Part shown: piece after piece, positions 1 to 64,000 of the stretch | Position numbering within the stretch: position 1 is the stretch's first letter | Layout of the letters: every line of letters begins with the position of its first letter | Source of the DNA: Methanosarcinaceae archaeon | GTDB lineage: Archaea > Halobacteriota > Methanosarcinia > Methanosarcinales > Methanosarcinaceae | Length of the DNA: 64,000 nt | NCBI GenBank assembly: GCA_023544565.1 | Contig: JAMJFS010000001.1 | Coordinates: 67,071-131,070, forward strand | Direction: 5' to 3' | Translations under genes and position numbers: made by a program | Notes under the pieces: generated by a model | The model's input: only the letters and a program-made list of their open reading frames with translations | What the model was told of the DNA's origin: nothing | Databases searched by the model: none

Positions 1-151
1 CGACTTTCACGGTCGGGACGTGTTTTTTTCATTTTCTTTTTTTATTTTCTTTTTTTATTTTCTTTTTTCCACACCTTAGGGAAGTATCGAAGCGCAGCGC
101 AGATACTTCAGTGCGCTCTCCCGAGGCGCAACTCGGGCGACTTTCACGGTC
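1..151. repeat. Direct repeat with hairpins and T-rich tract
   Basis: The 14-base string CGACTTTCACGGTC occurs at 1-14 and again at 138-151. The second copy follows directly on a hairpin at 120-137 (CCCGAG, six-base loop, CTCGGG). A second inverted repeat, GAAGTATC/GATACTTC, lies at 81-88 and 102-109. Between them is a T-rich tract in which a TTTTATTTTC-like unit recurs. No gene fits here. The left copy starts at the window edge, so this may be one unit of a longer tandem array. Its function is unknown. Confidence 0.6.
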
Positions 152-196
152 AGAAATATAGGTGAGGTGAGATTATTGATAACGTATAAGTTTGCT

Positions 197-2104
197 TTAC
201 GCTTTCCTCACAGTTACCCAGAACACAGATCCAACTCCGGCAGGATTGTCCTCAACACCGAAATCCCCTCCGTGCAGTTCAATTATTCGCTTCACAATTG
301 CAAGTCCAAGGCCCGAACCTTTTACAGCGACCTTGTTCACACGTTGGAACCTCTCAAAAAGCAACGCTTTGTGTTCATCCAGGACCCCTTCTCCCTGATC
401 GATCACTGCAACTTTCCAGTTGTCTCCAGCATCTATTATGTCCACAATGATCTTACTTTTCTCAGGACTATATTTTATTGCATTTGATAATAGGTTTACA
501 AAAACTTCTTCTATCACAGGGTTAACATTTGCTAGATATGGCCCCTCAGGCTTGAATTCAAGTGTCATCTGTTTATTATCAATTTGTGGTTTAAAATTAT
601 CCACAACAATTCTGAATATATTTGCGATATTATCTCTACAAAATTCAAGATCCTTAACAGACTCAAACTTTGCAAATTTGGCTGTGGTTTCGATCATATC
701 AATAAGTTTTTTAATACTTATATCAATTTTATTCAAGTAATTGATCTTCATCTCATCATTTTCAATGTCACACAACAATTCAGTATATCCTTGAACAATA
801 CCCGCAGGGTTTAGCAGATCATGGCGCATAATGTCCGCGAAAAGAGATTTGAGTTCATTGGAACGTTTCAAATCCTTTGTGTATTGTTTAAGCGCTTCTT
901 GATCACGTTTGCGCACGATGATCTTCCACATACCTTCCAGCAGCAATGTTAGCTGGATCACATCGTTTTCGTCATACTCTTCTTCCTTGTTCGCCATTGT
1001 CACAAGCGCAACGATCTTGTCTCCTTCAAAGATAGGAACATTGATCAAACGTTTCAGAGGAATATGTCCATTTGGCACACCATTTTTGTTGAATTCAGTA
1101 GACTCATAATCATTAATTATTACACTTTTTCTCTGAAGAAGTGGCTCGATCCATAATCCACCTTCCTTTGTATAAAACACAGGATATTCATCAGACAAAC
1201 CACAGGTGTCCATGACATGTTTTGACCATGTATGAATAGTTAGAACCGTTTCATCGTCATTCATTAAACCAATAAACCCGAATTCACTATTAGTAAGCTT
1301 AGCACCTTCATTCATCACAAAACCGGAAATCTCCTCTAAACTGTTATCTGTCATGTGAGCAAGTTGCAATAACACATCGAGACGTTTTTTATTTAACTCC
1401 AATTCTAATGCGTGTTTTTCAAGCATATCCACAACCTGTTTGCGCATCAGTGCTACGCCTATGCTTGTACTTACTTCCTCAAAAAAGCGAATCATTTCGG
1501 GCGTGAAGCAGTCTTTTTTACGGTCATTGAATTGTAGCAAACCAACGATCTTCCGATCCGCACGAATTGGTATTAGCGCAACGGAACAAAAGCCCTCATG
1601 TATGCAGCGGTTTCGCGGATTCTGTCTTGGATCCTGACTCGCCGGAAGGTCTAACAATGGAATTGAATCGTTTGTCCACCAACTTCCGCCCGGGGTTGAA
1701 TTTGGATCATTGGGGTTGGTCTGTACTGAAATTACCATGCCACAGGTGCATTCCAAATTGACATTGCCGTTTTCATCTCTGCAAATTCCAGCCCCTTCCA
1801 CCCGAGTCAACAGCGAATTTTCTGTAACTAAAAAATCATCGGAAAAACCGTCATGGGCAAAATATGGGAAATCATCGCCACTTTGCAAACGAATACCTAC
1901 TGCATCGAAGCCCATTTCTTGCTTTATTGTGATAATAATATTGTTGATAGCATCAGTTAATGAAATCGACTCATTAAGAATACCTAAAATTTCAGCCAAA
2001 ATGTATTGATTACGTTCCGCCTGTTTACGCTCTGTGATATCTTCAATCATGCAAAGGTGGCGAGGATGAGTTTTATCTTCAACTTTTACAGGGGCAATGG
2101 TCAT
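197..2104 (-). CDS. Sensor histidine kinase, C-terminal part (GAF-GAF-HisKA-HATPase) after in-frame TAG
   Basis: This frame continues the gene at 2111-3244 with no frameshift; only a TAG codon separates them. It opens in the last strand of a PAS domain, with the PAC-type end IEDITERKQAE. Two GAF domains follow: one at about residues 30-220, with Cys residues in CTCGMV and CIHEGFCS, and one at about 245-400. The dimerisation helix holds the phospho-acceptor His in MRHDLLNPAGIV. The ATPase domain has an N-box (NLLSNAIKYSP) and a G-box (GSGLGLAIVKRI). The protein has no transmembrane segment, so it should be cytoplasmic. The Met used as start is an internal codon of the ancestral gene. A separate start here would give a kinase without its receiver and PAS inputs. 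TAA stop. Confidence 0.85.
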   Translation of the reverse strand: MTIAPVKVEDKTHPRHLCMIEDITERKQAERNQYILAEILGILNESISLTDAINNIIITIKQEMGFDAVGIRLQSGDDFPYFAHDGFSDDFLVTENSLLTRVEGAGICRDENGNVNLECTCGMVISVQTNPNDPNSTPGGSWWTNDSIPLLDLPASQDPRQNPRNRCIHEGFCSVALIPIRADRKIVGLLQFNDRKKDCFTPEMIRFFEEVSTSIGVALMRKQVVDMLEKHALELELNKKRLDVLLQLAHMTDNSLEEISGFVMNEGAKLTNSEFGFIGLMNDDETVLTIHTWSKHVMDTCGLSDEYPVFYTKEGGLWIEPLLQRKSVIINDYESTEFNKNGVPNGHIPLKRLINVPIFEGDKIVALVTMANKEEEYDENDVIQLTLLLEGMWKIIVRKRDQEALKQYTKDLKRSNELKSLFADIMRHDLLNPAGIVQGYTELLCDIENDEMKINYLNKIDISIKKLIDMIETTAKFAKFESVKDLEFCRDNIANIFRIVVDNFKPQIDNKQMTLEFKPEGPYLANVNPVIEEVFVNLLSNAIKYSPEKSKIIVDIIDAGDNWKVAVIDQGEGVLDEHKALLFERFQRVNKVAVKGSGLGLAIVKRIIELHGGDFGVEDNPAGVGSVFWVTVRKA

Positions 2105-2110
2105 GTTTAT

Positions 2111-2113
2111 CTA
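2111..2113 (-). other. In-frame amber codon interrupting the sensor kinase
   Basis: On the minus strand the reading is CGC CCG GAT GGA TCA GTT, then GTT TAG ATA AAC ATG ACC. Frame and PAS homology run through the TAG without loss. This is seen directly. Whether it is a nonsense mutation, a strain variant or a suppressed codon cannot be told from sequence alone. Confidence 0.9.
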
Positions 2114-3244
2114 AACAACTGATCCATCCGGGCGAATGTAGCGTTTTTCCATCTGGAATCCATCAATCTTCCCGGCATTCAATAGCGCCATATTATCAAG
2201 ATCTTCCTGAATATCATCGGGATGCGTAATGCTCATCCAATCGATCGTAGCCATCTCTTCTTGAGTCCTGCCGGCTATCTTGGCAAACATAGGATTTACT
2301 TCATAGATATGTCCGGTTAAAGAACCAATAAGAGCAATACCCAAAGGTGCTTCATTGAATGTTGTTTTAAACCGGTTCTCACTCGCTCGCAGAATCTCTT
2401 CATTGTGTTTGCGCTGTGTAATGTCAAGTATTATTGCCAAAAAAACAGGATTGTCAATGTCTTTTATTAATTGTAGATGTACTTCAACCGGGTAACGACT
2501 GCCATCAGCTCGAATATGGGTGGTTTGAAATTCAATGATCTCTTTTTCATCTTTAACTAAAGGATCGATAATTTCATTAAATGTTTTTTCATCCAATTCA
2601 GGTTTGATATCGATTGGGGTCATTGACCGCATTTCTTCCATTGTATGGCCAATATTTTTGAGCGCTCCATCATTTACATATATAAAATGCAATGTTTTTG
2701 CATCAAATACATATATTTCATTCAAACTCGATTCAATAATATGTGCCAAATTTGTACGTTCAATTTCGACATCTTTGCGCTGTTTTTCAGATAATTTACG
2801 ATTTTTAATTTCCTGTTGAAGTTGCAGATTTTTTTCTTCGATTTCTTTTTTTGCTTCTTGTATGGCTAAATGCGTTGCCACCCGTGCCAACACTTCTTCA
2901 ATTGCAAGCGGTTTGGAAATATAATCGACACCACCAAGTTCGAAAGCCTTGGCCTTGTCTAAAGGATTCGTTCTGCCACTTATAAATATAACAGGAATGT
3001 CTTTAGTATCTTCAGATTCTTTCAAACGGCGGCATACCTCGTAACCATCTATACCGGGTAACATAATATCCAAAAAGATCAGTGCAGGAAATTTGGCTTT
3101 AACACTGCTCAGAGCCAGTTCACCATCACTTACAGTCTGTACCGTATATCCGGCTTTTTTCAGTATGTCCGAAAGAATTGTTAGGGACAATTTGTCATCA
3201 TCAACTACCAGAATCTCTCTATTATTCACTTTAATTTCTCCCAC
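2111..3244 (-). CDS. Response regulator receiver/PAS-PAS N-terminal part of split hybrid kinase
   Basis: Residues 6-120 form a CheY-like receiver: acidic pocket in VVDDD, phospho-acceptor Asp in FLDIMLPG, Lys in YISKP. A coiled coil at about 125-160 and two PAS domains (about 165-290 and 290-377) follow. The frame ends at a TAG (2111-2113) inside the last PAS core, directly after RPDGSVV. Paralogous PAS domains have Trp at this point (DGSVVW-x-N), which a TGG-to-TAG change would explain. The sequence after TAG completes the PAS domain in the same frame. The intact gene would be 3244-197, about 1015 residues. Either the kinase is broken here, or it is made by readthrough. The neighbouring 434-base region carries the promoter. 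Confidence 0.85.
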   Translation of the reverse strand: MGEIKVNNREILVVDDDKLSLTILSDILKKAGYTVQTVSDGELALSSVKAKFPALIFLDIMLPGIDGYEVCRRLKESEDTKDIPVIFISGRTNPLDKAKAFELGGVDYISKPLAIEEVLARVATHLAIQEAKKEIEEKNLQLQQEIKNRKLSEKQRKDVEIERTNLAHIIESSLNEIYVFDAKTLHFIYVNDGALKNIGHTMEEMRSMTPIDIKPELDEKTFNEIIDPLVKDEKEIIEFQTTHIRADGSRYPVEVHLQLIKDIDNPVFLAIILDITQRKHNEEILRASENRFKTTFNEAPLGIALIGSLTGHIYEVNPMFAKIAGRTQEEMATIDWMSITHPDDIQEDLDNMALLNAGKIDGFQMEKRYIRPDGSVV

Positions 3245-3678
3245 TATAATCTTATTTGATAAAATATGTAGAATTTAACAATATTAATGTTCTTGCCATC
3301 GAATTCGCTATTAGAATAATATTTGATGCATATTCAAATTCTCATTCTCTAAAATCACAAATTATGAAGAGAAATTTATATCTAATTATAATGCTTTTCT
3401 ATAATAAAGGGTTAAGTGATATATTAATTCAAAGGGGGCTTTACTATAAATCTCATTCAATTGGTTTGAGGCGGACAATTATTACAGTCGTATAGCATTG
3501 CGTTTAGTATTCATTGTTTTCCGAATGGTCAGACACGAATATATAAACGGGAAGGAGGAGGGGGCGTTTGTGTTGTTATCCCTAAACCGTGCAAAACTTG
3601 ATATACTTTTAGGTAACATACATTAACATTAAATATTCAAAATTAAAATTTTAATCAAATACAAAAGGCGGAAGAAAT
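3245..3678. other. 434-base intergenic region between divergent genes
   Basis: Promoter space for the kinase (minus) and the dehydrogenase at 3679 (plus). A TATA-like ATATATAAAC lies at about 3540 and AT-rich palindromic DNA (ATTAAAATTTTAAT) near 3645-3658. The purine-rich AAAGGCGGAAG at about 3664 can serve as ribosome binding site for 3679. Short open frames here have no coding character. I see no RNA gene. Confidence 0.5.
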
Positions 3679-6600
3679 ATGACAAAATATGTTTCTGAGT
3701 TATCTGAAAAACAAAAGGAAGAACTAACAAACATTTTCGGCAATAAGCGCGTGAATTTCAGTAAACGTGAACGCCACTATTATACACACGATGTCGGCAC
3801 ACTGCCATATCTGGTCAAGCCAATGCTCGGTAAAGTCGAACCTGCAGCGATCGTAAAGGTCAGCAGTGAAGACGAGGCAGTCAAACTGATCAAATTTGCA
3901 AACAAGCACGAGATCCCTATTGTTCCAAGAGCGGGTGCATCATCGGGTTATGGCGGGGTCATAGCCACAAAGGGTGGTGTGATCGCTGATGTTACCACTA
4001 TGAACAAAGTGATCGAAATCGACAAGAAAAACCTCACCGCAACGGTTGGTGCTGGTATTGTATGGGAACTTCTCGAAAATAAACTTGAGCGCGAAGGACT
4101 GGCACTCCGTGCAGTACCATCAAGTGCCCCTTCATCCACACCGGGCGGCTGGCTTGCACAGGCAGGAATTGGTTATGGAAGTTACGAATATGGCTGGTCA
4201 TACGAGACAATGGAATCTGCAAGAATCGTACTTCCCACAGGCGAGGTCAAAGAGATCACCGGGTCTGACTTTGACAAGATCAGCGGTACAATGGGAACAA
4301 CAGGTATCATCACACAGATCAAACTCAAACTTAGAAAGTATGAGAAGACCATTGCAACATCCGCAGAATTCCCCGATGCAACATCTATGAAGAATGCCAT
4401 AAAAGCGGTATCCGATAAAAAGATTCCACTATGGGCGATCTCATTGCTAAATCCTAACTTTGCGGACATGAAAAACAAGGCTCCTCCTGCAACACACCAT
4501 GGGCATCCTGTGGATGAACACCGTCCAATCCTTCCAAAAGCATATATCATCAATTTCGCATATCCCGAATCAAGGGATGTAAGTGAACTTAAAAGCGTGA
4601 TCGAACAGGCCGGTGGAAAGGTATTATCAGACGAGATCGCACAGCACGAGACTAACGAATGGTATAAGTCAATGAAGGTCAAACGACTTGGCCCGTCATT
4701 CGTTCCGGCAGAAGTGCTGGTTCCTGTCGATAAGGTTGACAAGGTAATAGATGAGATCCAGAGCAAGATCTCCTTGCCTGTCCTTATGGAAGGTATGGTT
4801 ACCAATGACAATATGGTGACTCTTCTTTGTTTTATTCCGCATTCTGAATTATCGATCAAATTCAATCTGGCATTCCCGCTCGCACTTAGTATTGTAAAGA
4901 TCGCGGAGAAGAACGGAGGCAGGTTATATTCATCAGGACTCTATTTTGCAAAACAGGCGAACAAAGTTTATGGAGACAGGTTTGCAGTTATTAATGAGTT
5001 CAAAGCGAAAAATGATCCTAAAGGAATAATGAACCCTGAAACCCTCACAGGCAAGAGTTTGTTGAAAACAGGACTTTCCTTTGCACAGACTTTTGAGCCG
5101 ATAACACGCCTGGTGGGCAATATGTCCGGCGTAAAACAGAGTGTGAAATTCAAGGACCAAAAAGGTATTCCCGGAGATATAATATCACATGCTTACACCT
5201 GTGCACAGTGTGGATATTGTGTGAGCGAATGTGACCAGTATTACGGACGCGGCTGGGAATCCCAGTCTTCCCGTGGAAAATGGTTCTTTATGAAGGAATT
5301 CCTTGCAGGACGGGAGGAACTCGATCAGGAACAGACCAATACGTTCCTTGCATGTACAACATGTGAAACATGCGTCAGTAAGTGTCAGTTGGATCTGCCG
5401 ATTGAACCGGACTGGTTACGAATGAGAAATATCCTTGTTGGAGATAAAGGCAAGATGACTTTCCCACCATTCGAGATTATGGCAGCAAGTCTGATCAAGG
5501 AGAGGAATATCTGGGCAACTTACCAGACCGAACGTGACAAGTGGGTTCCCGAAGACCTCAAACCAAAGATCAAGGATAAGGCTGATCATGCATACTTTGC
5601 AGGTTGTACTGCGTCCCTTGTGGAAAAGGATATTGCAACATCTACAGCACGTATCCTTGATGAGGCAGGTGTGGAGTTCACATACATGGGCAATGAAGAG
5701 GCTTGCTGTGGTATTCCAATGCTTGCATCTGGTAAGTGGGATGTTTTCGAAGGCATTATGAGATTGAATGTAGAGAACATGAAAAAGAGAGAGGCTAAGA
5801 CCGTCATTACATCGTGTCCTGCATGCTGGCTTGTCTGGAATCATTTTTACAGGGAATGGGCTGTGAAACTTGGAATTGATTATGACTTTGAAGTGAAACA
5901 TTACTCTGAAGTTGTGGCTGAGCGGCTTGATGTGCTGGCTCCAAAGTTCAAGGTACCACTCAACAAGGTTGTTACATGGCACGATTCCTGTCATGCAGGA
6001 AGGGCAGGCGGGTTATACGAACCTCCGAGAGACCTCATCAAGGCAATTCCGGGCGTGGAATTCAGGGAACTTGAACATAACAGGGAACGTGCACATTGCT
6101 GTGGTTCTGTGCTCTCACTTCTCGATGACCCGGAGGTTGCAAATGTGATCGGTGCAGTGAAACTCAATGAGGCAATGGATGTGGATGCAGAGATGCTTCT
6201 TGCACTGTGCCCATGCTGCCAGGTGCAGCTCAGAGTAACTGCGGATAGGAGCAACATCCCGATCGATGTTCAGGATCTGGGGACTGTTGTGGCTCGCAGT
6301 CTTGGATATGATATTCCTGATTCTACAGGAGTTGCACTGGAATCATGGGCAATTTTCGAGAAGATGATATATCTCCTCAAGCCTGAGAACATGACGGATC
6401 TGATGGTTGAATTGTTACCGGAGATGATGGATGCTATGCCATCATATCTGAAGTTGATGATGAAGACCGTGAAATACGTTCCAGGCATGGATATATTGAT
6501 GAAGCCCATGATGCCAAAAATGATGCCCCTGCTCATGCCGATGCTGATGCCAAAGGTTATGCCTGCCATGCTCGATGCTGTTGGAAGACGCATTCCGATG

Positions 6601-6729
6601 CCGGATTATATGTCAGAGCAGATGCCTGACCTGATGCCAACGGCTATGGATAACCTGCTGCCGAACATGCTTCCGCAGATCGCACCGCTTTTGACCCCGA
6701 AGATGATAGAGTATATTAAGAACAATTGA
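3679..6729 (+). CDS. FAD-linked dehydrogenase fused to HdrD/GlcF-like iron-sulfur subunit, Met-rich tail
   Basis: This 1016-residue protein joins two subunits that are usually separate. Residues about 40-220 are a FAD-binding-4 (GlcD/lactate dehydrogenase type) domain with PRAGASSGYGG and the SSTPGGWLAQ region. About 230-470 is the FAD-oxidase C domain. Two [4Fe-4S] motifs follow: CAQCGYCVSEC near 508 and CTTCETCVSKC near 559. Two CCG domains (FAGC...CCG near 640-670; HDSCHAG...CCG near 768-800) resemble HdrD/GlcF. The family oxidises 2-hydroxy acids such as D-lactate or glycolate and passes electrons to a membrane acceptor; the substrate here is not shown by sequence. The last ~115 residues hold about 25 Met in Pro/Met-rich helices and are not part of the known fold. 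It stands alone, with its own promoter region. Confidence 0.85.
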   Translation: MTKYVSELSEKQKEELTNIFGNKRVNFSKRERHYYTHDVGTLPYLVKPMLGKVEPAAIVKVSSEDEAVKLIKFANKHEIPIVPRAGASSGYGGVIATKGGVIADVTTMNKVIEIDKKNLTATVGAGIVWELLENKLEREGLALRAVPSSAPSSTPGGWLAQAGIGYGSYEYGWSYETMESARIVLPTGEVKEITGSDFDKISGTMGTTGIITQIKLKLRKYEKTIATSAEFPDATSMKNAIKAVSDKKIPLWAISLLNPNFADMKNKAPPATHHGHPVDEHRPILPKAYIINFAYPESRDVSELKSVIEQAGGKVLSDEIAQHETNEWYKSMKVKRLGPSFVPAEVLVPVDKVDKVIDEIQSKISLPVLMEGMVTNDNMVTLLCFIPHSELSIKFNLAFPLALSIVKIAEKNGGRLYSSGLYFAKQANKVYGDRFAVINEFKAKNDPKGIMNPETLTGKSLLKTGLSFAQTFEPITRLVGNMSGVKQSVKFKDQKGIPGDIISHAYTCAQCGYCVSECDQYYGRGWESQSSRGKWFFMKEFLAGREELDQEQTNTFLACTTCETCVSKCQLDLPIEPDWLRMRNILVGDKGKMTFPPFEIMAASLIKERNIWATYQTERDKWVPEDLKPKIKDKADHAYFAGCTASLVEKDIATSTARILDEAGVEFTYMGNEEACCGIPMLASGKWDVFEGIMRLNVENMKKREAKTVITSCPACWLVWNHFYREWAVKLGIDYDFEVKHYSEVVAERLDVLAPKFKVPLNKVVTWHDSCHAGRAGGLYEPPRDLIKAIPGVEFRELEHNRERAHCCGSVLSLLDDPEVANVIGAVKLNEAMDVDAEMLLALCPCCQVQLRVTADRSNIPIDVQDLGTVVARSLGYDIPDSTGVALESWAIFEKMIYLLKPENMTDLMVELLPEMMDAMPSYLKLMMKTVKYVPGMDILMKPMMPKMMPLLMPMLMPKVMPAMLDAVGRRIPMPDYMSEQMPDLMPTAMDNLLPNMLPQIAPLLTPKMIEYIKNN

Positions 6730-6934
6730 GGTTGGATTTTCGGGTCACGTTCTTTTGATTGGGGGGCGTGGTTATTTGAAGTATGATGTGTGCTTACGCA
6801 CGCATTCTTTTTCTTTTATTAATTTTTTTCACCGATTACTCTTATATAGAAGTGCTTTCATTTAGATTGACCACAGCGTACACAGACTGTACACTTTCGA
6901 GAAAATCCTCGCTATGCTCGGATTGACTCGCACC
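6730..6934. other. Intergenic region with hairpin, upstream of thermosome promoter
   Basis: A hairpin (GTGTGC, TTA, then a GC-rich complementary arm) at about 6788-6802 ends in GCATTC and a T-rich run. It lies about 60 bases after the dehydrogenase stop, so it could act as a terminator, and its tail resembles the left arm of the GC-rich hairpin family at 11007 and 26648. I see no gene. Confidence 0.4.
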
Positions 6935-7001
6935 ATATATTCATAGAATATATACTACGATAAAAATGACAATCATTTTTTGATTGAATATTTAATCAAA
7001 A
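6935..7001 (+). promoter_or_regulatory. Two palindromes in the thermosome promoter region
   Basis: ATATATTC-ATA-GAATATAT (6935-6953) is a perfect 8-bp inverted repeat. TTTTGATT-N8-AATCAAAA (6978-7001) is a second, 40-57 bases before the start codon at 7041. Position and symmetry suggest regulator binding. Archaeal heat-shock repressors bind palindromes at such sites, but I cannot name the protein. Confidence 0.5.
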
Positions 7002-7040
7002 TCATAAATTCACTAATTGTAATAATAAGGAGGTTATAAT

Positions 7041-8672
7041 TTGTCAGGACAACCAATCTATATTATGGCACAAGGAAGCCAGAGAACAAAAGGCAGAGAT
7101 GCCCAGAGTAATAATATCTTAGCAGCAAAAGCAGTTGCAAACGCAGTGCGCTCAACACTTGGTCCAAAAGGTATGGACAAGATGCTCGTTGACGGAATGG
7201 GCGATGTCGTGATCACCAACGATGGTGCAACCATCCTTAAAGAGATGGACATCCAACATCCGGCTGCAAAGATGATCGTCGAAGTTTCAAAAACACAGGA
7301 TGACGAAGTTGGAGATGGTACCACAACCGCAGCTATTCTTGTTGGTGAACTTTTATCAATGGCAGAAGAACTCATTGTGAAAGGTGTACACCCAACAATG
7401 ATCTCTGAAGGTTACAGAGCTGCAGCAAAAAAATCTGCTGAGATCCTTGACAGTATCACGATCAAAGTTTCCCCTGATGATGATGAAACTCTTTTGAAGA
7501 TCGCATCAACCGCAATCACAGGAAAAGGTGCGGAAGCATACAAAGAAAGCCTGTCCAGACTTGCTGTAGATGCAGTAAAAGCAGTTGCTGAAAAGACCGA
7601 TTCCGGCATAATCTTTGATGCGTATGACATAAAGATCGAAAAACAGGTCGGCGGAAGCATACAGGATTCAAGGCTGATCAGTGGTATTGTGATCGATAGG
7701 GACCGGGTACACCCAAACATGCCTGATTCAGTAGAAAACGCAAAAATACTGATCCTTAGCACTCCAATTGAACACAAGAAAACAGATAAAACCTCTGAGA
7801 TCAAGATCACATCACCTGGTCAGATGCAATTGTTCCTTGACCAGGAAGAGAAAATGCTCAAGGACTCTGTTGACAAAGTTATAAAAAGCGGTGCAACTGC
7901 AGTATTTTGCCAAAAAGGTATTGATGACCTTGCACAGCATTATCTTGCAAAAGCCGGCATCTATGCCCTCAGAAGGGTAAAGAAAGGCGATCTGGATCAA
8001 TTATCCAAAGCAACCGGTGCAAATATCATCCAGAGCCTTGATGAGATCACCGATGCAGATCTTGGTTTCGCAGGACTTGTAGCAGAAAATGACGTTGGTG
8101 GCCCAAAGATGACATTTGTCACCAAATGCAAGACCGAAAGAGCTGTATCAGTAATTCTTCGCGGCGGTACAGATCAGGTTGTTGCAGGACTTAAGCGTGC
8201 ACTAAACGATGCCCTCAGGGTTGTCGGTGTTGCTCTTGAAGACGGGAAGATCGTTGTTGGAGGCGGCTCACCCGAGATCGAACTCGCACTCAGGCTCAAA
8301 GAATATGCTGCAACACTCAAAGGCAGACAACAACTTGCCGTAAGCAAGTTTGCAGATGCACTTGAGATCATCCCCCAGACACTTGCAGAAAATGCAGGAC
8401 TTGACCCGATCGACAAGTTGATCGAACTTCGCGCCCAGCACGAACAGGGCAACAAGAACGCAGGACTCAACGTCTACACAGGCGAAATAATCGACATGTG
8501 GGAAAACAATGTTGTAGAACCACTCCGAATCAAAACCCAGGCAATCAATGCAGCCACAGAAGCAGCAGTCATGATCCTGAGAATTGATGATGTCGTAGCA
8601 GCAAGGCCGGGTGCCGGCGGATCAGGCCTCCCACCAGGTGGCATGCCAGATCAGGCAGACATGGACTTCTAA
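7041..8672 (+). CDS. thsA: Thermosome subunit (group II chaperonin)
   Basis: ATP-driven group II chaperonin of the archaeal cytosol that refolds proteins in a double-ring cage with a built-in lid. Length (543 residues) is normal. Visible signatures are the N-terminal [15 protein letters not shown], the ATP motif GDGTTT at about residue 95, the second conserved region near GGGSPEIE, and the glycine/methionine-rich C-terminus [10 protein letters not shown]. The start is a TTG at 7041 because AAGGAGG lies 7 bases before it; the next Met (7065) has no such site. The gene has its own promoter region with two palindromes and a hairpin terminator, so it is probably monocistronic. Which paralogue it is (alpha, beta, gamma) cannot be decided from one copy. 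Confidence 0.97.
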
Positions 8673-8702
8673 GTTTAAATTAATCAGATCAAAACTATAC
8701 TT

Positions 8703-8746
8703 TGCCGGATAACATTATACGGCATCTTTTTTTATTTTATTTTTTC
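8703..8746 (+). terminator. Hairpin plus T-tract after thermosome gene
   Basis: TGCCG (8703-8707) pairs with CGGCA (8720-8724) around a 12-base loop, followed by a run that is nearly all T to 8746. It sits 31 bases after the thermosome stop. Archaeal termination needs mainly the T-run; the hairpin strengthens the call. Confidence 0.7.
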
Positions 8747-8797
8747 GCCAAAAATCCTGCATACATGCCGGATGTGAGCAGTAAAATTTAAGAACAA

Positions 8798-8827
8798 TGT
8801 TAACCCTTCAACAAAACATGGTTAACA
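8798..8827 (+). promoter_or_regulatory. BirA-like biotin operator at bioY start
   Basis: Perfect inverted repeat TGTTAACC, 14 bases, GGTTAACA. The bacterial BirA box is TTGTAAACC-N14/15-GGTTTACAA, so length, spacer and outer bases agree closely. An AT-rich TATA candidate (AAAATTTA, about 8784) lies just upstream, which puts the transcription start inside the site. Binding here would block initiation of the biotin transporter operon. Confidence 0.75.
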
Positions 8828-9372
8828 CTATAGATCTCAGTTCCATAAATAATGCACAGAATTTAAGAAAAATGGTCTTTGCCTCGCTTTTTGCAGCAAT
8901 GACAGCCGTTGGCGCGTACATAAAAATACCGATTCCCATCGGGCCGGTTCCGATAACACTTCAGATATTATTCATCTTTTTAGCAGGAGCCATGCTAAAA
9001 AGCAAATGGGGAACAATAAGCATGGTCGTATATCTGCTTCTTGGAATTGTAGGAATTCCAGTATTTGCAGGCGGTTCGTCAGGACTTGGAGTATTATTTG
9101 GACCCACAGGCGGATACCTGATCGGCTTTGTGGCAGCAACTTTTATCATCGGCATTCTAGCAGACAGAACAGGCACCTCGAATATCCTGCTAAATGCTGT
9201 TTTCATGACCATCGGGCTTGGCGCAATATACCTGTTTGGTATCACACAACTGGTAATCGTTGCAAATCTGACCCCCATGCAAGCGATTGGCGGGGGTATG
9301 CTCCCATTCCTCATCGGTGATTTCCTGAAAATTGCAGCAGCCGCTTACATCGCATCGAAATTTGAAATATAA
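8818..9372 (+). CDS. bioY: Biotin ECF transporter substrate-binding subunit BioY
   Basis: BioY is the membrane S-component that binds biotin. The protein has about six hydrophobic segments and the family signatures IPIPIGPVPITLQ and GPTGGYLIGF. I chose ATG 8818: the TATA candidate near 8784 would start transcription about 25 bases on, giving a nearly leaderless message. An in-frame ATG at 8797 adds seven residues. The ATPase and T-component follow at once, so bioY is the first gene of a complete three-gene transporter. The BirA-like palindrome at 8798-8827 covers the start, which supports biotin as substrate over other vitamins. Confidence 0.93.
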   Translation: MVNTIDLSSINNAQNLRKMVFASLFAAMTAVGAYIKIPIPIGPVPITLQILFIFLAGAMLKSKWGTISMVVYLLLGIVGIPVFAGGSSGLGVLFGPTGGYLIGFVAATFIIGILADRTGTSNILLNAVFMTIGLGAIYLFGITQLVIVANLTPMQAIGGGMLPFLIGDFLKIAAAAYIASKFEI

Positions 9373-9382
9373 TTAAAACATT

Positions 9383-10225
9383 ATGATCCGGATCAATAAC
9401 TTAAGTTACACATATCCCGATAGAACCCTCGCACTTGATGGTGTAGATCTTTCCATCGAAAAAGGCGAATTTGTAGCGCTTATAGGAAAGAACGGGTGTG
9501 GCAAGACCACACTTGTCCGACACCTGAATGCACTCCTTATGCCCACATCGGGTTCTATTTCTGTATTTGGAATGGATACAACTGACACTTCCAATGTCTG
9601 GAATATCAGACAGACTGTCGGAATGGTGTTCCAAAATCCCCAGACCCAGTTCGTTGGCACGACCCTTGAAGAAGATGTTGCATTCGGTCCCGAGAACCTT
9701 GCACTCCCACAAAATGAGATTCAGGAACGAGTAGATAGGTCACTCCGCGAGGTCGATCTGCTGGAATATAAAACCTATTCACCAAAAACACTGAGTGGAG
9801 GACAAATGCAACGCGCTGCAATTGCAGGCATACTCGCAATGGAACCACAGTGCATTGTTCTTGACGAGGTAACATCCATGCTCGACCCACAATCAAGGAG
9901 CAATGTGCTGGATACAATTGCGCAACTCCACCAAAGTGGAAAGACCATTATATACGTCACGCAGCGAATAGAAGAGATCCTGCCGATTGCAGACAGGATC
10001 ATTTCCATGAACAATGGCAGGATCGAGTTTGTAGGCACACCGAAAGAGTATCTGGCATCTGTAGAATCGCCCATTCCTGCCGTCACCAGTCTTATGAGGA
10101 AACTCAAAGCAAAAGGGTTCGATGTGAACGGTAACGTTTTTACAGTTGATGATGCACTTTTGGAGATAACTAAAGCAACACAAGTGCGTGATAAAAATAA
10201 AACGGAGACTTCCGGCAATGGATGA
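9383..10225 (+). CDS. bioM: ECF transporter ATPase (BioM/CbiO-type)
   Basis: ATP-binding subunit that powers biotin uptake with the flanking BioY and EcfT proteins. Walker A is GKNGCGKTTL (about residues 36-45), the Q-loop VFQNPQTQ, the signature LSGGQMQRAAIAG and Walker B IVLDEVTSMLD. The H-loop is unusual: the switch His normally seen in VTH is Gln (VTQRIEE, residue 194). Length 280 is normal for the CbiO group. The gene lies 10 bases after bioY and overlaps the next gene by 8 bases, so the three are one operon. Only one ATPase gene is present, so the pump would use a homodimer or share a second ATPase encoded elsewhere. Confidence 0.93.
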   Translation: MIRINNLSYTYPDRTLALDGVDLSIEKGEFVALIGKNGCGKTTLVRHLNALLMPTSGSISVFGMDTTDTSNVWNIRQTVGMVFQNPQTQFVGTTLEEDVAFGPENLALPQNEIQERVDRSLREVDLLEYKTYSPKTLSGGQMQRAAIAGILAMEPQCIVLDEVTSMLDPQSRSNVLDTIAQLHQSGKTIIYVTQRIEEILPIADRIISMNNGRIEFVGTPKEYLASVESPIPAVTSLMRKLKAKGFDVNGNVFTVDDALLEITKATQVRDKNKTETSGNG

Positions 10226-10988
10226 ACTTTTCCTATCCTACATTCATGGCGATTCAATACTGTACAGACTTGACCCGCGTACAAAACTGGTCACGTTGAT
10301 GGTCATAAGCATTCTTGTACTTCAGACATTCACATTCCCTTGCTTGGGAGTGTTCATCATTTTTTTTATACTACTTGCACATTTGTCTGGTGTCAGTACA
10401 GGAATACTCATACGTTCCATCAAACCCATGCTTATATTTTTCACATTCATATTCCTGATGCACCTGTTCCTGACAAAAGGCACCCCCATATTCCAGATCG
10501 GTTTGGTTCACCCCACATTTGAAGGTCTCACAACCGGAACGATCATAACCGCAAGATTCGTGCTGCTCATTCTTTTTGCATCCCTGCTCACCGCAACCAC
10601 CCGCCCAACTATGATAACAAATGGCATCGAGCGATTACTTCGCCCCCTGCCGCTAAAGCGTTTTGGACTCTCTTCATTTGACATTGCCACAATGATGTCG
10701 CTATCAATACGCTTCGTACCCGTACTTCTGAACACCGCCCGCCAGATACGCTACGCACAGATATCACGCTGTCTGGATATCAGGCATAACATGTTTCGTG
10801 GTGTATCAACAACAATTACACCGATGATCAGGGAATCCCTCCAAACGGCCGATGAATTGGCAATCGCCATGGAGAGCAGGTGTTATCAGGGAAATTTCCG
10901 CACTTCTCTGTTTGAACTTAAAATGAGGTCGGCGGATTGGGTTGTGCTGTGCGGGATAAGTGGATTGGCAGTCTTATCGTATATTTAG
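10218..10988 (+). CDS. bioN: ECF transporter transmembrane coupling subunit (BioN/EcfT)
   Basis: Membrane scaffold that couples the ATPase to BioY. It has several hydrophobic helices, the typical opening LDPRTKLVTL and the two cytosolic coupling helices: RQIRYAQISRCLDI at about residue 176 and the AMESRCY segment near 216 (ARG/ERG-type motifs that dock in the ATPase). I place the start at ATG 10218, in the last codons of the ATPase gene, with GGAG a few bases upstream; an in-frame GTG at 10188 would add ten charged residues not typical of the family. TAG stop. Confidence 0.9.
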   Translation: MDELFLSYIHGDSILYRLDPRTKLVTLMVISILVLQTFTFPCLGVFIIFFILLAHLSGVSTGILIRSIKPMLIFFTFIFLMHLFLTKGTPIFQIGLVHPTFEGLTTGTIITARFVLLILFASLLTATTRPTMITNGIERLLRPLPLKRFGLSSFDIATMMSLSIRFVPVLLNTARQIRYAQISRCLDIRHNMFRGVSTTITPMIRESLQTADELAIAMESRCYQGNFRTSLFELKMRSADWVVLCGISGLAVLSYI

Positions 10989-11006
10989 TTTTCACACCAC
11001 ACGAAA

Positions 11007-11235
11007 CCGCCGCAGGCGGCGCATTCCCCCATCACCAATAAATTGTAGACTCAAATATAACGAAGTAATAGTTTCCAGTTTTTGAATTTAATGAATAATT
11101 TGCACTCATTTAAAAATTATTTTTTTCAAAGGTTATGTTTGAACCGTTTTAAATATGGTCTTACATATTATGTATTTTTTTATGCATCTTTTTGTATACT
11201 TTTTTGCAGGCAAGGGAACGTGCCGCCTGCGGCGG
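11007..11235. repeat. Inverted pair of GC-rich hairpins (BIME-like element)
   Basis: Left arm 11007-11028 reads CCGCCGCAGGCGG then CGCATTCCC; right arm 11214-11235 reads GGGAACGTG then CCGCCTGCGGCGG. They are near-exact reverse complements about 185 bases apart, and each also folds on itself. The interior is AT-rich and holds no convincing gene. After the right arm comes TTTTAGTTTCAAATAAA, which also follows the copies at 35124 and, less exactly, 26805, 45161 and 50826. This fills the space between bioN and arsR. Confidence 0.75.
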
Positions 11236-11305
11236 ATGATTGTATTGGTTTTAGTTTCAAATAAACAAATGTGTTTTTTACCTTCTAACACGCTAATTAT
11301 TAATA

Positions 11306-11331
11306 CATGAAAATATGTTCATATATTCATG
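11306..11331 (+). promoter_or_regulatory. ArsR-type 12-2-12 operator
   Basis: CATGAAAATATG, two bases (TT), then CATATATTCATG. The second half is the reverse complement of the first at 11 of 12 positions. The 12-2-12 layout with TGAA/TTCA ends is classic for ArsR/SmtB metal sensors. The right end overlaps the ATG of the regulator gene, and TAATTATTAATA upstream (about 11294) fits a TATA box, so the repressor would sit on the transcription start. Confidence 0.75.
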
Positions 11332-11679
11332 AATGATACATGTATCCGTGTTGATGAACCATTAATAAAACAAATGGTACAGAACCTTCCTGATGAACAG
11401 ACTATCAACAAAATATCTGCCATATTCCAGGCGCTCCAATCGGATACCCGTCTTAAGATCCTGTTCCTACTATCCCAAAAAGAGATGTGCGTTTGTGAAC
11501 TTGAATGTGCCCTTGATGTGACACAATCTGCAATCTCACACAGTCTGCGAGCCCTGCGGCAACTTGACCTTGTTCGAGTCGAAAAACAAGGGCGTTTTGC
11601 CATATACTATCTTGCAGACGACCATATCAGAACACTGATCGATCTTTGCAACAGGCATGTGACGGAGTGCAGCACATGA
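11329..11679 (+). CDS. ArsR/SmtB-family metal-sensing repressor
   Basis: A 116-residue winged-helix repressor. The recognition region reads CVCELECALDVTQSAISH (about residues 47-64), where the CxC before EL is the metal-binding alpha-3 pair known from ArsR/CadC sensors; an extra Cys follows and more lie at 5, 103 and 114. Binding of a thiophilic metal or metalloid should release it from DNA. The gene overlaps the permease gene by four bases (ATGA), so sensor and efflux pump are co-transcribed, and the palindrome at its own start implies autoregulation. The metal cannot be fixed from sequence; As(III), Cu(I), Zn(II) and Cd(II) are all possible. Confidence 0.9.
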   Translation: MNDTCIRVDEPLIKQMVQNLPDEQTINKISAIFQALQSDTRLKILFLLSQKEMCVCELECALDVTQSAISHSLRALRQLDLVRVEKQGRFAIYYLADDHIRTLIDLCNRHVTECST

Positions 11680-12776
11680 CCCTGATCGACACATTGACAA
11701 CTTCAATTGTTGATATTGCAGGCGCGACATGGGACATCTTTGCAGAAGCTGCACCGTATCTGTTCTTGGGATTCGGTATTGCAGGGCTTTTACATGCGTT
11801 TGTACCTGATGAAAAGATCGTGGCTTATCTTGGCACATCAGCCGGAAAAGTGAGGTCTGTTGTCAATGCAGCATTTGCCGGAGTTCCGCTCCCACTGTGT
11901 TCATGCGGAGTTGTGCCAACTGCGATATCACTGCAAAAACGAGGCGCTACAAGAGGCGCAACAGTTTCATTCCTGATATCTACACCCGAAACAGGGGTAG
12001 ATTCGATTGCAATAACCTATGCACTTCTTGACCCGATAATGACAATATTCCGCCCTCTTGCAACGTTTGTCACTGCTGTATCTGCGGGAATTCTGGATAA
12101 CCTGCTGATAAAGGACAAGAGCAGCGTACTCACAACCTTGCAAACAATACCCCTTGCAACATCATATGATGAAAACACTTCATGCTCATGCGGCGGCGCT
12201 TGTGGCATTCCCACGCCGCAAGGGCAGAGTCTTTCACAGCGCATCTATGGTGGTATCAAATATGCATACGTAGATCTGCTTGGCGATATCTCAAAGTGGC
12301 TAATTGTCGGAATTGTCATTGCAGGTATTGTATCCTATGCAATACCCGAGAGTATGATAACATCATACCTTGGCGGTGGGATCGGATCTATGCTCATCAT
12401 GCTTGTTGTTGGGATCCCACTATACATTTGTGCAACAGCATCCACACCGCTTGCCGCAGCCTTTATTGCAAAAGGAATGAGCCCAGGGACTGCATTCGTG
12501 TTCCTCCTAGCAGGTCCTGCGACCAACGCAGCAACGATTACAATGGTTGCTAAATTTTTAGGAAAACGCTCGGCTGCATTGTATCTTGCATCGATCGTAA
12601 TATTTTCCATAGCCTTTGGTCTTTTACTGGATTTCATCTACATAAAAATGGGAATAGAAGCATCATCGATAGTTGGTCATGCAAGTGAAGTCCTGCCGGA
12701 TGATGTAAAAACATTATTTGCAATAATGATGCTTCCGCTCATAGTAAATGGAATTTATCATGAGATGCGGGAATAA
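11676..12776 (+). CDS. DUF318/SO_0444-type permease (metal efflux)
   Basis: Polytopic inner-membrane protein of the ArsP_1/SO_0444 family. The signature PLCSCGVVPTAISLQ (about residues 69-83) holds two Cys, and a cytosolic loop has CSCGGACG (about 169). Two four-helix halves flank this loop, each ending in a TPL/TPET-type motif (STPETGVDSIA; TASTPLAAAF). Related proteins export copper/zinc or organoarsenicals. Start ATG 11676 overlaps the arsR stop; an in-frame upstream Met at 11646 lies inside arsR and is less likely. Together with the ArsR gene it forms a self-contained metal-resistance unit. Which metal is moved is an inference left open. Confidence 0.85.
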   Translation: MTLIDTLTTSIVDIAGATWDIFAEAAPYLFLGFGIAGLLHAFVPDEKIVAYLGTSAGKVRSVVNAAFAGVPLPLCSCGVVPTAISLQKRGATRGATVSFLISTPETGVDSIAITYALLDPIMTIFRPLATFVTAVSAGILDNLLIKDKSSVLTTLQTIPLATSYDENTSCSCGGACGIPTPQGQSLSQRIYGGIKYAYVDLLGDISKWLIVGIVIAGIVSYAIPESMITSYLGGGIGSMLIMLVVGIPLYICATASTPLAAAFIAKGMSPGTAFVFLLAGPATNAATITMVAKFLGKRSAALYLASIVIFSIAFGLLLDFIYIKMGIEASSIVGHASEVLPDDVKTLFAIMMLPLIVNGIYHEMRE

Positions 12777-12816
12777 TAAAATATATACTATGAAAATGTG
12801 CATACAATATTCAGAC

Positions 12817-13026
12817 TTACTGTTCTTCTTCCTTTGACATAATATATGAAAGTCTGCGTTTAAATGCACTGATCAATTGATCGATCTTCTCGTTTTTATC
12901 AATATGAGATCCATTTTTTATTATTGCCTCTTTAAATGATTCCGGTAGTACTGGAATAATTTTACCCACATTGTGATTTGAGATTGGTTTATTTGTATTC
13001 CAAGAAAAATCACGTTCATGTTTCAT
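12817..13026 (-). CDS. Small hypothetical protein
   Basis: About 69 residues, charged, with a C-terminal helix rich in Lys/Arg and ending KEEEQ. I do not recognise it. ATG 13026 is chosen because AAAAGGTGAG lies about 8 bases upstream; a GTG at 13035 is the alternative. It faces the permease gene tail to tail and has no partner. Confidence 0.55.
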   Translation of the reverse strand: MKHERDFSWNTNKPISNHNVGKIIPVLPESFKEAIIKNGSHIDKNEKIDQLISAFKRRLSYIMSKEEEQ

Positions 13027-13201
13027 TACACTCACCTTTTAATTAAATCTAACTTGATGCACTTATATATTACGGAATAGCGGTTCTAAATATTGTTTCT
13101 AAATAGTACTCTATTTCCAAAGGTCGATCTTGGAGTTCTTTTTGGAGAAAGATATATTCAAGATACGTTCTTTAATATTATGGAATGGCAGGGTGTTGTT
13201 A

Positions 13202-13489
13202 ATGAAACTTGAAGTAAAATTGCTAAAGGCGATCTTACACAAACGTACAAACTGCGGATGCGGTGTGGCTGTAATCCCAATTGATCCAAGTCCACAGATC
13301 ACAAAGATGGTGCGCGATATAGTAAAAGAATATGGTGTCTCGTTTTGGCTGATCGATATATCCGCATATCCTGAAATGCTTGATGAATACGGTCTGGAAA
13401 TTGATGAACTGCCGACTTTGGTGATCGGTGACACCCTTTGTAAATTAGAAAACGAAAAAATTCGAAAGGCAATTGAGGGAAAGTTGTAG
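13202..13489 (+). CDS. Small thioredoxin-fold-like protein
   Basis: 95 residues. NCGCG near the N-terminus (about 18-22), a central helix-strand stretch (VKEYGVSFWLIDISAYPEM) and PTLVIGD resembling the cis-Pro loop of thioredoxin folds suggest a redox or metal-handling protein. The CGC spacing differs from CxxC. Start ATG 13202 follows GGGTG; the longer frame from 13130 has no binding site. A role next to the metal-efflux operon is possible but is inference. TAG stop. Confidence 0.6.
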   Translation: MKLEVKLLKAILHKRTNCGCGVAVIPIDPSPQITKMVRDIVKEYGVSFWLIDISAYPEMLDEYGLEIDELPTLVIGDTLCKLENEKIRKAIEGKL

Positions 13490-13591
13490 ATTTAGAATTA
13501 AATTTTTCTCACAACAATAATTATTAATAATATCAAATTTGATTTTCCCGTATCGTTTGTTTTATAACTTTAAACTTAAAGAGGTGTTTTA

Positions 13592-14119
13592 ATGGATGAA
13601 AATAGCGAAACATACAATTCTACAAAAACACGATTGACCAAGAGTAGGGACGATCGTGTAATTGATGGTGTATGTGGCGGTTTAGCAGAATATTTCGGAA
13701 TTGATACTGTTATAGTAAGACTTGCATTTATCGTGTTTACATTGATCAATGGTTTTGGGATATTGCTCTACATCATTTTTATGGTAATAATGCCCAAACC
13801 GGAAGATGATGAAAATACTCCAATATCGAAAACTATTGAACAAAACGTTCAGGGGATGGCGGAGCAGGTAAAAGACATTGTAGAGGACGTCACTAAAGAT
13901 CTTGATAAAAATACATCTGATACCACGGCGACGAGACAACAGAAGATCAGGCAGTCGCATCAACGTTCAGGATGGTTTGGTGCAATTCTCATTCTACTCG
14001 GAATTGTATTTCTTTTTGATGAACTTAACCTGTTCTGGTGGTTCAATGAAAAATTCTTCTGGCCACTCATATTGATATTGATCGGTCTATGGATGCTGAT
14101 CAAGCGTGGAGGAAGATAA
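13592..14119 (+). CDS. PspC-domain membrane protein with LiaI-like C-terminal helices
   Basis: Residues about 13-70 are a PspC domain (DRVIDGVCGGLAEYFGID, then a hydrophobic helix ending in VIMPKP). A charged linker of about 60 residues leads to two close transmembrane segments (ILILLGIVFLFDELNL and PLILILIGLWMLI) of the LiaI/DUF5668 type. PspC proteins act in envelope-stress sensing. AGAGGTG lies before ATG 13592 and a TATA-like TTTTATAAC at about 13559; a perfect 12-bp palindrome ATCAAATTTGAT at about 13533 may be an operator. The next gene starts at once and shares the LiaI-like domain, so the two products probably work together in the membrane. Confidence 0.85.
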   Translation: MDENSETYNSTKTRLTKSRDDRVIDGVCGGLAEYFGIDTVIVRLAFIVFTLINGFGILLYIIFMVIMPKPEDDENTPISKTIEQNVQGMAEQVKDIVEDVTKDLDKNTSDTTATRQQKIRQSHQRSGWFGAILILLGIVFLFDELNLFWWFNEKFFWPLILILIGLWMLIKRGGR

Positions 14120-14120
14120 A

Positions 14121-14726
14121 ATGACCGGGAGACAGGGGATAACAGGGCCTCTGATCCTGATAACATTTGGCATACTCCTGATACTCAATAATCTCAAACA
14201 ACTTCCGGATGGGTTCTTTGGTTCACTGTGGCACTTTTGGCCGGTTGTATTGATACTTTTAGGTCTGGATGTCCTGCTGAGTCACAATGAATCGATGATT
14301 GGTTATCTTATTCAAATATTATTTGGGATAGCTGTGATATGTGGGATTCTCACTCTTGCATGGAGTGGGATTCCTGCATCGCAGTCCAATATACAAATGA
14401 CTCCGATCGATAACCAGGGAGCAGATCTTCGAAATACACATCTTGAAGGAACAAATCGGTTCTTTGTCGATCTAAGTCATGCCAACATGAGCGGTGCATA
14501 CCTGAATAGTGCGAATATATTCTTTGCGGATCTTAGCAATACTGATATGGAAGGAGCACAACTAAACGGCGCAAATATATTCTTTGCAGATATTACTGAT
14601 GCCAATATCAGGAATGCAGATGTCAGTGGTGCTAATATATTCTTTGCGGATCTTAGTGGTGCAGATCTGGAAGGAACAAATATTGAGGATGCAAATCTGA
14701 TATTTACGGTTGGGGTTGGGAGATAG
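14121..14726 (+). CDS. LiaI-like membrane domain fused to pentapeptide-repeat beta-helix
   Basis: 201 residues. The first ~95 hold four hydrophobic segments with the LiaI/DUF5668 pattern (GPLILITFGILLILNNL; FWPVVLILLGLDVLLS). From about residue 100 come pentapeptide repeats (A-N/D-L/I/M-x-x) forming a short right-handed beta-helix. Within it a 20-residue block with ANIFFAD recurs at near-perfect 60-bp spacing (about 14514, 14574, 14634), so the helix grew by tandem duplication. Start ATG 14121 has GGAGG 9 bases upstream, one base after the PspC gene stop. Two genes, one operon. Known pentapeptide proteins mimic DNA or act as scaffolds; the target here is unknown. TAG stop. Confidence 0.85.
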   Translation: MTGRQGITGPLILITFGILLILNNLKQLPDGFFGSLWHFWPVVLILLGLDVLLSHNESMIGYLIQILFGIAVICGILTLAWSGIPASQSNIQMTPIDNQGADLRNTHLEGTNRFFVDLSHANMSGAYLNSANIFFADLSNTDMEGAQLNGANIFFADITDANIRNADVSGANIFFADLSGADLEGTNIEDANLIFTVGVGR

Positions 14727-14749
14727 AGCCGGAGCACATAGGTCCGGCT
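14727..14749. terminator. Hairpin between convergent genes
   Basis: AGCCGGA (14727-14733) and TCCGGCT (14743-14749) form a perfect 7-bp stem with a 9-base loop, between the stop of the pentapeptide gene and the stop of the minus-strand gene at 14762. It could end transcription from either side; there is no strong T-run. Confidence 0.45.
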
Positions 14750-14761
14750 GAAAAGAAACGG

Positions 14762-15250
14762 TTAACTCCAAAAATCTTCTTCGTAATTATCAGGCAAATC
14801 GAGTTTCATCGCATCATCGATGCTTTTACCTTTCTTTTTTTTATTTTTATCAGTATCAACGACATCAGCATTTATGATTGTCTCCCCATCAGATACATTA
14901 TTTGAATCAACCACTGTTGTATTCCTGTCAGATATTACAACCTTTTCAATAATGGCTTCGGATTTGTAAAATGTCTGACTTACTACAGGTTCATCTCTGA
15001 TGGTTCCTTCCACATTTCGCACTAACGGTCGAATTTGCGCTGTAATGGGGATATCCCTCCCAAGACGCACGCTCGTATTTTGTGCATATGTATCCAGCAC
15101 TTGATCTGTTTTAGCCAATGGTTTTTGGATTGCACGATATCCAATCGAGCAATTTATTTCACCGGAACGCCAATCCACGTGATACAAATGGCATCCACTG
15201 GCCTTGCATCCGGATTTTCCATCAAGTGGGCATAATTCAGGTATTGGCAT
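14762..15250 (-). CDS. Cys/His-rich N-terminal domain protein, unknown function
   Basis: 162 residues. The first ~40 carry four Cys and two His in CPLDGKSGCKASGCHLYHV and a following NCSIGY, a likely zinc or iron-sulfur site. The middle (60-130) is polar without clear domain and the tail is acidic after a KKKKGK stretch. I believe similar Cys-rich openings occur in other Methanosarcinales proteins, but I cannot name a function. GAGG precedes ATG 15250. It is first downstream of the prs gene on the same strand with about 48 bases between. Confidence 0.7.
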   Translation of the reverse strand: MPIPELCPLDGKSGCKASGCHLYHVDWRSGEINCSIGYRAIQKPLAKTDQVLDTYAQNTSVRLGRDIPITAQIRPLVRNVEGTIRDEPVVSQTFYKSEAIIEKVVISDRNTTVVDSNNVSDGETIINADVVDTDKNKKKKGKSIDDAMKLDLPDNYEEDFWS

Positions 15251-15298
15251 GATAGGACCTCTTATAACTTTTTATTATGATTTTGTATGTTGATAATA

Positions 15299-16147
15299 CT
15301 ACAAATTCCTAACCGCATCTGCAATCAGTGGAGCAACACTCACACAACTCTGCGCTTTCTCAATTGTATCTGTTGCAAATATATCGTGCACGCCTGCATT
15401 AAAAAGCCTGATAACAGCATTTCGTGTTAGAACCGGATGGACACATGCAATATACACATCCTTTGCACCCTGATCCCGCAGGAGCCTGATGGATTCTGCC
15501 ATAGTGCCGCCGGTTGCGATCATATCGTCTATAAGAACAACATCCCTGCCGGTAACATCAAGGTTCTTTGTTTTAATAGTGACCATGTCGCCGCTATGTC
15601 TTGTTTTTTCCAGATAGTCACAATCCATCCCAAGATCTGCTGCCGCACTCTTTGCAAGTGGTAAAGCACTGGAATCCGGTGCTAAGATCAAAGTATCTGT
15701 CAGGTTAAGCGACTTTAGATGGGAACCCAGAAGTTTGGTTGCATCTAGATCGGACGTCGGAGCACTAAAATGATCAAGTACACTCTTTTCATGTATGTTG
15801 ACTGTGAAAACTCTATCTGCATTAATAGTTCTGGCAACCGCACGCGCACTGATAGGCTCGCCAATCTTGAACTTCTTATCCTGTCTCGCATATGCCATGT
15901 AGGGAATGACCACATTGATGCTGGATGCATCCTCACATGCATCGATCATCTCTAAAAGATATACCAGGTCAGAATCAGTTGTCGTACTCTGGATTATTGT
16001 TACGTCTTCCAACTGCTCATCCTGAATGCGAGTGTAGACCTCACCATCAGGAAAACGGTTAAAATCGCAAAGAGTAGGATTTGTGCCCAGTTCTCTTGCT
16101 ACTCGTGATGCCAGTAATTGTGATGCAGGTCCGCCTATGATCTTCAA
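15299..16147 (-). CDS. prs: Ribose-phosphate pyrophosphokinase
   Basis: Makes PRPP from ribose 5-phosphate and ATP, the entry to purine, pyrimidine and histidine synthesis. 282 residues, the short archaeal form. Signatures: FPDGEVYTRI near residue 27, the catalytic flexible loop region ARQDKKF at about 92, and the PRPP-binding loop VVLIDDMIATGGTMAE at about 205-220. The gene starts at ATG 16147 and is followed by the Cys-rich gene. MoaC and Nnr genes lie upstream on the same strand. TAG stop. Confidence 0.95.
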   Translation of the reverse strand: MKIIGGPASQLLASRVARELGTNPTLCDFNRFPDGEVYTRIQDEQLEDVTIIQSTTTDSDLVYLLEMIDACEDASSINVVIPYMAYARQDKKFKIGEPISARAVARTINADRVFTVNIHEKSVLDHFSAPTSDLDATKLLGSHLKSLNLTDTLILAPDSSALPLAKSAAADLGMDCDYLEKTRHSGDMVTIKTKNLDVTGRDVVLIDDMIATGGTMAESIRLLRDQGAKDVYIACVHPVLTRNAVIRLFNAGVHDIFATDTIEKAQSCVSVAPLIADAVRNL

Positions 16148-16204
16148 TATTGCATACCTCGTTTTTCTCGTTTGCTATAATTCTGGTGTAACTGTAATAC
16201 ACCC

Positions 16205-16690
16205 TTATAATACATTGGTTTTGGTTGCTTTATATTTCTCAACAACCCTGATATTCTTTATCATAGTGTCAGGATAATTTCCGGTATCGTCTTTTTCCAC
16301 AGATTTGACCATGTCCCAGATGGTGAGCAAAGCGGTGGATACGCCTGTCAATGCTTCCATTTCAACACCGGTCTTGCCCACAGTCCTGACCTCTACTTCT
16401 GTGGTTATGGAACTCTCCCCGATTGAAAAATCAACATCGATTCCAGTGATCGGGATCTGATGACACATCGGGATCGTTTGCGGTGTATTTTTTACAGCAA
16501 GGATCGCTGCTGTTGTTGCAGTTGCAAGGACATTTCCTTTTTCAACATCGCCGGCACGTATCTTTTCGATCGTATCCTTTGTGAGCATGATCTCACCTGA
16601 TGCGACTGCACGTCTTACAACGTCGCCCTTTTCGCTTATATCAACCATCCGAACACGGTCACCGACAATATGTGTAAACTCTTTTGTCAA
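16205..16690 (-). CDS. moaC: Cyclic pyranopterin monophosphate synthase MoaC
   Basis: Second step of molybdopterin synthesis: turns the MoaA product into cyclic pyranopterin monophosphate. Signatures are RMVDISEKG at the N-terminus, IPMCHQIPITG (active-site Cys-His region, about 88-98) and the catalytic GVEMEALTGVS (about 119). TTG 16690 is the preferred start because AGGTGA lies five bases before it and MTKEFTHI is the expected family start; ATG 16726 would add a hydrophobic 12-residue tail. Molybdopterin supply fits the wtpABC tungstate/molybdate importer at 45297: both feed tungsto- or molybdo-enzymes such as formylmethanofuran dehydrogenase. Confidence 0.95.
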   Translation of the reverse strand: MTKEFTHIVGDRVRMVDISEKGDVVRRAVASGEIMLTKDTIEKIRAGDVEKGNVLATATTAAILAVKNTPQTIPMCHQIPITGIDVDFSIGESSITTEVEVRTVGKTGVEMEALTGVSTALLTIWDMVKSVEKDDTGNYPDTMIKNIRVVEKYKATKTNVL

Positions 16691-16753
16691 TAGATCACCT
16701 GATAATATCAAAATACTATAATACACTACAACATACTAATTACATACCAATTA

Positions 16754-16951
16754 TCAATCGATACGCTGGTGTTTTCTCTGGTCATAATCTTCCAGTGCGC
16801 CGTCTATCTTCCCAACTAGGGTACGGGCTTCATCAAGTGTCAACTTGACAACTTCCCTGTCTTCTCCGTGGCTTATTAATACACGCAACCTGTTCCGTTC
16901 GATATCAACACTGATCTCACGATTTTTGTCCTTATCTTTATTCTTGTCCAT
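16754..16951 (-). CDS. Small conserved-looking charged protein
   Basis: 65 residues, highly charged, with a predicted strand pair then a helix (KLTLDEARTLVGKIDGALEDYD). I do not recognise it. It starts 13 bases after the Nnr gene stop, so it is probably co-transcribed with it. The codon use resembles neighbouring genes, which supports it being real. Confidence 0.6.
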   Translation of the reverse strand: MDKNKDKDKNREISVDIERNRLRVLISHGEDREVVKLTLDEARTLVGKIDGALEDYDQRKHQRID

Positions 16952-16964
16952 TATTTACACTCCC

Positions 16965-18440
16965 CTATTTCATTACTTTAGTTATGTTATCAATAACATC
17001 AGTAGCAAGCAGCCCAAACTTCCTCACTTCAAATGCAATATCCCCCGCCGCGCCGTTTATGAACGCACCGCAAGATGCTGCATCCGTTGCAGGATTTACT
17101 GTAAAAAGCGAGCCTACAATACCTGCCAGCACATCCCCGGTTCCACCTACCGTCATACCCGGATTGCCGGTCCTGTTCAATATTACCGACTCGCCGTCAG
17201 ATATCACATCAGTGTTCCCTTTAAGTAATGTAACTACCCCGTTCTGTTTTGAAAATTCCATGACTGCTTTAACACGCGCGTCGGTTTCGAACGGAGTTTC
17301 AGTGCCACGCATCTGTGCAAACTCCCCCGCGTGGGGTGTTATTATCATCTCACATTCGGCGGCTGGCGGCAATGTCAAACCATGAAGTGCATCGGCATCG
17401 ACCACAACCTTCCTGCAATGCGGGATTATCTCTGAGATCGCTGTTTTTGTTCTTTCATCCCTGCCGAGTCCCATCCCTATGACAACAACGTCATGCGATC
17501 CGATCAATTCCAGTACCTGTGGTATATCTTCGGGGCAAAGAACAGCAGATGAGAGTGCGCGGACGATCAGGTTTGGTGAAAATGACGCTACAATGTCAGA
17601 CACGCTCTTTGGGACGGCAAGCGTGACAATATCAGCGCCAGTTCGAAGTGCTGCAAGTGCTGCAAGTGCGGGTGCGCCGGAATACGCGCCGCCGCCTATT
17701 ACCAGGACCCTGCCTGAATTGCCTTTGTGACTTTCTGTACTGCGGGAGTTAAGATTTTGAATATTACCAATGCCGACATATTTTTCGGCATCGTCGCAGA
17801 CTCCTATGTCAACAACCCTGACATCGCCAACGTAAGTATTTGCATCCGGTGTTGTCAGTCCTGTTTTCATTTTGTGGAATGTGAGTGTTACATCCGCCCG
17901 TACGGACTTGTCGAATGGCACACCATCCGGACTGAAACCCGACGGTACATCCACTGCAATAACATATACCCCGGAATCGTTTATGAGATCAATTGCGGTA
18001 GATTCTGGCTCCCGTATCTTTCCTTTGATGCCGGTTCCGAATATGGCATCCACAATGATGTCAGCATCCTTGAGCCAATTTGATTGCAAAAGTCCTGTCG
18101 TTTCTGTGACCTCTAAAATATCAACATCGCTGTGCTTGAGAGCGTCAAAATTCCGGCGTGCTTCTTCTGTTCTTATCTGGAATGCATGACCGAGCAGGAT
18201 TACCTTTGGTCGAATGTTTAGTCCGGACGCGAGATGGCGAGCCGCAACAAAGGCATCGCCTCCGTTGTTACCCCTGCCTGCAATGAGTATAACGTTACTT
18301 TTCTGCCCGCCACCTATTTTGTCAATGACTGCGTGTGCGATCGCAGCACCTGCATTTTCCATAAGTTGCAGGCGGCTCAGGCCTAAGTACTCGCAGTTTG
18401 CATCAATTGCATTCATCTGTGCTGATGTTATTGCGTTCAT
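16965..18440 (-). CDS. nnr: Bifunctional NAD(P)HX epimerase/dehydratase
   Basis: Repairs NADH and NADPH damaged by hydration. The N-terminal ~215 residues are the YjeF_N epimerase (MENAGAAIAHAV; GRGNNGGDAFVAARHLA). The C-terminal ~270 are the ribokinase-like ADP/ATP-dependent dehydratase (ITPHAGEFAQM; GNPGMTVGGTGDVLAG with the catalytic Asp). Fusion of both is normal for archaea and bacteria. ATG 18440 has AAGTGA about 9 bases upstream; a GTG at 18452 is in frame. TAG stop. The small gene at 16754 follows. Confidence 0.94.
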   Translation of the reverse strand: MNAITSAQMNAIDANCEYLGLSRLQLMENAGAAIAHAVIDKIGGGQKSNVILIAGRGNNGGDAFVAARHLASGLNIRPKVILLGHAFQIRTEEARRNFDALKHSDVDILEVTETTGLLQSNWLKDADIIVDAIFGTGIKGKIREPESTAIDLINDSGVYVIAVDVPSGFSPDGVPFDKSVRADVTLTFHKMKTGLTTPDANTYVGDVRVVDIGVCDDAEKYVGIGNIQNLNSRSTESHKGNSGRVLVIGGGAYSGAPALAALAALRTGADIVTLAVPKSVSDIVASFSPNLIVRALSSAVLCPEDIPQVLELIGSHDVVVIGMGLGRDERTKTAISEIIPHCRKVVVDADALHGLTLPPAAECEMIITPHAGEFAQMRGTETPFETDARVKAVMEFSKQNGVVTLLKGNTDVISDGESVILNRTGNPGMTVGGTGDVLAGIVGSLFTVNPATDAASCGAFINGAAGDIAFEVRKFGLLATDVIDNITKVMK

Positions 18441-18556
18441 GATTTTGGTCACTTAGTTATATGCACTTTATATGTCTTTAAACAATCATATATTTTCCCA
18501 TTTGGAGATTTCTACATCGATAACTGATTTGTACTATAAACAACAAATCAAATTCC

Positions 18557-19732
18557 ATGACGCAACCTCAAAAAACCCTTGATATCGCCTCATCGATAAT
18601 CAAGAACAAAGCAGACGCATTCCTGATGATCGGTGATTCGCATGATGCTGATATGTATTATGCAACAGAGTTCTTTGCATCCGATCCCTTCACATATCTG
18701 CAAACCAAAGATGGCAATGAGATTCTCCTGCTATCAGAAATGGAGCGCGGGCGCGCAGAAATGGAATCGCGGATATCTGACATACAAACAACAAATGAAT
18801 ATGACTACAAATCAAAAGTGAAAGCAAGAGGCGACCCTGCGCTTGGGTATGTTGACGCTCTTGCAGAACTGTTGCAAAAGGAAGACATCAGGAAGATAGC
18901 AGTACCCCGGCATTTTCCGCTATTTACTGCACAATCTCTCAAAGAAGAGGGTTTTACGGTCATGCCCATCAAAAGCCCATTGCGTGAGATGCGGATGAAA
19001 AAGGATAAATCTGAGATCGAACACATCACATCTGTTCAGGATGCATGTGAAACAGCAATGCAGTCTGCAATTGATATGATAAAGAACGCCATTGTGACAG
19101 ATAATGTCCTGTATCACAACGGATACAACCTTACATCTGAACATGTACGTGCAGAGATCGAACATACACTCCTTTACATGGGATGTGAGGCAGATAGCAC
19201 GATCGTTGCCTGCGGTAAAAAATCTGCAAATCCTCACTGGGAAGGAGAGGGCACGATTATGGCAAATGAGCCAATAGTTATCGATATTTTCCCGCGGAAC
19301 AAAAAGAGCAGATATTATGCGGACATGAGCCGCACAGTGCTCAAAGGGAAGTCTTCCAAAGAACTGGGCAACATGTATGTTGCAGTTATTGCGGCACAAG
19401 ATGCAGCATTTAAATTAATCAAACCTGGCGTTCATTGTAGCGACATACACAATGCGGTTTGTGATACATTTGAAGAATTGGGATACGATACCATTCGGAA
19501 CGATTCAAAAGTTGGGTTCATACACTCCACAGGGCATGGTGTCGGTCTTGACATACATGAACATCCAAATGTTGGGGATAACGATTCTGTACTGGAGGAG
19601 GGCAACGTCATTACTATCGAGCCGGGATTATATGATCCTGAGTTGGGGGGAATTCGTATTGAAGATCTGGTCGTTGTCACAAAAGATGGATACAAGAATC
19701 TGACCAAATTTGAAAAGGAATTTGTAGTATAG
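18557..19732 (+). CDS. M24-family Xaa-Pro peptidase-like metallopeptidase
   Basis: 391 residues with a creatinase-like N-terminal domain (1-150) and a pita-bread catalytic domain. Metal ligands are visible: Asp in [10 protein letters not shown] and in YYADMSRTV, His in [14 protein letters not shown], Glu in ITIEPGLY and in IRIEDLVVV. This set fits Xaa-Pro dipeptidase/aminopeptidase P, which cuts after Xaa before Pro. It should be cytoplasmic. It is followed by a repeat array and a second pita-bread enzyme, MetAP. TAG stop. Confidence 0.9.
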
Positions 19733-19763
19733 GTTTGATACAATAATTAAGGATTATTTTACA

Positions 19764-19868
19764 ATTTATAACTTACAACTTATAACTTATAACTTACAAT
19801 TTATAACTTACAACTTATAACTTACAACTTATAACTTACAACTTATAACTTATAACTTACAACTTATA
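19764..19868. repeat. Tandem array of a 7-bp unit upstream of map
   Basis: Fifteen back-to-back copies of A(C/T)TTA(T/C)A, mainly alternating ACTTATA and ACTTACA. It ends 15 bases before the MetAP start codon and just before its GAGGTAA ribosome site. Each ACTTATAA resembles a TATA box. Copy number of such short units often changes by slippage. Confidence 0.9.
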
Positions 19869-19883
19869 ATTACGAGGTAACAC

Positions 19884-20774
19884 ATGACAGATAAAGTTCA
19901 GGAAATCGAGGAGATCATTGGAAAATACAGAACTGCCGGAAAGATACTATCGCAGGTAAAGGAAGAAGCAAAGGACAAGATAAAGATCGGTGCCAGAATT
20001 CTTGATGTTGCAAATTTCGTTGAGCAGAGGAGTATTGAACTTGGCGGTCAGCCTGCATTTCCATGCAATCTCTCACGCAACGATGAAGCGGCACATGCAA
20101 CTCCATCTGCCGGTGATGAGTCCGTGTTTGGAAAAGATATGATAAAAATGGACCTTGGGGTTCATGTGGACGGTTATATCGCAGATGCCGCCCTGACCAT
20201 TGACCTCTCAGGAAATCCCGATATCGTGAAAGCCTCGGAAGATGCACTTTATGCAGCTGTCGACATCATCAAGAGCGGAATAGATACAAAAGAGATCGGG
20301 GCAATTATTGAAGATACCATCACAGGATATGGTCTTAAACCGATATCAAACCTGACCGGACATGGACTTGCACAGTATTACGCACATGCTCCTCCAAGTA
20401 TCCCTAACAGGCACATTGATCACGGGGTTATACTCAGTGAAGGAGATATCATTGCTATCGAACCCTTTGCAACAGATGGTGCCGGAAAGGTATCAGATGG
20501 TTCATGGGCAGAAATATATCATGTTATTGGAAACAGGCCGGTTAGATTGCCTGCGGCAAGAAAACTTCTGAAACAGATGGAGCAGTACAAGACACTGCCA
20601 TTTGCAAAGAGGTGGCTGGAACCCGAAAAACTCGATTTTGCATTGATACAACTTGAAAAAGCAGGTATTGTGACATCATACCCGGTGCTAAAAGAAGTGG
20701 AAGGCGGACTAGTATCCCAGGCTGAACATACGGTCATTGTAACAGATGATGGTTGTGAGATCCTTACTAAATAA
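19884..20774 (+). CDS. map: Methionine aminopeptidase, archaeal type II
   Basis: Removes the initiator Met from new proteins. 296 residues. Metal ligands are in MDLGVHVDGYIADAALT (two Asp), GHGLAQYYAHAPPSIPN (His; with the type II insertion), EPFATDGAG (Glu) and SQAEHTVIV (Glu). The inserted helical subdomain at about 190-250 marks type II. GAGGTAA lies 9 bases before the ATG. Its promoter region is filled by the 7-bp array. Confidence 0.96.
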   Translation: MTDKVQEIEEIIGKYRTAGKILSQVKEEAKDKIKIGARILDVANFVEQRSIELGGQPAFPCNLSRNDEAAHATPSAGDESVFGKDMIKMDLGVHVDGYIADAALTIDLSGNPDIVKASEDALYAAVDIIKSGIDTKEIGAIIEDTITGYGLKPISNLTGHGLAQYYAHAPPSIPNRHIDHGVILSEGDIIAIEPFATDGAGKVSDGSWAEIYHVIGNRPVRLPAARKLLKQMEQYKTLPFAKRWLEPEKLDFALIQLEKAGIVTSYPVLKEVEGGLVSQAEHTVIVTDDGCEILTK

Positions 20775-20795
20775 TCAATCGGGAATATGTGAATT

Positions 20796-21560
20796 ATGAG
20801 ATCCGTGCATATCATTTGTTTAATAGCGGCTGTGATCGTCTTATCGCTTACAGCAACACCAGCATGTGCAGGTTTTAACTGGGAGAATAATATCACAGTG
20901 GATACACATGGTATGACATGGGGATATACGGAACAGTACACTGAAGAGAATTTTGTATTCTATAAGAGTTACATCGATTCCGATATCGGGAATGATGATG
21001 GCTATGTCAGTGCATGGGAATTATTAAAGGTGGATTCCATTACAAGAAAATCATTTTACGATTCTATCATGAAAGATATGGATGTCAGAATAAATGATTC
21101 GTCCAGTAATGTGCATTTGCAAGAGATCGATTCGTCTTTGTCCGAAGATGTGCTAGGGAAAGTGTACGAACGCGGGGAGGTTATCAATTATTACAAAGTC
21201 ACGTATTCTTTTGACCGAACACTGACAGAACTTGGTACAAACATCTGGTTTCTTGCTGAGCCTGAAACCAATATGACAGTTACGTTTCCTGCAGGAATTG
21301 AAGTTACATCCACAAAGGGGATCGATAATACTACAATAATTGTACACGATAGTATAGCAACACTCACAGGTACAGTTGGTTTTGAGGGCGAGGTCACTGT
21401 CGGTTATGCTGAAAATGCGACATTTAAGACATCTGCACCGAAACCCAATGGTAATTTAACATCTACACCGGATGCACCAGAGGATAAGCCAGTACCTCAA
21501 TTGCCGTATAATCCTGTCGATGAAATTCTCAAATGGCTTGGTTTCGACCCAAAACGTTAA
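20796..21560 (+). CDS. Exported protein with EF-hand-like calcium loop, unknown function
   Basis: 254 residues. An N-terminal signal peptide (hydrophobic to about residue 23, ending TPACAG) shows export. DSDIGNDDGYVSAWE at about 55-69 fits a calcium-binding EF-hand-type loop (D-x-D-x-x-x-D-x-G...E). The middle is beta-rich (FDRTLTELGTNIWF..., VTFPAGIEV). The Pro-rich tail after about 210 may span the S-layer; there is no clear C-terminal anchor. It lies 21 bases after map and 11 before the DUF1805 gene, so it is probably co-transcribed. I know no function. Confidence 0.75.
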   Translation: MRSVHIICLIAAVIVLSLTATPACAGFNWENNITVDTHGMTWGYTEQYTEENFVFYKSYIDSDIGNDDGYVSAWELLKVDSITRKSFYDSIMKDMDVRINDSSSNVHLQEIDSSLSEDVLGKVYERGEVINYYKVTYSFDRTLTELGTNIWFLAEPETNMTVTFPAGIEVTSTKGIDNTTIIVHDSIATLTGTVGFEGEVTVGYAENATFKTSAPKPNGNLTSTPDAPEDKPVPQLPYNPVDEILKWLGFDPKR

Positions 21561-21571
21561 TTTAAATTGAA

Positions 21572-21874
21572 ATGGAATTTGAAGATATGATCATAGAACA
21601 GATAAAACTTGAGAATGGCACTGCACTCGGCCTGAAGTTTGAGATGCAAAACGCTCCGCTTCTTGTAATAAAAGCAGAGAAGGGTTTTGTTATGTGCGGC
21701 TACCTTGATATTGATATGGCAGATACACTTGGCGATGTTGCAGTTCAGGTGAGGGGTGTCAACACTTTTGAGGATGTTCTGGATGCACAGGTTGTTGGTG
21801 CAACACAGGCAGCGACAGATCTTGGCATAGATATCAAGATGACTGCCAGAGATGCCCTTGAGCGCATGTTCTAG
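21572..21874 (+). CDS. DUF1805 protein
   Basis: 100 residues that match the archaeal DUF1805 family (bacterial YunC-like): MEFEDMIIEQIKL opening, GFVMCGYLDIDMADTLGD core and a C-terminal VLDAQVVGAT. The Cys in VMCGYLD is conserved as I recall. Function unknown. Next gene in the row with the exported protein and Trm-G10. TAG stop. Confidence 0.85.
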   Translation: MEFEDMIIEQIKLENGTALGLKFEMQNAPLLVIKAEKGFVMCGYLDIDMADTLGDVAVQVRGVNTFEDVLDAQVVGATQAATDLGIDIKMTARDALERMF

Positions 21875-21897
21875 TTTTTTTTCATTGACCTGTTCTG

Positions 21898-22980
21898 ATG
21901 TTATACGCTTTTGAGTTATCAGGAGAGCACGGAGAATTGCCGCGTGCAGAGGTTCTTGCATGTCTTGACATTGCGGGTGCAGTGTACAGTGAGCATGCGT
22001 TTTTCGATCAGTGTCTTGTTGTGGATATCGATGGCATTTGTGGTATTGGTGGCATTGATGAAATTGATAGCACTAATTGCAGCGCCGATATTATTGATAA
22101 AAAAATGGAATGGGTTGCAGAGCGTTTGGCATTTTCCCATCATATAGTAAAGGTCGCAAAAATATGCGACACTGATATTGATACAATTATCGAGATGGCT
22201 GAAAAGTTTGATGTCGGTAAACATATCGTTGCAGGCGAGACCTATGTTGTCCGTGCCAAACGGATACAGCACAATACTCGTATCAATGGTGCGAATCTTG
22301 AAGGCAGGGTTGGAGGCAGCATTTACAGAAAAGGGTACAGTGCAGATATGAAAAACCCTGATGTTGAGTTTCGCCTCATCCTGACCGAGCGGTGTGTGTT
22401 CGGCTCGATCGTTGCATCAATTGACCGCAGTGCATATGAGGTACGGTCGCCACAGAAAAAACCGTTCTTCTATCCGGGGGTTCTAATGCCTAGAATGGCA
22501 CGCGCACTTGTGAACTTTTCAAAAGCCGGAGAGGGTGATCTTTTTTTTGACCCGTTCTGCGGAACTGCAGGGATACTTGTAGAAGCCGGACTTGTCGGGG
22601 CAGATGTTATCGGTTTGGATGTGCAGGGAAAGATCATAGGCGGTGCGAAGATGAACCTTGAAGCGTTCTTGCCCGACTATTCACTTTTTGTAGGCGATGC
22701 ATGCAGGGTTCCACTTGTGGATGGATGTGTGGATGCGATCGTGACCGATCCGCCGTATGGCCGTTCGGCTACGATAAGAGCGGAGTCGCTTGATCACCTG
22801 TACGCGCATTCCTTTGCTGAGATGTACCGTGTGCTCAAGAGCGGGAAAATCGCTGTCGTGGTGTCCGAGCAGCCTGTGGAAGGTTTTGTCCGCGATGCCG
22901 GTTTTGTGGTGGCGGAGACATATCTCCAGAAGGTTCATAAGAGCCTTACACGGAGAATTTTGGTTTTGTTTAAGGAATGA
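21898..22980 (+). CDS. trm-G10: tRNA (guanine(10)-N2)-dimethyltransferase
   Basis: Adds one or two methyl groups to N2 of G10 in archaeal tRNA. 360 residues: an N-terminal THUMP region (about 40-170) for tRNA binding, then a Rossmann methyltransferase with the SAM motif DPFCGTAGILVEAG (about 218) and catalytic TDPPYGRSA (about 282; DPPY in place of the general NPPY). Length is normal. The last 117 codons are repeated exactly at 24447-24799, 1818 bases on. The full gene is intact, so the second copy is the remnant or the displaced original 3' end. Confidence 0.95.
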   Translation: MLYAFELSGEHGELPRAEVLACLDIAGAVYSEHAFFDQCLVVDIDGICGIGGIDEIDSTNCSADIIDKKMEWVAERLAFSHHIVKVAKICDTDIDTIIEMAEKFDVGKHIVAGETYVVRAKRIQHNTRINGANLEGRVGGSIYRKGYSADMKNPDVEFRLILTERCVFGSIVASIDRSAYEVRSPQKKPFFYPGVLMPRMARALVNFSKAGEGDLFFDPFCGTAGILVEAGLVGADVIGLDVQGKIIGGAKMNLEAFLPDYSLFVGDACRVPLVDGCVDAIVTDPPYGRSATIRAESLDHLYAHSFAEMYRVLKSGKIAVVVSEQPVEGFVRDAGFVVAETYLQKVHKSLTRRILVLFKE

Positions 22981-22981
22981 T
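22629..22981 (+). repeat. Left copy of 353-bp perfect direct repeat (3' end of trm-G10)
   Basis: Bases 22629-22981 are identical to 24447-24799; identity stops sharply at both ends. Together the copies flank about 1.47 kb holding a small gene and a toxin-antitoxin pair. Recombination between them would delete 1818 bp and leave one intact trm-G10. Confidence 0.95.
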
Positions 22982-23161
22982 CTGGGGTGCAATTGATTTT
23001 GTAATTAAGCGTTTGATAGGGTTTTGCCGAATTATAGTTCCTGATATTCCATCTATTTTTTATCTGAAAAGTGGATTTACGTAAGATGACAACGTTTGCT
23101 ATTTATACATCATCCGATATTTTTAGAAAGTATCTAAATATTACCATGAGAAGTGATTTTA

Positions 23162-23404
23162 ATGGAAATAAATAAAGATAAACAAGAAACTTTTACTCTT
23201 GTGGTATCAAGAGATGAACTCATAGAAATACAAGATGCTCTTGGATTACGATGTCTTTATTTCGATTCACTAAACAGGAAAAAAGCTTCAATCGCAAGAT
23301 CAAAATCTGTGTTAGATGATGGTGAAACAATCAAAAACGACAAACGTTTTGTTGAAGACAAAATTCGTAATATGTACGATCAAATAATCAAAGTGATTGA
23401 ATAA
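23162..23404 (+). CDS. Small hypothetical protein in the trm-G10 islet
   Basis: 80 residues from ATG 23162 (AAGTGAT upstream). Mostly helical and charged (SRDELIEIQDALGLR...). I do not recognise it. Its last ~14 codons recur, diverged, at 24269-24313, so a second copy once existed. It may be an accessory or regulatory part of the islet. Confidence 0.6.
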   Translation: MEINKDKQETFTLVVSRDELIEIQDALGLRCLYFDSLNRKKASIARSKSVLDDGETIKNDKRFVEDKIRNMYDQIIKVIE

Positions 23405-23557
23405 TAGGGTGGGGTTTTTATTATCTTATGGTTTGAAAAACTATGCAACAATTCCCTATTTAATAATAAATTCAAAAGTCTTTTTTTTCATAGAGTTCCT
23501 GCATCCGTACCATAGCCAGTTTAGGATTTATATCAATTCGTTAATATTATTGTTGAA

Positions 23558-23956
23558 TCATTTCATTTCTGCCTGGTATGGATTCAAAAACTTGAGTCCT
23601 TTTACTTTGAGGAAGTCCTTCTCATTCCTTGAAACCAAAATTGTATCTTTTATTATCGATGTTGCACAAATAAGTGCGTCCGGTAGTTTTAACTTGTAAT
23701 TTTTCCTTATTCTGATCGCTTCTTCTGCTATCGTATTGTCAATCTCAAGTGTAATGAAACTTGATAAAAACATACGGATTGATTTTTCCTCTTTTTTAGA
23801 TATGTCTGGAAATGATAGAACTTCAATTTTATTTATCAGTGAAATATAAATTTCGTCATCTAGTATTCTCTCAAAAAGAGCTAGTGCTTGCTTTTCCCCT
23901 TCCAAAAAGTAAATCAAAATATTCGTATCAATAAGATACCTATCTTTCCCACTCAT
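23558..23956 (-). CDS. vapC: PIN-domain toxin (VapC-like)
   Basis: 132 residues with the PIN RNase acidic set: Asp in LIDTNILIYF, Glu in NKIEVLSF, Asp in KLPDALICAT and Asp in SRNEKDF. VapC toxins cut tRNA or rRNA and are blocked by a partner antitoxin. The start overlaps the antitoxin gene by 17 bases, as usual for vapBC. It lies inside the repeat-bounded islet, where it may prevent loss of the segment. Confidence 0.9.
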   Translation of the reverse strand: MSGKDRYLIDTNILIYFLEGEKQALALFERILDDEIYISLINKIEVLSFPDISKKEEKSIRMFLSSFITLEIDNTIAEEAIRIRKNYKLKLPDALICATSIIKDTILVSRNEKDFLKVKGLKFLNPYQAEMK

Positions 23957-24149
23957 TTCTTATCTCTCTCTCAAATATCAAACCATCCTGTTTACTTTTC
24001 AAGAGACCGCTATATTTTAGAATATCTTTCTTACTTACGTTTTGACATTCTTCTTCGATTGATCTAAGTATCCATCCTATGATATCAGTTCTATCTTCAA
24101 ATGATAATTGCCTGATTTCATTCATTACTACTTTTACATTCACATTCAT
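23940..24149 (-). CDS. vapB: Antitoxin (VapB-like)
   Basis: 69 residues; the N-terminal part (VKVVMNEIRQLSFEDRTDIIGWILRSI) fits the helical type of antitoxin that pairs with PIN toxins. It overlaps the toxin gene downstream. AT-rich ATTATAATTATAATTATAAT at about 24172-24191 upstream is TATA-like and repetitive, and probably holds the promoter. TAG stop. Confidence 0.8.
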   Translation of the reverse strand: MNVNVKVVMNEIRQLSFEDRTDIIGWILRSIEEECQNVSKKDILKYSGLLKSKQDGLIFEREIRNEWER

Positions 24150-24446
24150 ATCCTGTGACCCCTTTTTTTAATTATAATTATAATTATAATCGATTATGAT
24201 TAAACATTTTCTGGAATAGTTTATATCCTCAATATTAAAAATATATTTCCCCATTATTTCACTGGTTCATTCGTAATATGTACGATCAAATAACCAAAGT
24301 GATGGAACAATAAGAATTGCTTTTTTACACACCGAAAACCAATAACATATTACTTCTTTCGTAAAAAAATGAACACTGTCCTGTGAAAATTATTCAATCC
24401 GAACTCATATTATCTACATGAATTTACTAAGAGTATTTGTAAAATA
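24150..24446. other. AT-rich intergenic DNA with remnant of islet gene
   Basis: Bases 24269-24313 match the 3' end of the gene at 23162 (23363-23404) with a few substitutions and one extra codon before the TAA. The rest is AT-rich without coding signal. It leads to the truncated second copy of trm-G10. Confidence 0.8.
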
Positions 24447-24799
24447 AAAGATCATAGGCGGTGCGAAGATGAACCTTGAAGCGTTCTTGCCCGACTATTC
24501 ACTTTTTGTAGGCGATGCATGCAGGGTTCCACTTGTGGATGGATGTGTGGATGCGATCGTGACCGATCCGCCGTATGGCCGTTCGGCTACGATAAGAGCG
24601 GAGTCGCTTGATCACCTGTACGCGCATTCCTTTGCTGAGATGTACCGTGTGCTCAAGAGCGGGAAAATCGCTGTCGTGGTGTCCGAGCAGCCTGTGGAAG
24701 GTTTTGTCCGCGATGCCGGTTTTGTGGTGGCGGAGACATATCTCCAGAAGGTTCATAAGAGCCTTACACGGAGAATTTTGGTTTTGTTTAAGGAATGAT
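24447..24799 (+). pseudogene. Truncated second copy of trm-G10 3' end
   Basis: Exact copy of 22629-22981, covering the catalytic TDPPYGRSA and the C-terminus but without THUMP domain, SAM motif I or start. An internal ATG at 24469 gives a 109-residue frame that cannot be a working enzyme. Lack of any difference shows a recent event or ongoing gene conversion. Confidence 0.93.
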
Positions 24800-24834
24800 G
24801 AGAGAATGAATTAAAAAAATGAGTTCGGTTTTCC

Positions 24835-25644
24835 CTAATCCTGCGGAACCAGACCTTCCAGCACTTCAGCCATAACCCTGTGCCGGATCAGATGCTCATG
24901 TATGTGCTCATGCGCCCTGCGTATTGAATAACTATCCTCTATCCACTCAATGGGCTGTGTATAGTCGACTTTTGTTAATGTTAATCCGTATGCTGCTGCT
25001 GGTTCTAATCCCTCTTCATATAATTCGGGATTTAGCATCTGTTCCAGCCATTCAATATCGCGAACTCCGCTTCCCACCATCGTAAGCGCAGTGACGAACT
25101 TACGCACCATATTCCAGAGGAAACTATTTGCCTGAACATCTATTTTTGTCAGTGCTCCGCTGACCCTGACATCAATGCGCATTACATTGCGCAATGTACT
25201 TTTGTTACCATCGGTTGTACAGAAATTTGCAAAATCATGCGTGCCGATAAGCAGTTTTGATGCAGTCCTGATCTTTGAAATGTCGTACTGCTCTCCGCTC
25301 ATGATATACCTGTAAGTACGGCTCACAGCATGGTATAGTGGATTGAAATCATCGGACACGTGTGCATGTGCCCATGCCCATATTGAGTTTGGGAGTTTTG
25401 AATTTATCACACGCGGAATTGCAAGCTCGGGTTTGTCGGTGTTGAATGCCACAACCTGTCCAAGTGCATGAACTCCGGCATCTGTTCGTCCTGCACTTTT
25501 GAAGTTTGCCTGTTTTGGAGTATCTATGATACCAAGTTCCTTCAAGGCTTCAAAAATCTTGCCTTCAATGGTCGGATCATTTGACTGGACCTGGGAACCG
25601 TGGTAATTAGTTCCGATATATGCAAGTTTTAATGCAACTCTCAT
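24835..25644 (-). CDS. truA: tRNA pseudouridine(38-40) synthase TruA
   Basis: Isomerises uridines 38-40 in the anticodon arm. 269 residues. The catalytic Asp is in SAGRTDAGVHALGQ (about residue 54); the C-terminal domain has the usual NSFLWNMVRKFV stretch. The gene is convergent with the trm-G10 remnant. TAG stop. Two tRNA modification genes thus lie on both sides of the islet. Confidence 0.95.
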   Translation of the reverse strand: MRVALKLAYIGTNYHGSQVQSNDPTIEGKIFEALKELGIIDTPKQANFKSAGRTDAGVHALGQVVAFNTDKPELAIPRVINSKLPNSIWAWAHAHVSDDFNPLYHAVSRTYRYIMSGEQYDISKIRTASKLLIGTHDFANFCTTDGNKSTLRNVMRIDVRVSGALTKIDVQANSFLWNMVRKFVTALTMVGSGVRDIEWLEQMLNPELYEEGLEPAAAYGLTLTKVDYTQPIEWIEDSYSIRRAHEHIHEHLIRHRVMAEVLEGLVPQD

Positions 25645-25668
25645 GTGATTTCCTTCTATATTATCATC

Positions 25669-26520
25669 TCATATTGATTTTTTTCTATAATATAGTTCCC
25701 GTATCAATAAGATAAGGATCACGAACATACACCCTAAAAAGAACCACAATCCTATATGAGATGCAAGACCCTGATTTATTGCTTCTGTCGCTACGGTTGC
25801 AACAGGTTCCATGCCTTTTGCAGCAATTTCCATTTCAGCAGAAGAATAAGTCAGCATTGGTGCAGCCTCCATGGACGCATTTCCACTAATTTGTGCAGTA
25901 TCATTCATCAGCGCCTCTGCAACAGGTGCGCTTCCGTAGAGTGAATCATTTAATTGCATTACTGCAAGTTCCCCAGCCTCCTGCGCAACTGACATTTCAT
26001 CAACCATTCCGGCGGATTCAGCCATATCTGAAACTGCCTGAATATTCGTGCCGGCACCTGTAAGTTTTGACAGGTATTCGATACCAAAGGATGCAAAAAT
26101 AGCCGCTCCGATCATACCCAGATATTTTTGCAGCATGCTGATTATGGATGCTTTATCTGATTTACCGCCGCCAGGCATTACGACTATCAATTTCTGAACC
26201 GGCTCATATATCTTGATCTCTCTCCCTTTTTTACTCCATCTGGTCTTATTGACCTTTATGAGATCGCATTCTATGAGGGCATCCAGATTGTACTTTATCG
26301 TTGTCAGAGCCAACCCCATTTCATCTGCGATTGCAGTTGAAGACATTGGTTTTTGCGCAAGAAGTTCGAGTATCTTAAGCGCAGTATCGTTTGAGAGTGT
26401 CTGCGTTATCTTCTTCGAATCTGCGTTAAGTGGCAGGATCAACACTTTTTCGGTATTCTCATCGTGATTTCCGTTGCCATTATCGTTATAATTGTTACCA
26501 TCATTATCGTTGTTTTGCAT
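25669..26520 (-). CDS. Membrane-tethered winged-helix regulator
   Basis: 283 residues from ATG 26520. After a low-complexity Asn/Asp/Gly start comes a winged helix (about 40-115: LSNDTALKILELLAQKP, MSSTAIADEMGLALTTIKYNLDALIECDLI) of the ArsR-like archaeal type. A hydrophobic stretch (SMLQKYLGMIGAAIFASFGIEYL) and a C-terminal transmembrane helix (IGLWFFLGCMFVILILLIREL) enclose an Ala/Ser/Met-rich region that would face outside. This layout suggests a DNA-binding protein that senses a signal at the membrane. The longer frame to 26568 starts at TTG and is less likely. It lies 24 bases after truA's start side, on the same strand. Confidence 0.75.
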   Translation of the reverse strand: MQNNDNDGNNYNDNGNGNHDENTEKVLILPLNADSKKITQTLSNDTALKILELLAQKPMSSTAIADEMGLALTTIKYNLDALIECDLIKVNKTRWSKKGREIKIYEPVQKLIVVMPGGGKSDKASIISMLQKYLGMIGAAIFASFGIEYLSKLTGAGTNIQAVSDMAESAGMVDEMSVAQEAGELAVMQLNDSLYGSAPVAEALMNDTAQISGNASMEAAPMLTYSSAEMEIAAKGMEPVATVATEAINQGLASHIGLWFFLGCMFVILILLIRELYYRKKSI

Positions 26521-26970
26521 ACAACAAAATATGGCGCCGGTGATTAATAATATTTGTGTAAAGTTCAAATCGATTTGAAGTTATTGGTTTTGTAAATGGC
26601 AGTTAAGAGATACAGAAGTTCAAATGATTTAAAAAATGATGCTGCCACCGCGCAAAGCGCGCGCATTCCTGTAACGCTATATTGTTGTTATTTGTGTGTA
26701 CGATGGCGTAAATTAAACAATTTTATGAATATATTTGTTAACAATGATGTAATTAATAATCAAATATAAGCAATTGATAATCAACTATAAGATCTGTATC
26801 TTATGGGAACGCGCCGAGAGGCGGCGTGTTGTTGTGTTGGATTTAGTTTTAACCCACACAATCCTTCTGTACATACCAGTGTATTTGCTTGGAAATGTAT
26901 TTTAAAAAGTGATTCCGTAACCTTAAATATCAAATAGTACAATATAATATAAAATTTTGGGGCAAAAATA
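26521..26970. other. Intergenic region with inverted hairpin pair
   Basis: Holds the GC-rich hairpins described at 26648-26826 and, near 26935-26960, AT-rich promoter DNA for purP. No gene or RNA recognised otherwise. Confidence 0.5.
26648..26826. repeat. BIME-like GC-rich hairpin pair, variant sequence
   Basis: Left arm 26648-26669 (CCGCGCAAAGCGCG then CGCATTCC); right arm 26805-26826 (GGGAAC then a CGCC-GAGA-GGCG hairpin). Outer motifs GCATTCC and GGGAAC and the following GTTTTAA flank agree with the elements at 11007 and 35024, although the stem bases differ: the structure is kept while the sequence has changed. Confidence 0.6.
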
Positions 26971-28041
26971 ATGATAACTAAAGAGCAAATCTCGGACATC
27001 CTTAAAAACTATGATACTGATAATCTGGCTATTGCAACGGTGTGTTCACACTCAAGCCTTCAGATATTCGATGGGGCGCGCAAGGAAGGTCTTAGAACGA
27101 TCGGGATTTGCTTGAAAAGTCCTCCGCGTTTTTACGATGCATTCCCATTGGCAAAACCGGATGAGTTTATTATTGTTGACAGTTATGACGATATTCCAAA
27201 TATCGTTGATGAACTTGTTGCGAAGAACGCTATCATTATACCTCATGGGTCGTTTGTGGAGTATATGGGTACGGACAATTTCACAGAACTTGCGATACCT
27301 ACGTTTGGAAATAGGGCAGTTCTTGAGTGGGAATCCGATCGGGATATGGAACGACAATGGTTGGAAAATGCCGGGATCCACATGCCAAAGGAGATCCAGG
27401 ACCCAAAGGACATTGTGGGTCCTGTGATGGTGAAATATCATGGTGCAAAAGGTGGACGCGGTTTCTTTGTTGCAAAGAACTATGAGGATTTCAAAGAGAA
27501 TATCAACCCAAATGAAAAATACTCGATGCAGGAGTTTATAGTTGGTACAAGATATTATTTCCATTTCTTTTATTCACCAATAAGAACAGAGGGCTATCAG
27601 TTAAGCGAAGGAACACTTGAACTGCATAGCATGGACAGGCGTGTTGAATCCAATGCTGATGAGATATTCCGGCTTGGGTCTCCACGTGAACTTGAAGGCG
27701 CAGGTATTCACCCGACGTATGTTGTTACAGGAAATGTGCCGCTTGTTGCAAGAGAATCACTGCTTCCGCTTATTTTTTCACTTGGAGAGAGGGTGGTTGA
27801 AGGGTCGCTTGGAAGATTTGGCGGTATGATCGGTCCGTTCTGTCTTGAGACTGTGGTTACAGATACCCTTCAGATCAAGGTATTTGAGATCTCTGCGCGT
27901 ATCGTTGCAGGTACCAATCTCTATCCATCAGGCTCGCCATATTCTGATTATATAGAGGAGAATCTGTCTACCGGTCGAAGGATCGCGCAGGAGATTAAAC
28001 TCGGCGTGTCACTTGGACAACTGGATAAGATTTTATCCTAA
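26971..28041 (+). CDS. purP: FAICAR synthetase PurP (formate-dependent)
   Basis: Archaeal enzyme for the ninth purine step: joins formate to AICAR with ATP, replacing the folate-dependent PurH. 356 residues, ATP-grasp fold. Family features are ATVCSHSSLQIFDGARKEG at the N-terminus, FPLAKPDEFIIVD, VKYHGAKGGRGFF (ATP-grasp loop, about 150-162) and the metal-site region EISARIVAGTN near 310. Clear archaeal marker. The gene has its own AT-rich promoter region and ends before a 24-bp palindrome. Confidence 0.96.
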   Translation: MITKEQISDILKNYDTDNLAIATVCSHSSLQIFDGARKEGLRTIGICLKSPPRFYDAFPLAKPDEFIIVDSYDDIPNIVDELVAKNAIIIPHGSFVEYMGTDNFTELAIPTFGNRAVLEWESDRDMERQWLENAGIHMPKEIQDPKDIVGPVMVKYHGAKGGRGFFVAKNYEDFKENINPNEKYSMQEFIVGTRYYFHFFYSPIRTEGYQLSEGTLELHSMDRRVESNADEIFRLGSPRELEGAGIHPTYVVTGNVPLVARESLLPLIFSLGERVVEGSLGRFGGMIGPFCLETVVTDTLQIKVFEISARIVAGTNLYPSGSPYSDYIEENLSTGRRIAQEIKLGVSLGQLDKILS

Positions 28042-28055
28042 GAGTACCCATTTTA

Positions 28056-28079
28056 TAATTACAATTATAATTGTAATTA
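28056..28079. promoter_or_regulatory. 24-bp perfect palindrome
   Basis: TAATTACAATTA followed by its exact reverse complement, 14 bases after the purP stop and 57 before the next start. A perfect two-fold site without spacer suits a dimeric regulator of the downstream oxidoreductase gene. As RNA it would be a weak all-A/U hairpin. Confidence 0.5.
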
Positions 28080-28135
28080 AATGTGACCGATGTAATTGCA
28101 TCGCATTGTCATGAGGTGTACCTATAGGTGTAAGT

Positions 28136-29539
28136 ATGGACGTAAGGGAACAAATTCAGAAAGATGAGTACGATGTAGTCATCATTGGAGCGGGCCAGGC
28201 AGGCATGTTTGCCGCAAATGAACTGGCAGGTCACGATCTTTCAATTCTGGTTATCGATGGCGGCAGGGATATCGAAAAAAGGCATTGTCCAATGGAGTCA
28301 GTCAATCTATGTACACATTGTGCGCCTTGCGACATCATGTGCGGTGTGGGGGGAGCAGGGACATTTTCGGATGGTACATTAAATCTACGACCTGATATTG
28401 GAGGCGATCTTGAAAAACTTACCGGGGACAAGGATTATGCATGGGAACTCGTCAATTATGTGGATGATATTTTCCTGCATTATGGGGCACCAACGGAAGC
28501 ATCCCATCCCAAAAACAGTGATATAGAGGAATTGAAACGCAGAGCAGCATCTGTCGGTGCGAGATTTTTAGATATCAAACAGCGTCATATCGGTTCTGAC
28601 AATGCGCCGACCGTGATCGGTAATTTCAAGCATGATCTGGATGCGAGGGGGATCGAGTTTTTACTGAATCTCAAGGTGGATGACCTTGTCGTTAAGGATG
28701 GAACCTGTTGTGGAGTTGTGCTTGCAGATGGACGAGAGATCAGGTCAAAGTATACGATACTTGCCCCTGGCAGAATTGGTGGTGAATGGGTCAATGAACT
28801 TGTGAACCGGCATTCGATTAAAGCAAAGTACGGCGGGATAGATATTGGTGTGCGGGTAGAGGTGCCTGCAATCATTATGGACCCTGTGACAAATATCAAC
28901 CGCGACCCCAAGTTTCATATCCAGACGCGCAGGTATGATGATTTCGTCAGGACGTTCTGTACGAATGAACACGGGTTCGTTGTGAAGGAAGAGTATGATG
29001 GTTTTATAGCAACGAATGGTCATTCGATGCGCAATAAGGCATCTGAGAATACAAATTTCGCGTTCCTTGTACATGTTGAACTTACCCACCCTATCGAAAA
29101 TACGACCAGATATGCACGGTCTGTGGCAAAACTGGCTACAACAATAGGGGGCGGAAAACCGGTTCTCCAGAGGATGGGTGACCTTCGGCGCGGCAGGCGT
29201 TCGACAGATAAACGAATTGCCCGAAATTCGGTGGTAAATACGCTTAAGGATGTGACTCCCGGTGATATTTCTATGGCTATGCCTCATCGTATTGTGATGG
29301 ATATTATTGAAGGGCTGGAGACGCTAAACCAAATAATACCTGGTGTTGCATCCGATTCTACTTTGTTGTACGCACCCGAGATCAAGTTCTATGCGATGGA
29401 AGTACAGGTTGACCGCAGTATGGAGACGAGTGTCAAGAACCTGTTCGCAGCAGGCGACGGCACAGGGCTTTCAAGGGATATCGTCAACGCAGCGGCGACT
29501 GGCGTGTTGGCTGCGCGTGGAATCTTTGGATTGGAGTAA
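28136..29539 (+). CDS. NAD(P)/FAD-dependent oxidoreductase
   Basis: 467 residues. An N-terminal dinucleotide-binding motif, VVIIGAGQAGMFAANEL, is followed by a Cys cluster (CTHCAPCDIMCG, about 60-71) and GGAGTFSDGTLNLRPD, a pattern of the archaeal/bacterial COG2509-type flavoproteins (FAD-dependent dehydrogenase, HI0933-related). The C-terminal FAD motif is NLFAAGDGTGLSRDIVNAAATG. Substrate unknown. The Cys group may hold a metal or redox disulfide. It stands between purP and the HD gene with a gap of about 110 bases, so its operon is not obvious. Confidence 0.85.
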   Translation: MDVREQIQKDEYDVVIIGAGQAGMFAANELAGHDLSILVIDGGRDIEKRHCPMESVNLCTHCAPCDIMCGVGGAGTFSDGTLNLRPDIGGDLEKLTGDKDYAWELVNYVDDIFLHYGAPTEASHPKNSDIEELKRRAASVGARFLDIKQRHIGSDNAPTVIGNFKHDLDARGIEFLLNLKVDDLVVKDGTCCGVVLADGREIRSKYTILAPGRIGGEWVNELVNRHSIKAKYGGIDIGVRVEVPAIIMDPVTNINRDPKFHIQTRRYDDFVRTFCTNEHGFVVKEEYDGFIATNGHSMRNKASENTNFAFLVHVELTHPIENTTRYARSVAKLATTIGGGKPVLQRMGDLRRGRRSTDKRIARNSVVNTLKDVTPGDISMAMPHRIVMDIIEGLETLNQIIPGVASDSTLLYAPEIKFYAMEVQVDRSMETSVKNLFAAGDGTGLSRDIVNAAATGVLAARGIFGLE

Positions 29540-29653
29540 AACGGAAAAGGAGCCGGGAGTATTCATTGAGTACATGTCGTAACGCATCGATCTAATTGAA
29601 AGTTATGCCGATTATAGCAACACCATTATACCATAAACCCCATTTAAAAGCAC

Positions 29654-30850
29654 ATGAAAGTCATTCGCGACCCTGTACACGGTTACATCGAACTGGACAA
29701 AATTGCATTATCACTCATCGATACCCCATCCATGCAGCGCTTGCGCCGTATTAATCAACTTGGACTCTCGAACCTCGTATATCCCGGAGCCAACCACACC
29801 CGTTTTGAACATTCCATCGGCGTAATGCACCTTGCTACCGTTCTAACATCACAGCTCGATTCTGTGACAACAAACCAAAAGAACGAACTTCGCGCCGCTG
29901 CACTTTTGCATGATATCGGACACGGTCCGCTCTCACATGTCACAGAAGGCATCATCAACCATTACACAAGAAGAAAGCATGATGATGTTAAAAACATCAT
30001 CAACAGAGGTGAGATCTCGGAAATACTGCAAGAGCACGACCTCAGTCCCTCAAATATCGCAAAACATATCAAAGGTGATACTGCCATCGGGCAGATATTG
30101 AGCAGCGAGATCGATGTTGACCGTATGGATTATCTTGTCAGGGATGCGCACTACACAGGCGTTGCATTTGGTCTTGTGGACCATGTTCGACTGATACATG
30201 AAATGCAGTTCTACGAAAACAAACTCGTAGTCACACAAGGAGGGTTAAAAGCTGCCGAATCATTGCTGGTATCACGTTTTTTAATGCACCCTTCCGTTTA
30301 TTATCATCACGTCTCAAGGATCGCAGAGACAATGTGCACACGAGCGATAGAATACCTGATCAAGAACAAGACGCTTGATCCATTCGAACTTGGCAAAATG
30401 AATGACGCAAGACTGTTTGAGACCCTCCGTGCAGATGAAGGATATGCAGGTGAACTTGCACAGCGCCTTGACGAACGCAGGTTGTATAAACGGGCATTGT
30501 ATGTCGGTTTCGATTCTGTAGGTGAGAACGTGCTTCGTCATCGTGGTAATATAGAAAGAGTGGAAGCTGAGATTGCAGAAATAGCAGGGATCGAGACGGA
30601 AGACTTGCTGATCGATATACCAAAAACTCCAGATATTGCAGAAATGAAAGCGCTTGTAAAATTAAACGGAAAAATGCTGCGTCTGGATGAAGCATCACAT
30701 ATTGTTGCAACTCTTGAGAAGGCACATAAGGATAATTGGAAAATGGGAGTGTACACCCCAAAAGAACACCGCGATTCCGTTAGTAAGGCTGCACGTGAAA
30801 TCTTCGAAGTGAAAAAAACCACAAAGCAATTTCGATTGACTGAACTGTAA
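29654..30850 (+). CDS. HD-domain phosphohydrolase (COG1078)
   Basis: 398 residues. HD superfamily metal site: His in RFEHSIGVMHLA, HD pair in ALLHDIGHGPLSHV, Asp in DVDRMDYLVRDA. Members related to SAMHD1/dGTPase hydrolyse nucleotides; the substrate here is not known. Start MKVIRDPVHGYIEL is the family's typical opening. The next gene starts 12 bases on, so it may share the transcript with the prenyl-FMN genes. Confidence 0.9.
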   Translation: MKVIRDPVHGYIELDKIALSLIDTPSMQRLRRINQLGLSNLVYPGANHTRFEHSIGVMHLATVLTSQLDSVTTNQKNELRAAALLHDIGHGPLSHVTEGIINHYTRRKHDDVKNIINRGEISEILQEHDLSPSNIAKHIKGDTAIGQILSSEIDVDRMDYLVRDAHYTGVAFGLVDHVRLIHEMQFYENKLVVTQGGLKAAESLLVSRFLMHPSVYYHHVSRIAETMCTRAIEYLIKNKTLDPFELGKMNDARLFETLRADEGYAGELAQRLDERRLYKRALYVGFDSVGENVLRHRGNIERVEAEIAEIAGIETEDLLIDIPKTPDIAEMKALVKLNGKMLRLDEASHIVATLEKAHKDNWKMGVYTPKEHRDSVSKAAREIFEVKKTTKQFRLTEL

Positions 30851-30862
30851 GGATGTGACAGT

Positions 30863-31222
30863 GTGAGGGATATTTTGCAGCCGATAAAACAAAATGTTGG
30901 CAGGACAGAACTGATACTTGAACAAAAACAGATCGGGAACGATCATGTAATCACACTGACCGGCGGGGAGGGACACGTTGGTGCTGTTGCTGTTGGTGTG
31001 TTCGATGAAAAGAATGGGAGCGCGTCTGCATCCGTAATAACATCACCCGGGCACAGGGAAGAGGGAATCGCACTGGAAAACGCGCTACGTATAAGTGAAG
31101 TTACAAAGACGGCAACGGTTTTTATAGTCGGCATTCATTTAGACAATATAACGAAAGATGAAATTGACAAAATAATTGTTGCTTCAAGACAAATGACAGA
31201 TAAGTTCATAAATTCGCTATAG
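30863..31222 (+). CDS. LpdD-like prenylated-flavin chaperone-domain protein
   Basis: 119 residues. GNDHVITLTGGEGHVGAVAVG and the central SASASVITSPGHREEGIALENALRI resemble LpdD/PF21758-type domains that accompany UbiD decarboxylases and UbiX. The start is a GTG at 30863. It lies directly before ubiX (45 bases), which supports a role in handling or delivering prenylated FMN. I infer the role from recall of the family and from context; there is no catalytic motif to see. TAG stop. Confidence 0.7.
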   Translation: MRDILQPIKQNVGRTELILEQKQIGNDHVITLTGGEGHVGAVAVGVFDEKNGSASASVITSPGHREEGIALENALRISEVTKTATVFIVGIHLDNITKDEIDKIIVASRQMTDKFINSL

Positions 31223-31267
31223 TTATTAAAATATATACTATATAAAGGGGAAAATGGAGGGTATTTT

Positions 31268-31819
31268 ATGGAAATCGTAATTGGGATAAGTGGTGCATCG
31301 GGGGTGCAGTATGGTATCAGGTTGTTGAAGGTTCTTGCTGATATGAAGATCCGTACACACCTCATAATATCAAAATCTGCAAAACAGATCATACAGATAG
31401 AGACTGATTATTCACCTCTTGAAGTGGAAGAACTTGCATCAGAAGTGTACGGCGAAAAGGATTTCACTGCATCGATCGCAAGTGGATCACATATATTCGA
31501 TGGTATGATCATCGCACCATGTAGCATGAAGACGCTAGGATCGATATCAAGCGGCATCTCAGACAATCTCATGACACGGTCAGCGGATGTTTGCCTCAAA
31601 GAAGGACGTAAACTTATTTTGATGACGCGAGAGACGCCGCTCAGTCGCATCCATCTTGAGAACATGCTGCGGGCACAACAAGCCGGTGCAGTCATACTTC
31701 CGGCAAGTCCGGGATTTTACTTAAAACCACAAACCATCGAGGACCTTGTCAATATCATGGCAGGGCGGGCACTTGACCAGATGGGAATTAAAAATGAACT
31801 TTTCAAACGCTGGGGATAA
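31268..31819 (+). CDS. ubiX: Flavin prenyltransferase UbiX
   Basis: Joins dimethylallyl phosphate to FMN to make prenyl-FMN, cofactor of UbiD-type decarboxylases. 183 residues with GISGASGVQYGIRLL, IIAPCSMKTLGSISSG and ETPLSRIHLENMLRA. In many archaea the modified mevalonate pathway needs a prenyl-FMN decarboxylase, so this gene probably serves lipid synthesis; the UbiD-like partner is not in the window. GGAGGG precedes the ATG. Confidence 0.95.
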   Translation: MEIVIGISGASGVQYGIRLLKVLADMKIRTHLIISKSAKQIIQIETDYSPLEVEELASEVYGEKDFTASIASGSHIFDGMIIAPCSMKTLGSISSGISDNLMTRSADVCLKEGRKLILMTRETPLSRIHLENMLRAQQAGAVILPASPGFYLKPQTIEDLVNIMAGRALDQMGIKNELFKRWG

Positions 31820-31822
31820 GTG

Positions 31823-32590
31823 ATGGAGCAGGGCTGGAAGCACTCATTTCAGACAGTCTATACACTCTGGCTTCGTGAGATGCTCCGATTCAAACGTTCA
31901 AAATCGCGCATAATCGGTGCTGTAGCAACACCGCTGTTCTTTTTGGTCATAATGGGCTCTGCACTAAACACAACCGTCAGTATTAGAAGCGGCAGTTACA
32001 TTGACCACATGACACCTGGCATCATCGGGATGTCTATACTGTTCTCATCACTCATGGGCGGGGTATCCATCATCTGGGACCGCGAGTTCGGATTTCTCAA
32101 GGAAATATTGATAGCACCTGTCAGCCGGTTCTATACTGCACTGGGAAAAGCTCTTGGCGGCGTAACAACAGCAATGATACAGGGTCTTTTGCTAATGATA
32201 ATTGCCGGTTTTATCGGGGTCAAATACGTATCGATATGGGGCGAGTTGTTCAGCATATTGATAATGCTTTTTACAGGACTTGGGTTTATCGGGCTTGGGA
32301 TCGCACTTGCATCAAAGATCGAATCGCATGAAGGATTCCAGATGGTGATGACATTCATCACATTTCCGGTACTTATGACGAGTACAGCGTTCTATCCGAT
32401 CGAAAATATTCCGAAGTGGTTGAGCATACCGGTTCACCTGAATCCACTCACCTACGGTATAGAGGCTTTGAGATGGGCACTGTTCGGAGCATCGGAGATC
32501 CCGATCATGCGATCAATGACTGTAATTATTATTTTTGCAGTAGTTATGGTTGGTTTTGGAGGGTGGTCTTTTGAGCGGGCAGGTGCATGA
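31823..32590 (+). CDS. ABC-2 type transporter permease
   Basis: 255 residues, about six transmembrane helices, with the ABC-2 core WDREFGFLKEILIAPVSR and the C-terminal FPVLMTSTAFYPIENIPKW of DrrB/NodJ-like permeases. It begins 3 bases after ubiX (GTG at 31820 is also possible). No ATPase gene is adjacent; the nearest, at 43338, is 11 kb away. Such permeases export lipids, drugs or glycans. Confidence 0.88.
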   Translation: MEQGWKHSFQTVYTLWLREMLRFKRSKSRIIGAVATPLFFLVIMGSALNTTVSIRSGSYIDHMTPGIIGMSILFSSLMGGVSIIWDREFGFLKEILIAPVSRFYTALGKALGGVTTAMIQGLLLMIIAGFIGVKYVSIWGELFSILIMLFTGLGFIGLGIALASKIESHEGFQMVMTFITFPVLMTSTAFYPIENIPKWLSIPVHLNPLTYGIEALRWALFGASEIPIMRSMTVIIIFAVVMVGFGGWSFERAGA

Positions 32591-32683
32591 TTATTGTACC
32601 GATCTGTTCTACTAAATGAGATTTCTTTTTTTTGTTACGCAACCTTTTTATCCAATAAAACCTATTGCAGAGGGTACCTTTCT

Positions 32684-32761
32684 GGGATAGTAGGGTAGCT
32701 TGGTCCATCCTCGAGCGTTTGGGACGCTTGGACCGCGGTTCAAATCCGCGCTATCCCACCA
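32684..32761 (+). tRNA. tRNA-Pro (anticodon TGG)
   Basis: Acceptor GGGATAG pairs with CTATCCC (32751-32757). D-arm GGGT...ATCC with GG in the loop, anticodon stem GAGCG/CGCTT with loop TTTGGGA (anticodon TGG, G37 as usual for tRNA-Pro), four-base variable loop, T-arm CGCGG-TTCAAAT-CCGCG. Discriminator A at 32758 and an encoded CCA at 32759-32761. There is no intron. TATA-like TTTTTATCC lies about 40 bases before. Confidence 0.97.
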
Positions 32762-32857
32762 AACTTTTTTTTATATGTTCTATTTTTGTATTGATGTGTA
32801 TAATTGACGAACATTTGTAATTTATAGAAACCTTTTTCTATTGATGTTCTAATTTAT

Positions 32858-34918
32858 ATGGGGGAATATATGACAAAAATGTCACAGTTAGAAGACCATA
32901 TCAAAGAATTGGAAGAGATCCAGCGATATAATCGTGGACTTATCGAAGCCAGTATCGATCCTATGCTTACAACAGATACTGATGGCATAATCACTGACGT
33001 GAACGAGCAGATGGTGAATATAACCGGACATTCACGGAAAAGGCTCATTGGAACTCCTTTTAAAGAATATTTTACAGATCCTGAAGAAGCATATGAAGGT
33101 ATCAAAGAAACACTCGCCGAAAAGATGGTCAGGGATTATGAACTCACACTGATATCCCAAACAGGTAAACAGATCCCTGTATCTTACAATGCTACTGTAT
33201 TTACTGATGCAGAAGGAAACGTTAAGGGTGTTTTCGCAGTTGCGCGCGACATAACTGAATATAAGAAAATGGAACAGGAGATCAAGGAATCACAGAGGTA
33301 TAACAGGGGTTTGATCGAAAGCAGTATTGATGCAATGCTTACAACAGATACTGATGGCATAATAACTGACGTGAATGAGCAGATGATACGTATCACAGGA
33401 CGACTACGCGAACAACTTATTGGAACTCCTTTTAAAGAATATTTCACAAATCCTGAAGTAGCATATGAGGGGATTATAAAAACACTTTCTGAAAAAATGG
33501 TACGAGATTATGAACTCACGCTGGTATCGCGGGCAGGTAAAGAATTTCCAGTATCATATAATGCAACCGTGTTTACTGATGCAAGCGGATACGTAAAAGG
33601 TGTTTTTGCAGTTGCCCGTGATATGACTGAACATAAACGGCTTGAAAAAGAACTAAAGAGCTACACCGAGAATCTGGAAGTTAAGGTTAATGAACGCACC
33701 GAAGAATTAAAGATACAACAGGAGAGAGAATCTTCATACAATCAGATACTTACTACACTAAATGCATCTATAGACCTGAGCATCATGCTTAAAAATGGGT
33801 TGAATGAAATTGTGCAACACCTGAATGCACCTTTTGGGGTGATATATCTATACGATATCGAAGAAAATGTGTTAAAAACAGCAGCAACCCATGCTGTAAA
33901 AAAAGAGTTGTTGACTGCGCAATTTGAGGTGGGCGAAGGTATTCCGGGAGAGGCTGCACTTGAGCGCAAAACACTGATAATCAAGGACATACCACAAGAT
34001 GAGAGATACCATATCGATTTTGGGGTTATGGAAGCTAATCCAAAAACCATAATGAGTATTCCAATTGTTTTTCGCAAGAACCTTCTTGGAACGATCGTGA
34101 TCGGATTCTTGACAGATGTTTCAGAGGATACACAACAGTTCTTACAGCGGATTGTGAGCCAGTTTGGAATTGCCATTAACAATGCCCAGTCGTATGATAT
34201 GGTTCAGAATATGGCACAAGAACTTCAGGAATACTCAGGACAACTGGAAAAATCCAACCAATTAAAAGACCTCTTTACAGATATCCTGCGCCATGACCTG
34301 CTCAATCCTGCCGGACTTGTACGTGGATTCACAGATGTTTTGTTGTCGAAAGAAATCGATGAAAAGAACAAAGAACTACTTAAAAAAGTACACAACAATA
34401 ACGAAAAACTTATTGACCTTATAGAAACAGCATCGAAGTTTGCCAAACTTGAAAGTACAGAGGAACTTGAATTTGAGCGCAATGATATTGGCATAATCTT
34501 TAAAAACGTTGTAGATAATTTTGCACAACTGGCAGAAGATAAGGAAATGACAATCGAGTTTCTCGCAGATGGTGAATATTTTGCAAATGTGAACCCTATC
34601 ATCGAGGATGTGTTCTCAAACCTGTTGTCCAATGCTATCAAATATAGCCCCAAGGGCAGCCGGATAATTTTGGATATCCAGGATGCTGACCCTGACTGGA
34701 GAATTTCGGTCACTGATTTTGGATTTGGGATCGCGGATGAGGACAAAACAAAACTGTTCCAGCGCTTTAAGCGTGTGGATAAAAAGGGTATCAAAGGCAC
34801 AGGACTTGGGCTTGCAATTGGCAAGCGGATCGTTGAACTTCACGGCGGAGATGTGGGTATTGAAAATAATCCTGAGGGACAGGGAAGTGTATTTTGGGTA
34901 ACGATTGAAAAAGCGTGA
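32858..34918 (+). CDS. PAS-PAS-GAF sensor histidine kinase
   Basis: 686 residues without transmembrane segments. Two PAS domains (about 27-140 and 145-260) are near copies of each other, including DTDGIITDVNEQM and GTPFKEYFT, so one arose by tandem duplication. A coiled coil (LEVKVNERTEELKIQQERE) leads to a GAF domain (about 300-450). The His is in LRHDLLNPAGLV (about 478), the N-box in NLLSNAIKYSP and the G-box in GTGLGLAIGKRI. The catalytic half is close to the split kinase at 197-3244. No receiver gene is beside it. ATG 32858 follows an AT-rich stretch; ATG 32870 is an alternative. Confidence 0.93.
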   Translation: MGEYMTKMSQLEDHIKELEEIQRYNRGLIEASIDPMLTTDTDGIITDVNEQMVNITGHSRKRLIGTPFKEYFTDPEEAYEGIKETLAEKMVRDYELTLISQTGKQIPVSYNATVFTDAEGNVKGVFAVARDITEYKKMEQEIKESQRYNRGLIESSIDAMLTTDTDGIITDVNEQMIRITGRLREQLIGTPFKEYFTNPEVAYEGIIKTLSEKMVRDYELTLVSRAGKEFPVSYNATVFTDASGYVKGVFAVARDMTEHKRLEKELKSYTENLEVKVNERTEELKIQQERESSYNQILTTLNASIDLSIMLKNGLNEIVQHLNAPFGVIYLYDIEENVLKTAATHAVKKELLTAQFEVGEGIPGEAALERKTLIIKDIPQDERYHIDFGVMEANPKTIMSIPIVFRKNLLGTIVIGFLTDVSEDTQQFLQRIVSQFGIAINNAQSYDMVQNMAQELQEYSGQLEKSNQLKDLFTDILRHDLLNPAGLVRGFTDVLLSKEIDEKNKELLKKVHNNNEKLIDLIETASKFAKLESTEELEFERNDIGIIFKNVVDNFAQLAEDKEMTIEFLADGEYFANVNPIIEDVFSNLLSNAIKYSPKGSRIILDIQDADPDWRISVTDFGFGIADEDKTKLFQRFKRVDKKGIKGTGLGLAIGKRIVELHGGDVGIENNPEGQGSVFWVTIEKA

Positions 34919-34960
34919 TTACGATTGAAAAAGCGTGATTACGATTGAAAAAGCGTGATT
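34901..34960 (+). repeat. Three tandem copies of a 20-bp unit at kinase 3' end
   Basis: The unit ACGATTGAAAAAGCGTGATT occurs at 34901, 34921 and 34941 without change. The first copy encodes the kinase C-terminus and its stop. A partly matching fourth start (ACGGTTACAAAG) follows. Typical slippage or unequal-crossover expansion. Confidence 0.93.
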
Positions 34961-35023
34961 ACGGTTACAAAGAGTTTAGTGATAAAACGGTATTTGTTTA
35001 GATCTTTTTAACGCCGAGTCAAT

Positions 35024-35145
35024 CCGCCGTAGGCGGCGTATCCCTCTGTCATTAATAAAATTCTTAAATTATATATTATAATTAATTTGACTGGTATAAA
35101 TGGTTTTCGAGGGTCATTGGTGTGGGAATGTGCCGCCTGCAGCGG
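35024..35145. repeat. BIME-like hairpin pair
   Basis: Left arm 35024-35044 (CCGCCGTAGGCGG then CGTATCCC), right arm 35124-35145 (GGGAATGTG then CCGCCTGCAGCGG), about 80 bases apart. The flank TTTTAGTTTCAAATAAAACA follows as at 11235. It fills the 318-base gap between the kinase and the thioredoxin-like gene; no gene is seen here. Confidence 0.75.
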
Positions 35146-35236
35146 TTGTTTTGTTTTTAGTTTCAAATAAAACAATTACATTTATGTAGACATCTTACCA
35201 CAGTTATACAAATGCACAAAACGTTAACCGTTTTTA

Positions 35237-35638
35237 TCACAACTCGCTCATTATAGCAGCCAGTTCATCACTGTTCAAATAACCATTGCTAACGAATTCC
35301 TCGTTACTGTCAAATATTATCATATTCGGTGCATTAGTAACCCCATACTTGGCTGCAAATTCCTCATTCAACGCTCTGTCCATTACCACAACAGCCGCCC
35401 TGTTGCCAACTGTATTGGATATTGATTCGACTATGGGCTGCTGGTCTTTGCAGTTTGAACAAAATGCCTCATTAAAATAAACAACAACGGGCTTGCCGGT
35501 ATTAAATGCAGAACCAATGTCAGGATAAACGTTAGTCTCTGATACTATAGGCATTTGCTGCGGCTTTTCAGTACAGCCCGACAGTGTCATTGCTGTGACC
35601 AGTACGATCACAGTCAAGACCAACGTTTTCACATTCAT
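35237..35638 (-). CDS. Thioredoxin-like lipoprotein
   Basis: 133 residues. Signal peptide with lipobox LSGC (Cys about residue 22), so it is tethered to the outer face of the membrane. Thioredoxin fold with CSNC active site in FNEAFCSNCKDQ and a cis-Pro region TNAPNMIIF. It should reduce, oxidise or carry thiols outside the cell. Five bases after the dodecin gene and probably the last gene of the operon from 37626. Two more such lipoproteins are at 63178 and 63664. Confidence 0.87.
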   Translation of the reverse strand: MNVKTLVLTVIVLVTAMTLSGCTEKPQQMPIVSETNVYPDIGSAFNTGKPVVVYFNEAFCSNCKDQQPIVESISNTVGNRAAVVVMDRALNEEFAAKYGVTNAPNMIIFDSNEEFVSNGYLNSDELAAIMSEL

Positions 35639-35643
35639 AACAC

Positions 35644-35853
35644 TTACTCAAGAAGGATCTCAACCCTGCACTTAAAGAGTATCACCTTGTTGTCCTCAAC
35701 TTCCACATCGAAATTCTTTACATTCACCTTTGTGATGTTACTTTTGGATTTGAAGATCGGAAGTTCCGATGCATCATTCACTGCACTTTTCAATGCCTCT
35801 TCCCAGCTGTCCGGTGACGAACCTATTGTCTCAATTATTTTTACTATTCCCAT
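35644..35853 (-). CDS. Dodecin family protein
   Basis: 69 residues from ATG 35853, preceded by GGAGG; the longer frame to 35868 has no better site. The beta-alpha-beta-beta pattern (VKIIETIGSSPDSWEEALKSAV...) fits dodecin, a dodecameric flavin-binding protein thought to buffer FMN/riboflavin. The last strand, VILFKCRVEILLE, is typical. A flavin store beside a ferredoxin/GXGXG operon hints at flavin-dependent redox chemistry. Confidence 0.8.
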   Translation of the reverse strand: MGIVKIIETIGSSPDSWEEALKSAVNDASELPIFKSKSNITKVNVKNFDVEVEDNKVILFKCRVEILLE

Positions 35854-35901
35854 ATTATCTACCTCCATTTTCCATAATATTCTAAAGTCATTATCAAATG
35901 A

Positions 35902-36882
35902 TCATTCTATTTTCCGTTTTACCACAGAACCATCCCGCATGTGGACAGTGACGTATTTCTCTTTTTCTTCTTCGACCTCATACTTGTTATAGAGCATCGA
36001 TTCCACGCGCCCGATGTCAAGTAAACTGCGAAGCCATGTACTGTCATTTCCCTTCATCTTCGACTTTCCCGCAGGAGGACTTGTTTTGACCTTCTTTTTA
36101 GAGTATATCACACCGCCTTTCATCCCGGCACCAACATATCCTTTTGCATCCCTCAACACCAATGAGCCGCCTTTCATATATGCACCTGCAAACTCACCAA
36201 CTGTGCCAAGCATAACAACAGTCCCGCCATCAAGGTGTGCGCCTGTGTTCATCCCACTATTTCCTTTGATGATTATCGTGCCGTGTCTCATCAGCAAACC
36301 CGTGCCGTTGTAAGTATCACCTTCGACAACGATATTTGCCATACAATTGCAACGTGCTCCAAGTGTTCCGCGAAGTATCCCATCATCAAGTGTCAATTGC
36401 CGCTCATTTTCATCAAATGTATTTGATACAAGTATATCGGTGTCAAGACAGTTGCAAAAAATATCAGTGATCGAACGGAACTTCTTGTAACCCTGCACAT
36501 CAGATCTAACTTCAATAATGTTGCCCCAGGGCTCTGCCACGTCTCCACTTACATAAAGTGTCCCTGAAACCATCCCCATGCCGGCTTCTTCACCGACGTT
36601 CCCGTCAACGAACACACGCCCTGCAGGTATAAAATTACCGCTCCCTCCAAGATGTTTTATGTCAACACCAAGACTGTAAGCGAACCGCGCGCCTACGTTG
36701 CCTTTGATGTGGATATCCGAGCCGCTCTTTGAGGCATCAACAAGATCTGAATACGTAAACTGTGTGCCCGACTGATGTGGAATTACTGAAGCGGGGTCAA
36801 GTCGCTGGTTCTGCCAGTAAAAATCAAATGTGTAATCACATACATTATCGACCGGCGAGGTTAGTTCGATCTTGATACCCAT
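35902..36882 (-). CDS. GXGXG beta-helix protein (GltB-C/FwdC-like)
   Basis: 326 residues from ATG 36882 (GGGTGAT upstream). The centre has repeated G-x-G motifs of the GXGXG right-handed helix (IHIKGNVGARFAYSLGV; GNVGEEAGMGMVSGTLYVSGDV; VVEGDTYNGTGLLMRHGTIIIKGNSG; VGEFAGAYMKGGSLVLRDAKG), as in the C-terminal domain of glutamate synthase and in formylmethanofuran dehydrogenase subunit C. It has neither the GltB catalytic domains nor an Fwd operon around it. A Cys pair (CNCLDTD; RCNCM) lies between the halves. A C-terminal ~75-residue tail is unusual. Probably a structural subunit of a redox complex with the ferredoxin beside it. Confidence 0.85.
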   Translation of the reverse strand: MGIKIELTSPVDNVCDYTFDFYWQNQRLDPASVIPHQSGTQFTYSDLVDASKSGSDIHIKGNVGARFAYSLGVDIKHLGGSGNFIPAGRVFVDGNVGEEAGMGMVSGTLYVSGDVAEPWGNIIEVRSDVQGYKKFRSITDIFCNCLDTDILVSNTFDENERQLTLDDGILRGTLGARCNCMANIVVEGDTYNGTGLLMRHGTIIIKGNSGMNTGAHLDGGTVVMLGTVGEFAGAYMKGGSLVLRDAKGYVGAGMKGGVIYSKKKVKTSPPAGKSKMKGNDSTWLRSLLDIGRVESMLYNKYEVEEEKEKYVTVHMRDGSVVKRKIE

Positions 36883-36890
36883 TGAACATA

Positions 36891-37259
36891 TCACCCGTGA
36901 ATGAGGGCAGGAAGGCAGCGTGTGCAAACCCAAATGCTTTCCATTTCATGCCTCATTGGAAGGAGATACCTTGTATCTTCACCTTCGCCACAACTGAAGC
37001 ACTTGATGGAGATATCCGTGGTCTTTTTGTGCGCCTCCGCTTTCTCGGCATTGAACTCGACAGTCTGGCGTTCTTCAATTGTTATTGCGTCTTCGGGGCA
37101 TATGCCCATACAAAACCCCATGCCGTCACAAAGTTCTTCTGACATAACCTTTGCCTTGCCATCGATTATCTGGATAGCGCCCTCGGCGCAAGGGGATACG
37201 CACTTGCCACATCCTGTGCATTTGTCCTCATCTATGTGTACTATCATACGCTTAACCAT
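36891..37259 (-). CDS. 2x[4Fe-4S] ferredoxin with C-terminal Cys-rich extension
   Basis: 122 residues from ATG 37259. Cluster motifs CTGCGKCVSPCAEGAI (about 13-28) and CDGMGFCMGICPEDAI (about 44-59; first gap longer than standard). The C-terminal ~55 residues carry CFSCGEGED and VCTRCLPALIHG, like a small zinc ribbon or third metal site. It lies between the CGGC and GXGXG genes with gaps of 19 and 8 bases, so it should carry electrons for that complex. Confidence 0.9.
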   Translation of the reverse strand: MVKRMIVHIDEDKCTGCGKCVSPCAEGAIQIIDGKAKVMSEELCDGMGFCMGICPEDAITIEERQTVEFNAEKAEAHKKTTDISIKCFSCGEGEDTRYLLPMRHEMESIWVCTRCLPALIHG

Positions 37260-37278
37260 TTTACCATCTCCTTTGACA

Positions 37279-37626
37279 TTAATGATGTGTACCTTCAACA
37301 ACTTTTATTCCTGCATCCGTGATCGTCTTTCTGATCGAATCAATGTGCGGGCACTTTGGATAATCTTCCATCTTCATACATGAACTCAGGTGTACCACAT
37401 CTGCACCCATTTTCTTGATAGATTTTACAAGGCGATATACACGCCGTCCCGAACATCCGCCGCATGTGAAAAAGGCTATCATCTCTGCGTTCTCATCGTA
37501 ATCCTTGAAATACATTTTTCGTTTATTGAACGCCATGAAGCATCCAACGCCTGGACAGGCTTCAGATACTATATCGCACCTGACCACTGCGATCTTTGTG
37601 GGTTTTTCTTCTGTTATGACCTTCAC
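37279..37626 (-). CDS. CGGC-domain protein (putative metal-binding)
   Basis: 115 residues with FFTCGGCSGRRVYRLV at about 53-68, the signature of the CGGC domain, plus RCDIVSEACPGVGC near the N-terminus and HLSSCMKMEDYPKCPH near 80-95. The Cys pattern suggests binding of a metal or cluster. The family is not characterised. First gene of the minus-strand cluster down to 35237. Confidence 0.88.
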   Translation of the reverse strand: MKVITEEKPTKIAVVRCDIVSEACPGVGCFMAFNKRKMYFKDYDENAEMIAFFTCGGCSGRRVYRLVKSIKKMGADVVHLSSCMKMEDYPKCPHIDSIRKTITDAGIKVVEGTHH

Positions 37627-37833
37627 CTCGTTCTAAACATTCATTTAAATCATAATAATCTTGACGGAGATAGTTGGGGGTGCAATCTGCACGGAGGTAT
37701 CTATTCTCACTAATACTTAAATTGTCTAAAATATGATATAAAGATTTTCGAATTTTATCAACATAACAATGATAATTGATTCAAATGAGTGGGTGATGTT
37801 AAAAACAAGACACTAAGATTTCAAAAACATCAC

Positions 37834-38913
37834 TCACTCCCTTTCAACAACCTTAAGCAATCCTCCATACAAAACCACAGCCAAAAGTGAGTATCCACCA
37901 AGCCATACTATAGTTTCCAGACCTCCGATACTCTGAATCGAGAGGCGGGTAACAAGGTTCATCGGAGAATTTGTAAAAAGATATGAGATCATGAACAGAA
38001 AGATCAGTATCAGTGAATAGAATAACTGTGCCATTCCGCGTTCTTTGAACATTACAGATATAATGCCACTGACAAGGACAAGTATCATTGCAACTACCAG
38101 AACAAGCAACAATATCGTAACAACATTGTGGATCACAATCCCGTTCATCATCAACAGAATCACCCACGCAAACGCCTGGACAGGTGCGATAATTGTGGCG
38201 AGTAACACTTTTCCGCTGATTACATCGAACAACGATATTGGCGATACCAGCAAAAGGTCAATTGTTTTGCGCTCGAATTCCTCTGTAATAAAATCAACCA
38301 CAAGACCGCCTGATATGAAGGCAGGAGTAAATACCAGAAGTGGAAGTAGTGCAACATACAGGAACTCAAAATAGGTTGAAGAAGTTTTTGTTTTTCGCTC
38401 AACAATATTGAGATCCAGGGGTGTATATCCCGAAACCCGTTTTGTCCTGATGTCACGCACACTCTGCTCAAACTTCTCAAGCGGTTCTTTGAGTTGTAAT
38501 GAAACAAGGGTTGCCTTCAAGTCCGATCTGGGTAGATATATATCAATGTCCAAAATCTCGTACCCGTCAGGCGGTCCTTCAGGGATTATCAAAATAGCAT
38601 CAACCTTGCGGTCATAGAATGCAGTATATGCATCAGAGAACTCGCTGTACAAGATCGGGGAAAGGTCACTATTCTGCAGCAACAGGTACAATTCACTCTC
38701 ATTGTTGCCCACAACTGCGATCTTCGTACTTCCCATATCAAGTTCACCAAGGGCTGTCGGGTCGTAGAATGATGTCAATCCGATCACAAGGAATGTGGAG
38801 AACGATGCAATGAATAACTGGATCAATACCGAAAGAATGAATGTCTTCTCATGCATGACTTCCCGATATTCCTTTTTTGCAATTAGCGCAACAATGCGGG
38901 GCGACAGCGTCAT
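37834..38913 (-). CDS. ABC-2 type permease (NatB-like)
   Basis: 359 residues from ATG 38913; a TTG at 38934 is in frame. One N-terminal helix (about 20-45), a large external domain (about 50-180: IAVVGNNESELY..., VDAILIIPEGPP) and five C-terminal helices (SGGLVVDFITEEFERKTIDLLLVSPISLFDVISGKVL marks ABC-2). NatB/CcmB-related exporter half. It starts just after the next permease gene on the same strand, so the two may form one transporter. The ATPase is probably the NatA-like gene at 43338. Confidence 0.87.
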   Translation of the reverse strand: MTLSPRIVALIAKKEYREVMHEKTFILSVLIQLFIASFSTFLVIGLTSFYDPTALGELDMGSTKIAVVGNNESELYLLLQNSDLSPILYSEFSDAYTAFYDRKVDAILIIPEGPPDGYEILDIDIYLPRSDLKATLVSLQLKEPLEKFEQSVRDIRTKRVSGYTPLDLNIVERKTKTSSTYFEFLYVALLPLLVFTPAFISGGLVVDFITEEFERKTIDLLLVSPISLFDVISGKVLLATIIAPVQAFAWVILLMMNGIVIHNVVTILLLVLVVAMILVLVSGIISVMFKERGMAQLFYSLILIFLFMISYLFTNSPMNLVTRLSIQSIGGLETIVWLGGYSLLAVVLYGGLLKVVERE

Positions 38914-38926
38914 GTTGGATCTATGG

Positions 38927-40762
38927 TCAGCCAAAAAGGATCCCCCTCAGGATAAATAGATTGTATAACCCGTGCAGGACACTTGCAAATAGAACAAAAG
39001 GCAGATACCATCTGGGATTGATCGCGTACATTCCAAGTGATACAACCATCACACCTATGATGTGTATCATAAGTGGGATGAGTAGCAGTGTACCCATGGT
39101 CATGACAGAACCGAAAACCGATGTGGCGATCGGAGCCAGTGTTATGATAACCAGTAACTTCTCGCCTGCAAAAAAACCTGCACCTGCAAGTATGGCAAGA
39201 GTGGCAGCATTTTTCAGAGTGAGTACGACCATTTTTCTTTTGAAAAGGGTGTATATTCCGATCGATTTTACAAGTTCTTCGATCAGTGCAGCAAGAACTA
39301 TCATCACAATGACCGAGTAGGGTAAAGGCAAGTTAAAGAGCATAACTATCAGCATCAACTGAGCCATGTACACGAAAGGAATGAAGATAATACTCAGCAG
39401 GAACACCGAGCCATAAGGGTTTGACAGGAATATCTCGACACAGTCCAGAAGTTTTTGAGTTATCGGTTTTTGGGTAAACAGGTCTTCTTCCCTGAAGATA
39501 TAGGTGCCAAAAACAAAGACTGAAAGTCCTACAAAGTAAAAAGGTAGTGTTGAGAATATATATTCACCCATGTTGATTGTGTCGCCTTCAATGAGCAGTA
39601 CGATAAGTGTCATCGGGGAGATGGTGCTTATGGCATGTACGTTTGCGAACATGGCAGGGAAGAACAAATATCCTGATACCACAACTGACAAAAAGACCAT
39701 CGCAAAAGTGAGTTCCTTGAAACTCCGTGACAGGATTGCGGAGATAAATGAAAATGCGAAGAACAGTAACACGATCGGGAACATGGTCGCAAGTATCAAC
39801 AAACTGCTTTTGATCGTTACGATGTCAGTTGGCAGTCCCTTGATATAGGCGATGACAATGGCTATGATCGCCATCGTGACCAGGAGATAGGGTACAGTTT
39901 TGCCGATCACGATATCCGCACCGCGAAGTGGTGCGACAAGTACGAGTTCACACTTTTTGTTGGTACGTTCATCCATGATACTGGATGAGTAGAATTGGGA
40001 TACGAAATATATCGGGAAAATGAACAAGAATGAGTACAGTATCGCTGTGAACGGGATCGGAGGTGCAAAATGGGAAGGTGTTGCAATCGTCTGTTTTTCG
40101 AACAGGTTACGTGTCTGTATGGTCTGTAATTCTTGCGCTGTCTGTGGTCTTTTCTGTGTGGCTCCGGCTCCAATTTCTCCTGCTATTCTACCTCCGGGTG
40201 CAGCGGCTTCTATCTCTTCAGGGCTTAACTGGGTGGTTGCGCCATCTTCTTCAGATGCCCTCCGGCGCTCACCGCTAAGTACCTGAAAAGCCTCAGGGCG
40301 TTCGAGGTAATGTATTGTCACCCATACGGGATGGGTGTTGTTGATGTCGTTGTAGGAAGTGAGAACTCCTTCACGATAGTTTTTTAACGTACTTTTCAAT
40401 GCTTCAGAAGCGGACGCTGATTTTTGCGTATCCGCCATGAATACATTCGGGTCGATTATCACAAGGTCGGCATCGGTTGCATACATGTTACTTGCCGTAT
40501 TCACGTCAACGGTCATGACATTGAACCTCTGGTCAATACCAAGTACCGGTTCAAGAGCAGGATTGGTCAGTGTCACACGATACATGTCGTTATTCATGTT
40601 CATGCCGGTCTGTGCCGCCATATATGATGCGCCAATCAACAATAGCAAAGATAAGGCTAACAGTATCAAGGAACGTGCATCGAATTTCAATTTTGAACGG
40701 AAAAATTCCCACTTTGCGATCGTAACCCAGCCAGCCATCATACTTATTATGATGTCAATCAT
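38927..40762 (-). CDS. ABC-2 permease fused to PrsW-like intramembrane protease domain
   Basis: 611 residues. Residues 1-430 repeat the plan of the neighbour: one helix, a large external domain with a Pro/Glu/Ala-rich insert, then five helices around MDERTNKKCELVLVAPLRGADIVIGK. From about 440 a second membrane domain begins with the conserved residues of PrsW-type proteases: EE at 495-496 (ALIEELVKSIG), Glu 534 in GFFAGE, His 567 and His 597 (SVLHGLYN). PrsW enzymes cut membrane-bound regulators. The fusion ties export and proteolysis in one chain. The stop lies just before the next gene, so both are one operon. Confidence 0.83.
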   Translation of the reverse strand: MIDIIISMMAGWVTIAKWEFFRSKLKFDARSLILLALSLLLLIGASYMAAQTGMNMNNDMYRVTLTNPALEPVLGIDQRFNVMTVDVNTASNMYATDADLVIIDPNVFMADTQKSASASEALKSTLKNYREGVLTSYNDINNTHPVWVTIHYLERPEAFQVLSGERRRASEEDGATTQLSPEEIEAAAPGGRIAGEIGAGATQKRPQTAQELQTIQTRNLFEKQTIATPSHFAPPIPFTAILYSFLFIFPIYFVSQFYSSSIMDERTNKKCELVLVAPLRGADIVIGKTVPYLLVTMAIIAIVIAYIKGLPTDIVTIKSSLLILATMFPIVLLFFAFSFISAILSRSFKELTFAMVFLSVVVSGYLFFPAMFANVHAISTISPMTLIVLLIEGDTINMGEYIFSTLPFYFVGLSVFVFGTYIFREEDLFTQKPITQKLLDCVEIFLSNPYGSVFLLSIIFIPFVYMAQLMLIVMLFNLPLPYSVIVMIVLAALIEELVKSIGIYTLFKRKMVVLTLKNAATLAILAGAGFFAGEKLLVIITLAPIATSVFGSVMTMGTLLLIPLMIHIIGVMVVSLGMYAINPRWYLPFVLFASVLHGLYNLFILRGILFG

Positions 40763-40817
40763 ATTAAGGATTAATTGAAAATTTTAGATTTTAAACTTAA
40801 AATTAGGAGGTTAATAA

Positions 40818-41633
40818 GTGGTTGATCTGAGTATATTATCGCAGACCATTCCGTATACGAGTGTGGCTGTGTCTCAAGTTTTGTTTGCACTCATTGTACT
40901 GGTTGCAGGATTTATATTAGTGAAAATTGTTGTTTCCATGTTCAATAATGGACTGAAAAAAACAAAACTTCCGGAACTTATTATTGAATTTTTATCAAGG
41001 TTCCTGACCGCTCTATTGTATGTTATAGTAATTCTTGCATTCATAGGAGCGCTTGGATTTGCTGTTGGTTCGATGATGATCAGCCTCTCAGCAGTTCTGG
41101 GATTGATCTTAGGTTTCGGGATGCAGGATTCTCTTTCAAATATATCTGCAGGGGTTTGGATTGCCAGCCTTCGACCGATTGACAAAGATGAATACGTGGA
41201 AGTCAATGGTTCAAGTGGTACTGTTAGTGCTGTCGGTATTCTGGCAACCGAACTGCTGACTCCTGATAATAAGTTCGTCACCATTCCGAATAAACTGGTA
41301 TGGGGAAGTCCTATTGTCAATTATACTAGAATGCCCACAAGAAGGGTTGATGTCAATGTTGGTGTAGGTTATAATTCTGATCTGAACAAGGCAATCCAGG
41401 TGGCAATGGACCTTATGAAGGGCCATACAATGGTATTAAGCGATCCCGAACCCCTTGTTGTGACCACAGAACTTGCAGATTCGTCAGTGAACTTCCAGCT
41501 CAGGTCATGGGTAAATACTGAAGATCTCTGGGTCACTAAACGCGAGCTTACGAAAGGAATTTTCGAGGCTTTCAAGAGGGAAGGCGTGGAAATCCCATAT
41601 CCGCAGGTGGATGTTCATATGAAGAAAGAGTGA
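40818..41633 (+). CDS. mscS: Small-conductance mechanosensitive channel (MscS family)
   Basis: 271 residues. Three N-terminal helices, the third (pore) containing LSAVLGLILGFGMQDSLSNISAG, then the beta domain (DEYVEVNGSSGTVSAVGI, VTIPNKLVWGSPIVNYT) and a C-terminal alpha/beta domain. It opens under membrane tension to release solutes in hypo-osmotic shock. A GTG start is fixed by AGGAGG 8-13 bases upstream. The gene diverges from the permease pair and stands alone. Confidence 0.94.
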   Translation: MVDLSILSQTIPYTSVAVSQVLFALIVLVAGFILVKIVVSMFNNGLKKTKLPELIIEFLSRFLTALLYVIVILAFIGALGFAVGSMMISLSAVLGLILGFGMQDSLSNISAGVWIASLRPIDKDEYVEVNGSSGTVSAVGILATELLTPDNKFVTIPNKLVWGSPIVNYTRMPTRRVDVNVGVGYNSDLNKAIQVAMDLMKGHTMVLSDPEPLVVTTELADSSVNFQLRSWVNTEDLWVTKRELTKGIFEAFKREGVEIPYPQVDVHMKKE

Positions 41634-41851
41634 GACTGAATTTGTGTTTTGGGCGATCGTTGGGGGGTCGTCCAATTGTTTTATAGTGTCATGTTTTATA
41701 AACACATAGTTTGAGTCAATGCGAACAAAGTGAGCATTTTCTTGTTTTTATTTTGTATTTGTTCGTATATGCCCCTTAATTGCAAGAACAAAAAAACAGT
41801 TGCTGTTCATAGAATAATCACAGCAAAAAAAAATAAAAAATTGGGAGACAA

Positions 41852-42802
41852 TTATTCGTCTTCCCGTTTACGCATCAGATACGCGAGACACATTATGCCT
41901 CCTACTGCTGTTAATACACTAAAGCCCGGCAATTCTTCCTTCTTTTCATTTTCACTTTCTTGTGCTCCAACTTCTTCGAATGATGCTTCCTCGCCTACCT
42001 TAATAGATCCATATTCTCCTGCCCCACTTACAGGCTGTTGTACACCATCTATTACACTCTTTGTGCTTATTGCAAATGTAGAGAATCCAGGTGTGAGTGC
42101 TGTGTAGTACATACCATTTGCATTCATATTGATCTTATCAGGCATCCAATCATTCTCATTAGTTTGTGTTGTTGGTAGTTGATTCCATTTGTCGTTGCTC
42201 CACCTGTAGAGCGCTACCTCAGATGGATTGATACCATTGTCACTGAACCACTCATCAGGCACCACGAATTGCAATTTGACATCTTTCAGCTCTTTTGATG
42301 TGCGAAGATCGCATATGATATTCATGTAGATAAAAACTTTACCAGGTGGATCCACTGACACTGAGGCAGACCTTTGCTTTAATGCCTGTACCCTGAATTC
42401 AACATGGCGTGCAGGCTGGATCAGAGGTATGAATGAAACACCCGTAATAGGCGTGCTTGTATTCTCAAAGGTGACATTTAGTGCAATACCCTGTTTCACA
42501 TTCTGGATGTACTTATACTGGCTGGCCACGACATTAAATGCATCGGCACTTCTACGACCACTGCTGCCGCTCGACGAGAGTTTAGGTGCTGCAGGACCCG
42601 TGTATGAACGACTGGTAGTATTACTATTGCTGGCGTTATTAATCGCTGCCTGTATAGGCGTTATGCTTGAATTTAATACGCCTCCGTCGTCCCACCAGTG
42701 GGTTTGGTTGACATAAATGTCTGCTGCAAAAGCAGGTATAGCAAGCATACTTAGAATTAATATAGACAAAATAAATATTCTGGGAAAATGTATCTAATTC
42801 AT
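41852..42802 (-). CDS. PGF-pre-PGF surface protein, amber codon 3, lacking beta-helix repeats
   Basis: The best start is ATG 42802, with GGAG 8 bases upstream, but its third codon is TAG (42794-42796): Met, Asn, stop, Ile, His, Phe and on into an open signal peptide ending IPAFAAD. A start at TTG 42769 avoids the TAG but has no ribosome site and a shorter signal. The mature N-terminus (IYVNQTHWWDDGGVLNSS, then PIQAAINNASN) is the usual lead-in to NosD-type beta-helix repeats, yet the repeats are missing and a PGF-pre-PGF domain follows (about 80-240). The end ELPGFSVLTAVGGI plus MRKRED is a PGF-type C-terminal sorting signal. Exported, surface-bound; function unknown. Confidence 0.75.
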
Positions 42803-43337
42803 ATTTTTATCTCCAATAAATTTACTTATTATTGTAACCAGTTATCAATTTTCAATCGTTACAATACTATTGTATATAATATTATCCTAATATTAATATC
42901 ATTATAATGATGAAATATATTATTATTATTATTATTATTATTATGGTGTATATATAATGCAAACCTTCGAATTTCCAGGCTCTGCAAAACAATAATCTTG
43001 ATAAATGACAGCATGAGTGTGATAACAAAATATGCATGCAAGATCATTGTAATGAAAGATCAGGAGAATGTTGCTAAATGCTGATACTGTGAAAATGTGC
43101 TTTCCCAACCTGATATTCTTGAGGATACATTCATAAATACCTTCAAGGATGAAGCCACACCACGCCGCTCTAAAAGCACTGGCAATATAATCGCTCTTTC
43201 TTATTCAGAGTCATATTGTTTATTATTTCAGATAAAGAGATCCCATCTATACAAATACCACGTTTTTCATTTAAATTTTTTCTTGCTATTCATCAATGTT
43301 ATAAATCATAATAACTATTGTTAAATGATTAATTATT
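42803..43337. other. 535-base intergenic region with ATT microsatellite
   Basis: About nine ATT units run at 42918-42945. A 75-residue frame at 43097-43324 shows no domain, no ribosome site and no codon pattern I trust. AT-rich DNA before 43338 holds the natA promoter. No tRNA or other RNA gene recognised. Confidence 0.5.
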
Positions 43338-44255
43338 ATGATCGAAGTAGTGGGATTACGAAAAGAGTACGGGGAATTCACGGCTGTTGATGGTCTGAAT
43401 TTTTCTGTCAACAAGGGAGAGATATTCGGTATTGTCGGCCCGAATGGTGCCGGAAAGACCACTACTCTTAAGATGGTAAGTGGCCTCATACGGCCCAGTG
43501 CAGGAACTATTATGATCAATGGACTTGACCTTGAAGAAGAACCTGTTAAGATAAAATTATTTCTTGGATTCCTGCCCGAAGAATCTCCTCTTTATGAGAG
43601 CATGATGGTTGATGATTACCTTATGTTCTTTGCAGAACTTTATAGTGTTGACAAAAAAACAGCAAGAAGGCGGATAAATGGTCTTTTGTTCGATCTTTCC
43701 CTAAATTTCGAAGGGAAAAAGATAGGCGACCTGTCCAAGGGTATGCGCCGCAAGGTTGCGATCGCACGATCGCTTATCAATAATCCTGATGTGCTGATAT
43801 ATGACGAACCGGCATCAGGACTTGATCCGATGACCTCGAAATATATCACGGATTACATCGCCTCGCTAAAGGAGACGGGTAAGACCATCCTGTTCAGTGC
43901 TCACAATCTTTATCAGGTGGAGTCGATGTGTGACCGTATCCTGATAATGAATGACGGGAAAATAATAACGCTTGGAACAATGGCTGAGATACAAAAGGAG
44001 TTCGGGCACACGTCATATCGTGTTGAGTTTATGGTTGATGATGTGAGTGATTTTACTGCTGCTGATATTGAGAAAGCGGATGGACATTATGTTATCACGA
44101 CTGATGACATTAATGCTGTGAATGCTACTACAAAATGGGTGGCATCCAAAGGAGGGGACATTATAGAGATGCGGACAATTGAGCCTACGCTGGAGGACAT
44201 CTTTTTGGAATTGATGGGGTTTGAGTCTGGTAAAAGGGTGTATTCTGGGGAATGA
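43338..44255 (+). CDS. ABC transporter ATPase (NatA-like)
   Basis: 305 residues. Walker A GPNGAGKTTTLKM (about 36-47), signature LSKGMRRKVAIARSL (LSKGM form), Walker B VLIYDEPASGLDP, H-loop SAHNLYQVE. The C-terminal ~85 residues are the extra domain common in ATPases that serve ABC-2 exporters. The likely partners are the two ABC-2 permeases at 37834-40762, split from it by mscS and the PGF gene. The permease at 31823 is a second possibility. Confidence 0.93.
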   Translation: MIEVVGLRKEYGEFTAVDGLNFSVNKGEIFGIVGPNGAGKTTTLKMVSGLIRPSAGTIMINGLDLEEEPVKIKLFLGFLPEESPLYESMMVDDYLMFFAELYSVDKKTARRRINGLLFDLSLNFEGKKIGDLSKGMRRKVAIARSLINNPDVLIYDEPASGLDPMTSKYITDYIASLKETGKTILFSAHNLYQVESMCDRILIMNDGKIITLGTMAEIQKEFGHTSYRVEFMVDDVSDFTAADIEKADGHYVITTDDINAVNATTKWVASKGGDIIEMRTIEPTLEDIFLELMGFESGKRVYSGE

Positions 44256-44273
44256 CTTACAGGCGTACAATTC

Positions 44274-44684
44274 TCATGCCACATTTCGATTAATTATGCC
44301 ATCAAAATGAGAATCAAAACTAAATATTGTGTCAATTTCATACGTTTTTACAAAAGCGATAGATGAACAATCTGTAAAACTTAAACCTTTGCTGCAGTAC
44401 TCGTTGAATATGTCCCAGGATTGATTGAAAACTTCATCGTCTACTTTCAGCATAATTACCCGAGGGGAATCGATGATTGCTTTTCCGATCATTAGCGGAA
44501 TTTCGGCATTGTGCGTTCTTACACGCGCAAGTGTTACTGTTTCATCAAACATATAATCTGAAGTATAAATGGTTCCACCTTTGCCACTTAATGCAAACTC
44601 CAGCAAACGCACTGCTTCATCATGATGAACATCATTTTTTGAATACATGGCAAAGAAGATGCATGAATCCACAAATATTGACAA
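44274..44684 (-). CDS. vapC: PIN-domain toxin (VapC-like)
   Basis: 136 residues. PIN acidic residues: Asp in FVDSCIFFAMY, Asp/Glu in SDYMFDETVTLA, Asp in LSFTDCSSIAF and Asp in FSFDSHFDGI. The start is a TTG directly after the antitoxin stop, with GGTGA upstream. RNase toxin neutralised by the product of 44685-44969. It ends 18 bases from the natA stop, tail to tail. Confidence 0.9.
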   Translation of the reverse strand: MSIFVDSCIFFAMYSKNDVHHDEAVRLLEFALSGKGGTIYTSDYMFDETVTLARVRTHNAEIPLMIGKAIIDSPRVIMLKVDDEVFNQSWDIFNEYCSKGLSFTDCSSIAFVKTYEIDTIFSFDSHFDGIINRNVA

Positions 44685-44969
44685 TTATTCACCGCCGTAA
44701 AGGTATTCATCTATTCTTGTCGCGTCTGTTTTACCCATATCAACAGGTTTGTGCATCAATTGCCACAAAGTATCATCTTCAATTGGCGTTTTTGGTTGCG
44801 ATTGTGATAAATGTGCAATAAAGTCATCTTCATGAGTAATGGCATATTCGATAGCATCGTCAATTAATTGCTGCTGTGACAATTTCAGATCTCTGAGCCT
44901 TAATCTGGATTGCATTTTTTCAATTCTATCTTTTGTTCTTCGAGGTATGCGTGTTGGGATACTTGACAT
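44685..44969 (-). CDS. Putative antitoxin for the PIN toxin
   Basis: 94 residues, basic N-terminus (TRIPRRTKDRIEKMQSRLRLRDLKLSQQQLIDDAIEYA), probably a ribbon-helix-helix-like DNA-binding fold, and an acidic C-terminus that would wrap the toxin. Stop and toxin start codons abut. Two related palindromes just upstream (44982-45013) fit autorepression. I infer the pairing from position. Confidence 0.8.
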   Translation of the reverse strand: MSSIPTRIPRRTKDRIEKMQSRLRLRDLKLSQQQLIDDAIEYAITHEDDFIAHLSQSQPKTPIEDDTLWQLMHKPVDMGKTDATRIDEYLYGGE

Positions 44970-44981
44970 TCAAAATCACCT

Positions 44982-45013
44982 TGTAGCATATACTACATTG
45001 TAGCATTGTTACA
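44982..45013 (-). promoter_or_regulatory. Putative antitoxin operator, two TGTAGC-type inverted repeats
   Basis: TGTAGCATATACTACA at 44982-44997 (TGTAG/CTACA arms) and TGTAGCATTGTTACA at 44999-45013, one base apart, both starting with TGTAGCAT. They lie 13-44 bases upstream of the antitoxin start. Paired sites suit cooperative binding of the toxin-antitoxin complex. Confidence 0.65.
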
Positions 45014-45160
45014 TTTATGTTTTTTGGTAGGTCGGTTTGATGATATTTGCGACTCATTAAAAGAGTAAATATGTTAAAAAAACAAGGATTGTAATATAGT
45101 GAAAACATTGGACTGCAAAAAAATATTCAATCATCTAATTTATTGGTTGGTATTTATGCA

Positions 45161-45178
45161 ACGTGCCGCCTGCGGCGG
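45161..45178 (+). repeat. Single BIME-type GC-rich hairpin
   Basis: ACGTGCCGCCTGCGGCGG, identical in its core to the right arm at 11214-11235, followed by TTGTT and an AT-rich flank with CAAACAATCACATTTGTG, as at 35145-35190. No left arm nearby. It lies in the 327-base gap before wtpA. Confidence 0.7.
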
Positions 45179-45236
45179 TTGTTACTTTATTTTTATTTTT
45201 ACTTTTAACTCAAACAATCACATTTGTGTCGTATAA

Positions 45237-46325
<1,089 letters not shown>

Positions 46326-46354
46326 CGAAAAGGGAATAACGGTAGGGTGCGAAT

Positions 46355-47194
46355 ATGGGAATTGCAATGTTGAAACTGCAACGGTTGAAAAACATCAGGG
46401 GAATTGACCCCCTGATGTTGTTATTCTACATTTTGTCGTTGTCACTGTTGCTTTTTGTTTTTGTCACTCTTGCCAACATGATAGTCGGGCAGGTATTGAC
46501 CGACTTTGCAGGTCTTGTAGAAACAGCCGCGAGCAAACCTGTGATAAAGTCCATATTCCTGTCATTGTATGCAGGATTCATTGCGACCATGATATCCTTT
46601 TTACTGGGTGTGCCAACGGCATACATTCTTGCAAGAAAGAATTTTGTTGGAAAAAGATTCGTTGAAAGTATGCTTGACGTGCCTGTGGTAGTTCCGCACA
46701 CTGTGGCAGGTATTGCATTACTGACCGTGTTCGGTGCGAACGGCTTGCTTGGTGCCCCGTTGGAGCCCTATATCCAGTTCAGGGATGCCATGCCGGGAAT
46801 CATTGTTGCAATGTTGTTCGTATCCGCACCCTACCTGACAAACTCGGCACGTGAGGGGTTTAAAAGTGTTGATCCAAAACTTGAGAACGCCGCGCGTTCC
46901 CTTGGAGCACCTCTTTGGAAAGCATTCGCATTTGTAACACTTCCACTTGCATCCCGCCATCTACTGATCGGATCGATAATGTGCTGGGCGCGGGCGATAA
47001 GTGAATTTGGTGCTGTTGTGATGATAGCATATTATCCAATGATCGGACCGACCTTAATATATGACAGGTTTTTGTCACAGGGCCTTTCAGCATCAAGACC
47101 GATAGCTGTTCTGCTCATATTGGTTACCCTTACGATATTCATAGCAATGAGGATATTGTCCGCAGGATGGAGGGTGTATGATAAAGATCAATGA
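46355..47194 (+). CDS. wtpB: Tungstate/molybdate ABC permease WtpB
   Basis: 279 residues, about six helices, with the binding-protein-dependent permease motif near EAA (ENAARSLGAPLWKAFAFVTLPLASRHL) and EFGAVVMIAYYP as in ModB/WtpB. AGGGTG lies before the ATG. It overlaps wtpC by 17 bases. Confidence 0.95.
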   Translation: MGIAMLKLQRLKNIRGIDPLMLLFYILSLSLLLFVFVTLANMIVGQVLTDFAGLVETAASKPVIKSIFLSLYAGFIATMISFLLGVPTAYILARKNFVGKRFVESMLDVPVVVPHTVAGIALLTVFGANGLLGAPLEPYIQFRDAMPGIIVAMLFVSAPYLTNSAREGFKSVDPKLENAARSLGAPLWKAFAFVTLPLASRHLLIGSIMCWARAISEFGAVVMIAYYPMIGPTLIYDRFLSQGLSASRPIAVLLILVTLTIFIAMRILSAGWRVYDKDQ

Positions 47195-48257
47195 CCTGCA
47201 TCGGAACTGGAAAGAGTTCAGGCTCACAGGAATAGACCTCGAAATCGCAGATGGGGAGTATTTCGTGATACTGGGTCCAACCGGTGCCGGAAAAACGCTT
47301 CTTTTGGAACTCATTGCAGGTTTTCACCAGCCGGATGGCGGAAAGATCTCGATTGGAGGAAAGAATGTGACAGGATTCCCACCTGAAAAACGCAATATCG
47401 GTTTTGTATATCAGGATTACTCACTCTTCCCACACATGAATGCAGAAAAGAACATCGAATTCGGAATGCGGATGAGGGGATTAATGAGCAGGGGTGGGTC
47501 TAAGGTTAAAGCCAAGTCTAAGTCTAAAATCGAAGAGGTTGCAGGATATCTCAACATTGGTCACCTGTTGCACAGACACTCGCAGACGCTATCAGGCGGC
47601 GAACAGCAAAGGGTTGCACTTGCAAGGGCACTTGTGATCGAACCGGATGTCCTGCTTCTGGATGAACCTTTGAGTGCGCTTGACCCGGGAACACAGGCTA
47701 TGACCCGCAAAATCCTGAAAGGTATCCACAACGATTCAAAACTCACGGTTATCCATGTGACCCACGACCAGACAGAAGCGCGAATACTTGCAGACCGCAT
47801 TGCTGTCATGATGGATGGCAGGATCGTCCAGATCGGTACGCCCGATGAGGTGTTTGACAGACCAATTGATGTCAGGGTCGCGCATTTTGTTGGTGTTGAA
47901 AATGTGTTGAAAGGAGAAGTTACTGCAAGCAGCAATGGAATTTCCATGATTGATATCGGGGGAAAAATGCTTGAAGCAATATCGGAATGCCCGGTTGGAG
48001 ATACAGTTTATGCATGTTTGCGTCCTGAAAATGTGACCTTGAGTAAAACAGATATCAATAGCAGTGCAAGGAATTCGTTTGAAGGTAGGTTGCTTGAGAT
48101 GGACAGAATGGGTGCCCTTGTGAGAGTTAAGGTGGACCTTGATGGTGGTTTTTTGTTGAACGCGTTTGTGACCAAACCGTCGGCAGAGGAGTTGGGGCTT
48201 GCGTTCGGGGAACCTTTGGTTGTTTCATTCAAGGCTTCTGCTGTTCATGTGGTTTAA
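47178..48257 (+). CDS. wtpC: Tungstate/molybdate ABC ATPase WtpC
   Basis: 359 residues. Walker A GPTGAGKTLLLELI, signature LSGGEQQRVALARAL, Walker B LLLDEPLSALDPG, H-loop VTHDQTEA. The C-terminal ~120 residues are a TOBE/MOP-type domain, which in archaeal ModC senses the oxyanion and inhibits transport. A short KVKAKSKSKIEE insert near 110-120 is basic and low in complexity. Confidence 0.94.
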   Translation: MIKINDLHRNWKEFRLTGIDLEIADGEYFVILGPTGAGKTLLLELIAGFHQPDGGKISIGGKNVTGFPPEKRNIGFVYQDYSLFPHMNAEKNIEFGMRMRGLMSRGGSKVKAKSKSKIEEVAGYLNIGHLLHRHSQTLSGGEQQRVALARALVIEPDVLLLDEPLSALDPGTQAMTRKILKGIHNDSKLTVIHVTHDQTEARILADRIAVMMDGRIVQIGTPDEVFDRPIDVRVAHFVGVENVLKGEVTASSNGISMIDIGGKMLEAISECPVGDTVYACLRPENVTLSKTDINSSARNSFEGRLLEMDRMGALVRVKVDLDGGFLLNAFVTKPSAEELGLAFGEPLVVSFKASAVHVV

Positions 48258-48287
48258 TGTTAGTTATGATGAATTGATCATGGGATT

Positions 48288-48833
48288 ATGAATATGAAAA
48301 CTAAGACTGAAACTAAATTATGGCTGACAGAGGATGGCAAACAATTAATAGGCGAAGGCACAGCAGCACTTTTAGAAGCCATAAACAAAGAAAGGTCATT
48401 GAACAAAGCAAGCAAGAGGCTCAATATCTCATACAAACATGCATGGAAGATGCTAAAAAGTATGCAGGAGGGTGCAGGATCGGATGTTGTTACTACTATT
48501 CGTGGTGGCAAGGATCAGGGCACATTCCTGACAGATCATGGGAGGGAATTGCTTGCTGAGTATGAATCCCAGAAGAACATTATTCATGAGACCGTTGACG
48601 ATGAGACATTCTGGGAAGGTGTGGGACTTAAGATCACAGCACGAAACCGGATGCGTGGCATGGTTGTTGAGGTCGAAAAAGGCGATGTGATTTCCAAAGT
48701 GAAGATTTTGATCGAGCCGACTGTTGTGACGTCGGTCATCACAAGTGACGCTGTGGATAAGTTGAGGATCAAGGAAGGTGACGAGGTGTTTGCTATTGTT
48801 AAATCTACGGAAGTGATGATCGGAAAGAAGTAG
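48288..48833 (+). CDS. modE: ModE-like molybdate/tungstate-responsive regulator
   Basis: 181 residues. N-terminal LysR-type winged helix of ModE (LLEAINKERSLNKASKRLN, ISYKHAWKMLKSM, about 22-55) and a C-terminal single MOP/TOBE domain (about 108-178: ARNRMRGMVVEVEKGDVISKVKILI) that binds the oxyanion. It follows wtpC by 30 bases. The ModE-like palindrome at the wtpA start is its obvious target, giving feedback control. TAG stop. Confidence 0.92.
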   Translation: MNMKTKTETKLWLTEDGKQLIGEGTAALLEAINKERSLNKASKRLNISYKHAWKMLKSMQEGAGSDVVTTIRGGKDQGTFLTDHGRELLAEYESQKNIIHETVDDETFWEGVGLKITARNRMRGMVVEVEKGDVISKVKILIEPTVVTSVITSDAVDKLRIKEGDEVFAIVKSTEVMIGKK

Positions 48834-48960
48834 AAAAATCTATATTTATATATGAAATTACAATTGGCACAATTCATCTTCATATAGAAAAACACATTAT
48901 GTATTATCTGTCTTTATACACAGAGAAATATTTAATACAATCTGTCACTATATATAATCC

Positions 48961-49925
48961 ATGGATAAAGAAACAATCAAAAAACTTATAATTTTAGCTC
49001 AAGAGCGTGATGTGAAGTTTGCGCAAAGAGATACGCAAATATATTTTTCAGGTATGATCAAAAGAATGTGGAAATATGTATCACTGGTTCAAGTTCAAAA
49101 CTTTTGAGCAAGGAAATAGCAACCGGACTGCGTGGAAGAACGCTTAAATACCAAATATTCCCATACTCGTTTAAAGAATTCCTGAATGTTAAGGGTGTAA
49201 CTTTAAAGAGAAACTTTGAGTATATCGAATTTGGTGGATTTCCTGAAATTGTAGATAAAGAACATCTTCTGAAGACTAAGATACTACAGGAGTATTTTGA
49301 TCTTATATTCTACAAGGATCTGGTGGAAAGATACCAGACCAGGAACTTTGCTACCGTAAAAGAGATGCTTTTGTATCTGGTAAATAACTTCTCATCTTAT
49401 TTTTCTACAACCAAGTATTATAATATACTTAAATCACAGGGTAAAAAGATCGGTAAAAATACCTTATTTACATATTTAGCCTGCGCCGAAGACATAAATT
49501 TTGTATTTATGGTTCCAAAATATGGTAAATTGAAAGAGCAGTTCTCCAATCCAAAAAAGGTCTACGCAATCGATACTGGTTTAATAAATGCAATATCATT
49601 CAAGTTCTCCCAAAATATCGGTAGATTATATGAGAATGTTGTCTTGATAGAACTCAAAAGACGGGACAATGATGTCTTTTACTGGAAAAACAAGTATGAA
49701 TGTGATTTTTTAACAAAGGAAGGCGAAGGGGTCAAAGAAGTCATACAGGTCTGTTATGAATTTACTGATGAAAATAAAGACCGCGAGGTCAATGGTCTTA
49801 TTGAAGCTATGGAAAAGTTCAAACTAAACGAAGGCTTGATAATAACAAGTGATTTCGAAGGCGAAGAAATCAAGGATGGCAAAAAAATAGTGTATAAACC
49901 TTTGTGGAAATGGTTGCTGGAATGA
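48961..49925 (+). pseudogene. Internally deleted AAA/DUF4143 ATPase
   Basis: A normal start with TATA-like DNA upstream (CTATATATAATCC) opens a frame: MDKETIKKLIILAQERD and on to about 49050, the usual N-terminus. The remainder (49068-49925, another frame) starts at CITGSSSKLLSKEIATGLRGRTL and carries the rest of the AAA_14 and the whole DUF4143 domain (YAIDTGLINAISF; FYWKNKYECDFL). The Walker A and B region in between, about 80 residues, is missing, so ATP binding is lost. The 285-residue open frame alone might still be translated, but no ribosome site is seen. Confidence 0.82.
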
Positions 49926-49987
49926 AGTTAAATATCAAATTTTGGACATTTTAGAATCTAATTTCTAACTATGCTACCCCCTCTGCA

Positions 49988-50731
49988 TCATGATTTGGTG
50001 TTGGCATTGATCTTTAAGTCCACTTTCACCTTGTGAACAGCATGATCGACAGCCAAACCTCTTAACACCCATCTCAATACAGATGCTTGCGCAGTTTCAT
50101 TGTCTACAAACTGTTTTTTTGCAATAGCAGATACTTCCGCGCCCGCCTCAGTCACAAGTTCTGACAACGTTTTTTTGGAAAATATATCGAGACCTCCAAC
50201 CTTCAATCCCATCATTGTCTTAAATCCAGGCGATGGATCACGATTTATCCTGATTATCTGCTCCTGTAACTTCTCTGTTATTGGTGCCTGGCAGACATCC
50301 GCAACATATTGGTTCGCAAGCAATGGTTTTGAAGATGGTTTGGGTGCTGCAAGATTATCCGCAACGCTGTTCTTGTCCCTTGGCACCCATTCGTATTTGA
50401 CTTTGAGATTATGTCCATTAATGAATTCGCCGATCTGTGTAGCAAGTCCCTGCAGTACCATATTAGAGATCTTCCAGTTGCCTGCCATTTGATTAATGAC
50501 AAGTTTACTGTCCCCTTTGATCAATAAGGGACCTTTTCCATCCTGTTGAATATAATGTTCCAGACCCTTTTTCAGTGCGGTATACTCGGCGACGTTATTA
50601 GTGTTACCTGGTTGGGATTTTTGTTCTGCGTTTCCATTGATCGACTGGCCATTCAGATCGATCACCCAACCAAAACCCATGCGTCCACCAGGGTTTCTAT
50701 CACATGCTCCATCAAAGTTCAAAGTATCCAT
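49988..50731 (-). CDS. RNase HI-domain protein with extra C-terminal domain
   Basis: 247 residues from ATG 50731. The first ~140 are an RNase H fold with D-E-D-D active-site residues: NFDGACDRNPGG, NNVAEYTALKKG, IKGDSKLVINQM, PRDKNSVADNLA. It cuts RNA in RNA/DNA hybrids. The last ~105 residues have no domain I know (LSELVTEAGAEVSAIAKKQFVDNE...). Stand-alone gene between the ATPase remnant and the RND operon. Confidence 0.9.
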   Translation of the reverse strand: MDTLNFDGACDRNPGGRMGFGWVIDLNGQSINGNAEQKSQPGNTNNVAEYTALKKGLEHYIQQDGKGPLLIKGDSKLVINQMAGNWKISNMVLQGLATQIGEFINGHNLKVKYEWVPRDKNSVADNLAAPKPSSKPLLANQYVADVCQAPITEKLQEQIIRINRDPSPGFKTMMGLKVGGLDIFSKKTLSELVTEAGAEVSAIAKKQFVDNETAQASVLRWVLRGLAVDHAVHKVKVDLKINANTKS

Positions 50732-50825
50732 GATAACCAATCCTAAAAGCAGACCGGATAAAATGTCTGTCGGCATAGTTATGGGGTTGAATGTTAGTAT
50801 TTTTGTGAATTAGAGGTGATGAGAT

Positions 50826-50841
50826 GCGCCGCCTGCGGCGG
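50826..50841 (+). repeat. Single BIME-type GC-rich hairpin
   Basis: GCGCCGCCTGCGGCGG, followed by TTATAGTATTG and a TTTTTAATTTCAACTAAATAAT flank (read in parts) that resembles the flanks at 11236 and 35146. It lies in the gap between the RNase H gene and the operon terminator at 50927. Confidence 0.65.
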
Positions 50842-50926
50842 TTATAGTATTGTTTTTAATTTCAACTAAATAATGATAATAATTATATCCAAAAAAGTTA
50901 TCGGCTCCAGAGGTTAGAGGTCATAC

Positions 50927-50959
50927 AAAATGCCGGAAAGAGGGTACATCCGGCATTTT
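50927..50959 (-). terminator. Bidirectional-looking hairpin after the RND operon
   Basis: AAAATGCCGGA (50927-50937) and TCCGGCATTTT (50949-50959) are perfect complements with an 11-base loop. On the minus strand it lies 14 bases past the stop of the last operon gene (50973), with T bases at its end. Confidence 0.7.
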
Positions 50960-50972
50960 ACATTAACTAACT

Positions 50973-52076
50973 TCACTGCTTACGATTCTTATAAACCCGT
51001 AACCCAATGGCCACAACAACTACAACCAAAAACCCAGCCACAATTATCTTCAAATTTCCGAGTTTTTCTGATGTGGGTATTGCAGGTAAGGTCTCAACCT
51101 GTATCTTTATAACATCTGATATCTGGTCATGACCATCAACATCTTCGTACTTGATCTCGCTGTTGATCGCATACATTTTTGTTGTTGCGGTCTCATCCAC
51201 TTTCAGGTTGAACAGTGCAACAGCACTTTCACCAGAAGCAAGTGAGCCAATGAATGCCTGATCATCGGTTGTGCTGAATGGGTCTGATGCGCTAATCCTC
51301 ACTGTCGCATCTTTAATTGGCAGGCTTCCAACATTCTTGTACGTAACAGAAAGCAGACCTTCCTCATTAGCCACAAGTTCGCCGCTCACATTTGTAACTT
51401 CAAAGCTTGCTTCCCCCTTGACCGATATTGGGATCGTGATATTCTGACTTCCAATATCATACCACATACCGACCTCAAGGTTCGTAATACCAAGATCAGT
51501 CTCATTGTCACCATTGATCTGGATATTTTCCTGATATCCATACATAAGTGTCAAAAGAAGCGGATACGTACCGGCTTGTGCATTATTCGATATCTCGATC
51601 GTGTACTTGATGGGGTTTTCGGTTTGCTGGCCGGCCGGCAGTGAACCAGCCTCCTGTTGACCGGATTTTACTTTCACGGCAGGGTCGAATGATGTTAAAA
51701 ATCCCACAATCCCGATTGCTGTAGTCTTTTGAGCCTCATACAAAAATTCGGTAGACTGAAGTTTTTGATCAAGATCACTTGCAGGGATGGAAAGATCCTT
51801 CTCTACTTTAAAACCCGTAATAAATCCCTTATTCATCAGGTTTATACTAACAGTGACTGTATCGCCTCGTGAAAATTCAGTATCGCCAAGCACGCTCGCA
51901 GTCAGATTCGGACCGCCGTAGACAGTATAATAGTTCTCCCCGAAATCAAAATGTTCCGGAAATGTGGACTGAGCCTGCGCAGGCATTGCAAAAAATATCA
52001 GCAATGCTGCGATCAACGGCAATAACATTTTTATTTTTGTGCTTAAATTTAAATTTGCATTTCTCTTTGTTTTCAT
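50973..52076 (-). CDS. COG1361-type exported protein, partner of RND exporter
   Basis: 367 residues from ATG 52076 (GAGGG five bases upstream); ATG 52118 overlaps the previous gene's stop. A signal peptide ends near PAQAQ. The body is beta-rich and Ig/CARDB-like: DTVTVSINLMNKG, NPIKYTIEISNNAQAGTYPLLL, GLLSVTYKNVGSLPIKDATVRIS. A C-terminal helix (LKIIVAGFLVVVVVAIGLRVY) anchors it outside the membrane. It is a paralogue of the next protein. Such proteins accompany archaeal RND exporters and may act as their periplasmic-like adaptor. Confidence 0.85.
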   Translation of the reverse strand: MKTKRNANLNLSTKIKMLLPLIAALLIFFAMPAQAQSTFPEHFDFGENYYTVYGGPNLTASVLGDTEFSRGDTVTVSINLMNKGFITGFKVEKDLSIPASDLDQKLQSTEFLYEAQKTTAIGIVGFLTSFDPAVKVKSGQQEAGSLPAGQQTENPIKYTIEISNNAQAGTYPLLLTLMYGYQENIQINGDNETDLGITNLEVGMWYDIGSQNITIPISVKGEASFEVTNVSGELVANEEGLLSVTYKNVGSLPIKDATVRISASDPFSTTDDQAFIGSLASGESAVALFNLKVDETATTKMYAINSEIKYEDVDGHDQISDVIKIQVETLPAIPTSEKLGNLKIIVAGFLVVVVVAIGLRVYKNRKQ

Positions 52077-52114
52077 GCCAAACCCTCTTAGTGTATAATT
52101 TTTATCTGTAAGTT

Positions 52115-53284
52115 TCATTTGTACTTCTCTATATTCAATATCAATTTAATAATCATAAAAATCCCCAAAATAATTAAGCCGCCAAGTGCCCATGTTTTTG
52201 CGCCCGTTTTATCAGGAGCAGGCTCAAGCGAAACGCTGATCTTCATATTTTCCGAAAATGCGATGTTGCCGTTCTCATCAATATACTTGATCTCACTGTC
52301 AACTCCATAATCTTTCATAAGCGAATTCCGATCCGCAGTGGCTTTAAAAGACACAGTCTTACTCTCTCCAGGTTCAATAGTACCAAGTCGGAGTACACTT
52401 TGTTCTACTACAAGTGGTTTCATAACAACCACGCGAACAATTGCATCTGTGGCAGGGATCTCACCGATGTTTTTGTATGTCACATTTACCACACTTGGCA
52501 AACCTGCCGTAAGATGTCCTGAAACATCCGTGATTTTAAATTTAGTTGCCCCTTTGACAAATATGGGAATGATCAAAGTCTTATTTGCACTCTTGTAATT
52601 TGTAGTATGGTCAAGACCTGTAACTCCAAGTCGATATACTTCGTTTGTAGTCATACGCACCTCGCTTTGGTATTCATATGAAACTGGAAGTTGAAGGTAG
52701 TAGATACCGGCAGGGGCATGATTCGAAATTGTTATGATATATACCAGTGGATTTTCCGGCAAACTTCCGGGCACAAGTTTTTTCATGGAACGGATCGACG
52801 CTGTGGGATCGACTTCAATGTATGGACTGGTGGAGATCAACTCCACATTGATGCCAATAGCTGTTGTGCGCATAGTCTCATATTGCAACTCTTGCAATGA
52901 GGATGCATGCTTTCCCACATTCGTGCCAACACTTGTAGCAGATTTGAATCCGTACAACACTCCTTTATTTGCAAGATTTATTTGGAGCTGGGCAGTTTCC
53001 CCTCGTTCAAATTCATAATCTCCGAGTAAGGATGCGTAAAGGTCGGGTTCGCCATAACTGTTGTAGTAGTTTGTAGAGAATGCATAATTTGGCGGTAAGA
53101 ACTCTTTTATATTTTCGGATGATTCTTCGGCTGATACCATTGGCATCATAACCATAAAGGATATGAGTGCGAATATGCCAATTAAACCCAGAATCTTTTG
53201 AAATTTATGGACATTGCCACTACTGTTATTATTACTATTACAATTATGACTAAGGTTAAAATTAAAATTAAAATTAAAATTCAT
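52115..53284 (-). CDS. COG1361-type exported protein, partner of RND exporter
   Basis: 389 residues, same layout as its neighbour: signal, FERGETAQLQINLANKG, NPLVYIITISNHAPAGIYYLQLPV, LPSVVNVTYKNIGEIPATDAIVRV and a C-terminal helix. The first ~22 residues are Asn/Phe/Ser-rich because the DNA here (53255-53284) is a 6-bp TTTAAT-type simple repeat; the true start may be a later Met. It lies 6 bases after the RND gene and overlaps the next gene by 4. Confidence 0.84.
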   Translation of the reverse strand: MNFNFNFNFNLSHNCNSNNNSSGNVHKFQKILGLIGIFALISFMVMMPMVSAEESSENIKEFLPPNYAFSTNYYNSYGEPDLYASLLGDYEFERGETAQLQINLANKGVLYGFKSATSVGTNVGKHASSLQELQYETMRTTAIGINVELISTSPYIEVDPTASIRSMKKLVPGSLPENPLVYIITISNHAPAGIYYLQLPVSYEYQSEVRMTTNEVYRLGVTGLDHTTNYKSANKTLIIPIFVKGATKFKITDVSGHLTAGLPSVVNVTYKNIGEIPATDAIVRVVVMKPLVVEQSVLRLGTIEPGESKTVSFKATADRNSLMKDYGVDSEIKYIDENGNIAFSENMKISVSLEPAPDKTGAKTWALGGLIILGIFMIIKLILNIEKYK

Positions 53285-53290
53285 TGGATA

Positions 53291-55612
53291 TCAATCTCCG
53301 ATTAAGGCATATTCACCTGTTTTAGCATGTCTATTTGAAATGTTTTTACTTTTCATATTATCTCGCCACGTGTCAAGTAACACCATCACAGGCGGGAACA
53401 CAATGAACGATGCAAAAAGTGCCAGCGCTACATCCATTACGGTGACCATTCCAAAATTACTGGTCATTGAAAATGGTGATGCGATGAGTGCAGAGAAACC
53501 AAACATGGTTGTAAGTCCGGATGGAATTATCGCCTTTCCTATCTTTGCACTTGCCTCACGCATGGCATCGATTGGTGCCAAACCTTTTTCCTTTTCTTCA
53601 TAATAGCGTTCCATCATAAGTATTGCATATTCCGAACCCACTCCAAGTATCAGGGCACCGAGTGTGGCTGTCATGGGCGTATATTCCAGTCCTGAAAAAT
53701 ACATGACCCCTCCGGACCATCCAACAACCAAGAACATGGTGATAACAGGGGTGAAAGCCTTAACCCAATCGCGGTATATCACAAGCAGTCCGCCAAATAC
53801 CATTACAATTCCAAGTAATGTCATTGCGACTCTGCCGGATGTGAGTGAACCGATAACTGTTGTAAACACAACTGAATTGCCGGTGACCGTAACAAATACT
53901 CCCGGTGGTGGCGACATCCATGCAATGTCCTCCCTTACAACCCCGACCAATTCATCAACACCGGTAAGGCCTATATCAGCAACAGCATTTCCAATCTCCA
54001 GATTCATCAAAAGTATGTTATTTCCATGGATGAATCGTTTCTTCCGCATATCCGGGATCTGGTTATACAATCTTTCGATATCTTCACGGTTATCGGGAAT
54101 TGTGCCTCCGTTCATTGATTTAATTATAGGGGCAATACTGGATACAGAATATACGTTACTTCTACCTTCCACTTCATGAGTGCCGAATTCGTCCATCCAC
54201 TTAAGAACGGCAGGATCTGCAGCATCATCGGTTTTTATGATCAGGTTGAGTGCATCGGTCCCACCCATTATGTCTCCAAGATGCGAAAGGTCTATCAATG
54301 CCGGCATATCCTGAGGCACGAATGTCTTTACATCTGTCTGAATAGGCACAAACGAATCAACATATAGTCCTGATAAGCATAGAACCAATGCGAGACCAAT
54401 TATCATAAATGGATGTTTGATCGTTAATTTGGATGTATTTTCAAGAAAACGCTCCAGTATATCGGGTTTATCATTTGTATTGTTGGTAGCAAGTTTTGTT
54501 ATTTCGTCGGATTTTGGCAATGCTATTTTTTTAGATCGTTTTGTTCCAAACGGATTTTTCCTGCTGAGTGTATCAAGACCATATATAATTGCCACTCCAA
54601 CAAAAAGAGATGCCAGAAAACACATTGTTATTCCTATGAGGAGGAGTTTTGCAAAATCCTGTATCATGGGAACAGTAGATGTAAAAAGAGAAAAAAATCC
54701 CAGACCTGTTATGACCAGTGCGATGAGTACGGCAGGACCTGTATGTTTGATGGTCTGTATGACTGCTTTTTTTTCGTCATGTTCACGCTTCAGTTCTTCT
54801 TCGATCCGGCTGTGGAACTGGATGGCATAGTCGATCCCAAGTCCTATGAGGATCGGGAATGCGGACATAGACACCATACTTAGCGGTATTTTGAGGTATC
54901 CCATGGCACCGAATGTGTAAATGATCCCAAGAAGTACGATCGGAAGTGGAAGGAGTTTCCATCTGACATGTCCAAATACCAAAAAAAGCACTATTACCAT
55001 GAGAATGGCTGATATCATAAGAAGTGGAGCCATACTTGTGGTCATCTCATTGTTCATTGCGATCATAAATGCAGGGTCACCTGTGACAATGACGTTATAG
55101 TCGGGTGGGAAATCCGAAATTGTGGCTGCGATCTGGGTCTCACGCAGGATCTCTGTCATAGTTTCGTCACTTGTATCACCAGGCATTTCGATATAGACAA
55201 TTGTGTGAGTGTCATCCGGCAGGATCACTTCAAAATCAGATGAGTGGCTTGATACGATCGCATCGATCTCTTCCCTGCTGTCAGGCATTTCATATCTACC
55301 TGTCATCTGATAATTAAAATTTTTTATCGCAGATACTGCACTTGAAGTGCCAACAACGTCTCGTGTGTTCTTTGATTGTTGTTCTAATCTATCAACTGCC
55401 TGCAAAACTTCTGAACTTTTGACGTCGTCGCCTTCTATCAGTACGACGATGGATTGGGTGAAAAATATCCTGAGATATAGATGATCGAAATCCTGATACA
55501 ATTTGGAGGTTTTCTCGACAAATGTGTCAGTACCCGATTCCATTTTTATCTGCTGTGCACCCTGTCCTGCAATTGCGATGAGCAGGATTGCCATCAGGAT
55601 GATGGGTATCAT
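53291..55612 (-). CDS. RND superfamily exporter (HAE3/MmpL-like)
   Basis: 773 residues with the classic two-fold plan: helix 1, external loop 1 (about 25-185), helices 2-6, a long cytosolic link, helix 7, external loop 2, helices 8-12. Motif ILIGLGIDYAIQFHSRIEEE at about 253 and its twin LGVGSEYAILMMERYYEEK near 660 carry the proton-relay type Asp/Glu positions. HAE3 exporters move hydrophobic compounds. ATG 55612 cuts off part of helix 1's usual lead; the frame stays open to 55657, where ATT with AAGGGG eight bases upstream would add KNIFEKIGIFIEHN. Two COG1361 proteins follow, and TetR control is likely. Confidence 0.9.
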   Translation of the reverse strand: MIPIILMAILLIAIAGQGAQQIKMESGTDTFVEKTSKLYQDFDHLYLRIFFTQSIVVLIEGDDVKSSEVLQAVDRLEQQSKNTRDVVGTSSAVSAIKNFNYQMTGRYEMPDSREEIDAIVSSHSSDFEVILPDDTHTIVYIEMPGDTSDETMTEILRETQIAATISDFPPDYNVIVTGDPAFMIAMNNEMTTSMAPLLMISAILMVIVLFLVFGHVRWKLLPLPIVLLGIIYTFGAMGYLKIPLSMVSMSAFPILIGLGIDYAIQFHSRIEEELKREHDEKKAVIQTIKHTGPAVLIALVITGLGFFSLFTSTVPMIQDFAKLLLIGITMCFLASLFVGVAIIYGLDTLSRKNPFGTKRSKKIALPKSDEITKLATNNTNDKPDILERFLENTSKLTIKHPFMIIGLALVLCLSGLYVDSFVPIQTDVKTFVPQDMPALIDLSHLGDIMGGTDALNLIIKTDDAADPAVLKWMDEFGTHEVEGRSNVYSVSSIAPIIKSMNGGTIPDNREDIERLYNQIPDMRKKRFIHGNNILLMNLEIGNAVADIGLTGVDELVGVVREDIAWMSPPPGVFVTVTGNSVVFTTVIGSLTSGRVAMTLLGIVMVFGGLLVIYRDWVKAFTPVITMFLVVGWSGGVMYFSGLEYTPMTATLGALILGVGSEYAILMMERYYEEKEKGLAPIDAMREASAKIGKAIIPSGLTTMFGFSALIASPFSMTSNFGMVTVMDVALALFASFIVFPPVMVLLDTWRDNMKSKNISNRHAKTGEYALIGD

Positions 55613-55750
55613 GTTATGTTCTATGAAAATCCCTATTTTCTCAAAGATATTTTTAATATTTGTGGCCCCTTATACTGATTTACCAAAAACAAATCACAAT
55701 GTTTCCCCACATGGATAGATGGGTGGTTTATATTTAAGACTGACTGATAG

Positions 55751-55778
55751 TGACTAGGGTCAAATGTGACCACAGTCA
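55751..55778 (-). promoter_or_regulatory. TetR operator pair on the RND side
   Basis: TGACTAGGGTCA (55751-55762) and TGACCACAGTCA (55767-55778), each TGAC-N4-GTCA, start 16 bases apart. They lie about 95 bases upstream of the RND start region. Confidence 0.75.
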
Positions 55779-55866
55779 TAAATATAATACGTCATATTTA
55801 AGGATGTCGGAATTGCAATTGGTAACAGCATGACCAATATCATTAAATATTAATGCTGCCAAACAT

Positions 55867-55895
55867 TGACTTTAGTCATATTTGACCATTGGTCA
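55867..55895 (+). promoter_or_regulatory. TetR operator pair on the tetR side
   Basis: TGACTTTAGTCA (55867-55878) and TGACCATTGGTCA (55883-55895), again 16 bases from start to start. The second is 35 bases before the regulator start, so it covers the core promoter. The 317-base region between the divergent genes holds no other gene. Confidence 0.78.
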
Positions 55896-55929
55896 CTAAT
55901 AGGTCATTAAATATTAAGAAGATGATTCC

Positions 55930-56532
55930 ATGTCCTTACGCGAGAAAAAGAAAACAGAGACCAAAAATAAGATTTTTGAAGTATCTGGAAGATTGTTTAA
56001 GGAAAAGGGGTTCGAAAAAACAACCGTTGATGAGATCACAAAGGAAGCAGGGATAGCGAAAGGAACATTTTTCAATTATTTTTCGACTAAAGAGGCACTT
56101 CTATTGTATTTTGGAGAGCAAAAAGAAGAGTTGATCTATGGTCTTATTGAAAATGAAACAATGAAAGGCATTCCTACAAAGGAAAAGATAACAAATTTTC
56201 TGGTTTTTCTGGCAGAGAGTGTTGAAAAAGACAAAGAACTTACAAAACTGATGGTCTTTGAATACACCAGATATATGGTACATTCCTATTTGGGTCCCTG
56301 TGAGGATAAATGCAGACTTCACCGCCTTACTGAAACCCTTTTTGGTCTACTTGATGAGGGTGTAAAGGTTGGTGATGTAAAAACCAGTCTTGATGTATAT
56401 AAAGCATCTGAGATCATAACCGGAGTTTATTTACACTCACTAATAATGTGGTTGAATTCAGAGGACAAGATATCCTTTTCCAATGAAATATCCGGAAAGA
56501 TAGATATGTTATTCGAAGGCATCGGGGTTTGA
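55930..56532 (+). CDS. TetR/AcrR-family repressor
   Basis: 200 residues. The N-terminal HTH is clear (TTVDEITKEAGIAKGTFFNYF, split here as TTVDEITKEAG and IAKGTFFNYF; residues about 32-53); the C-terminal helical domain binds a ligand. Cys residues in GPCEDKC near 118 may matter. It diverges from the RND exporter operon, the standard layout for a drug- or lipid-responsive repressor that also controls itself. Four matching palindromes lie between. Confidence 0.93.
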   Translation: MSLREKKKTETKNKIFEVSGRLFKEKGFEKTTVDEITKEAGIAKGTFFNYFSTKEALLLYFGEQKEELIYGLIENETMKGIPTKEKITNFLVFLAESVEKDKELTKLMVFEYTRYMVHSYLGPCEDKCRLHRLTETLFGLLDEGVKVGDVKTSLDVYKASEIITGVYLHSLIMWLNSEDKISFSNEISGKIDMLFEGIGV

Positions 56533-56631
56533 ATATTGACATTGAATTAAAAATAGGTATCAGGGTCAATTATGTGTTATATCACAATCTAATAGGTATC
56601 TTTTTTTATAAAAACACGCATCAAGTACACT

Positions 56632-56997
56632 ATGAACGCGAACCCCTACGGCACTGCCGGATCCGACCATTCACCGGATTATGCGATACAGCTTGCGCGA
56701 CCATGTGTCGATGAGCCTGGTAAATACATCGCAGAATCGCAGTATCCAAAAGGTTTTTTAATGGATGTGCTTTGCAGCATATTGCAAAATAATGTTTTGG
56801 AAACTAAGATATTGGAACTCAAGTGTTCCGAAAGGTTAGGGGTTGCAAGGTTTGAACTGGGTGGCAATACCATACTTCTATATCGAAACGGCAGGATCGA
56901 TATACGAAGGGCTGCAGATGTTGCGGACGCAAGGCTTGTTATGGAAAAAATAGAAAAGATGGTAAAAGATGCTTTTACCGATACTGTCTGCGATTAA
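56632..56997 (+). CDS. Conserved-looking archaeal protein, unknown function
   Basis: 121 residues. The C-terminal half (SERLGVARFELGGNTILLYRNGRIDIRRA, then an amphipathic helix) has two strands and a helix, recalling the half-repeats of TBP-like folds, but I cannot assign it. It overlaps the next gene's 3' end by 23 bases, tail to tail. ATG 56632 follows AT-rich DNA. Confidence 0.7.
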   Translation: MNANPYGTAGSDHSPDYAIQLARPCVDEPGKYIAESQYPKGFLMDVLCSILQNNVLETKILELKCSERLGVARFELGGNTILLYRNGRIDIRRAADVADARLVMEKIEKMVKDAFTDTVCD

Positions 56998-57301
56998 CTT
57001 TCTCCATTGCTTCATCCAGCCTGTTGATGACCGTGTTCATTCTTTTGGCTGTATTATCTTCAACGCTCTGGATGTTGATACGCAGCGAACGTTCCTTTGT
57101 ATCTATCATTTTGTCGATCTTTCGAAGTCTCATGTCAACTGATAAGATCATACTGGCCAGTGCTCCTATCATGACCATTGCCGATAATATGATCAACGAA
57201 TTTGCAGGACTGTATTTGAATCTGCCAAGCCATTCGTATGTCAGAATAAATGAAGATACTACCATTACAACTGAGAAAATTACGTCACGTGTTTCCATCA
57301 T
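56975..57301 (-). CDS. Small membrane protein with coiled-coil tail
   Basis: 108 residues: two transmembrane segments (VIFSVVMVVSSFILTYEWL; SLIILSAMVMIGALASMILSV) and a C-terminal coiled coil with charged heptads (LRKIDKMIDTKERSLRINIQ...). Function unknown. Confidence 0.7.
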   Translation of the reverse strand: MMETRDVIFSVVMVVSSFILTYEWLGRFKYSPANSLIILSAMVMIGALASMILSVDMRLRKIDKMIDTKERSLRINIQSVEDNTAKRMNTVINRLDEAMEKVNRRQYR

Positions 57302-57598
57302 CTGCCCTCATTGTACGCTTTTGAATAGTATTCATGCTCTATTTTCTATTAATTATTATTACTATTTTAATTATGCTATTCAATGTTGATGAATGTTCAA
57401 ACGAGAAAATTCTTAATTCGGTTGAATTTACTCGGACTATATAATTCTATTATACACTATGAAAAACACCAATAGATTTTGGTAACCAGCTCTAAAATAA
57501 AATAAAATAAAATAACCAAGCAAAAAGATTCATATAATGTAAGGTATTATCATATAGATGTATATAATGGGGGCTGCCTATTTGGCGGGATAGAAAAA
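57302..57598. other. Intergenic region before the DUF356 gene
   Basis: AT-rich, with an (AAAAT)n run of about four units at 57492-57514. GGCGGG precedes the DUF356 start. Nothing else is recognised. Confidence 0.45.
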
Positions 57599-57982
57599 AT
57601 GAAATCATTTGCAGTAGTTCGTGCAGACGATGCGGATAAGGTAAAAATCGCATTGCACGATTTGGAACAGTATGGTCGAATGCGTTTTTCATGTCAACCA
57701 AAGCGAATCGAACCAATCTATGCAGATCATCTTCTGACTAGTGTTATGGGAGTTTCGCTAAAGGACAGTTGTAATTCAGCAGCATTGGTGGAATTGGAAA
57801 ATCATGCAGGTGCAGCAATAAGCAGATTAAAGAAAATTCATCCTCCTGCACACATCATGATCGTTAGTCCAAGACATGATGCATATAGCGAGTTGATGAG
57901 TAACTCTGAACTGTATCCAGATTTTGATCGAACATTTGATGTTTTGGAAAAATCACGTCTCTCTAATACGAATGGCTTGTAG
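57599..57982 (+). CDS. DUF356 protein (methanogen-associated family)
   Basis: 127 residues fitting DUF356: a short beta-alpha start with a VRADDADKVKIALHDLEQYG helix, the PKRIEPIYADHLL motif, and VELENHAGAAISRLKKIHPPAHIMIVSPRHD in the second half. The family is found in methanogens and their relatives and has no known function. It supports the host assignment. TAG stop. Confidence 0.85.
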   Translation: MKSFAVVRADDADKVKIALHDLEQYGRMRFSCQPKRIEPIYADHLLTSVMGVSLKDSCNSAALVELENHAGAAISRLKKIHPPAHIMIVSPRHDAYSELMSNSELYPDFDRTFDVLEKSRLSNTNGL

Positions 57983-58110
57983 TCAAAACATATCAATGAT
58001 GTGCTCGTATCAATGATGCGCTGATGTTTTGTGCTGATGTTTCGTGCTGATGTTTCATCATTAATAATTCAATTAGTCTGGACTATTTTGAAAAAACATT
58101 ACAAAACATA

Positions 58111-58479
58111 TCACACCACCTGTTTTGTGACCTTTTTCAGTTTAACCATATACGTATAAAGACTTTCAACGTCTTTTACCTCTTTTTTAACAAGTAAACT
58201 GATACGTCTGCGTATGTCAAGATCTGGCGTAATTCCAACATTTTGCAGGTATGTTGTGATCCTGTCTGCCAGAATATCACCCCTGCGGTCCCAATCCGTA
58301 AGTATGATGATCTGTGTTGTATCCTTTGCCAGATTTTCGGCAAAAACAAGTAGTGGTTGATGGGTGGAAGTTTCTATACGTCCTGTTATCCCGAGTTTTT
58401 TAAGTGCTATGATATCTCGTTTCCCCTCTACTATTATAACTGCACCGGACTGTGTGTGTTCGATGATCTCATTGACCAA
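58111..58479 (-). CDS. Toprim-domain protein (UPF0292-like)
   Basis: Small archaeal Toprim protein: Glu in VIIVEGKRDIIALKKLG and the Asp pair in IILTDWDRRGDILADRI form the metal site. Role unknown, possibly nucleic-acid cleavage. The frame is open upstream of TTG 58479, reading VYQKRLELFEGL, the expected N-terminus; a CTG at 58527 with AGGGGG six bases upstream, or an ATT at 58518, could be the true start, giving about 138 residues. No ATG is available before the upstream stop. It follows the DUF167 gene closely. Confidence 0.85.
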   Translation of the reverse strand: MVNEIIEHTQSGAVIIVEGKRDIIALKKLGITGRIETSTHQPLLVFAENLAKDTTQIIILTDWDRRGDILADRITTYLQNVGITPDLDIRRRISLLVKKEVKDVESLYTYMVKLKKVTKQVV

Positions 58480-58550
58480 ACCTTCGAACAGTTCAAGACG
58501 TTTTTGATATACTGAAATGCCGACCAGAGAATACCCCCTGCCTTCGATTT

Positions 58551-58871
58551 TTAAAAATCATCCAACTTTGATCGGAGTATTGAGATAACATCATTGTATC
58601 CAATACCTCTCACGATCACTGATTTTTTACCGCTTTTAGCACCACTTGTTATGTCGATATTAGAATTGCTAACTCCAAAAAGGTTTGAAAGGTTCTCGAT
58701 CAGTTGTTCATTTGCTTTTCCCTTCTGTGCATTTTGGTTAAGTTTCACTTCGATGCGTTTTCTCCAATCATTGTAGCCACTTGGTATGCACAGTGATCTT
58801 GAGCCTGGGTTAACCTCAAAATCGATGATTACCCCGTCCTTTGATTCTTTCACAGCATTTTCTATGGGCAT
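58551..58871 (-). CDS. DUF167/UPF0235 protein (YggU-like)
   Basis: 106 residues from ATG 58871. Typical: FEVNPGSRSLCIPSGYNDWRKRIEVKL, then QKGKANEQLIENLSNLFGV and SGAKSGKKSVIVRGI. Function unknown in all organisms. It lies just upstream of the Toprim gene, likely one transcript. Confidence 0.88.
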   Translation of the reverse strand: MPIENAVKESKDGVIIDFEVNPGSRSLCIPSGYNDWRKRIEVKLNQNAQKGKANEQLIENLSNLFGVSNSNIDITSGAKSGKKSVIVRGIGYNDVISILRSKLDDF

Positions 58872-59255
58872 ATCTGTAAATTTATGCCAGGTTGTATAAA
58901 TCAATAGCGTAAATAGAATGCAGTATCAACTGTTGCAGTTCTTGGTTTAGAATTATGGCTGTAGTAAATTGTATTGATAATGCTGTAACCCTACGCACTA
59001 ACTCCGATGTATCATCCTATTGGTAATCACCGCTGTCCACACCAGTTTCCCTCGTGACAGGCTTTGTCGCATTATCAAGTGTACCGTGTTGAGGTTGTCT
59101 ATACAATCACAGAAAGGCTCGTGCCACATCTCGTGCAAGGACCTTACAACACGCTGAACACTTATAAATGGGGTTTGGATATAAATATGTCGGCGCAAAA
59201 AGTCACCTGGCTTATAATCAGCATCTATATCAACTATTATAACAATTATTTTGTG
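58872..59255. other. Intergenic region with TATA box before amidohydrolase
   Basis: About 380 bases between divergent genes. A TATA-like CTTATAAATG lies near 59160. The open frame from 59064 that joins the amidohydrolase has no homologous character before Met 59256. No RNA gene identified. Confidence 0.45.
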
Positions 59256-60368
59256 ATGTCATCACCCTGTGAACAAATAATATCCGGAACAATTATCCTT
59301 GGCACAGAATTCGAATCGGTTGAAGGTTATATCTGTGTGAAAGATGGGATAATTACGGAGATCGGTGAAGAACCTTCTAAAACAGGAACCATTATAGCAC
59401 CTTGTTTTGTAAATTCCCATACTCACATAGGGGACTCTGTGTGCAAAGACCCTTCACTTGGAAAAAGTGATGGGGTAAGGTTGGTACGTAATCTGGATTC
59501 ACTTGTGCGCCCGCCGGATGGACTTAAGCACCGGATATTGAATAGTACGTCCTATCACACACTTGTTGAAAGTATGAGGGGTACGATCCTGGATATGGTC
59601 ACAACAGGTACCTGTGCATTTGCTGATTTCAGGGAAGGCGGGGTGGTCGGTGTTTTGGCATTGCAAGAAGCGATTGGTGACATTGGTATCGAATCATTGA
59701 TATTTGGGAGACCTGACAAGTCTGATGCTAAGAAAGATGATATACTCAGTGAGGTTGACAGGGTATTGAGGAATGCTGAAGGGATCGGTATTAGCGGGGT
59801 CAATGATATGGATTCTGGACTGGTTAGGGCAATACTTGAATATACGAGGACGCATAAACGTTTATTTGCAATTCATGCAGGAGAGAAAGACCGGACAGAT
59901 GTTGAAGAAGCACTTTCGCTGAAACCGGATATGTTGATCCACATGACTCATCCTAATAAGAGCGATATTTTAAAAACTGCCGATAATAATGTGCCTGTAG
60001 TTGTTTGTCCGCGTTCGAATTTTACGACAAATGTTGGAATGGCGCCGATATGTGAAATGCTTAAAGCAGGTATCAAAGTCGGGGTTGGAACTGACAATGT
60101 TATGCTCAATTCTACAAACATGTTCGCTGAAATGGAAGTCTTATCAAAGGTGTTTAAGCTTGATGATAGACAAGTATTTATGATGTGTACGCTTAGTGGG
60201 GGTCAAATATTGGGTCTTGATGGTTTTGGTTCAATTGAAAAAGGAAACAAAGCAAATCTTATGATACTCAATGGTAATTCAAATAATCTTTCAAATATTC
60301 AGGATCCGTTAAGTGGGATTGTAAGGCGGGCAAGACCGGATGACATTTTATCTGTAATACATGCATAA
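59256..60368 (+). CDS. Amidohydrolase family protein (COG0402-like)
   Basis: 370 residues from ATG 59256. TIM-barrel metal-dependent hydrolase: NSHTHIGDS (HxH, about 66), LFAIHAGEKD (His), LIHMTHPNKSD (His) and VGVGTDNVML (Asp). The N-terminal beta strand domain (ISGTIILGTEF, VKDGIITEIGE) is usual. Relatives deaminate cytosine, guanine, SAH or 5'-deoxyadenosine; the substrate here is open. Confidence 0.9.
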   Translation: MSSPCEQIISGTIILGTEFESVEGYICVKDGIITEIGEEPSKTGTIIAPCFVNSHTHIGDSVCKDPSLGKSDGVRLVRNLDSLVRPPDGLKHRILNSTSYHTLVESMRGTILDMVTTGTCAFADFREGGVVGVLALQEAIGDIGIESLIFGRPDKSDAKKDDILSEVDRVLRNAEGIGISGVNDMDSGLVRAILEYTRTHKRLFAIHAGEKDRTDVEEALSLKPDMLIHMTHPNKSDILKTADNNVPVVVCPRSNFTTNVGMAPICEMLKAGIKVGVGTDNVMLNSTNMFAEMEVLSKVFKLDDRQVFMMCTLSGGQILGLDGFGSIEKGNKANLMILNGNSNNLSNIQDPLSGIVRRARPDDILSVIHA

Positions 60369-60425
60369 GTTTCAAATCTAAATTTCAAGTTTAAATTTAA
60401 ATTTAAATTAAAGTTCAAATTTAAA
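60369..60425 (+). repeat. TTTAAA-type simple repeat
   Basis: Several imperfect copies of AAATTT/TTTAAA follow the amidohydrolase stop and lead to the UspA ribosome site. Similar 6-bp material forms the start of the gene at 53284. Confidence 0.6.
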
Positions 60426-60447
60426 TGCGGATAAAGGAGAGGGAAAT

Positions 60448-60900
60448 ATGAGCAGTGAATTATATAAGAAAATTTTGATCGCAACCGATGGTTCTGAACC
60501 AAACAAAAAGGCAGTTTTATATGGTATTGAACTTGCAAGATTGAGTGGTGCGAAGGTCAATGTTGTGTATGTGGTTGATACCGCAGCGTTCGCTTCGATT
60601 CCAATGGATGCTGGGTGGGAAATGATGTATGAACTCCTGCAAAAAGAGGGTAATGAGGGGATTCAACGGATAGTGGATGATGCAAAAGCAGCAGGCATTG
60701 ATATCGAGGGATCATTGCTTGAAGGTCATCCAAGTCATGAGATCATTGAGTTTTCAGAGAATAATGATATCGATGTTGTAGTATTGGGGACACTTGGTAA
60801 AGGTGGATTAGATCGATTCTTGCTTGGTAGTGTTGCAGAGAAAGTAACACGTAATTCTAAAATACCTGTGCTTGTGGTACGTGGAAACCCTAAACAATAA
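60448..60900 (+). CDS. Universal stress protein (UspA family)
   Basis: 150 residues: [22 protein letters not shown] at the start and the ATP-binding motif [20 protein letters not shown] at about 113-132 (G-x2-G-x9-G-S). GGAGAGGG lies just before the ATG. Cytosolic stress/metabolic sensor. The CBS gene follows after 35 bases; USP and CBS proteins often pair as adenylate sensors. Confidence 0.94.
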
Positions 60901-60935
60901 CCATATACAATTTTTCAGTTTGCGAGGTAAAAAAC

Positions 60936-61787
60936 ATGCCGAAAAACACAATCATTGAAGATATCATGGTCAGGGATGTCGCATGTGCAACTCTCCCCGG
61001 TTCAAGAGATGAAGTTCTTAAAATATTAAAAGATAAACGTATTTCTGGGGTTCCGGTATTGAAAGACAACAAAGTTGTTGGACTTGTAACCCGTACAAAT
61101 TTACTCCGAAAACCTGAGGAAGAACAACTTGCACTGCTAATGGCAAGGGATCCACAAACGATCACACCGGATGCAGACATCACTCTTGCAGCAAGTTTAT
61201 TTCTTGAGAACAGGATACGAAGGTTGCCTGTTATAGAGGACGATAAACTTGTGGGCCTTGTGACAATTGCAGATGTAATAGGGTCGATGGCAGATCTGAA
61301 TATTGCAGAGCCGATTGGACAATATTTGAATAATGGTGTTGTACCTGTGTGGGATGAAACGCCACTTCATGTTGTGGCAAGGGCTATGGAACTTGCACAT
61401 GCAAAGGCTTCTCCGGTTTTGGATTCCAATCTGGAACTTGTGGGAATTATATCAGACCGTGATATCATAAGTGCAAGTATCATTGAGGATACGGTAGAGA
61501 TGTCTGATATGTCTGCGGGTTCAGATGATGATGCTTGGACATGGGAATCCATGAGAGATACAATGAGTATCTACTACAGTGTTTCAAGGATCAAAGTTCC
61601 AAACGTCCTTGCAAAGGATGTGATGGTAAAAGATCTGATCACCGCTGCATCAATTTCAGGTGTTAGTGACTGTGCACGTAAGATGAAGCGCAGTAAGATC
61701 GATCAGATGCCGGTTGTGAATGCAAACCATAAGTTGCTTGGGATCCTTCGGGACCGCGATCTGTTGAAAGCACTCGTTAATTATTGA
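60936..61787 (+). CDS. Protein with four CBS domains
   Basis: 283 residues made of four CBS units in two Bateman modules, at about 8-60, 68-120, 128-185 and 225-282; each ends in a GLVTRTNLL, GLVTIADVI, GIISDRDII or GILRDRDLL motif. They bind adenosyl ligands such as AMP, ATP or SAM. There is no output domain, so it acts through a partner. The third-fourth linker is acidic (SAGSDDDAW). Confidence 0.93.
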   Translation: MPKNTIIEDIMVRDVACATLPGSRDEVLKILKDKRISGVPVLKDNKVVGLVTRTNLLRKPEEEQLALLMARDPQTITPDADITLAASLFLENRIRRLPVIEDDKLVGLVTIADVIGSMADLNIAEPIGQYLNNGVVPVWDETPLHVVARAMELAHAKASPVLDSNLELVGIISDRDIISASIIEDTVEMSDMSAGSDDDAWTWESMRDTMSIYYSVSRIKVPNVLAKDVMVKDLITAASISGVSDCARKMKRSKIDQMPVVNANHKLLGILRDRDLLKALVNY

Positions 61788-62000
61788 ATAGTTTGATCAT
61801 TGAAATCGGTTGACAAGGGCGGCTGAGAAGTTGTGTTTGTTAACAAGTTGTTTTTTTAGTGTATAATTTACAATTTAAAAAAAATATATACTACAAATAA
61901 ACTCCATCTCAGGGAATTGTTTTGGTATGAAAATACCCTCATTTTCATGCCCGTGGGTGTCCAACGGGTCATGAATGTTGATTTTGAAATCGGTGATAGT

Positions 62001-62681
62001 ATGGGACGACCTTTCACATTTATAAATTCAGCAATGTCTGCAGACGGTAAGATATCAACAAAAGAGCGAAAGCAGGTCAGGATATCGGGAGATGTTGATT
62101 TTGACAGAATGGACGAACTTCGTGCAAGTTCGGATGCTGTTATGGTGGGAATCGGCACTGTTCTTGCGGATGATCCCAGTCTTACTGTTAAATCAGAGGA
62201 GCGCAGGGCGGCACGCAAGGCTAATGGGCGCGAGGAAAATCCAATTCGGGTGGTTGTTGATAGTCATGCGAGAACACCAATAGATGCTGATATTTTTAAG
62301 AAAGGAGAGGGAACACGGGTTATTGCAGTTTCAGGGTCGGCTCCTTGTGAGAGGGTTAAGATTCTGGAAGAGATGGCTATGGTTATTGTTGTAGGTGAGG
62401 ATAAGGTTGATCTGCCTGAACTTGTTGTGCGATTAAAGAGGATGGGGGTCGATCGTTTGATGATAGAAGGTGGTGCCGGTTTGAATTGGGGAATGCTTTC
62501 AAACGGGCTTGTGGATGAGATATATAGTTTTGTGGGTAATTTGATAATTGGAGGCAAAGCATCGCCTACACTTATTGATGGTATCGGTTTTGAAGAGGGT
62601 AAAATTATGGGATTGGAGTTTCTTTCGTGCGAGAGAATGGATGACGGGGTTGTTTTGAAGTGGCGTGTAAATGCTGCGTAG
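62001..62681 (+). CDS. 2,5-diamino-6-ribosylamino-pyrimidinone 5'-phosphate reductase
   Basis: 226 residues, RibD C-terminal fold. Reduces the ribosyl side chain in archaeal riboflavin (and F420 deazaflavin) synthesis with NADPH. Signatures: FINSAMSADGKIST, DAVMVGIGTVLADDPSLT, MIEGGAGLNWGML and IIGGKASPTLIDGIG. Start ATG 62001 has GGTGAT upstream; the frame is open to 61917 but that extension is not family-like. TAG stop. Confidence 0.93.
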   Translation: MGRPFTFINSAMSADGKISTKERKQVRISGDVDFDRMDELRASSDAVMVGIGTVLADDPSLTVKSEERRAARKANGREENPIRVVVDSHARTPIDADIFKKGEGTRVIAVSGSAPCERVKILEEMAMVIVVGEDKVDLPELVVRLKRMGVDRLMIEGGAGLNWGMLSNGLVDEIYSFVGNLIIGGKASPTLIDGIGFEEGKIMGLEFLSCERMDDGVVLKWRVNAA

Positions 62682-63177
62682 ATTTTCTCGTTAACTTGTT
62701 CAATGGGGTGACATGCGCGCGCGTTGGGGTTTTGAGGGTAGGATATTTGTTTAAACCAGCCAAAATGTTATAGGATTGTGTAGAACACATCCCACCAAAA
62801 ATACTCATAAGGACTTGTGATTTTTTTTCGAAAAATACCACCTTTCTGCCATTTTCAATATATGTTTCATAATGATCCACACCATTGACCTGAACCAGTT
62901 CCGACCCGACCGGCAGGGTGACATGAATCCTCTGAGGAAGTTTGAACTCAGGACTGCCCTACAACACGATCTTTTGGATGAGTATGCCGGATATGTCAAT
63001 CATTACCAAAGGTTTTGTAGTCTTGCACATTTTTCCAATACTCCTATATCGTCATTGTTCACATTATTTAATTCTGAAGTCCAGGCATCAAATGAGTGAT
63101 TATGTCAAAACCACGCAAAACCTTTAAAAGAACGAAAGAATATTTAATATTAAGAGTGATTGTCTATCGGTGAATTT
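62682..63177. other. Nearly 500-base region with one doubtful small gene
   Basis: A GC-rich ATGCGCGCGCG string at about 62712 recalls a degenerate hairpin element. The only candidate gene is at 62872. AT-rich TATTTAATATTAAG near 63141 is the likely promoter of the lipoprotein at 63178. Confidence 0.4.
62872..63099 (+). CDS. Doubtful small hypothetical protein
   Basis: 75 residues with TATA-like and AT-rich DNA upstream but no ribosome site. Charged first half (FRPDRQGDMNPLRKFELRTAL), then NHYQRFCSLAHF. No domain known to me. It may be a remnant of a larger gene. Confidence 0.3.
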   Translation: MIHTIDLNQFRPDRQGDMNPLRKFELRTALQHDLLDEYAGYVNHYQRFCSLAHFSNTPISSLFTLFNSEVQASNE

Positions 63178-63648
63178 ATGAAAAAATCCATTATTTTGAC
63201 AATATTGATCGGTACTGTTCTGGTACTAAGTGGCTGCCTTGGTCAAAACAACGGTGGCACAATTGTTGATAGCCTTGCGATCCATGTAACTAACATTAGC
63301 CAGATTAATGAAGCACTTACGAATGGACCTGTACTGCTCAAGATTGGGGCACAATGGTGCCAACCCTGTCGGGATCAGACTCCAATAATCGATGCACTGG
63401 CGGGAGAATATGCGGGTAAGGCTACTGTTATGTATATTGACACAGATGAGAGTCCTGAGCTTGCAAACTTTTTCAACATATACTCTATACCGGATTTGTG
63501 TGTGATCGTTAGTGTTGAGAACGGGCAATATGTCTACATGGCAGAAGATGGCACAAGTACCCGGCGTGCATCTGCAAGATTCCTTGGACTTACCGATAAA
63601 CAGACGCTTGCAGAAAGACTTGATAATGCTATTGAATTGAACAAATAG
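63178..63648 (+). CDS. Thioredoxin-like lipoprotein
   Basis: 156 residues from ATG 63178 (GGTGAAT upstream). Signal with lipobox LSGC, then a thioredoxin fold with WCQPC active site in IGAQWCQPCRDQTP and cis-Pro region YSIPDLCVIV. Outside-facing thiol oxidoreductase. The next gene, 16 bases on, encodes a related lipoprotein. TAG stop. Confidence 0.9.
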   Translation: MKKSIILTILIGTVLVLSGCLGQNNGGTIVDSLAIHVTNISQINEALTNGPVLLKIGAQWCQPCRDQTPIIDALAGEYAGKATVMYIDTDESPELANFFNIYSIPDLCVIVSVENGQYVYMAEDGTSTRRASARFLGLTDKQTLAERLDNAIELNK

Positions 63649-63663
63649 GGGCTATAAAATAAC

Positions 63664-64000
63664 ATGAGATTTTCACTAAAAAACGCAATACTGGTTTTAA
63701 TATTAGTGCTCAGTGTGTTTGTTATGGGCTGTACGGATAATCCCGATTCACAGGAAACCGCACTTGAGAAAGCACCGCTATCCACACAATCGATAAAGGA
63801 TGCAGTTGCCAAGGATGACTCTGTGGTTGTCCTGTTTTTTTGGTATTCGGCAGGTGCACCTTGCATACAGCAGAACAGTATATTGAACAATATTCAGACC
63901 ATATATGGTGATAAGATCACAATCGTACCATTGGAGGTTCGTGACTTCACAGCACAGAATGCATGGAACGATTATTCCCATCTTGTGCGTGGTCCACCGA
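63664..64000 (+). CDS. Thioredoxin-like lipoprotein, cut by window end
   Basis: ATG 63664 opens a signal peptide with lipobox VMGC, then a thioredoxin-like stretch (DSVVVLFFWYSAGAPC, then IQQNSILNNIQTIYG). Only one Cys is present where CxxC is expected (SAGAPC), so it may bind rather than oxidise thiols. The gene runs past base 64000 with no stop. Co-transcribed with the lipoprotein before it. Confidence 0.82.
   Translation, partial: MRFSLKNAILVLILVLSVFVMGCTDNPDSQETALEKAPLSTQSIKDAVAKDDSVVVLFFWYSAGAPCIQQNSILNNIQTIYGDKITIVPLEVRDFTAQNAWNDYSHLVRGPP

What the first reader, a model, noticed from the sequence alone, without database searches (positions are those of the whole stretch)
22629..24799. 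Toxin-antitoxin islet bounded by a perfect 353-bp duplication of the trm-G10 3' end
Direct repeats of the tRNA methyltransferase 3' end enclose 1.47 kb with vapBC and a small gene whose own 3' end is also duplicated (diverged copy at 24269). The plan recalls elements that insert in a gene and restore its end, but 353 bp is long and no integrase is present. Recombination between repeats would excise 1818 bp; the toxin-antitoxin pair would select against this loss.
Basis: partly seen in the sequence, partly recalled or inferred. Interest (0 to 1): 0.7.

Follow-up and report, generated by a model that had tools for sequence, protein, structure and literature searches.

The report
Toxin-antitoxin islet between gene-end copies
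In what appears to be an uncultured methane-oxidising archaeon, a small toxin-antitoxin islet lies between an intact tRNA-methylase gene and a second copy of that gene's end, most likely a scar of DNA that recombined in without an integrase, and similar scars seem to occur elsewhere in the same genome.

Summary
In detail: 22629-22981 and 24447-24799 are identical over 353 bp and enclose a small gene and a vapBC-like pair; the small gene's 3' end recurs, diverged, at 24269. But the 353-bp repeat is not the border of the TA element. Congener G002 (ANME-3 HMMV2) has the vapBC islet behind trm-G10 with one trm 3' end; G003 has no vapBC there and one copy of the inner repeat. So vapBC is bounded by the inner 44-57-bp repeat, and the trm duplication is separate. 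Its new junction has a 6-bp overlap (AAAGAT) between islet sequence and trm. The plan (intact gene, small-ORF islet, stub copy of the gene end) recurs at L129, L106, L212 and perhaps L225; where flanks could be compared the native neighbour mostly stays with the stub, on evidence of uneven strength. I favour integrase-free uptake: homologous recombination in the gene end plus a microhomology join. Tandem duplication plus deletion is a close rival; loss between repeats in relatives could explain some empty sites. No reads, no second strain and no control genome were available.

The parts
21898..22980 (+). intact trm-G10-type THUMP methyltransferase gene (TIGR01177 family)
   Evidence: TIGR01177 E 2.4e-82, 277 bits, below its curated cut-off of 317
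22629..22981 (+). 353-bp repeat, copy 1 (3' end of the intact trm-G10)
22982..23026 (.). flank after copy 1, shared with G003 (37 of 45) and G002 (35 of 38)
23153..23404 (+). small gene, 80-83 aa, no known family; in a search of 60 genomes found only here and, at another place, in G001
23363..23419 (+). inner repeat, left copy (3' end of the small gene)
23558..23956 (-). vapC-like toxin gene (PIN domain; best PDB match 7by2, E 5.7e-17)
23940..24149 (-). probable vapB-like antitoxin gene, overlapping the start of vapC
   Evidence: assigned by position, no family match
24170..24203 (.). AT-rich repeated stretch before vapB, possible operator
   Evidence: sequence; inference only
24269..24325 (+). 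inner repeat, right copy: stub of the small gene's 3' end
24391..24446 (.). islet end, shared with G002 (47 of 56) and G003 (46 of 53)
24447..24452 (.). new junction: AAAGAT overlap between the islet sequence (as in G002) and trm-G10
24447..24799 (+). 353-bp repeat, copy 2: truncated trm-G10 stub
24800..24834 (.). short link to truA; similarity to the truA flank of G001 begins at 24811
24835..25644 (-). truA, neighbour of trm-G10 in relatives too

Best explanation
This is a recombination scar at a variable spot between trm-G10 and truA, not a self-moving element. Shown: the spot differs in content between congeners; vapBC sits between 44-57-bp copies of the small gene's end; the 353-bp copy joins the islet at a 6-bp overlap. 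Inferred: DNA carrying trm 3' end - small gene - vapBC recombined by homology in the trm 3' end of a chromosome where trm-G10 lay close to truA. Its far end (...AAAGAT) was joined by microhomology to AAAGAT inside the resident trm gene, either in place (homology-facilitated illegitimate recombination) or by first closing the fragment into a circle that integrated by single crossover. The result is an intact trm-G10, the islet, and a stub of the old gene end still attached to truA. Recombination between the copies could remove 1818 bp again.
For: The 6-bp overlap with the G002 continuation: 6 or more arose in 0.17% of 200,000 random junctions. Each of the 6 congeners has one trm 3' end (G005 also has a remote 70% partial hit). 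Similar plan elsewhere in this genome. L129: G002, G004, G005 and G006 have one gene end and no islet nearby, G001 shares the islet, G003 gave no match to the gene; the match of the stub runs on 15 and 20 bp past the repeat into the flanks of G004 and G005, that of the intact copy does not; G002 and G006 show no such extension. L106: the flank behind the stub lies 145 bp behind the single gene end in G001. L212, mirror case at a 5' end: single copy joined to the native upstream flank over 177 bp in G004 and over 37 bp in G001 and 36 bp in G002. Inner vapBC repeat: the single copy of G003 has the flank of the right stub. vapB plus upstream DNA is 305/306 identical between G000 and G002, while trm is 82-89% and truA 86%: exchange between species. 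Islet GC 29.6% against 41.3% for the genome. Both routes are known from bacteria: PMC3240628 (abstract), PMC6382021 (passages: 3-10-bp segments).
Against: No close trm-truA allele was seen: the genes are 6.5 and 1.2 kb apart in G001 and G004, the pieces of 4.5 to 6 kb around truA that I hold of G002, G003 and G005 contain no trm, and G006 has no truA match. A repeat found in the trm-truA region or beside truA in G001, G002, G003 and G004 is missing here, so the short spacer is probably itself a deletion. The copies are identical, so a donor must be conspecific or conversion followed. The flank after copy 1, not after copy 2, is that of G002 and G003, which fits duplication plus deletion as well. 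At L106 end copies are scattered in congeners and the gene end of G003 matches the intact copy to its very end without the native flank. Empty sites may be losses. Recombination and uptake genes were not examined.
Confidence: 0.45

Rival explanations
1. Tandem duplication at the AAAGAT microhomology made a second copy of trm 3' end plus islet; a later deletion removed the second islet and all DNA up to truA.
For: The left junction is a microhomology join; copy 1 keeps the flank of G002 and G003; a spacer repeat of four congeners is missing here, so a deletion before truA is likely in any case. Small duplications without flanking repeats are reported in pneumococcus (PMC3784515, passage).
Against: The deletion must end one base after the stop codon of the stub (TGA 24796-24798, divergence from 24800). 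No second copy of 22982-24446 remains beyond the inner repeat. It does not account for the other loci.
Confidence: 0.3
2. Template switching in one replication event: synthesis jumped back from 24446 to 22629, copied 353 bp and jumped on to the truA flank.
For: Microhomology at the left junction and perfect identity.
Against: The second jump would have to fall at the stop codon.
Confidence: 0.1
3. Library or assembly artefact: a chimeric join or two strains merged.
For: Perfect 353-bp repeat in a draft of 72 contigs; no reads; library chimeras also use microhomology (recalled). The spacer repeat of the congeners occurs once in this genome, about 260 bp from the end of contig C31.
Against: No N in the window. 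An overlap of 6 bp is too short for an assembler to join on (recalled). C31 otherwise shows no match to the trm-truA region in the parts compared (1-259 and 411-1500). Gene order on both sides agrees with G001. No inverted pair of at least 80 bp and 90% within a stretch.
Confidence: 0.12
4. A small integrative element whose integrase acts from elsewhere, using the trm 3' end as attachment site.
For: The layout resembles gene-end restoration by integrases (recalled).
Against: No integrase among the three genes of the islet. G002 has the islet without the duplication. Repeats at the loci grouped here run from 44 to 353 bp and one is at a 5' end; the islet ORFs scanned share no family.
Confidence: 0.03

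Closest known systems
Homology-facilitated illegitimate recombination (HFIR) in Acinetobacter, pneumococcus, P. stutzeri, E. coli
   Same: homologous exchange at one end and a short microhomology join at the other; no integrase (PMC3240628 abstract; PMC6382021 passages)
   Different: known from experiments in bacteria; here a natural scar in an archaeon, read from sequence only
Deletion-coupled insertions and repeat-bounded indels in the archaeon Haloquadratum walsbyi
   Same: uptake of foreign DNA, probably from close relatives, at one spot with loss of what was there; indels with one repeat copy in the other strain, read by the authors as deletions (PMC3119063 passages)
   Different: their repeats are 4-20 bp; no gene-end stubs of 44-353 bp in the passages I saw
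T6SS orphan immunity arrays and Rhs orphan 3' regions in Vibrio cholerae and others
   Same: a new module goes in behind a conserved part and the displaced 3' region stays behind; HFIR proposed (PMC5361080 passages)
   Different: there the effector gene itself is exchanged; here the gene stays whole and a stub is added, with TA or small genes between
Small variable segments flanked by direct repeats in E. coli, S. aureus and S. pyogenes
   Same: small variable segments, 10-18% flanked by direct repeats, often with empty alleles (PMC2884548 section 10)
   Different: 66-94% of those repeats are under 30 bp; here 44-353 bp, and they are gene ends
Hotspots of gene gain without mobile elements
   Same: variable content between core genes, linked to homologous recombination (PMC5635113 abstract)
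   Different: a survey of bacteria; here single joints are read
Integrative elements that restore the 3' end of their target gene (such as E. coli e14 at icd; recalled)
   Same: intact gene, insert, 3'-end copy
   Different: no integrase; a relative carries the islet without the duplication

Membership tests
Site-specific integrative element at a gene 3' end | integrase gene in the element | tested here: not met
   three genes in the islet; none matches an integrase
Site-specific integrative element at a gene 3' end | filled site has two target copies, empty site one | tested here: not met
   for the 353-bp repeat: G002 is filled with vapBC but has one trm end
HFIR or single-crossover integration | homologous stretch at one joint | tested here: met
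   353-bp identical trm 3' end
HFIR or single-crossover integration | microhomology of a few bases at the other joint | tested here: met
   AAAGAT, judged against the G002 continuation as stand-in for the unknown parent
HFIR or single-crossover integration | recipient allele without the islet (trm-G10 close to truA) | tested here: not met
   not seen in 5 of 6 congeners, G006 has no truA match; no second genome of the own species was available. I therefore say 'works like', not 'is'
HFIR or single-crossover integration | RecA/RadA dependence | not testable with these tools
   needs experiment
VapBC type II toxin-antitoxin | PIN-domain toxin | tested here: met
VapBC type II toxin-antitoxin | upstream, overlapping small antitoxin gene | tested here: met
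   23940-24149 overlaps 23558-23956; same pair in G002 and G056
VapBC type II toxin-antitoxin | antitoxin of a known VapB family | tested here: not met
   no match in Pfam, NCBIfam or PADLOC; called vapBC-like only
VapBC type II toxin-antitoxin | toxicity relieved by the partner | not testable with these tools
   needs experiment
Tandem duplication | two copies of the whole unit | tested here: not met
   only the 353 bp is doubled; an intermediate that lost the rest stays possible

The most novel reading that the evidence does not exclude
ANME-3 archaea routinely take up small toxin-antitoxin and other small-gene islets by an integrase-free route that completes the target gene with an incoming copy of its end and leaves the old end as a stub on the native side. 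Gene-end stubs then mark past uptake events, and the repeats make the islets losable again.
Probability: 0.22. Interest if true: 0.65.

Novelty: new variant of a known kind. Interest (0 to 1): 0.4.

Why it matters
How toxin-antitoxin pairs and other tiny islets without mobility genes enter chromosomes is not well resolved; in Haloquadratum the mechanism of such uptake was left open (PMC3119063 passages). Stubs of neighbouring gene ends that keep the native flank would give a readable trace of single events, with direction and joint. If the plan is general, gene-end stubs can be used to find and date integrase-free gene uptake in uncultured archaea, and to ask whether vapBC-like pairs persist because their repeats would otherwise delete them.

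Tried and rejected
Rejected: the 353-bp repeat as TA element border (G002). L204: the repeat is the shared acidic tail of two neighbouring ribosomal-protein genes (P0/P1, recalled from the sequence). Other pairs: paralogues, repeats inside one gene, dispersed repeats, or no gene end. Of 87 pairs I kept 7 (trm, small gene, L106, L129, L212, and two pairs at L225) by reading, not by a blind rule. L225 was not compared with congeners.

Led nowhere: vapC in viral contigs (64 pattern matches, no relative); small gene on plasmids (none); plasmid VapC hits, 44 records, are under 60% identity; PADLOC (none). G056 vapBC has no flanking gene-end repeat, so vapBC can travel without this plan. 17 of 60 genomes have some vapC match, most of them weak; only G000, G002 and G056 are close. 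G001 hicBA lies between 85-bp copies of a gene end, but that end is scattered in 5 of 7 genomes, so I do not count it. Paper searches gave listings only; I opened nine papers, in abstract, section or passages.

On re-checking I found that a spacer repeat of four congeners is missing here and read the Haloquadratum passages; I therefore lowered the main reading from 0.5 to 0.45 and the novel case from 0.25 to 0.22, and raised duplication plus deletion (0.27 to 0.30) and artefact (0.10 to 0.12).
Full report
Check. Positions 22629-22981 and 24447-24799 are identical over 353 bp. Copy 1 is the 3' end of a complete 360-aa methyltransferase gene; copy 2 starts inside the gene and encodes at most 109 aa in frame. 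Between them lie an 80-83-aa gene of no known family, a PIN-domain vapC-like gene and a small overlapping gene in the place of vapB. The small gene's end recurs at 24269-24325, 84% identical over 57 bp. In 135 stretches covering the 72 contigs of the own genome (14 contigs read N throughout) this was the longest of 9 direct-repeat pairs of at least 80 bp and 90% identity within a stretch, and no inverted pair met that limit. Pairs across seams, further than 20 kb apart or of lower identity are outside that count.

Where it is. Named relatives of the gene come from ANME-3 and other Methanosarcinaceae.

Relatives. Each of the 6 congeners has one trm 3' end. In G002 the islet with vapBC follows trm-G10, bounded by the inner repeat (97% identical there), with no second trm end on the contig. 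In G003 there is no vapBC: trm is followed by one copy of the small gene's end, with the left flank of the left copy and the right flank of the right copy. The left and right inner copies of the window pair with the left and right copies of G002 (65 and 70 of 75). So the border of vapBC is the inner repeat; whether G003 is an empty or an emptied site cannot be told. The small gene was found only here and at another place in G001 in a search of 60 genomes; G002 and G003 keep its end. 17 of 60 genomes have a vapC match, but only G000, G002 and, at 70%, G056 a close one; vapB has 3 of 60. vapB with its upstream DNA is 305/306 identical between G000 and G002, vapC 385/399, while trm is 82-89% and truA 86%: recent exchange between species.

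A variable spot. truA follows trm-G10 in the family too, for example in L027, L030 and L033. The stretch between holds an ABC-transporter set in G001, small ORFs in G004 and vapBC in G002; in G003 an AAA ATPase and a RloB-like gene lie beside truA, on a contig without trm. A repeat of about 75-170 bp lies in this region, or beside trm or truA, in G001, G002, G003 and G004 and elsewhere in G001 and G002; here it is missing and occurs once on another contig, C31, near its end.

The joints. Left joint of copy 2: G002 reads ...GTAAAATAAAAGATTTGATTGG, the window ...GTAAAATAAAAGATCATAGGCGG, trm ...GCAGGGAAAGATCATAGGCGG: an overlap of AAAGAT. Random junctions of the two sequences reach 6 or more in 0.17%; G002 stands in for the unknown parent. 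Right joint: identity ends one base after the stop codon (24799), and similarity to the truA flank of G001 begins at 24811. The flank after copy 1 is that of G002 and G003; that after copy 2 is not. With 0 of 353 differences the copies differ by less than 0.85% (95% bound), against 27 of 353 to G003: the duplication is young or kept alike by conversion.

Recurrence. Of 87 near repeat pairs I kept 7 by reading as 'gene end doubled around a small islet'. L129: an Fe-S gene whose last 96 bp (94%) recur behind an 86-aa ORF; G002, G004, G005 and G006 have one end and no islet nearby, G001 shares the islet, G003 gave no match to the gene; the flanks of G004 and G005 continue the stub for 15 and 20 bp, not the intact copy, those of G002 and G006 continue neither. 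L106: a PAPS-reductase-like gene whose end plus flank (347 bp, 86%) recurs behind a nucleotidyltransferase gene (of HEPN-MNT type, recalled); in G001 the flank that here follows the stub lies 145 bp behind the single gene end, but G001 has further end copies with the nucleotidyltransferase 4-5 kb on, end copies are scattered in G002, G003 and G005 too, and the gene end of G003 matches the intact copy to its end. L212, mirror image: 73 bp (97%) around the start of a prephenate dehydratase gene before an 876-bp islet with two ORFs; a single copy is joined to the native upstream flank in G004 (177 bp), G001 (37 bp) and G002 (36 bp). L225: a debranching-enzyme gene and a convergent glycosyltransferase gene, both with end copies around a 69-aa ORF, not compared. 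So at L129, L106, L212 and the inner vapBC repeat the native side is with the stub, on evidence of uneven strength; the trm case fits if truA counts as the native neighbour, not if the G002-type flank does.

Mechanism. An incoming fragment that shares only a gene end can recombine there; its other end must be joined without homology. If that join falls inside the resident gene end, the product is gene - islet - stub - native flank. Bacteria do this rarely by HFIR (PMC6382021 passages), and linear DNA can also circularise and integrate by single crossover (PMC3240628 abstract). The mirror case, repeat lengths from 44 to 353 bp and unrelated cargo fit this better than an integrase. For the 353-bp event alone, tandem duplication followed by deletion does almost as well, since the short spacer to truA looks like a deletion in any case. 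The close trm-truA allele was not seen. For the other loci, loss between repeats in relatives is an alternative to gain here.

Known or new. Small variable segments flanked by direct repeats are known in bacteria (10-18%, repeats mostly under 30 bp; PMC2884548 section 10). In the archaeon Haloquadratum, deletion-coupled insertions and indels bounded by 4-20-bp repeats are described, the first with mechanism unknown (PMC3119063 passages). HFIR has been proposed for T6SS immunity arrays and orphan Rhs ends (PMC5361080 passages). Gene-gain spots without mobile elements are common in bacteria (PMC5635113 abstract). In the listings of searches, and the nine papers opened, I saw no description of gene-end stubs of this length around TA islets in an archaeon; that is a narrow search.

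Noticed in passing
L129 6568-8062; L106 9848-12732; L212 8679-10543; L225 271-4356 (own genome): Four further loci where an intact gene and a stub copy of its end enclose a small-ORF islet.
   Followed up: partly
L077 4269-5448, 8228-8760; L108 11630-11764; L104 12700-12767: A 117-aa gene of no known family whose 3' end is scattered as stubs in 5 of 7 genomes, around hicBA in G001 and beside a hicB-like gene in G000, also beside other cargo.
   Followed up: partly
L079 261-1491 (G003): AAA ATPase and RloB-like gene upstream of truA on its contig.
   Followed up: partly
window 23957-24262: 305 of 306 bases identical to G002 although neighbouring core genes are 82-89% identical: recent exchange of vapB and its upstream region.
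   Followed up: partly
L133 255-408; L004 8229-8306; L005 8058-8130; L078 5441-5595; L079 1512-1678: A repeat present near trm or truA in four congeners, missing from that place here.
   Followed up: partly
window 19738-19883: AT-rich array of TTACAACTTATAA-like units between two genes.
   Followed up: no
window 11213, 35123, 45156, 50819: Dispersed palindromic repeats with a CCGCCTGCGGCGG-like core, similar motifs in congener sequence.
   Followed up: no
window 24326-24388: About 60 bp between the right inner stub and the shared islet end that G002 lacks in the alignment.
   Followed up: no

Follow-up and report, generated by a model that had tools for sequence, protein, structure and literature searches.

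The window, a stretch of 64,000 nucleotides, derives from a Methanosarcinaceae genome that is ANME-3-like (G000; 1.78 Mb in 72 contigs) and carries five intact genes on its minus strand. In reading order, these encode a CGGC-domain protein (37279..37626; 115 aa), a ferredoxin (36891..37259; 122 aa), a type A GXGXG protein, which is a stand-alone right-handed beta-helix (35902..36882; 326 aa), a dodecin-family protein (35644..35853; 69 aa), and a thioredoxin-fold lipoprotein with a CSNC active site (35237..35638; 133 aa). Among the closest named relatives at the locus are ANME-3 assemblies of the Haakon Mosby Mud Volcano, with 81-82% protein identity; other Methanosarcinaceae MAGs reached up to 86%. 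The start codons of the GXGXG and dodecin genes were corrected to ATG at 36882 and to ATG at 35853, the latter preceded by GGAGGT, and the CGGC gene starts with GTG in a conserved GAGGTGAAG context. The intergenic gaps, counted from the CGGC gene to the lipoprotein gene, were approximately 19, 8, 48, and 5 nt; this agrees with the small gaps described in the first-pass annotation and suggests one transcript. The sole promoter-like BRE/TATA element identified, together with a conserved block, lies upstream of the CGGC gene (37735..37750, minus strand; CGAAAATCTTTATATC) and was recognized by aligning the upstream regions of ANME-3 relatives and by inspecting the sequence. A scan for sigma-70 promoters and terminators, whose models are not suited to archaea, revealed no excess over shuffled sequences. 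Because the gene order is kept in dozens of genomes and the only promoter-like element precedes the CGGC gene, the gene set appears to exceed chance, and judged by gene order the five genes are an operon-like block conserved in methane-cycling archaea.

The CGGC protein matched PF08821 over the full length of the profile (positions 1-106 of 106; 2e-35; 121.6 bits against a gathering score of 27), and alignment A2 revealed seven invariant cysteines (C17, C24, C29, C55, C58, C83, and C92). Its AlphaFold2 model (pLDDT 80.5) adopted a Rossmann-like alpha/beta fold, and a Foldseek search of the model against the PDB yielded no match with E < 0.001. No paper among those listed contained the term "CGGC domain", and the literature on "tributyrin esterase" with Methanosarcina gave nothing useful. 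The ferredoxin, which matched Fer4 families and is conserved in 92 genomes, contains one complete CxxCxxCxxxC (4Fe-4S) motif rather than the two of a 2[4Fe-4S] ferredoxin; in the second motif, CDGMGFCxGxCP, the second cysteine is replaced by methionine in all aligned relatives. The extra cysteine-rich end noticed in the first-pass annotation was confirmed as a C-terminal CxxC-x21-CxxC ribbon. All relatives in alignment A3 keep the cysteines of both motifs and of the ribbon unchanged. In the hcp-ferredoxin (frdX) nitrosative-stress loci of Desulfovibrio, a CDGxGxC-type ferredoxin lies beside a stress enzyme. The ferredoxin type may be alike here, whereas no Hcp was seen at our loci and CooS, a member of the same Prismane superfamily, occurs instead.

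The GXGXG protein (PF01493, 1.1e-9) was modeled by AlphaFold2 as a right-handed helix (pLDDT 91.5), and the significant Foldseek matches of this model were limited to FwdC/FhcC and the helices of glutamate synthase (GOGAT). The first-pass annotation had been right to describe a helix resembling these families without its usual catalytic partners: no Fwd catalytic subunit occurred among the recurrent neighbors of the GXGXG gene in 75 loci, and no GOGAT glutaminase or FMN domain was found in the window cluster or among the recurrent neighbors of relatives in the same 75 loci. Formylmethanofuran dehydrogenase subunit C (FwdC/FmdC) shares the right-handed GXGXG beta-helix, but the protein described here has a longer N-terminal part, no adjacent Fwd genes, and a match to the FwdC-like family TIGR03122 (3.3e-16, 59.3 bits) below the cut-off of 130.65. 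We rejected an identity as FwdC on this score and neighborhood, and an identity as glutamate synthase (GltB-C) on scores and neighborhood, with no glutaminase or FMN domain fused or adjacent. A separate FwdC-like gene is present elsewhere in the source genome. The first-pass annotation had also proposed that the genes may build a new flavin/iron-sulfur complex; an Fwd- or GOGAT-like enzyme of this kind would be assembled around the GXGXG helix. The restriction of the fold matches to FwdC and the GOGAT helix favors such a complex, and the low TIGR03122 score and the lack of Fwd or GOGAT catalytic subunits among recurrent neighbors in the 75 loci argue against it. In ANME-3 loci, a type B GXGXG paralog (own copy on C5) adjoins genes for cytochrome c biogenesis, and no common neighbor of this paralog was found in other lineages. 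In Methanoperedens, the FtsZ-like, MutS-like, and other neighbors of the GXGXG gene were considered as partners and set aside as lineage-specific, none being consistent.

The dodecin satisfied its family profile (PF07311, 6.4e-15; 55.7 bits against a cut-off of 22.5), with calcium dodecin SecE2 (PDB 3onr) as its best solved match, and aligned with most solved dodecins in the N-terminal half only. SecE2 and the flavin dodecins belong to the same dodecin family, whereas the C-terminal half of the window dodecin has diverged and lacks tryptophan. The sole tryptophan in eight aligned dodecins was W17 of an SWE motif. In flavin-binding dodecins, the tryptophan that stacks on flavin lies in the second strand region. 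No tryptophan stands at that position or anywhere in the C-terminal half, and flavin binding or storage, the function assigned to this protein in the first-pass annotation, is therefore doubtful. Outside Methanoperedens, dodecin genes occurred in 12 genomes of the order and lay inside the cluster in all 12. The thioredoxin-fold lipoprotein (PF00085, 2.7e-11), with an LSGC lipobox and the CSNC motif, is present in ANME-3 and in at least one ANME-2 genome, and its gene adjoins the cluster in ANME-3 loci L004-L007 and ANME-2 locus L019.

Gene order was surveyed in 133 Methanosarcinales genomes (at least 85% complete) by locating the families of CGGC, ferredoxin, type A GXGXG, and alSir, a small low-spin sulfite reductase; genes were called adjacent when their listed coordinates fell within 3.5 kb. 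The CGGC and ferredoxin genes were adjacent in 83 of 84 Methanosarcinales genomes and the ferredoxin and GXGXG genes in 61 of 61, so that the neighborhood trio singled out by the first-pass annotation held together in relatives, and the lack of adjacency that would have counted against the cluster was not observed. Adjacency of the CGGC and GXGXG genes was observed in 54 of 55 genomes outside Methanoperedens and in 0 of 22 inside it. Methanosarcina and genera g3, g4, g7, and g11 (the last probably Methanimicrococcus-like) carry the CGGC-ferredoxin pair without the GXGXG gene, and in Methanosarcina and relatives the pair is kept without GXGXG or dodecin; this persistence argues against a fixed five-part complex. 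In G104, which is probably M. acetivorans, the CGGC gene is located at C1:3921297-3921635 and the ferredoxin gene at C1:3920094-3920456. The most economical reading of these distributions is that the pair forms the core and that the GXGXG, dodecin, and thioredoxin genes were gained or lost by lineage. Together with the lack of a flavin-stacking tryptophan in the dodecin, the finding leaves the proposed flavin/iron-sulfur complex most improbable. Consistent with the first-pass annotation, no described pathway with the five-gene set was found.

The alSir gene was located within 3.5 kb of the CGGC gene in 64 of 87 genomes, namely in every genome with both genes from g3, g4, g6 (Methanococcoides), g9 (Methanolobus), and g12 (Methanosarcina); it precedes the block in Methanolobus, Methanococcoides, and Methanosarcina. 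Its product is a siroheme reductase that was described biochemically as early as the 1980s. Loci of alSir, the low-spin sulfite reductase of Group I Dsr-LP, thus have the CGGC-ferredoxin pair as a neighbor in many Methanosarcinaceae, whereas alSir is unlinked to the cluster in the source genome; in ANME-3, a different contig carries it, beside a rubrerythrin gene and an HdrE/HdrD-like pair. The earlier suggestion that a catalytic subunit is encoded elsewhere is hence plausible in view of the adjacent alSir of many relatives, with the qualification that the gene is on another contig here. The CGGC-ferredoxin-GXGXG block was not found described as an alSir partner in the literature searched.

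When the regions upstream of ANME-3 loci were aligned, a 21-bp site, TTATCATTRTTATGTTGATAA, emerged at 37755-37775 of the window, directly upstream of the BRE/TATA-like element of the operon, which lies 4 nt downstream of the site and is conserved in ANME-3 relatives. As a putative operator (37755..37775, minus strand; TTATCATTGTTATGTTGATAA), it contains the inverted repeat TTATCA-N9-TGATAA. The site, identical or as an R-variant, precedes the same operon in seven ANME-3 loci; the identical 21-mer also does so in ANME-2 loci L012, L013, and L019, where identity between the GXGXG proteins is only 63-64%, and a one-mismatch form does so in L087. We scanned the 133 genomes with up to two mismatches and identified 21 exact copies in 10 genomes, against a chance expectation of approximately 0.005 (first-order Markov model, window composition). 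All 21 copies are upstream of a gene from one small set. Eight precede the window-type operon (G002 has only a CGGC remnant before the ferredoxin), four precede genes for a CooS-type CO dehydrogenase (cooS in G000, G131, G005, and G007), and a fifth copy, in G130, where the contig ends, was assigned to CooS by the adjoining gene for ferredoxin:thioredoxin reductase (FTR), as elsewhere. The others precede alSir (two; G008 and G009), an HAO-like multiheme cytochrome gene (one), a cupin gene (two), and the gene of a TrmB-family regulator (three). When 345 genomes sampled from the phylum were scanned, sites with no more than one mismatch occurred only in five genomes already identified. Sites with one or two mismatches in Methanoperedens, Methanococcoides, and others precede unrelated genes and were discarded as background.

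The regulator (269 aa) carries a TrmB winged helix (PF01978, 1.1e-18; 67 bits against a cut-off of 25.6), and its gene is located at G000:C4:40030-40836 in the source genome. It lies directly behind the site in G002, G005, G006 (two mismatches), G009, and G103 (one mismatch), and in G000, G130, and G132 behind a TTATCA-N9-TGATAA repeat that matches in full; the G131 regulator has no recognizable upstream site. In G009, it is transcribed away from a DUF2249-GXGXG operon, and a single operator separates the two. An alignment search of the order identified the regulator in exactly 10 of 133 genomes, one of which, G007, has it as a fragment. All 10 of these genomes have the operator, and 10 of the 11 operator genomes have the regulator, the only exception being G008 (92% complete); G003, G004, and G102 have a CGGC-ferredoxin-dodecin cluster and neither site nor regulator. 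The hypergeometric probability of this co-occurrence was 3e-14, a figure that overstates the independence of the genomes, which represent only three lineages. These findings make it very likely that the operon belongs to a regulon sharing the operator. The presence of operator and regulator in only three lineages suggests that the ancestral operon is under other control elsewhere; the alSir-CGGC-ferredoxin region of Methanolobus and Methanosarcina is instead accompanied by a divergent HxlR-type regulator.

We infer that the TrmB-family regulator binds the 21-bp operator. In most regulated genes, the operator lies just upstream of BRE/TATA; the regulator genes have it immediately ahead of the start codon, and in several of them a TATA-like element lies upstream of it. 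OxsR of Haloferax volcanii, a TrmB-family thiol-based activator of the oxidative-stress response, has its motif upstream of BRE/TATA for activation (PMC9426492), and by analogy with this protein (PMC9426492) the site positions suggest target activation and autorepression. The two regulators are alike in their TrmB-family DNA-binding domain, in a motif upstream of BRE/TATA, and in having redox-defense genes as known or predicted targets. However, OxsR is a single-domain protein with sensor cysteine C24 and a CG-rich motif, whereas the regulator described here has a C-terminal domain and an AT-rich 21-bp site. Its winged helix-turn-helix contains no invariant cysteine, and its one invariant cysteine (C197) is in the C-terminal part; it is thus not of the OxsR type, a single wHTH domain with the sensor cysteine within.

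The genes linked by neighborhood to the sites or the cluster comprise rubrerythrin, the flavodiiron protein FprA, FTR, superoxide reductase, an AhpD-like CMD, and the cupin, and further DUF166, alSir, CooS, and the HAO-like cytochrome. The FprA matched the NCBIfam anaerobic nitric oxide reductase flavorubredoxin below the cut-off. The rubrerythrin and FprA genes directly precede the CGGC-ferredoxin pair in L087 and L088, and in ANME-3 they precede FTR, the site, and CooS, in that order. DUF166 comes after the regulator gene in G000, G002, G005, and G103; in loci of Methanococcoides and Methanohalophilus (L017, where it separates alSir from CGGC, and L071), it lies just upstream of the CGGC-ferredoxin pair. 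The convergence of these links, among them rubrerythrin, FprA, FTR, superoxide reductase, and the AhpD-like protein, argues for oxidant defense, and we consider an oxidant-stress role of the operon and regulon probable. The evidence points to protection against oxygen or similar oxidants, not to the building of a new metabolic enzyme. The operator and the TrmB-family regulon, which tie the operon to oxidant-defense genes, were absent from the first-pass annotation. Against this role, CooS and alSir could equally point to a CO, sulfite, or nitrite signal; the source-genome alSir, on its other contig, has no recognizable operator copy upstream; and the absence of the GXGXG partner in Methanosarcina, g3, g4, g7, and g11 indicates that the module is not fixed.

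Other roles were weighed against the same evidence. In a CO-responsive regulon, the regulator would sense CO, CooS would oxidize it, and the ferredoxin would accept the electrons, as the operator before cooS in G000, G131, G005, and G007 would allow; we regard this as decidedly improbable, given that alSir, the cupin, and the HAO-like cytochrome share the site with no obvious role in CO metabolism and that the Methanosarcina CGGC-ferredoxin pair is linked to alSir, not to cooS. Dedicated electron delivery to alSir for sulfur assimilation or coenzyme M synthesis, not stress, accords with the position of alSir next to CGGC in 64 of 87 genomes, with the same operator in ANME-2, and with a report of good in situ expression of alSir in ANME-2, its role being stated as unclear (PMC6286981). 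It is nonetheless rather unlikely: the operator also precedes the CooS, cupin, and HAO-like cytochrome genes, the neighborhood holds rubrerythrin, FprA, superoxide reductase, and AhpD-like genes, and the source genome has a separate assimilatory sulfite reductase beside CysH-, TusA-, and Sat-like genes. The cysteine-rich CGGC protein, the ferredoxin ribbon, and the stress-regulon context would also suit an Fe-S cluster or metal storage and repair module for oxidant-damaged proteins, but the operon contains no Suf, Isc, or other assembly genes, and we judge such a module quite unlikely.

We return to the oxidant-stress reading, and find it reasonably probable that the genes belong to an autoregulated regulon for oxidative/nitrosative stress, to which the operon would contribute an Fe-S electron-delivery module. 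In this scheme, the regulator, probably bound just upstream of BRE/TATA, would activate the operon and cooS and, in relatives, also alSir, the HAO-like cytochrome, and the cupin gene in response to an oxidant signal, and would probably repress its own gene from the site between TATA and the start codon. The ferredoxin, with its cluster and ribbon, would carry low-potential electrons; the cysteine-rich CGGC protein may partner it in a redox or metal function, and the GXGXG helix, itself devoid of catalytic residues, may serve as a scaffold. The electrons would probably go to alSir, as a siroheme reductase of the sulfite/nitrite type, and to further detoxifying enzymes whose genes lie elsewhere; the dodecin and the external thioredoxin lipoprotein may be additions in ANME lineages. 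We propose only tentatively that the ferredoxin, CGGC protein, and GXGXG scaffold pass electrons to a reductase encoded elsewhere, with alSir as the best candidate. It is possible, though still doubtful, that the TrmB-family regulon is the oxidant-defense system of marine ANME-2 and ANME-3 and that the CGGC-ferredoxin-GXGXG module, as its core, is the missing partner of alSir, which would act as a detoxifying reductase toward oxidants of the sulfite, nitrite, or NO type.

Chadwick et al. 2022 (PMC9012536) made no mention of dodecin, CGGC, FwdC, GXGXG, CooS, rubrerythrin, or TrmB. As predicted from sequence, the regulon would be a previously undescribed small set of stress-defense genes under one 21-letter switch, and it is of more interest than the odd gene set itself. 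ANME archaea are strictly anaerobic and cannot be grown in isolation, and little is known of how they survive oxidants at seep interfaces. The regulon would provide a concrete gene list, a regulator, and a candidate binding site for this survival, and it would give alSir a candidate physiological partner and context, the CGGC-ferredoxin part of which is also present in the genetically tractable Methanosarcina acetivorans.

A second GXGXG paralog (type B), which is shorter than the stand-alone beta-helix protein of the operon (type A) at approximately 300 amino acids, is encoded in the source genome at G000:C5:22302-23219 (loci L001/L083), where its gene adjoins cytochrome c biogenesis genes. 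Type B was found in every ANME-3 genome searched and in most other ANME-like genomes, as well as in G001, probably an ethane oxidiser, in family f6, probably the Methanotrichaceae, and in family f10; it was absent from the remaining (non-ANME-3) Methanosarcinaceae among the genomes searched.

At the Methanoperedens loci (L027-L078), type A is preceded by an FtsZ-like gene in many genomes; in three genomes (L047, L048, and L058), the preceding gene encodes a siroheme reductase that contains a ferredoxin domain. Two Methanoperedens genomes each carry one operator-like site with one mismatch (G027:C103:44854 and G032:C52:651); the genes behind these sites are phage-tail-like and response-regulator genes, respectively, and both matches are probably due to chance. 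A 20-bp unit, aatcacgctttttcaatcgt (minus strand), occurs in approximately three tandem copies at window 34900-34960, at and just past the end of a convergent PAS histidine kinase gene.

In one ANME-2 genome (G002), only a C-terminal remnant of CGGC lies between the operator and the ferredoxin gene (L140, G002:C114:4285-4305 and downstream), indicating that the module is able to lose CGGC. In ANME-3 and Methanohalophilus, the gene of the small sulfite reductase alSir has a pair of HdrE-like and HdrD-like genes as its downstream neighbours (L080/L082, G000:C13), and in ANME-3 a rubrerythrin gene is located immediately upstream of alSir. DUF166 proteins are tied to both the TrmB-family regulator and alSir-CGGC (L017 8444-9241 and L158 5270-6019). 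This linkage suggests that DUF166 belongs to a common system with them, as a so far unrecognised component.

Follow-up and report, generated by a model that had tools for sequence, protein, structure and literature searches.

The locus and its gene module

The window analysed here (the whole stretch of DNA, 64,000 nucleotides) carries a minus-strand open reading frame that runs uninterrupted across 611 aa and joins an ABC-2 permease to a predicted protease domain of the PrsW type. The fusion gene and the features around it are as follows.

38927..40762, minus strand: permease-PrsW fusion protein, 611 aa (open reading frame, and homologues in 204/394 genomes)
39456..40762, minus strand: ABC-2 permease half, residues 1-436 (PF12698, AlphaFold2 model and loop charges)
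38930..39457, minus strand: predicted PrsW-type protease domain, residues 436-611 (invariant residues, PF13367 in relatives, hhalign and domain model)
37834..38934, minus strand: partner ABC-2 permease, 366 aa (PF12698, E=7.5e-20; 8-bp overlap with the fusion gene)
43338..44255, plus strand: DrrA-like ABC ATPase of the module (Pfam/NCBIfam profiles; adjacency in 112/120 loci)
40818..41633, plus strand: MscS channel gene between the fusion gene and the ATPase (in 18 loci; outside the conserved core)
41852..42769, minus strand: PGF-pre-PGF domain surface protein, a second insertion (TIGR04213, E=1.1e-30; not conserved)

The fusion protein probably starts at Met8 or Met9 (MMAGW...), because M-x-GW-x-IAKWE is the N-terminus in most of its relatives. 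Its closest named homologue, at 90% protein identity, comes from Methanosarcinaceae archaeon HMMV2, an isolate name from which the genome of the window can probably be placed in ANME-3. Residues 32-416 match ABC2_membrane_3 in the Pfam database (PF12698; E=1.5e-10, 41.1 bits against a cut-off of 31.6), and the partner permease scores 71.7 bits against the same cut-off. Both permeases have ABC2_membrane_3/_2 matches and nothing else in Pfam.

The original prediction had placed a NatB-like partner next door and assigned the ATPase 2.6 kb away to the same system, and both assignments are borne out by 120 homologous loci (40 genomes plus 80 contigs, with species partly overlapping). In 119 of these loci, the partner permease lies downstream of the fusion gene and is read in the same direction, and a DrrA-like ATPase adjoins in 112; in four of the eight loci lacking it, the available upstream sequence is shorter than 1.2 kb. 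In haloarchaea, the ATPase, the permease-PrsW fusion and the permease form one co-directional operon with overlaps of 4-8 bp; methanogens and ANME have the ATPase in divergent orientation, mostly within about 1.3 kb of the fusion gene. The deep-branching families f8 and f9 have the identical trio, and within Methanosarcinaceae the two permeases are either both there or both missing, fragmentary contigs apart. The ATPase, the permease-PrsW fusion and the partner permease are one conserved exporter module. Two loci (L038 and L050) keep both permeases without an ATPase within about 7 kb upstream, and their ATPase may be encoded elsewhere or have been replaced.

The ATPase of the window is likewise divergent from the fusion gene, and the 2.6-kb gap is explained by the inserted MscS and PGF-pre-PGF genes. 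The MscS insertion recurs in Methanosarcinaceae, and a 92%-identical relative (L094) has MscS alone between the fusion gene and the ATPase; the PGF-pre-PGF insertion is seen at the window locus alone among the loci scanned. A link to archaeosortase through this PGF-pre-PGF neighbour was considered and rejected, since the gene is not a conserved neighbour and archaeosortase A is found in 96 of 101 genomes of the family regardless of the module. Flank clustering of the 120 loci yielded the module genes and lineage-specific synteny, with no conserved substrate gene next door. As for the immediate surroundings in the window, GXGXG glutamate-synthase-like, ferredoxin and CGGC-domain genes lie on the minus strand at 35902-37626, and the ABC ATPase is directly followed at 44274-44969 by a PIN-domain protein gene and a small ORF upstream of it, a probable toxin-antitoxin pair. 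A C-terminal fragment of the partner permease, about 52 residues long, is also repeated in relatives of the same genus (74-91% identical, then a stop; G401:C17:40801-40959, G408:C20:4647-4802, G395:C63:1775-1930 and G411:C88:9857-10015); it is separate from the intact end and in G401 lies some 1.5 kb downstream of it.

The protease domain and its assignment to PrsW

The motif set of the protease domain comprises E495 E496 xx K499, F530xxxE534 K535, H567 and H597xxxN601, with the EExxK motif in a predicted helix at 482-508 (AlphaFold2). The original prediction had named residues 495, 496, 534, 567 and 597 as E, E, E, H and H, and this is what stands at those positions. A search for loss of these acidic and histidine residues found none: E495, E496, K499, E534, K535, H567 and H597 are all identical in 140 of 140 distinct homologues. 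The protease domain has no further invariant column, and the whole fusion protein has 16, in a set whose identity otherwise drops to about 22%. Between lineages, the protease domain differs by about 63% on average, and as judged from the alignment, the invariance of the motif residues is far beyond chance at such divergence. H567 belongs to the third core helix and H597 to the fourth, where position 601 is less strict, with N in 133 homologues and D in six.

The C-terminal 175 residues of the window's protein, taken alone, have no Pfam or NCBIfam match, and none to PF13367 (PrsW) at E<=1, and the PrsW assignment therefore leans on the motifs and on the relatives. Twenty-one of 61 relatives match PF13367 at E<=0.1 (best 3.4e-9), and listed above its gathering score are 25 haloarchaeal fused frames, two of which reach it only when adjoining stretches are counted in. 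Wherever checked, these frames coincide with the coordinates of the fusion gene. The expected profile match to PrsW thus appears in the relatives and not in the window's own domain. In a profile-profile comparison by hhalign with an alignment of 14 standalone haloarchaeal PrsW proteins, the fused domain matched with 93% probability (E=2.9e-7), and E495, E496, E534, H567 and H597 were all paired with their canonical equivalents, E534 with the FATIEN segment of standalone PrsW. Published descriptions of PrsW place EExxK in TM3, one more conserved His in TM5 and HxxxD in TM6 (PMC4602095), and the motifs of the fusion domain agree with this pattern in order and spacing. Together with the PF12698 match, these motifs and the hhalign result uphold the proposal that an ABC-2 permease and a PrsW-like protease are held in one chain, and on sequence criteria the C-terminal domain is a predicted PrsW-type intramembrane protease with its putative active site preserved.

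The fused domain shares EExxK, FxxxE, the His in the next helix and HxxYN with the PrsW family in identical order. However, the second Glu is followed by Asn (E-N) in canonical haloarchaeal PrsW and by an invariant Lys (E-K) in the fused family, and the chemistry of the fused domain may differ because K535 stands where the canonical proteins have Asn. Standalone PrsW (PF13367, MEROPS M82; for example B. subtilis PrsW and the PrsW-like HVO_0408) is not C-terminally fused to an ABC-2 permease. At least one canonical PrsW-type protein, mostly in frames of about 350 aa, is present in 60 of 60 haloarchaeal genomes besides any fused one. Identity as a CPBP/Rce1 protease (PF02517) was considered and rejected: CPBP/Rce1 carries EExxxR, which is absent here, whereas the PrsW hallmark EExxK is present with an invariant K499, and PF02517 is matched by just two of 61 homologues (best E=0.00097).

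Distribution and evolution

Of 394 genomes sampled from the phylum, 204 have a homologue of the fusion, in nearly all cases one full-length copy, and their range extends from ANME-3 to haloarchaea. A search of 295 genomes with the domain profile (threshold E<=1e-12) gave 147 matches, 145 of which fall in open frames 520 aa or longer. The fused form is the rule, and no intact split form exists among these 147 matches. Two candidates for a split form were rejected: the short match in G030 (L061) is a frameshifted gene, and that in G259:C39 (L088) is a decayed duplicate which lacks the last His and whose partner gene is frameshifted. This second, decayed copy of the module (L088/L209) lies beside a gene for a Hef/XPF-like helicase-nuclease; the f8 genome concerned has an intact copy as well. 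The standalone canonical PrsW proteins of the searched genomes miss the E<=1e-12 threshold, which indicates that the fused domain is a lineage of its own.

Distances of the N-domain, the C-domain, the partner permease and the ATPase correlate (Pearson 0.87-0.96), and the tree of the fusion family broadly tracks taxonomy. Because of these two observations, the sequences are consistent with old, mainly vertical inheritance accompanied by losses of the whole module. In five genera of Methanosarcinaceae (g3, g4, g5, g7 and g8), the whole module is missing while archaeosortase is kept, a lineage-specific loss.

Predicted structure and topology

AlphaFold2 models the whole chain with a pLDDT of 84 and a pTM of 0.80 (61-member alignment), and the protease domain with a pLDDT of 91.8. 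The predicted order is six permease TM helices followed by five in the protease part, four of them core helices, with an extracytoplasmic domain after the first permease helix (residues about 55-235). Lys and Arg make up 15-38% of the predicted cytoplasmic loops and 1-10% of the external ones, in alternation, and these loop charges fit a model with the N-terminus inside. The helix positions of the model would place the EE, E, H and H residues near mid-membrane.

In Foldseek searches, the best PDB match of the whole chain is a weak one to a mycobacterial ABC efflux pump (E=0.03, probability 0.99). This match to the permease part and the DrrA/GldA-like ATPase speak for a plain NatAB-like exporter of ions or drugs that acquired a protease domain without functional coupling. 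Nevertheless, the fusion is kept phylum-wide with its active site intact and has no intact split form, and we regard such an uncoupled attachment as very improbable.

A profile of the protease domain has no matches among PDB sequences. APH-1 is a non-catalytic subunit of gamma-secretase, and it is also the best PDB match of the domain in Foldseek, though not a significant one (E=1.2). APH-1 has been named as a relative within the PrsW superfamily (PMC4602095). This top fold match, for all its lack of significance, lends something to the idea that the PrsW fold serves as a non-proteolytic adaptor, extending the permease in a structural or a lipid/peptide-binding role. Yet a scaffold would not require unchanged E, E, K, E, K, H and H in 140 homologues, and the sole copy found without the last His is the degraded duplicate with the frameshifted partner gene; a purely non-proteolytic role is thus very unlikely.

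Comparison with known systems

We found no report of an archaeal permease-PrsW fusion in the open-access literature searched. PrsW proteases and ABC-2 exporters are themselves known; the fusion of the two is real, widespread and apparently undescribed, and no NCBIfam model is dedicated to it. By its name, the NCBI model NF041647 embodies a like idea, an ABC permease plus a CPBP protease in a single chain of about 630 aa. Its N-terminal half resembles the partner permease (E=1.1e-10), although with 41 bits against a cut-off of 435 bits. In contrast, the fusion protein has no match to this model at E<=1, only one of 61 homologues matches at E<=0.1 (E=0.042), and no protein in the window's genome scores above the cut-off. 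The protease of NF041647 is CPBP with EExxxR, whereas that of the archaeal fusion is PrsW-type with EExxK; the comparison with NF041647 is one of profile scores. Another fusion that involves this domain is found in toxins with an N-terminal PrsW domain, which were proposed to combine extrusion and processing (PMC3482391). There, the fused part is the substrate, whereas in the archaeal fusion it is the exporter.

The genes of streptolysin S offer a parallel, as SagE/SagGHI likewise consists of an ATPase, two permeases and a CAAX-superfamily protease, and SagE is a suspected leader protease acting before export by SagGHI (PMC4513790). The parts list of the archaeal module is the same, its single protease being of the CAAX/PrsW superfamily, and the partner permease matches SagH below the threshold (E=1.1e-4, 21.2 bits, cut-off 450). 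By analogy, the PrsW domain might remove the leader of one exported ribosomal peptide. However, the Sag proteins are encoded by separate genes in a cluster that includes peptide-modifying enzymes and the precursor. Beside the archaeal module, whose neighbours vary between lineages, there is neither a conserved precursor gene nor a conserved modifying enzyme, and genes of a modified-peptide cluster of this type are absent from its recurrent neighbours. Moreover, the broadly vertical, single-copy distribution resembles housekeeping rather than a bacteriocin. A dedicated leader peptidase for a single peptide is therefore unlikely.

A second parallel comes from EcsAB/PptAB with RasP/Eep, in which an intramembrane protease shares one pathway with an ABC transporter that exports peptides. 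In S. aureus, the processing of lipoprotein leaders into linear peptides and the release of these peptides depend on both Eep and EcsAB (PMC7157817). In B. subtilis, RasP is inhibited when EcsAB is lost, and Ecs was proposed to clear peptides from the membrane (PMC2996298, PMC7478892). These proteins are encoded by separate genes, their protease is of the S2P type and their permease belongs to a different family from those of the archaeal module. Neither module permease classes as EcsB-type, and the likeness to EcsAB is one of function alone. The cited papers do not explain why intramembrane proteolysis in Bacillus and Staphylococcus needs an ABC transporter (EcsAB with RasP/Eep), and in the archaeal fusion both activities are apparently welded in one chain and kept over very long evolutionary time.

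A possible cut-and-expel mechanism

The precedents of Eep/EcsAB, RasP/EcsAB and SagE/SagGHI lead to the proposal that the PrsW domain cuts hydrophobic membrane peptides and that the attached heteromeric exporter extrudes the pieces, which we consider somewhat more probable than all other readings together. The exporter would be a heteromeric ABC-2 assembly of an ATPase dimer, the plain permease and the permease-PrsW fusion, with the protease domain (EExxK, FxxxE, H and HxxYN on four core helices) lying beside the transport path. The PrsW domain would cleave membrane-embedded peptides such as signal-peptide remnants, transmembrane stubs and small leader peptides, and the exporter would then extrude the fragments at the expense of ATP. 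Extrusion might clear the membrane and the active site, or else free a peptide product. We infer three elements of this scheme, namely an active protease, peptide substrates and ATP-driven export coupled to cutting, and likewise the outward direction of transport. Coupling of proteolysis to export was the central suggestion of the original prediction; the architecture and bacterial precedent (PMC7157817, PMC2996298) speak for it, and the coupling itself is presumed.

In a stronger form of the proposal, the ATP-driven motion of the exporter would deliver or gate peptides at the fused PrsW active site and also expel the products, so that the whole works as a single machine. We put this forward tentatively, as a possibility on the unlikely side. 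If true, it would be an archaeal, physically fused counterpart of the unexplained dependence of RasP on EcsAB in bacteria.

One may argue that the module is instead a sensor, in which the ABC part perceives a compound or envelope stress and ATP turnover gates cleavage of a membrane-bound regulator by PrsW, with export being secondary. B. subtilis PrsW does cleave an anti-sigma factor (PMC4602095, PMC9263693), RasP-dependent signalling is under EcsAB control (PMC7478892), and both module permeases have extracytoplasmic domains of the ABC2_membrane_3 type. Nevertheless, the neighbours of the module include no regulator or transcription factor that is conserved from lineage to lineage, and a dedicated conserved exporter with two permeases exceeds the needs of a sensor. 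This reading seems doubtful, although it is the least improbable of the rival readings.

The cut-and-expel proposal bears on the turnover of peptides in archaeal membranes, about which almost nothing is known (PMC9263693). Because both activities reside in one chain and the fusion occurs in many haloarchaeal genomes, an archaeon amenable to genetics would allow a direct test of the coupling. The proposal would also give a probable protease function to a protein that roughly one in two sampled genomes of the phylum encodes and that is labelled just a permease subunit. A search of plasmids returned one haloarchaeal copy of the fusion, which is annotated by PGAP merely as "ABC transporter permease subunit".
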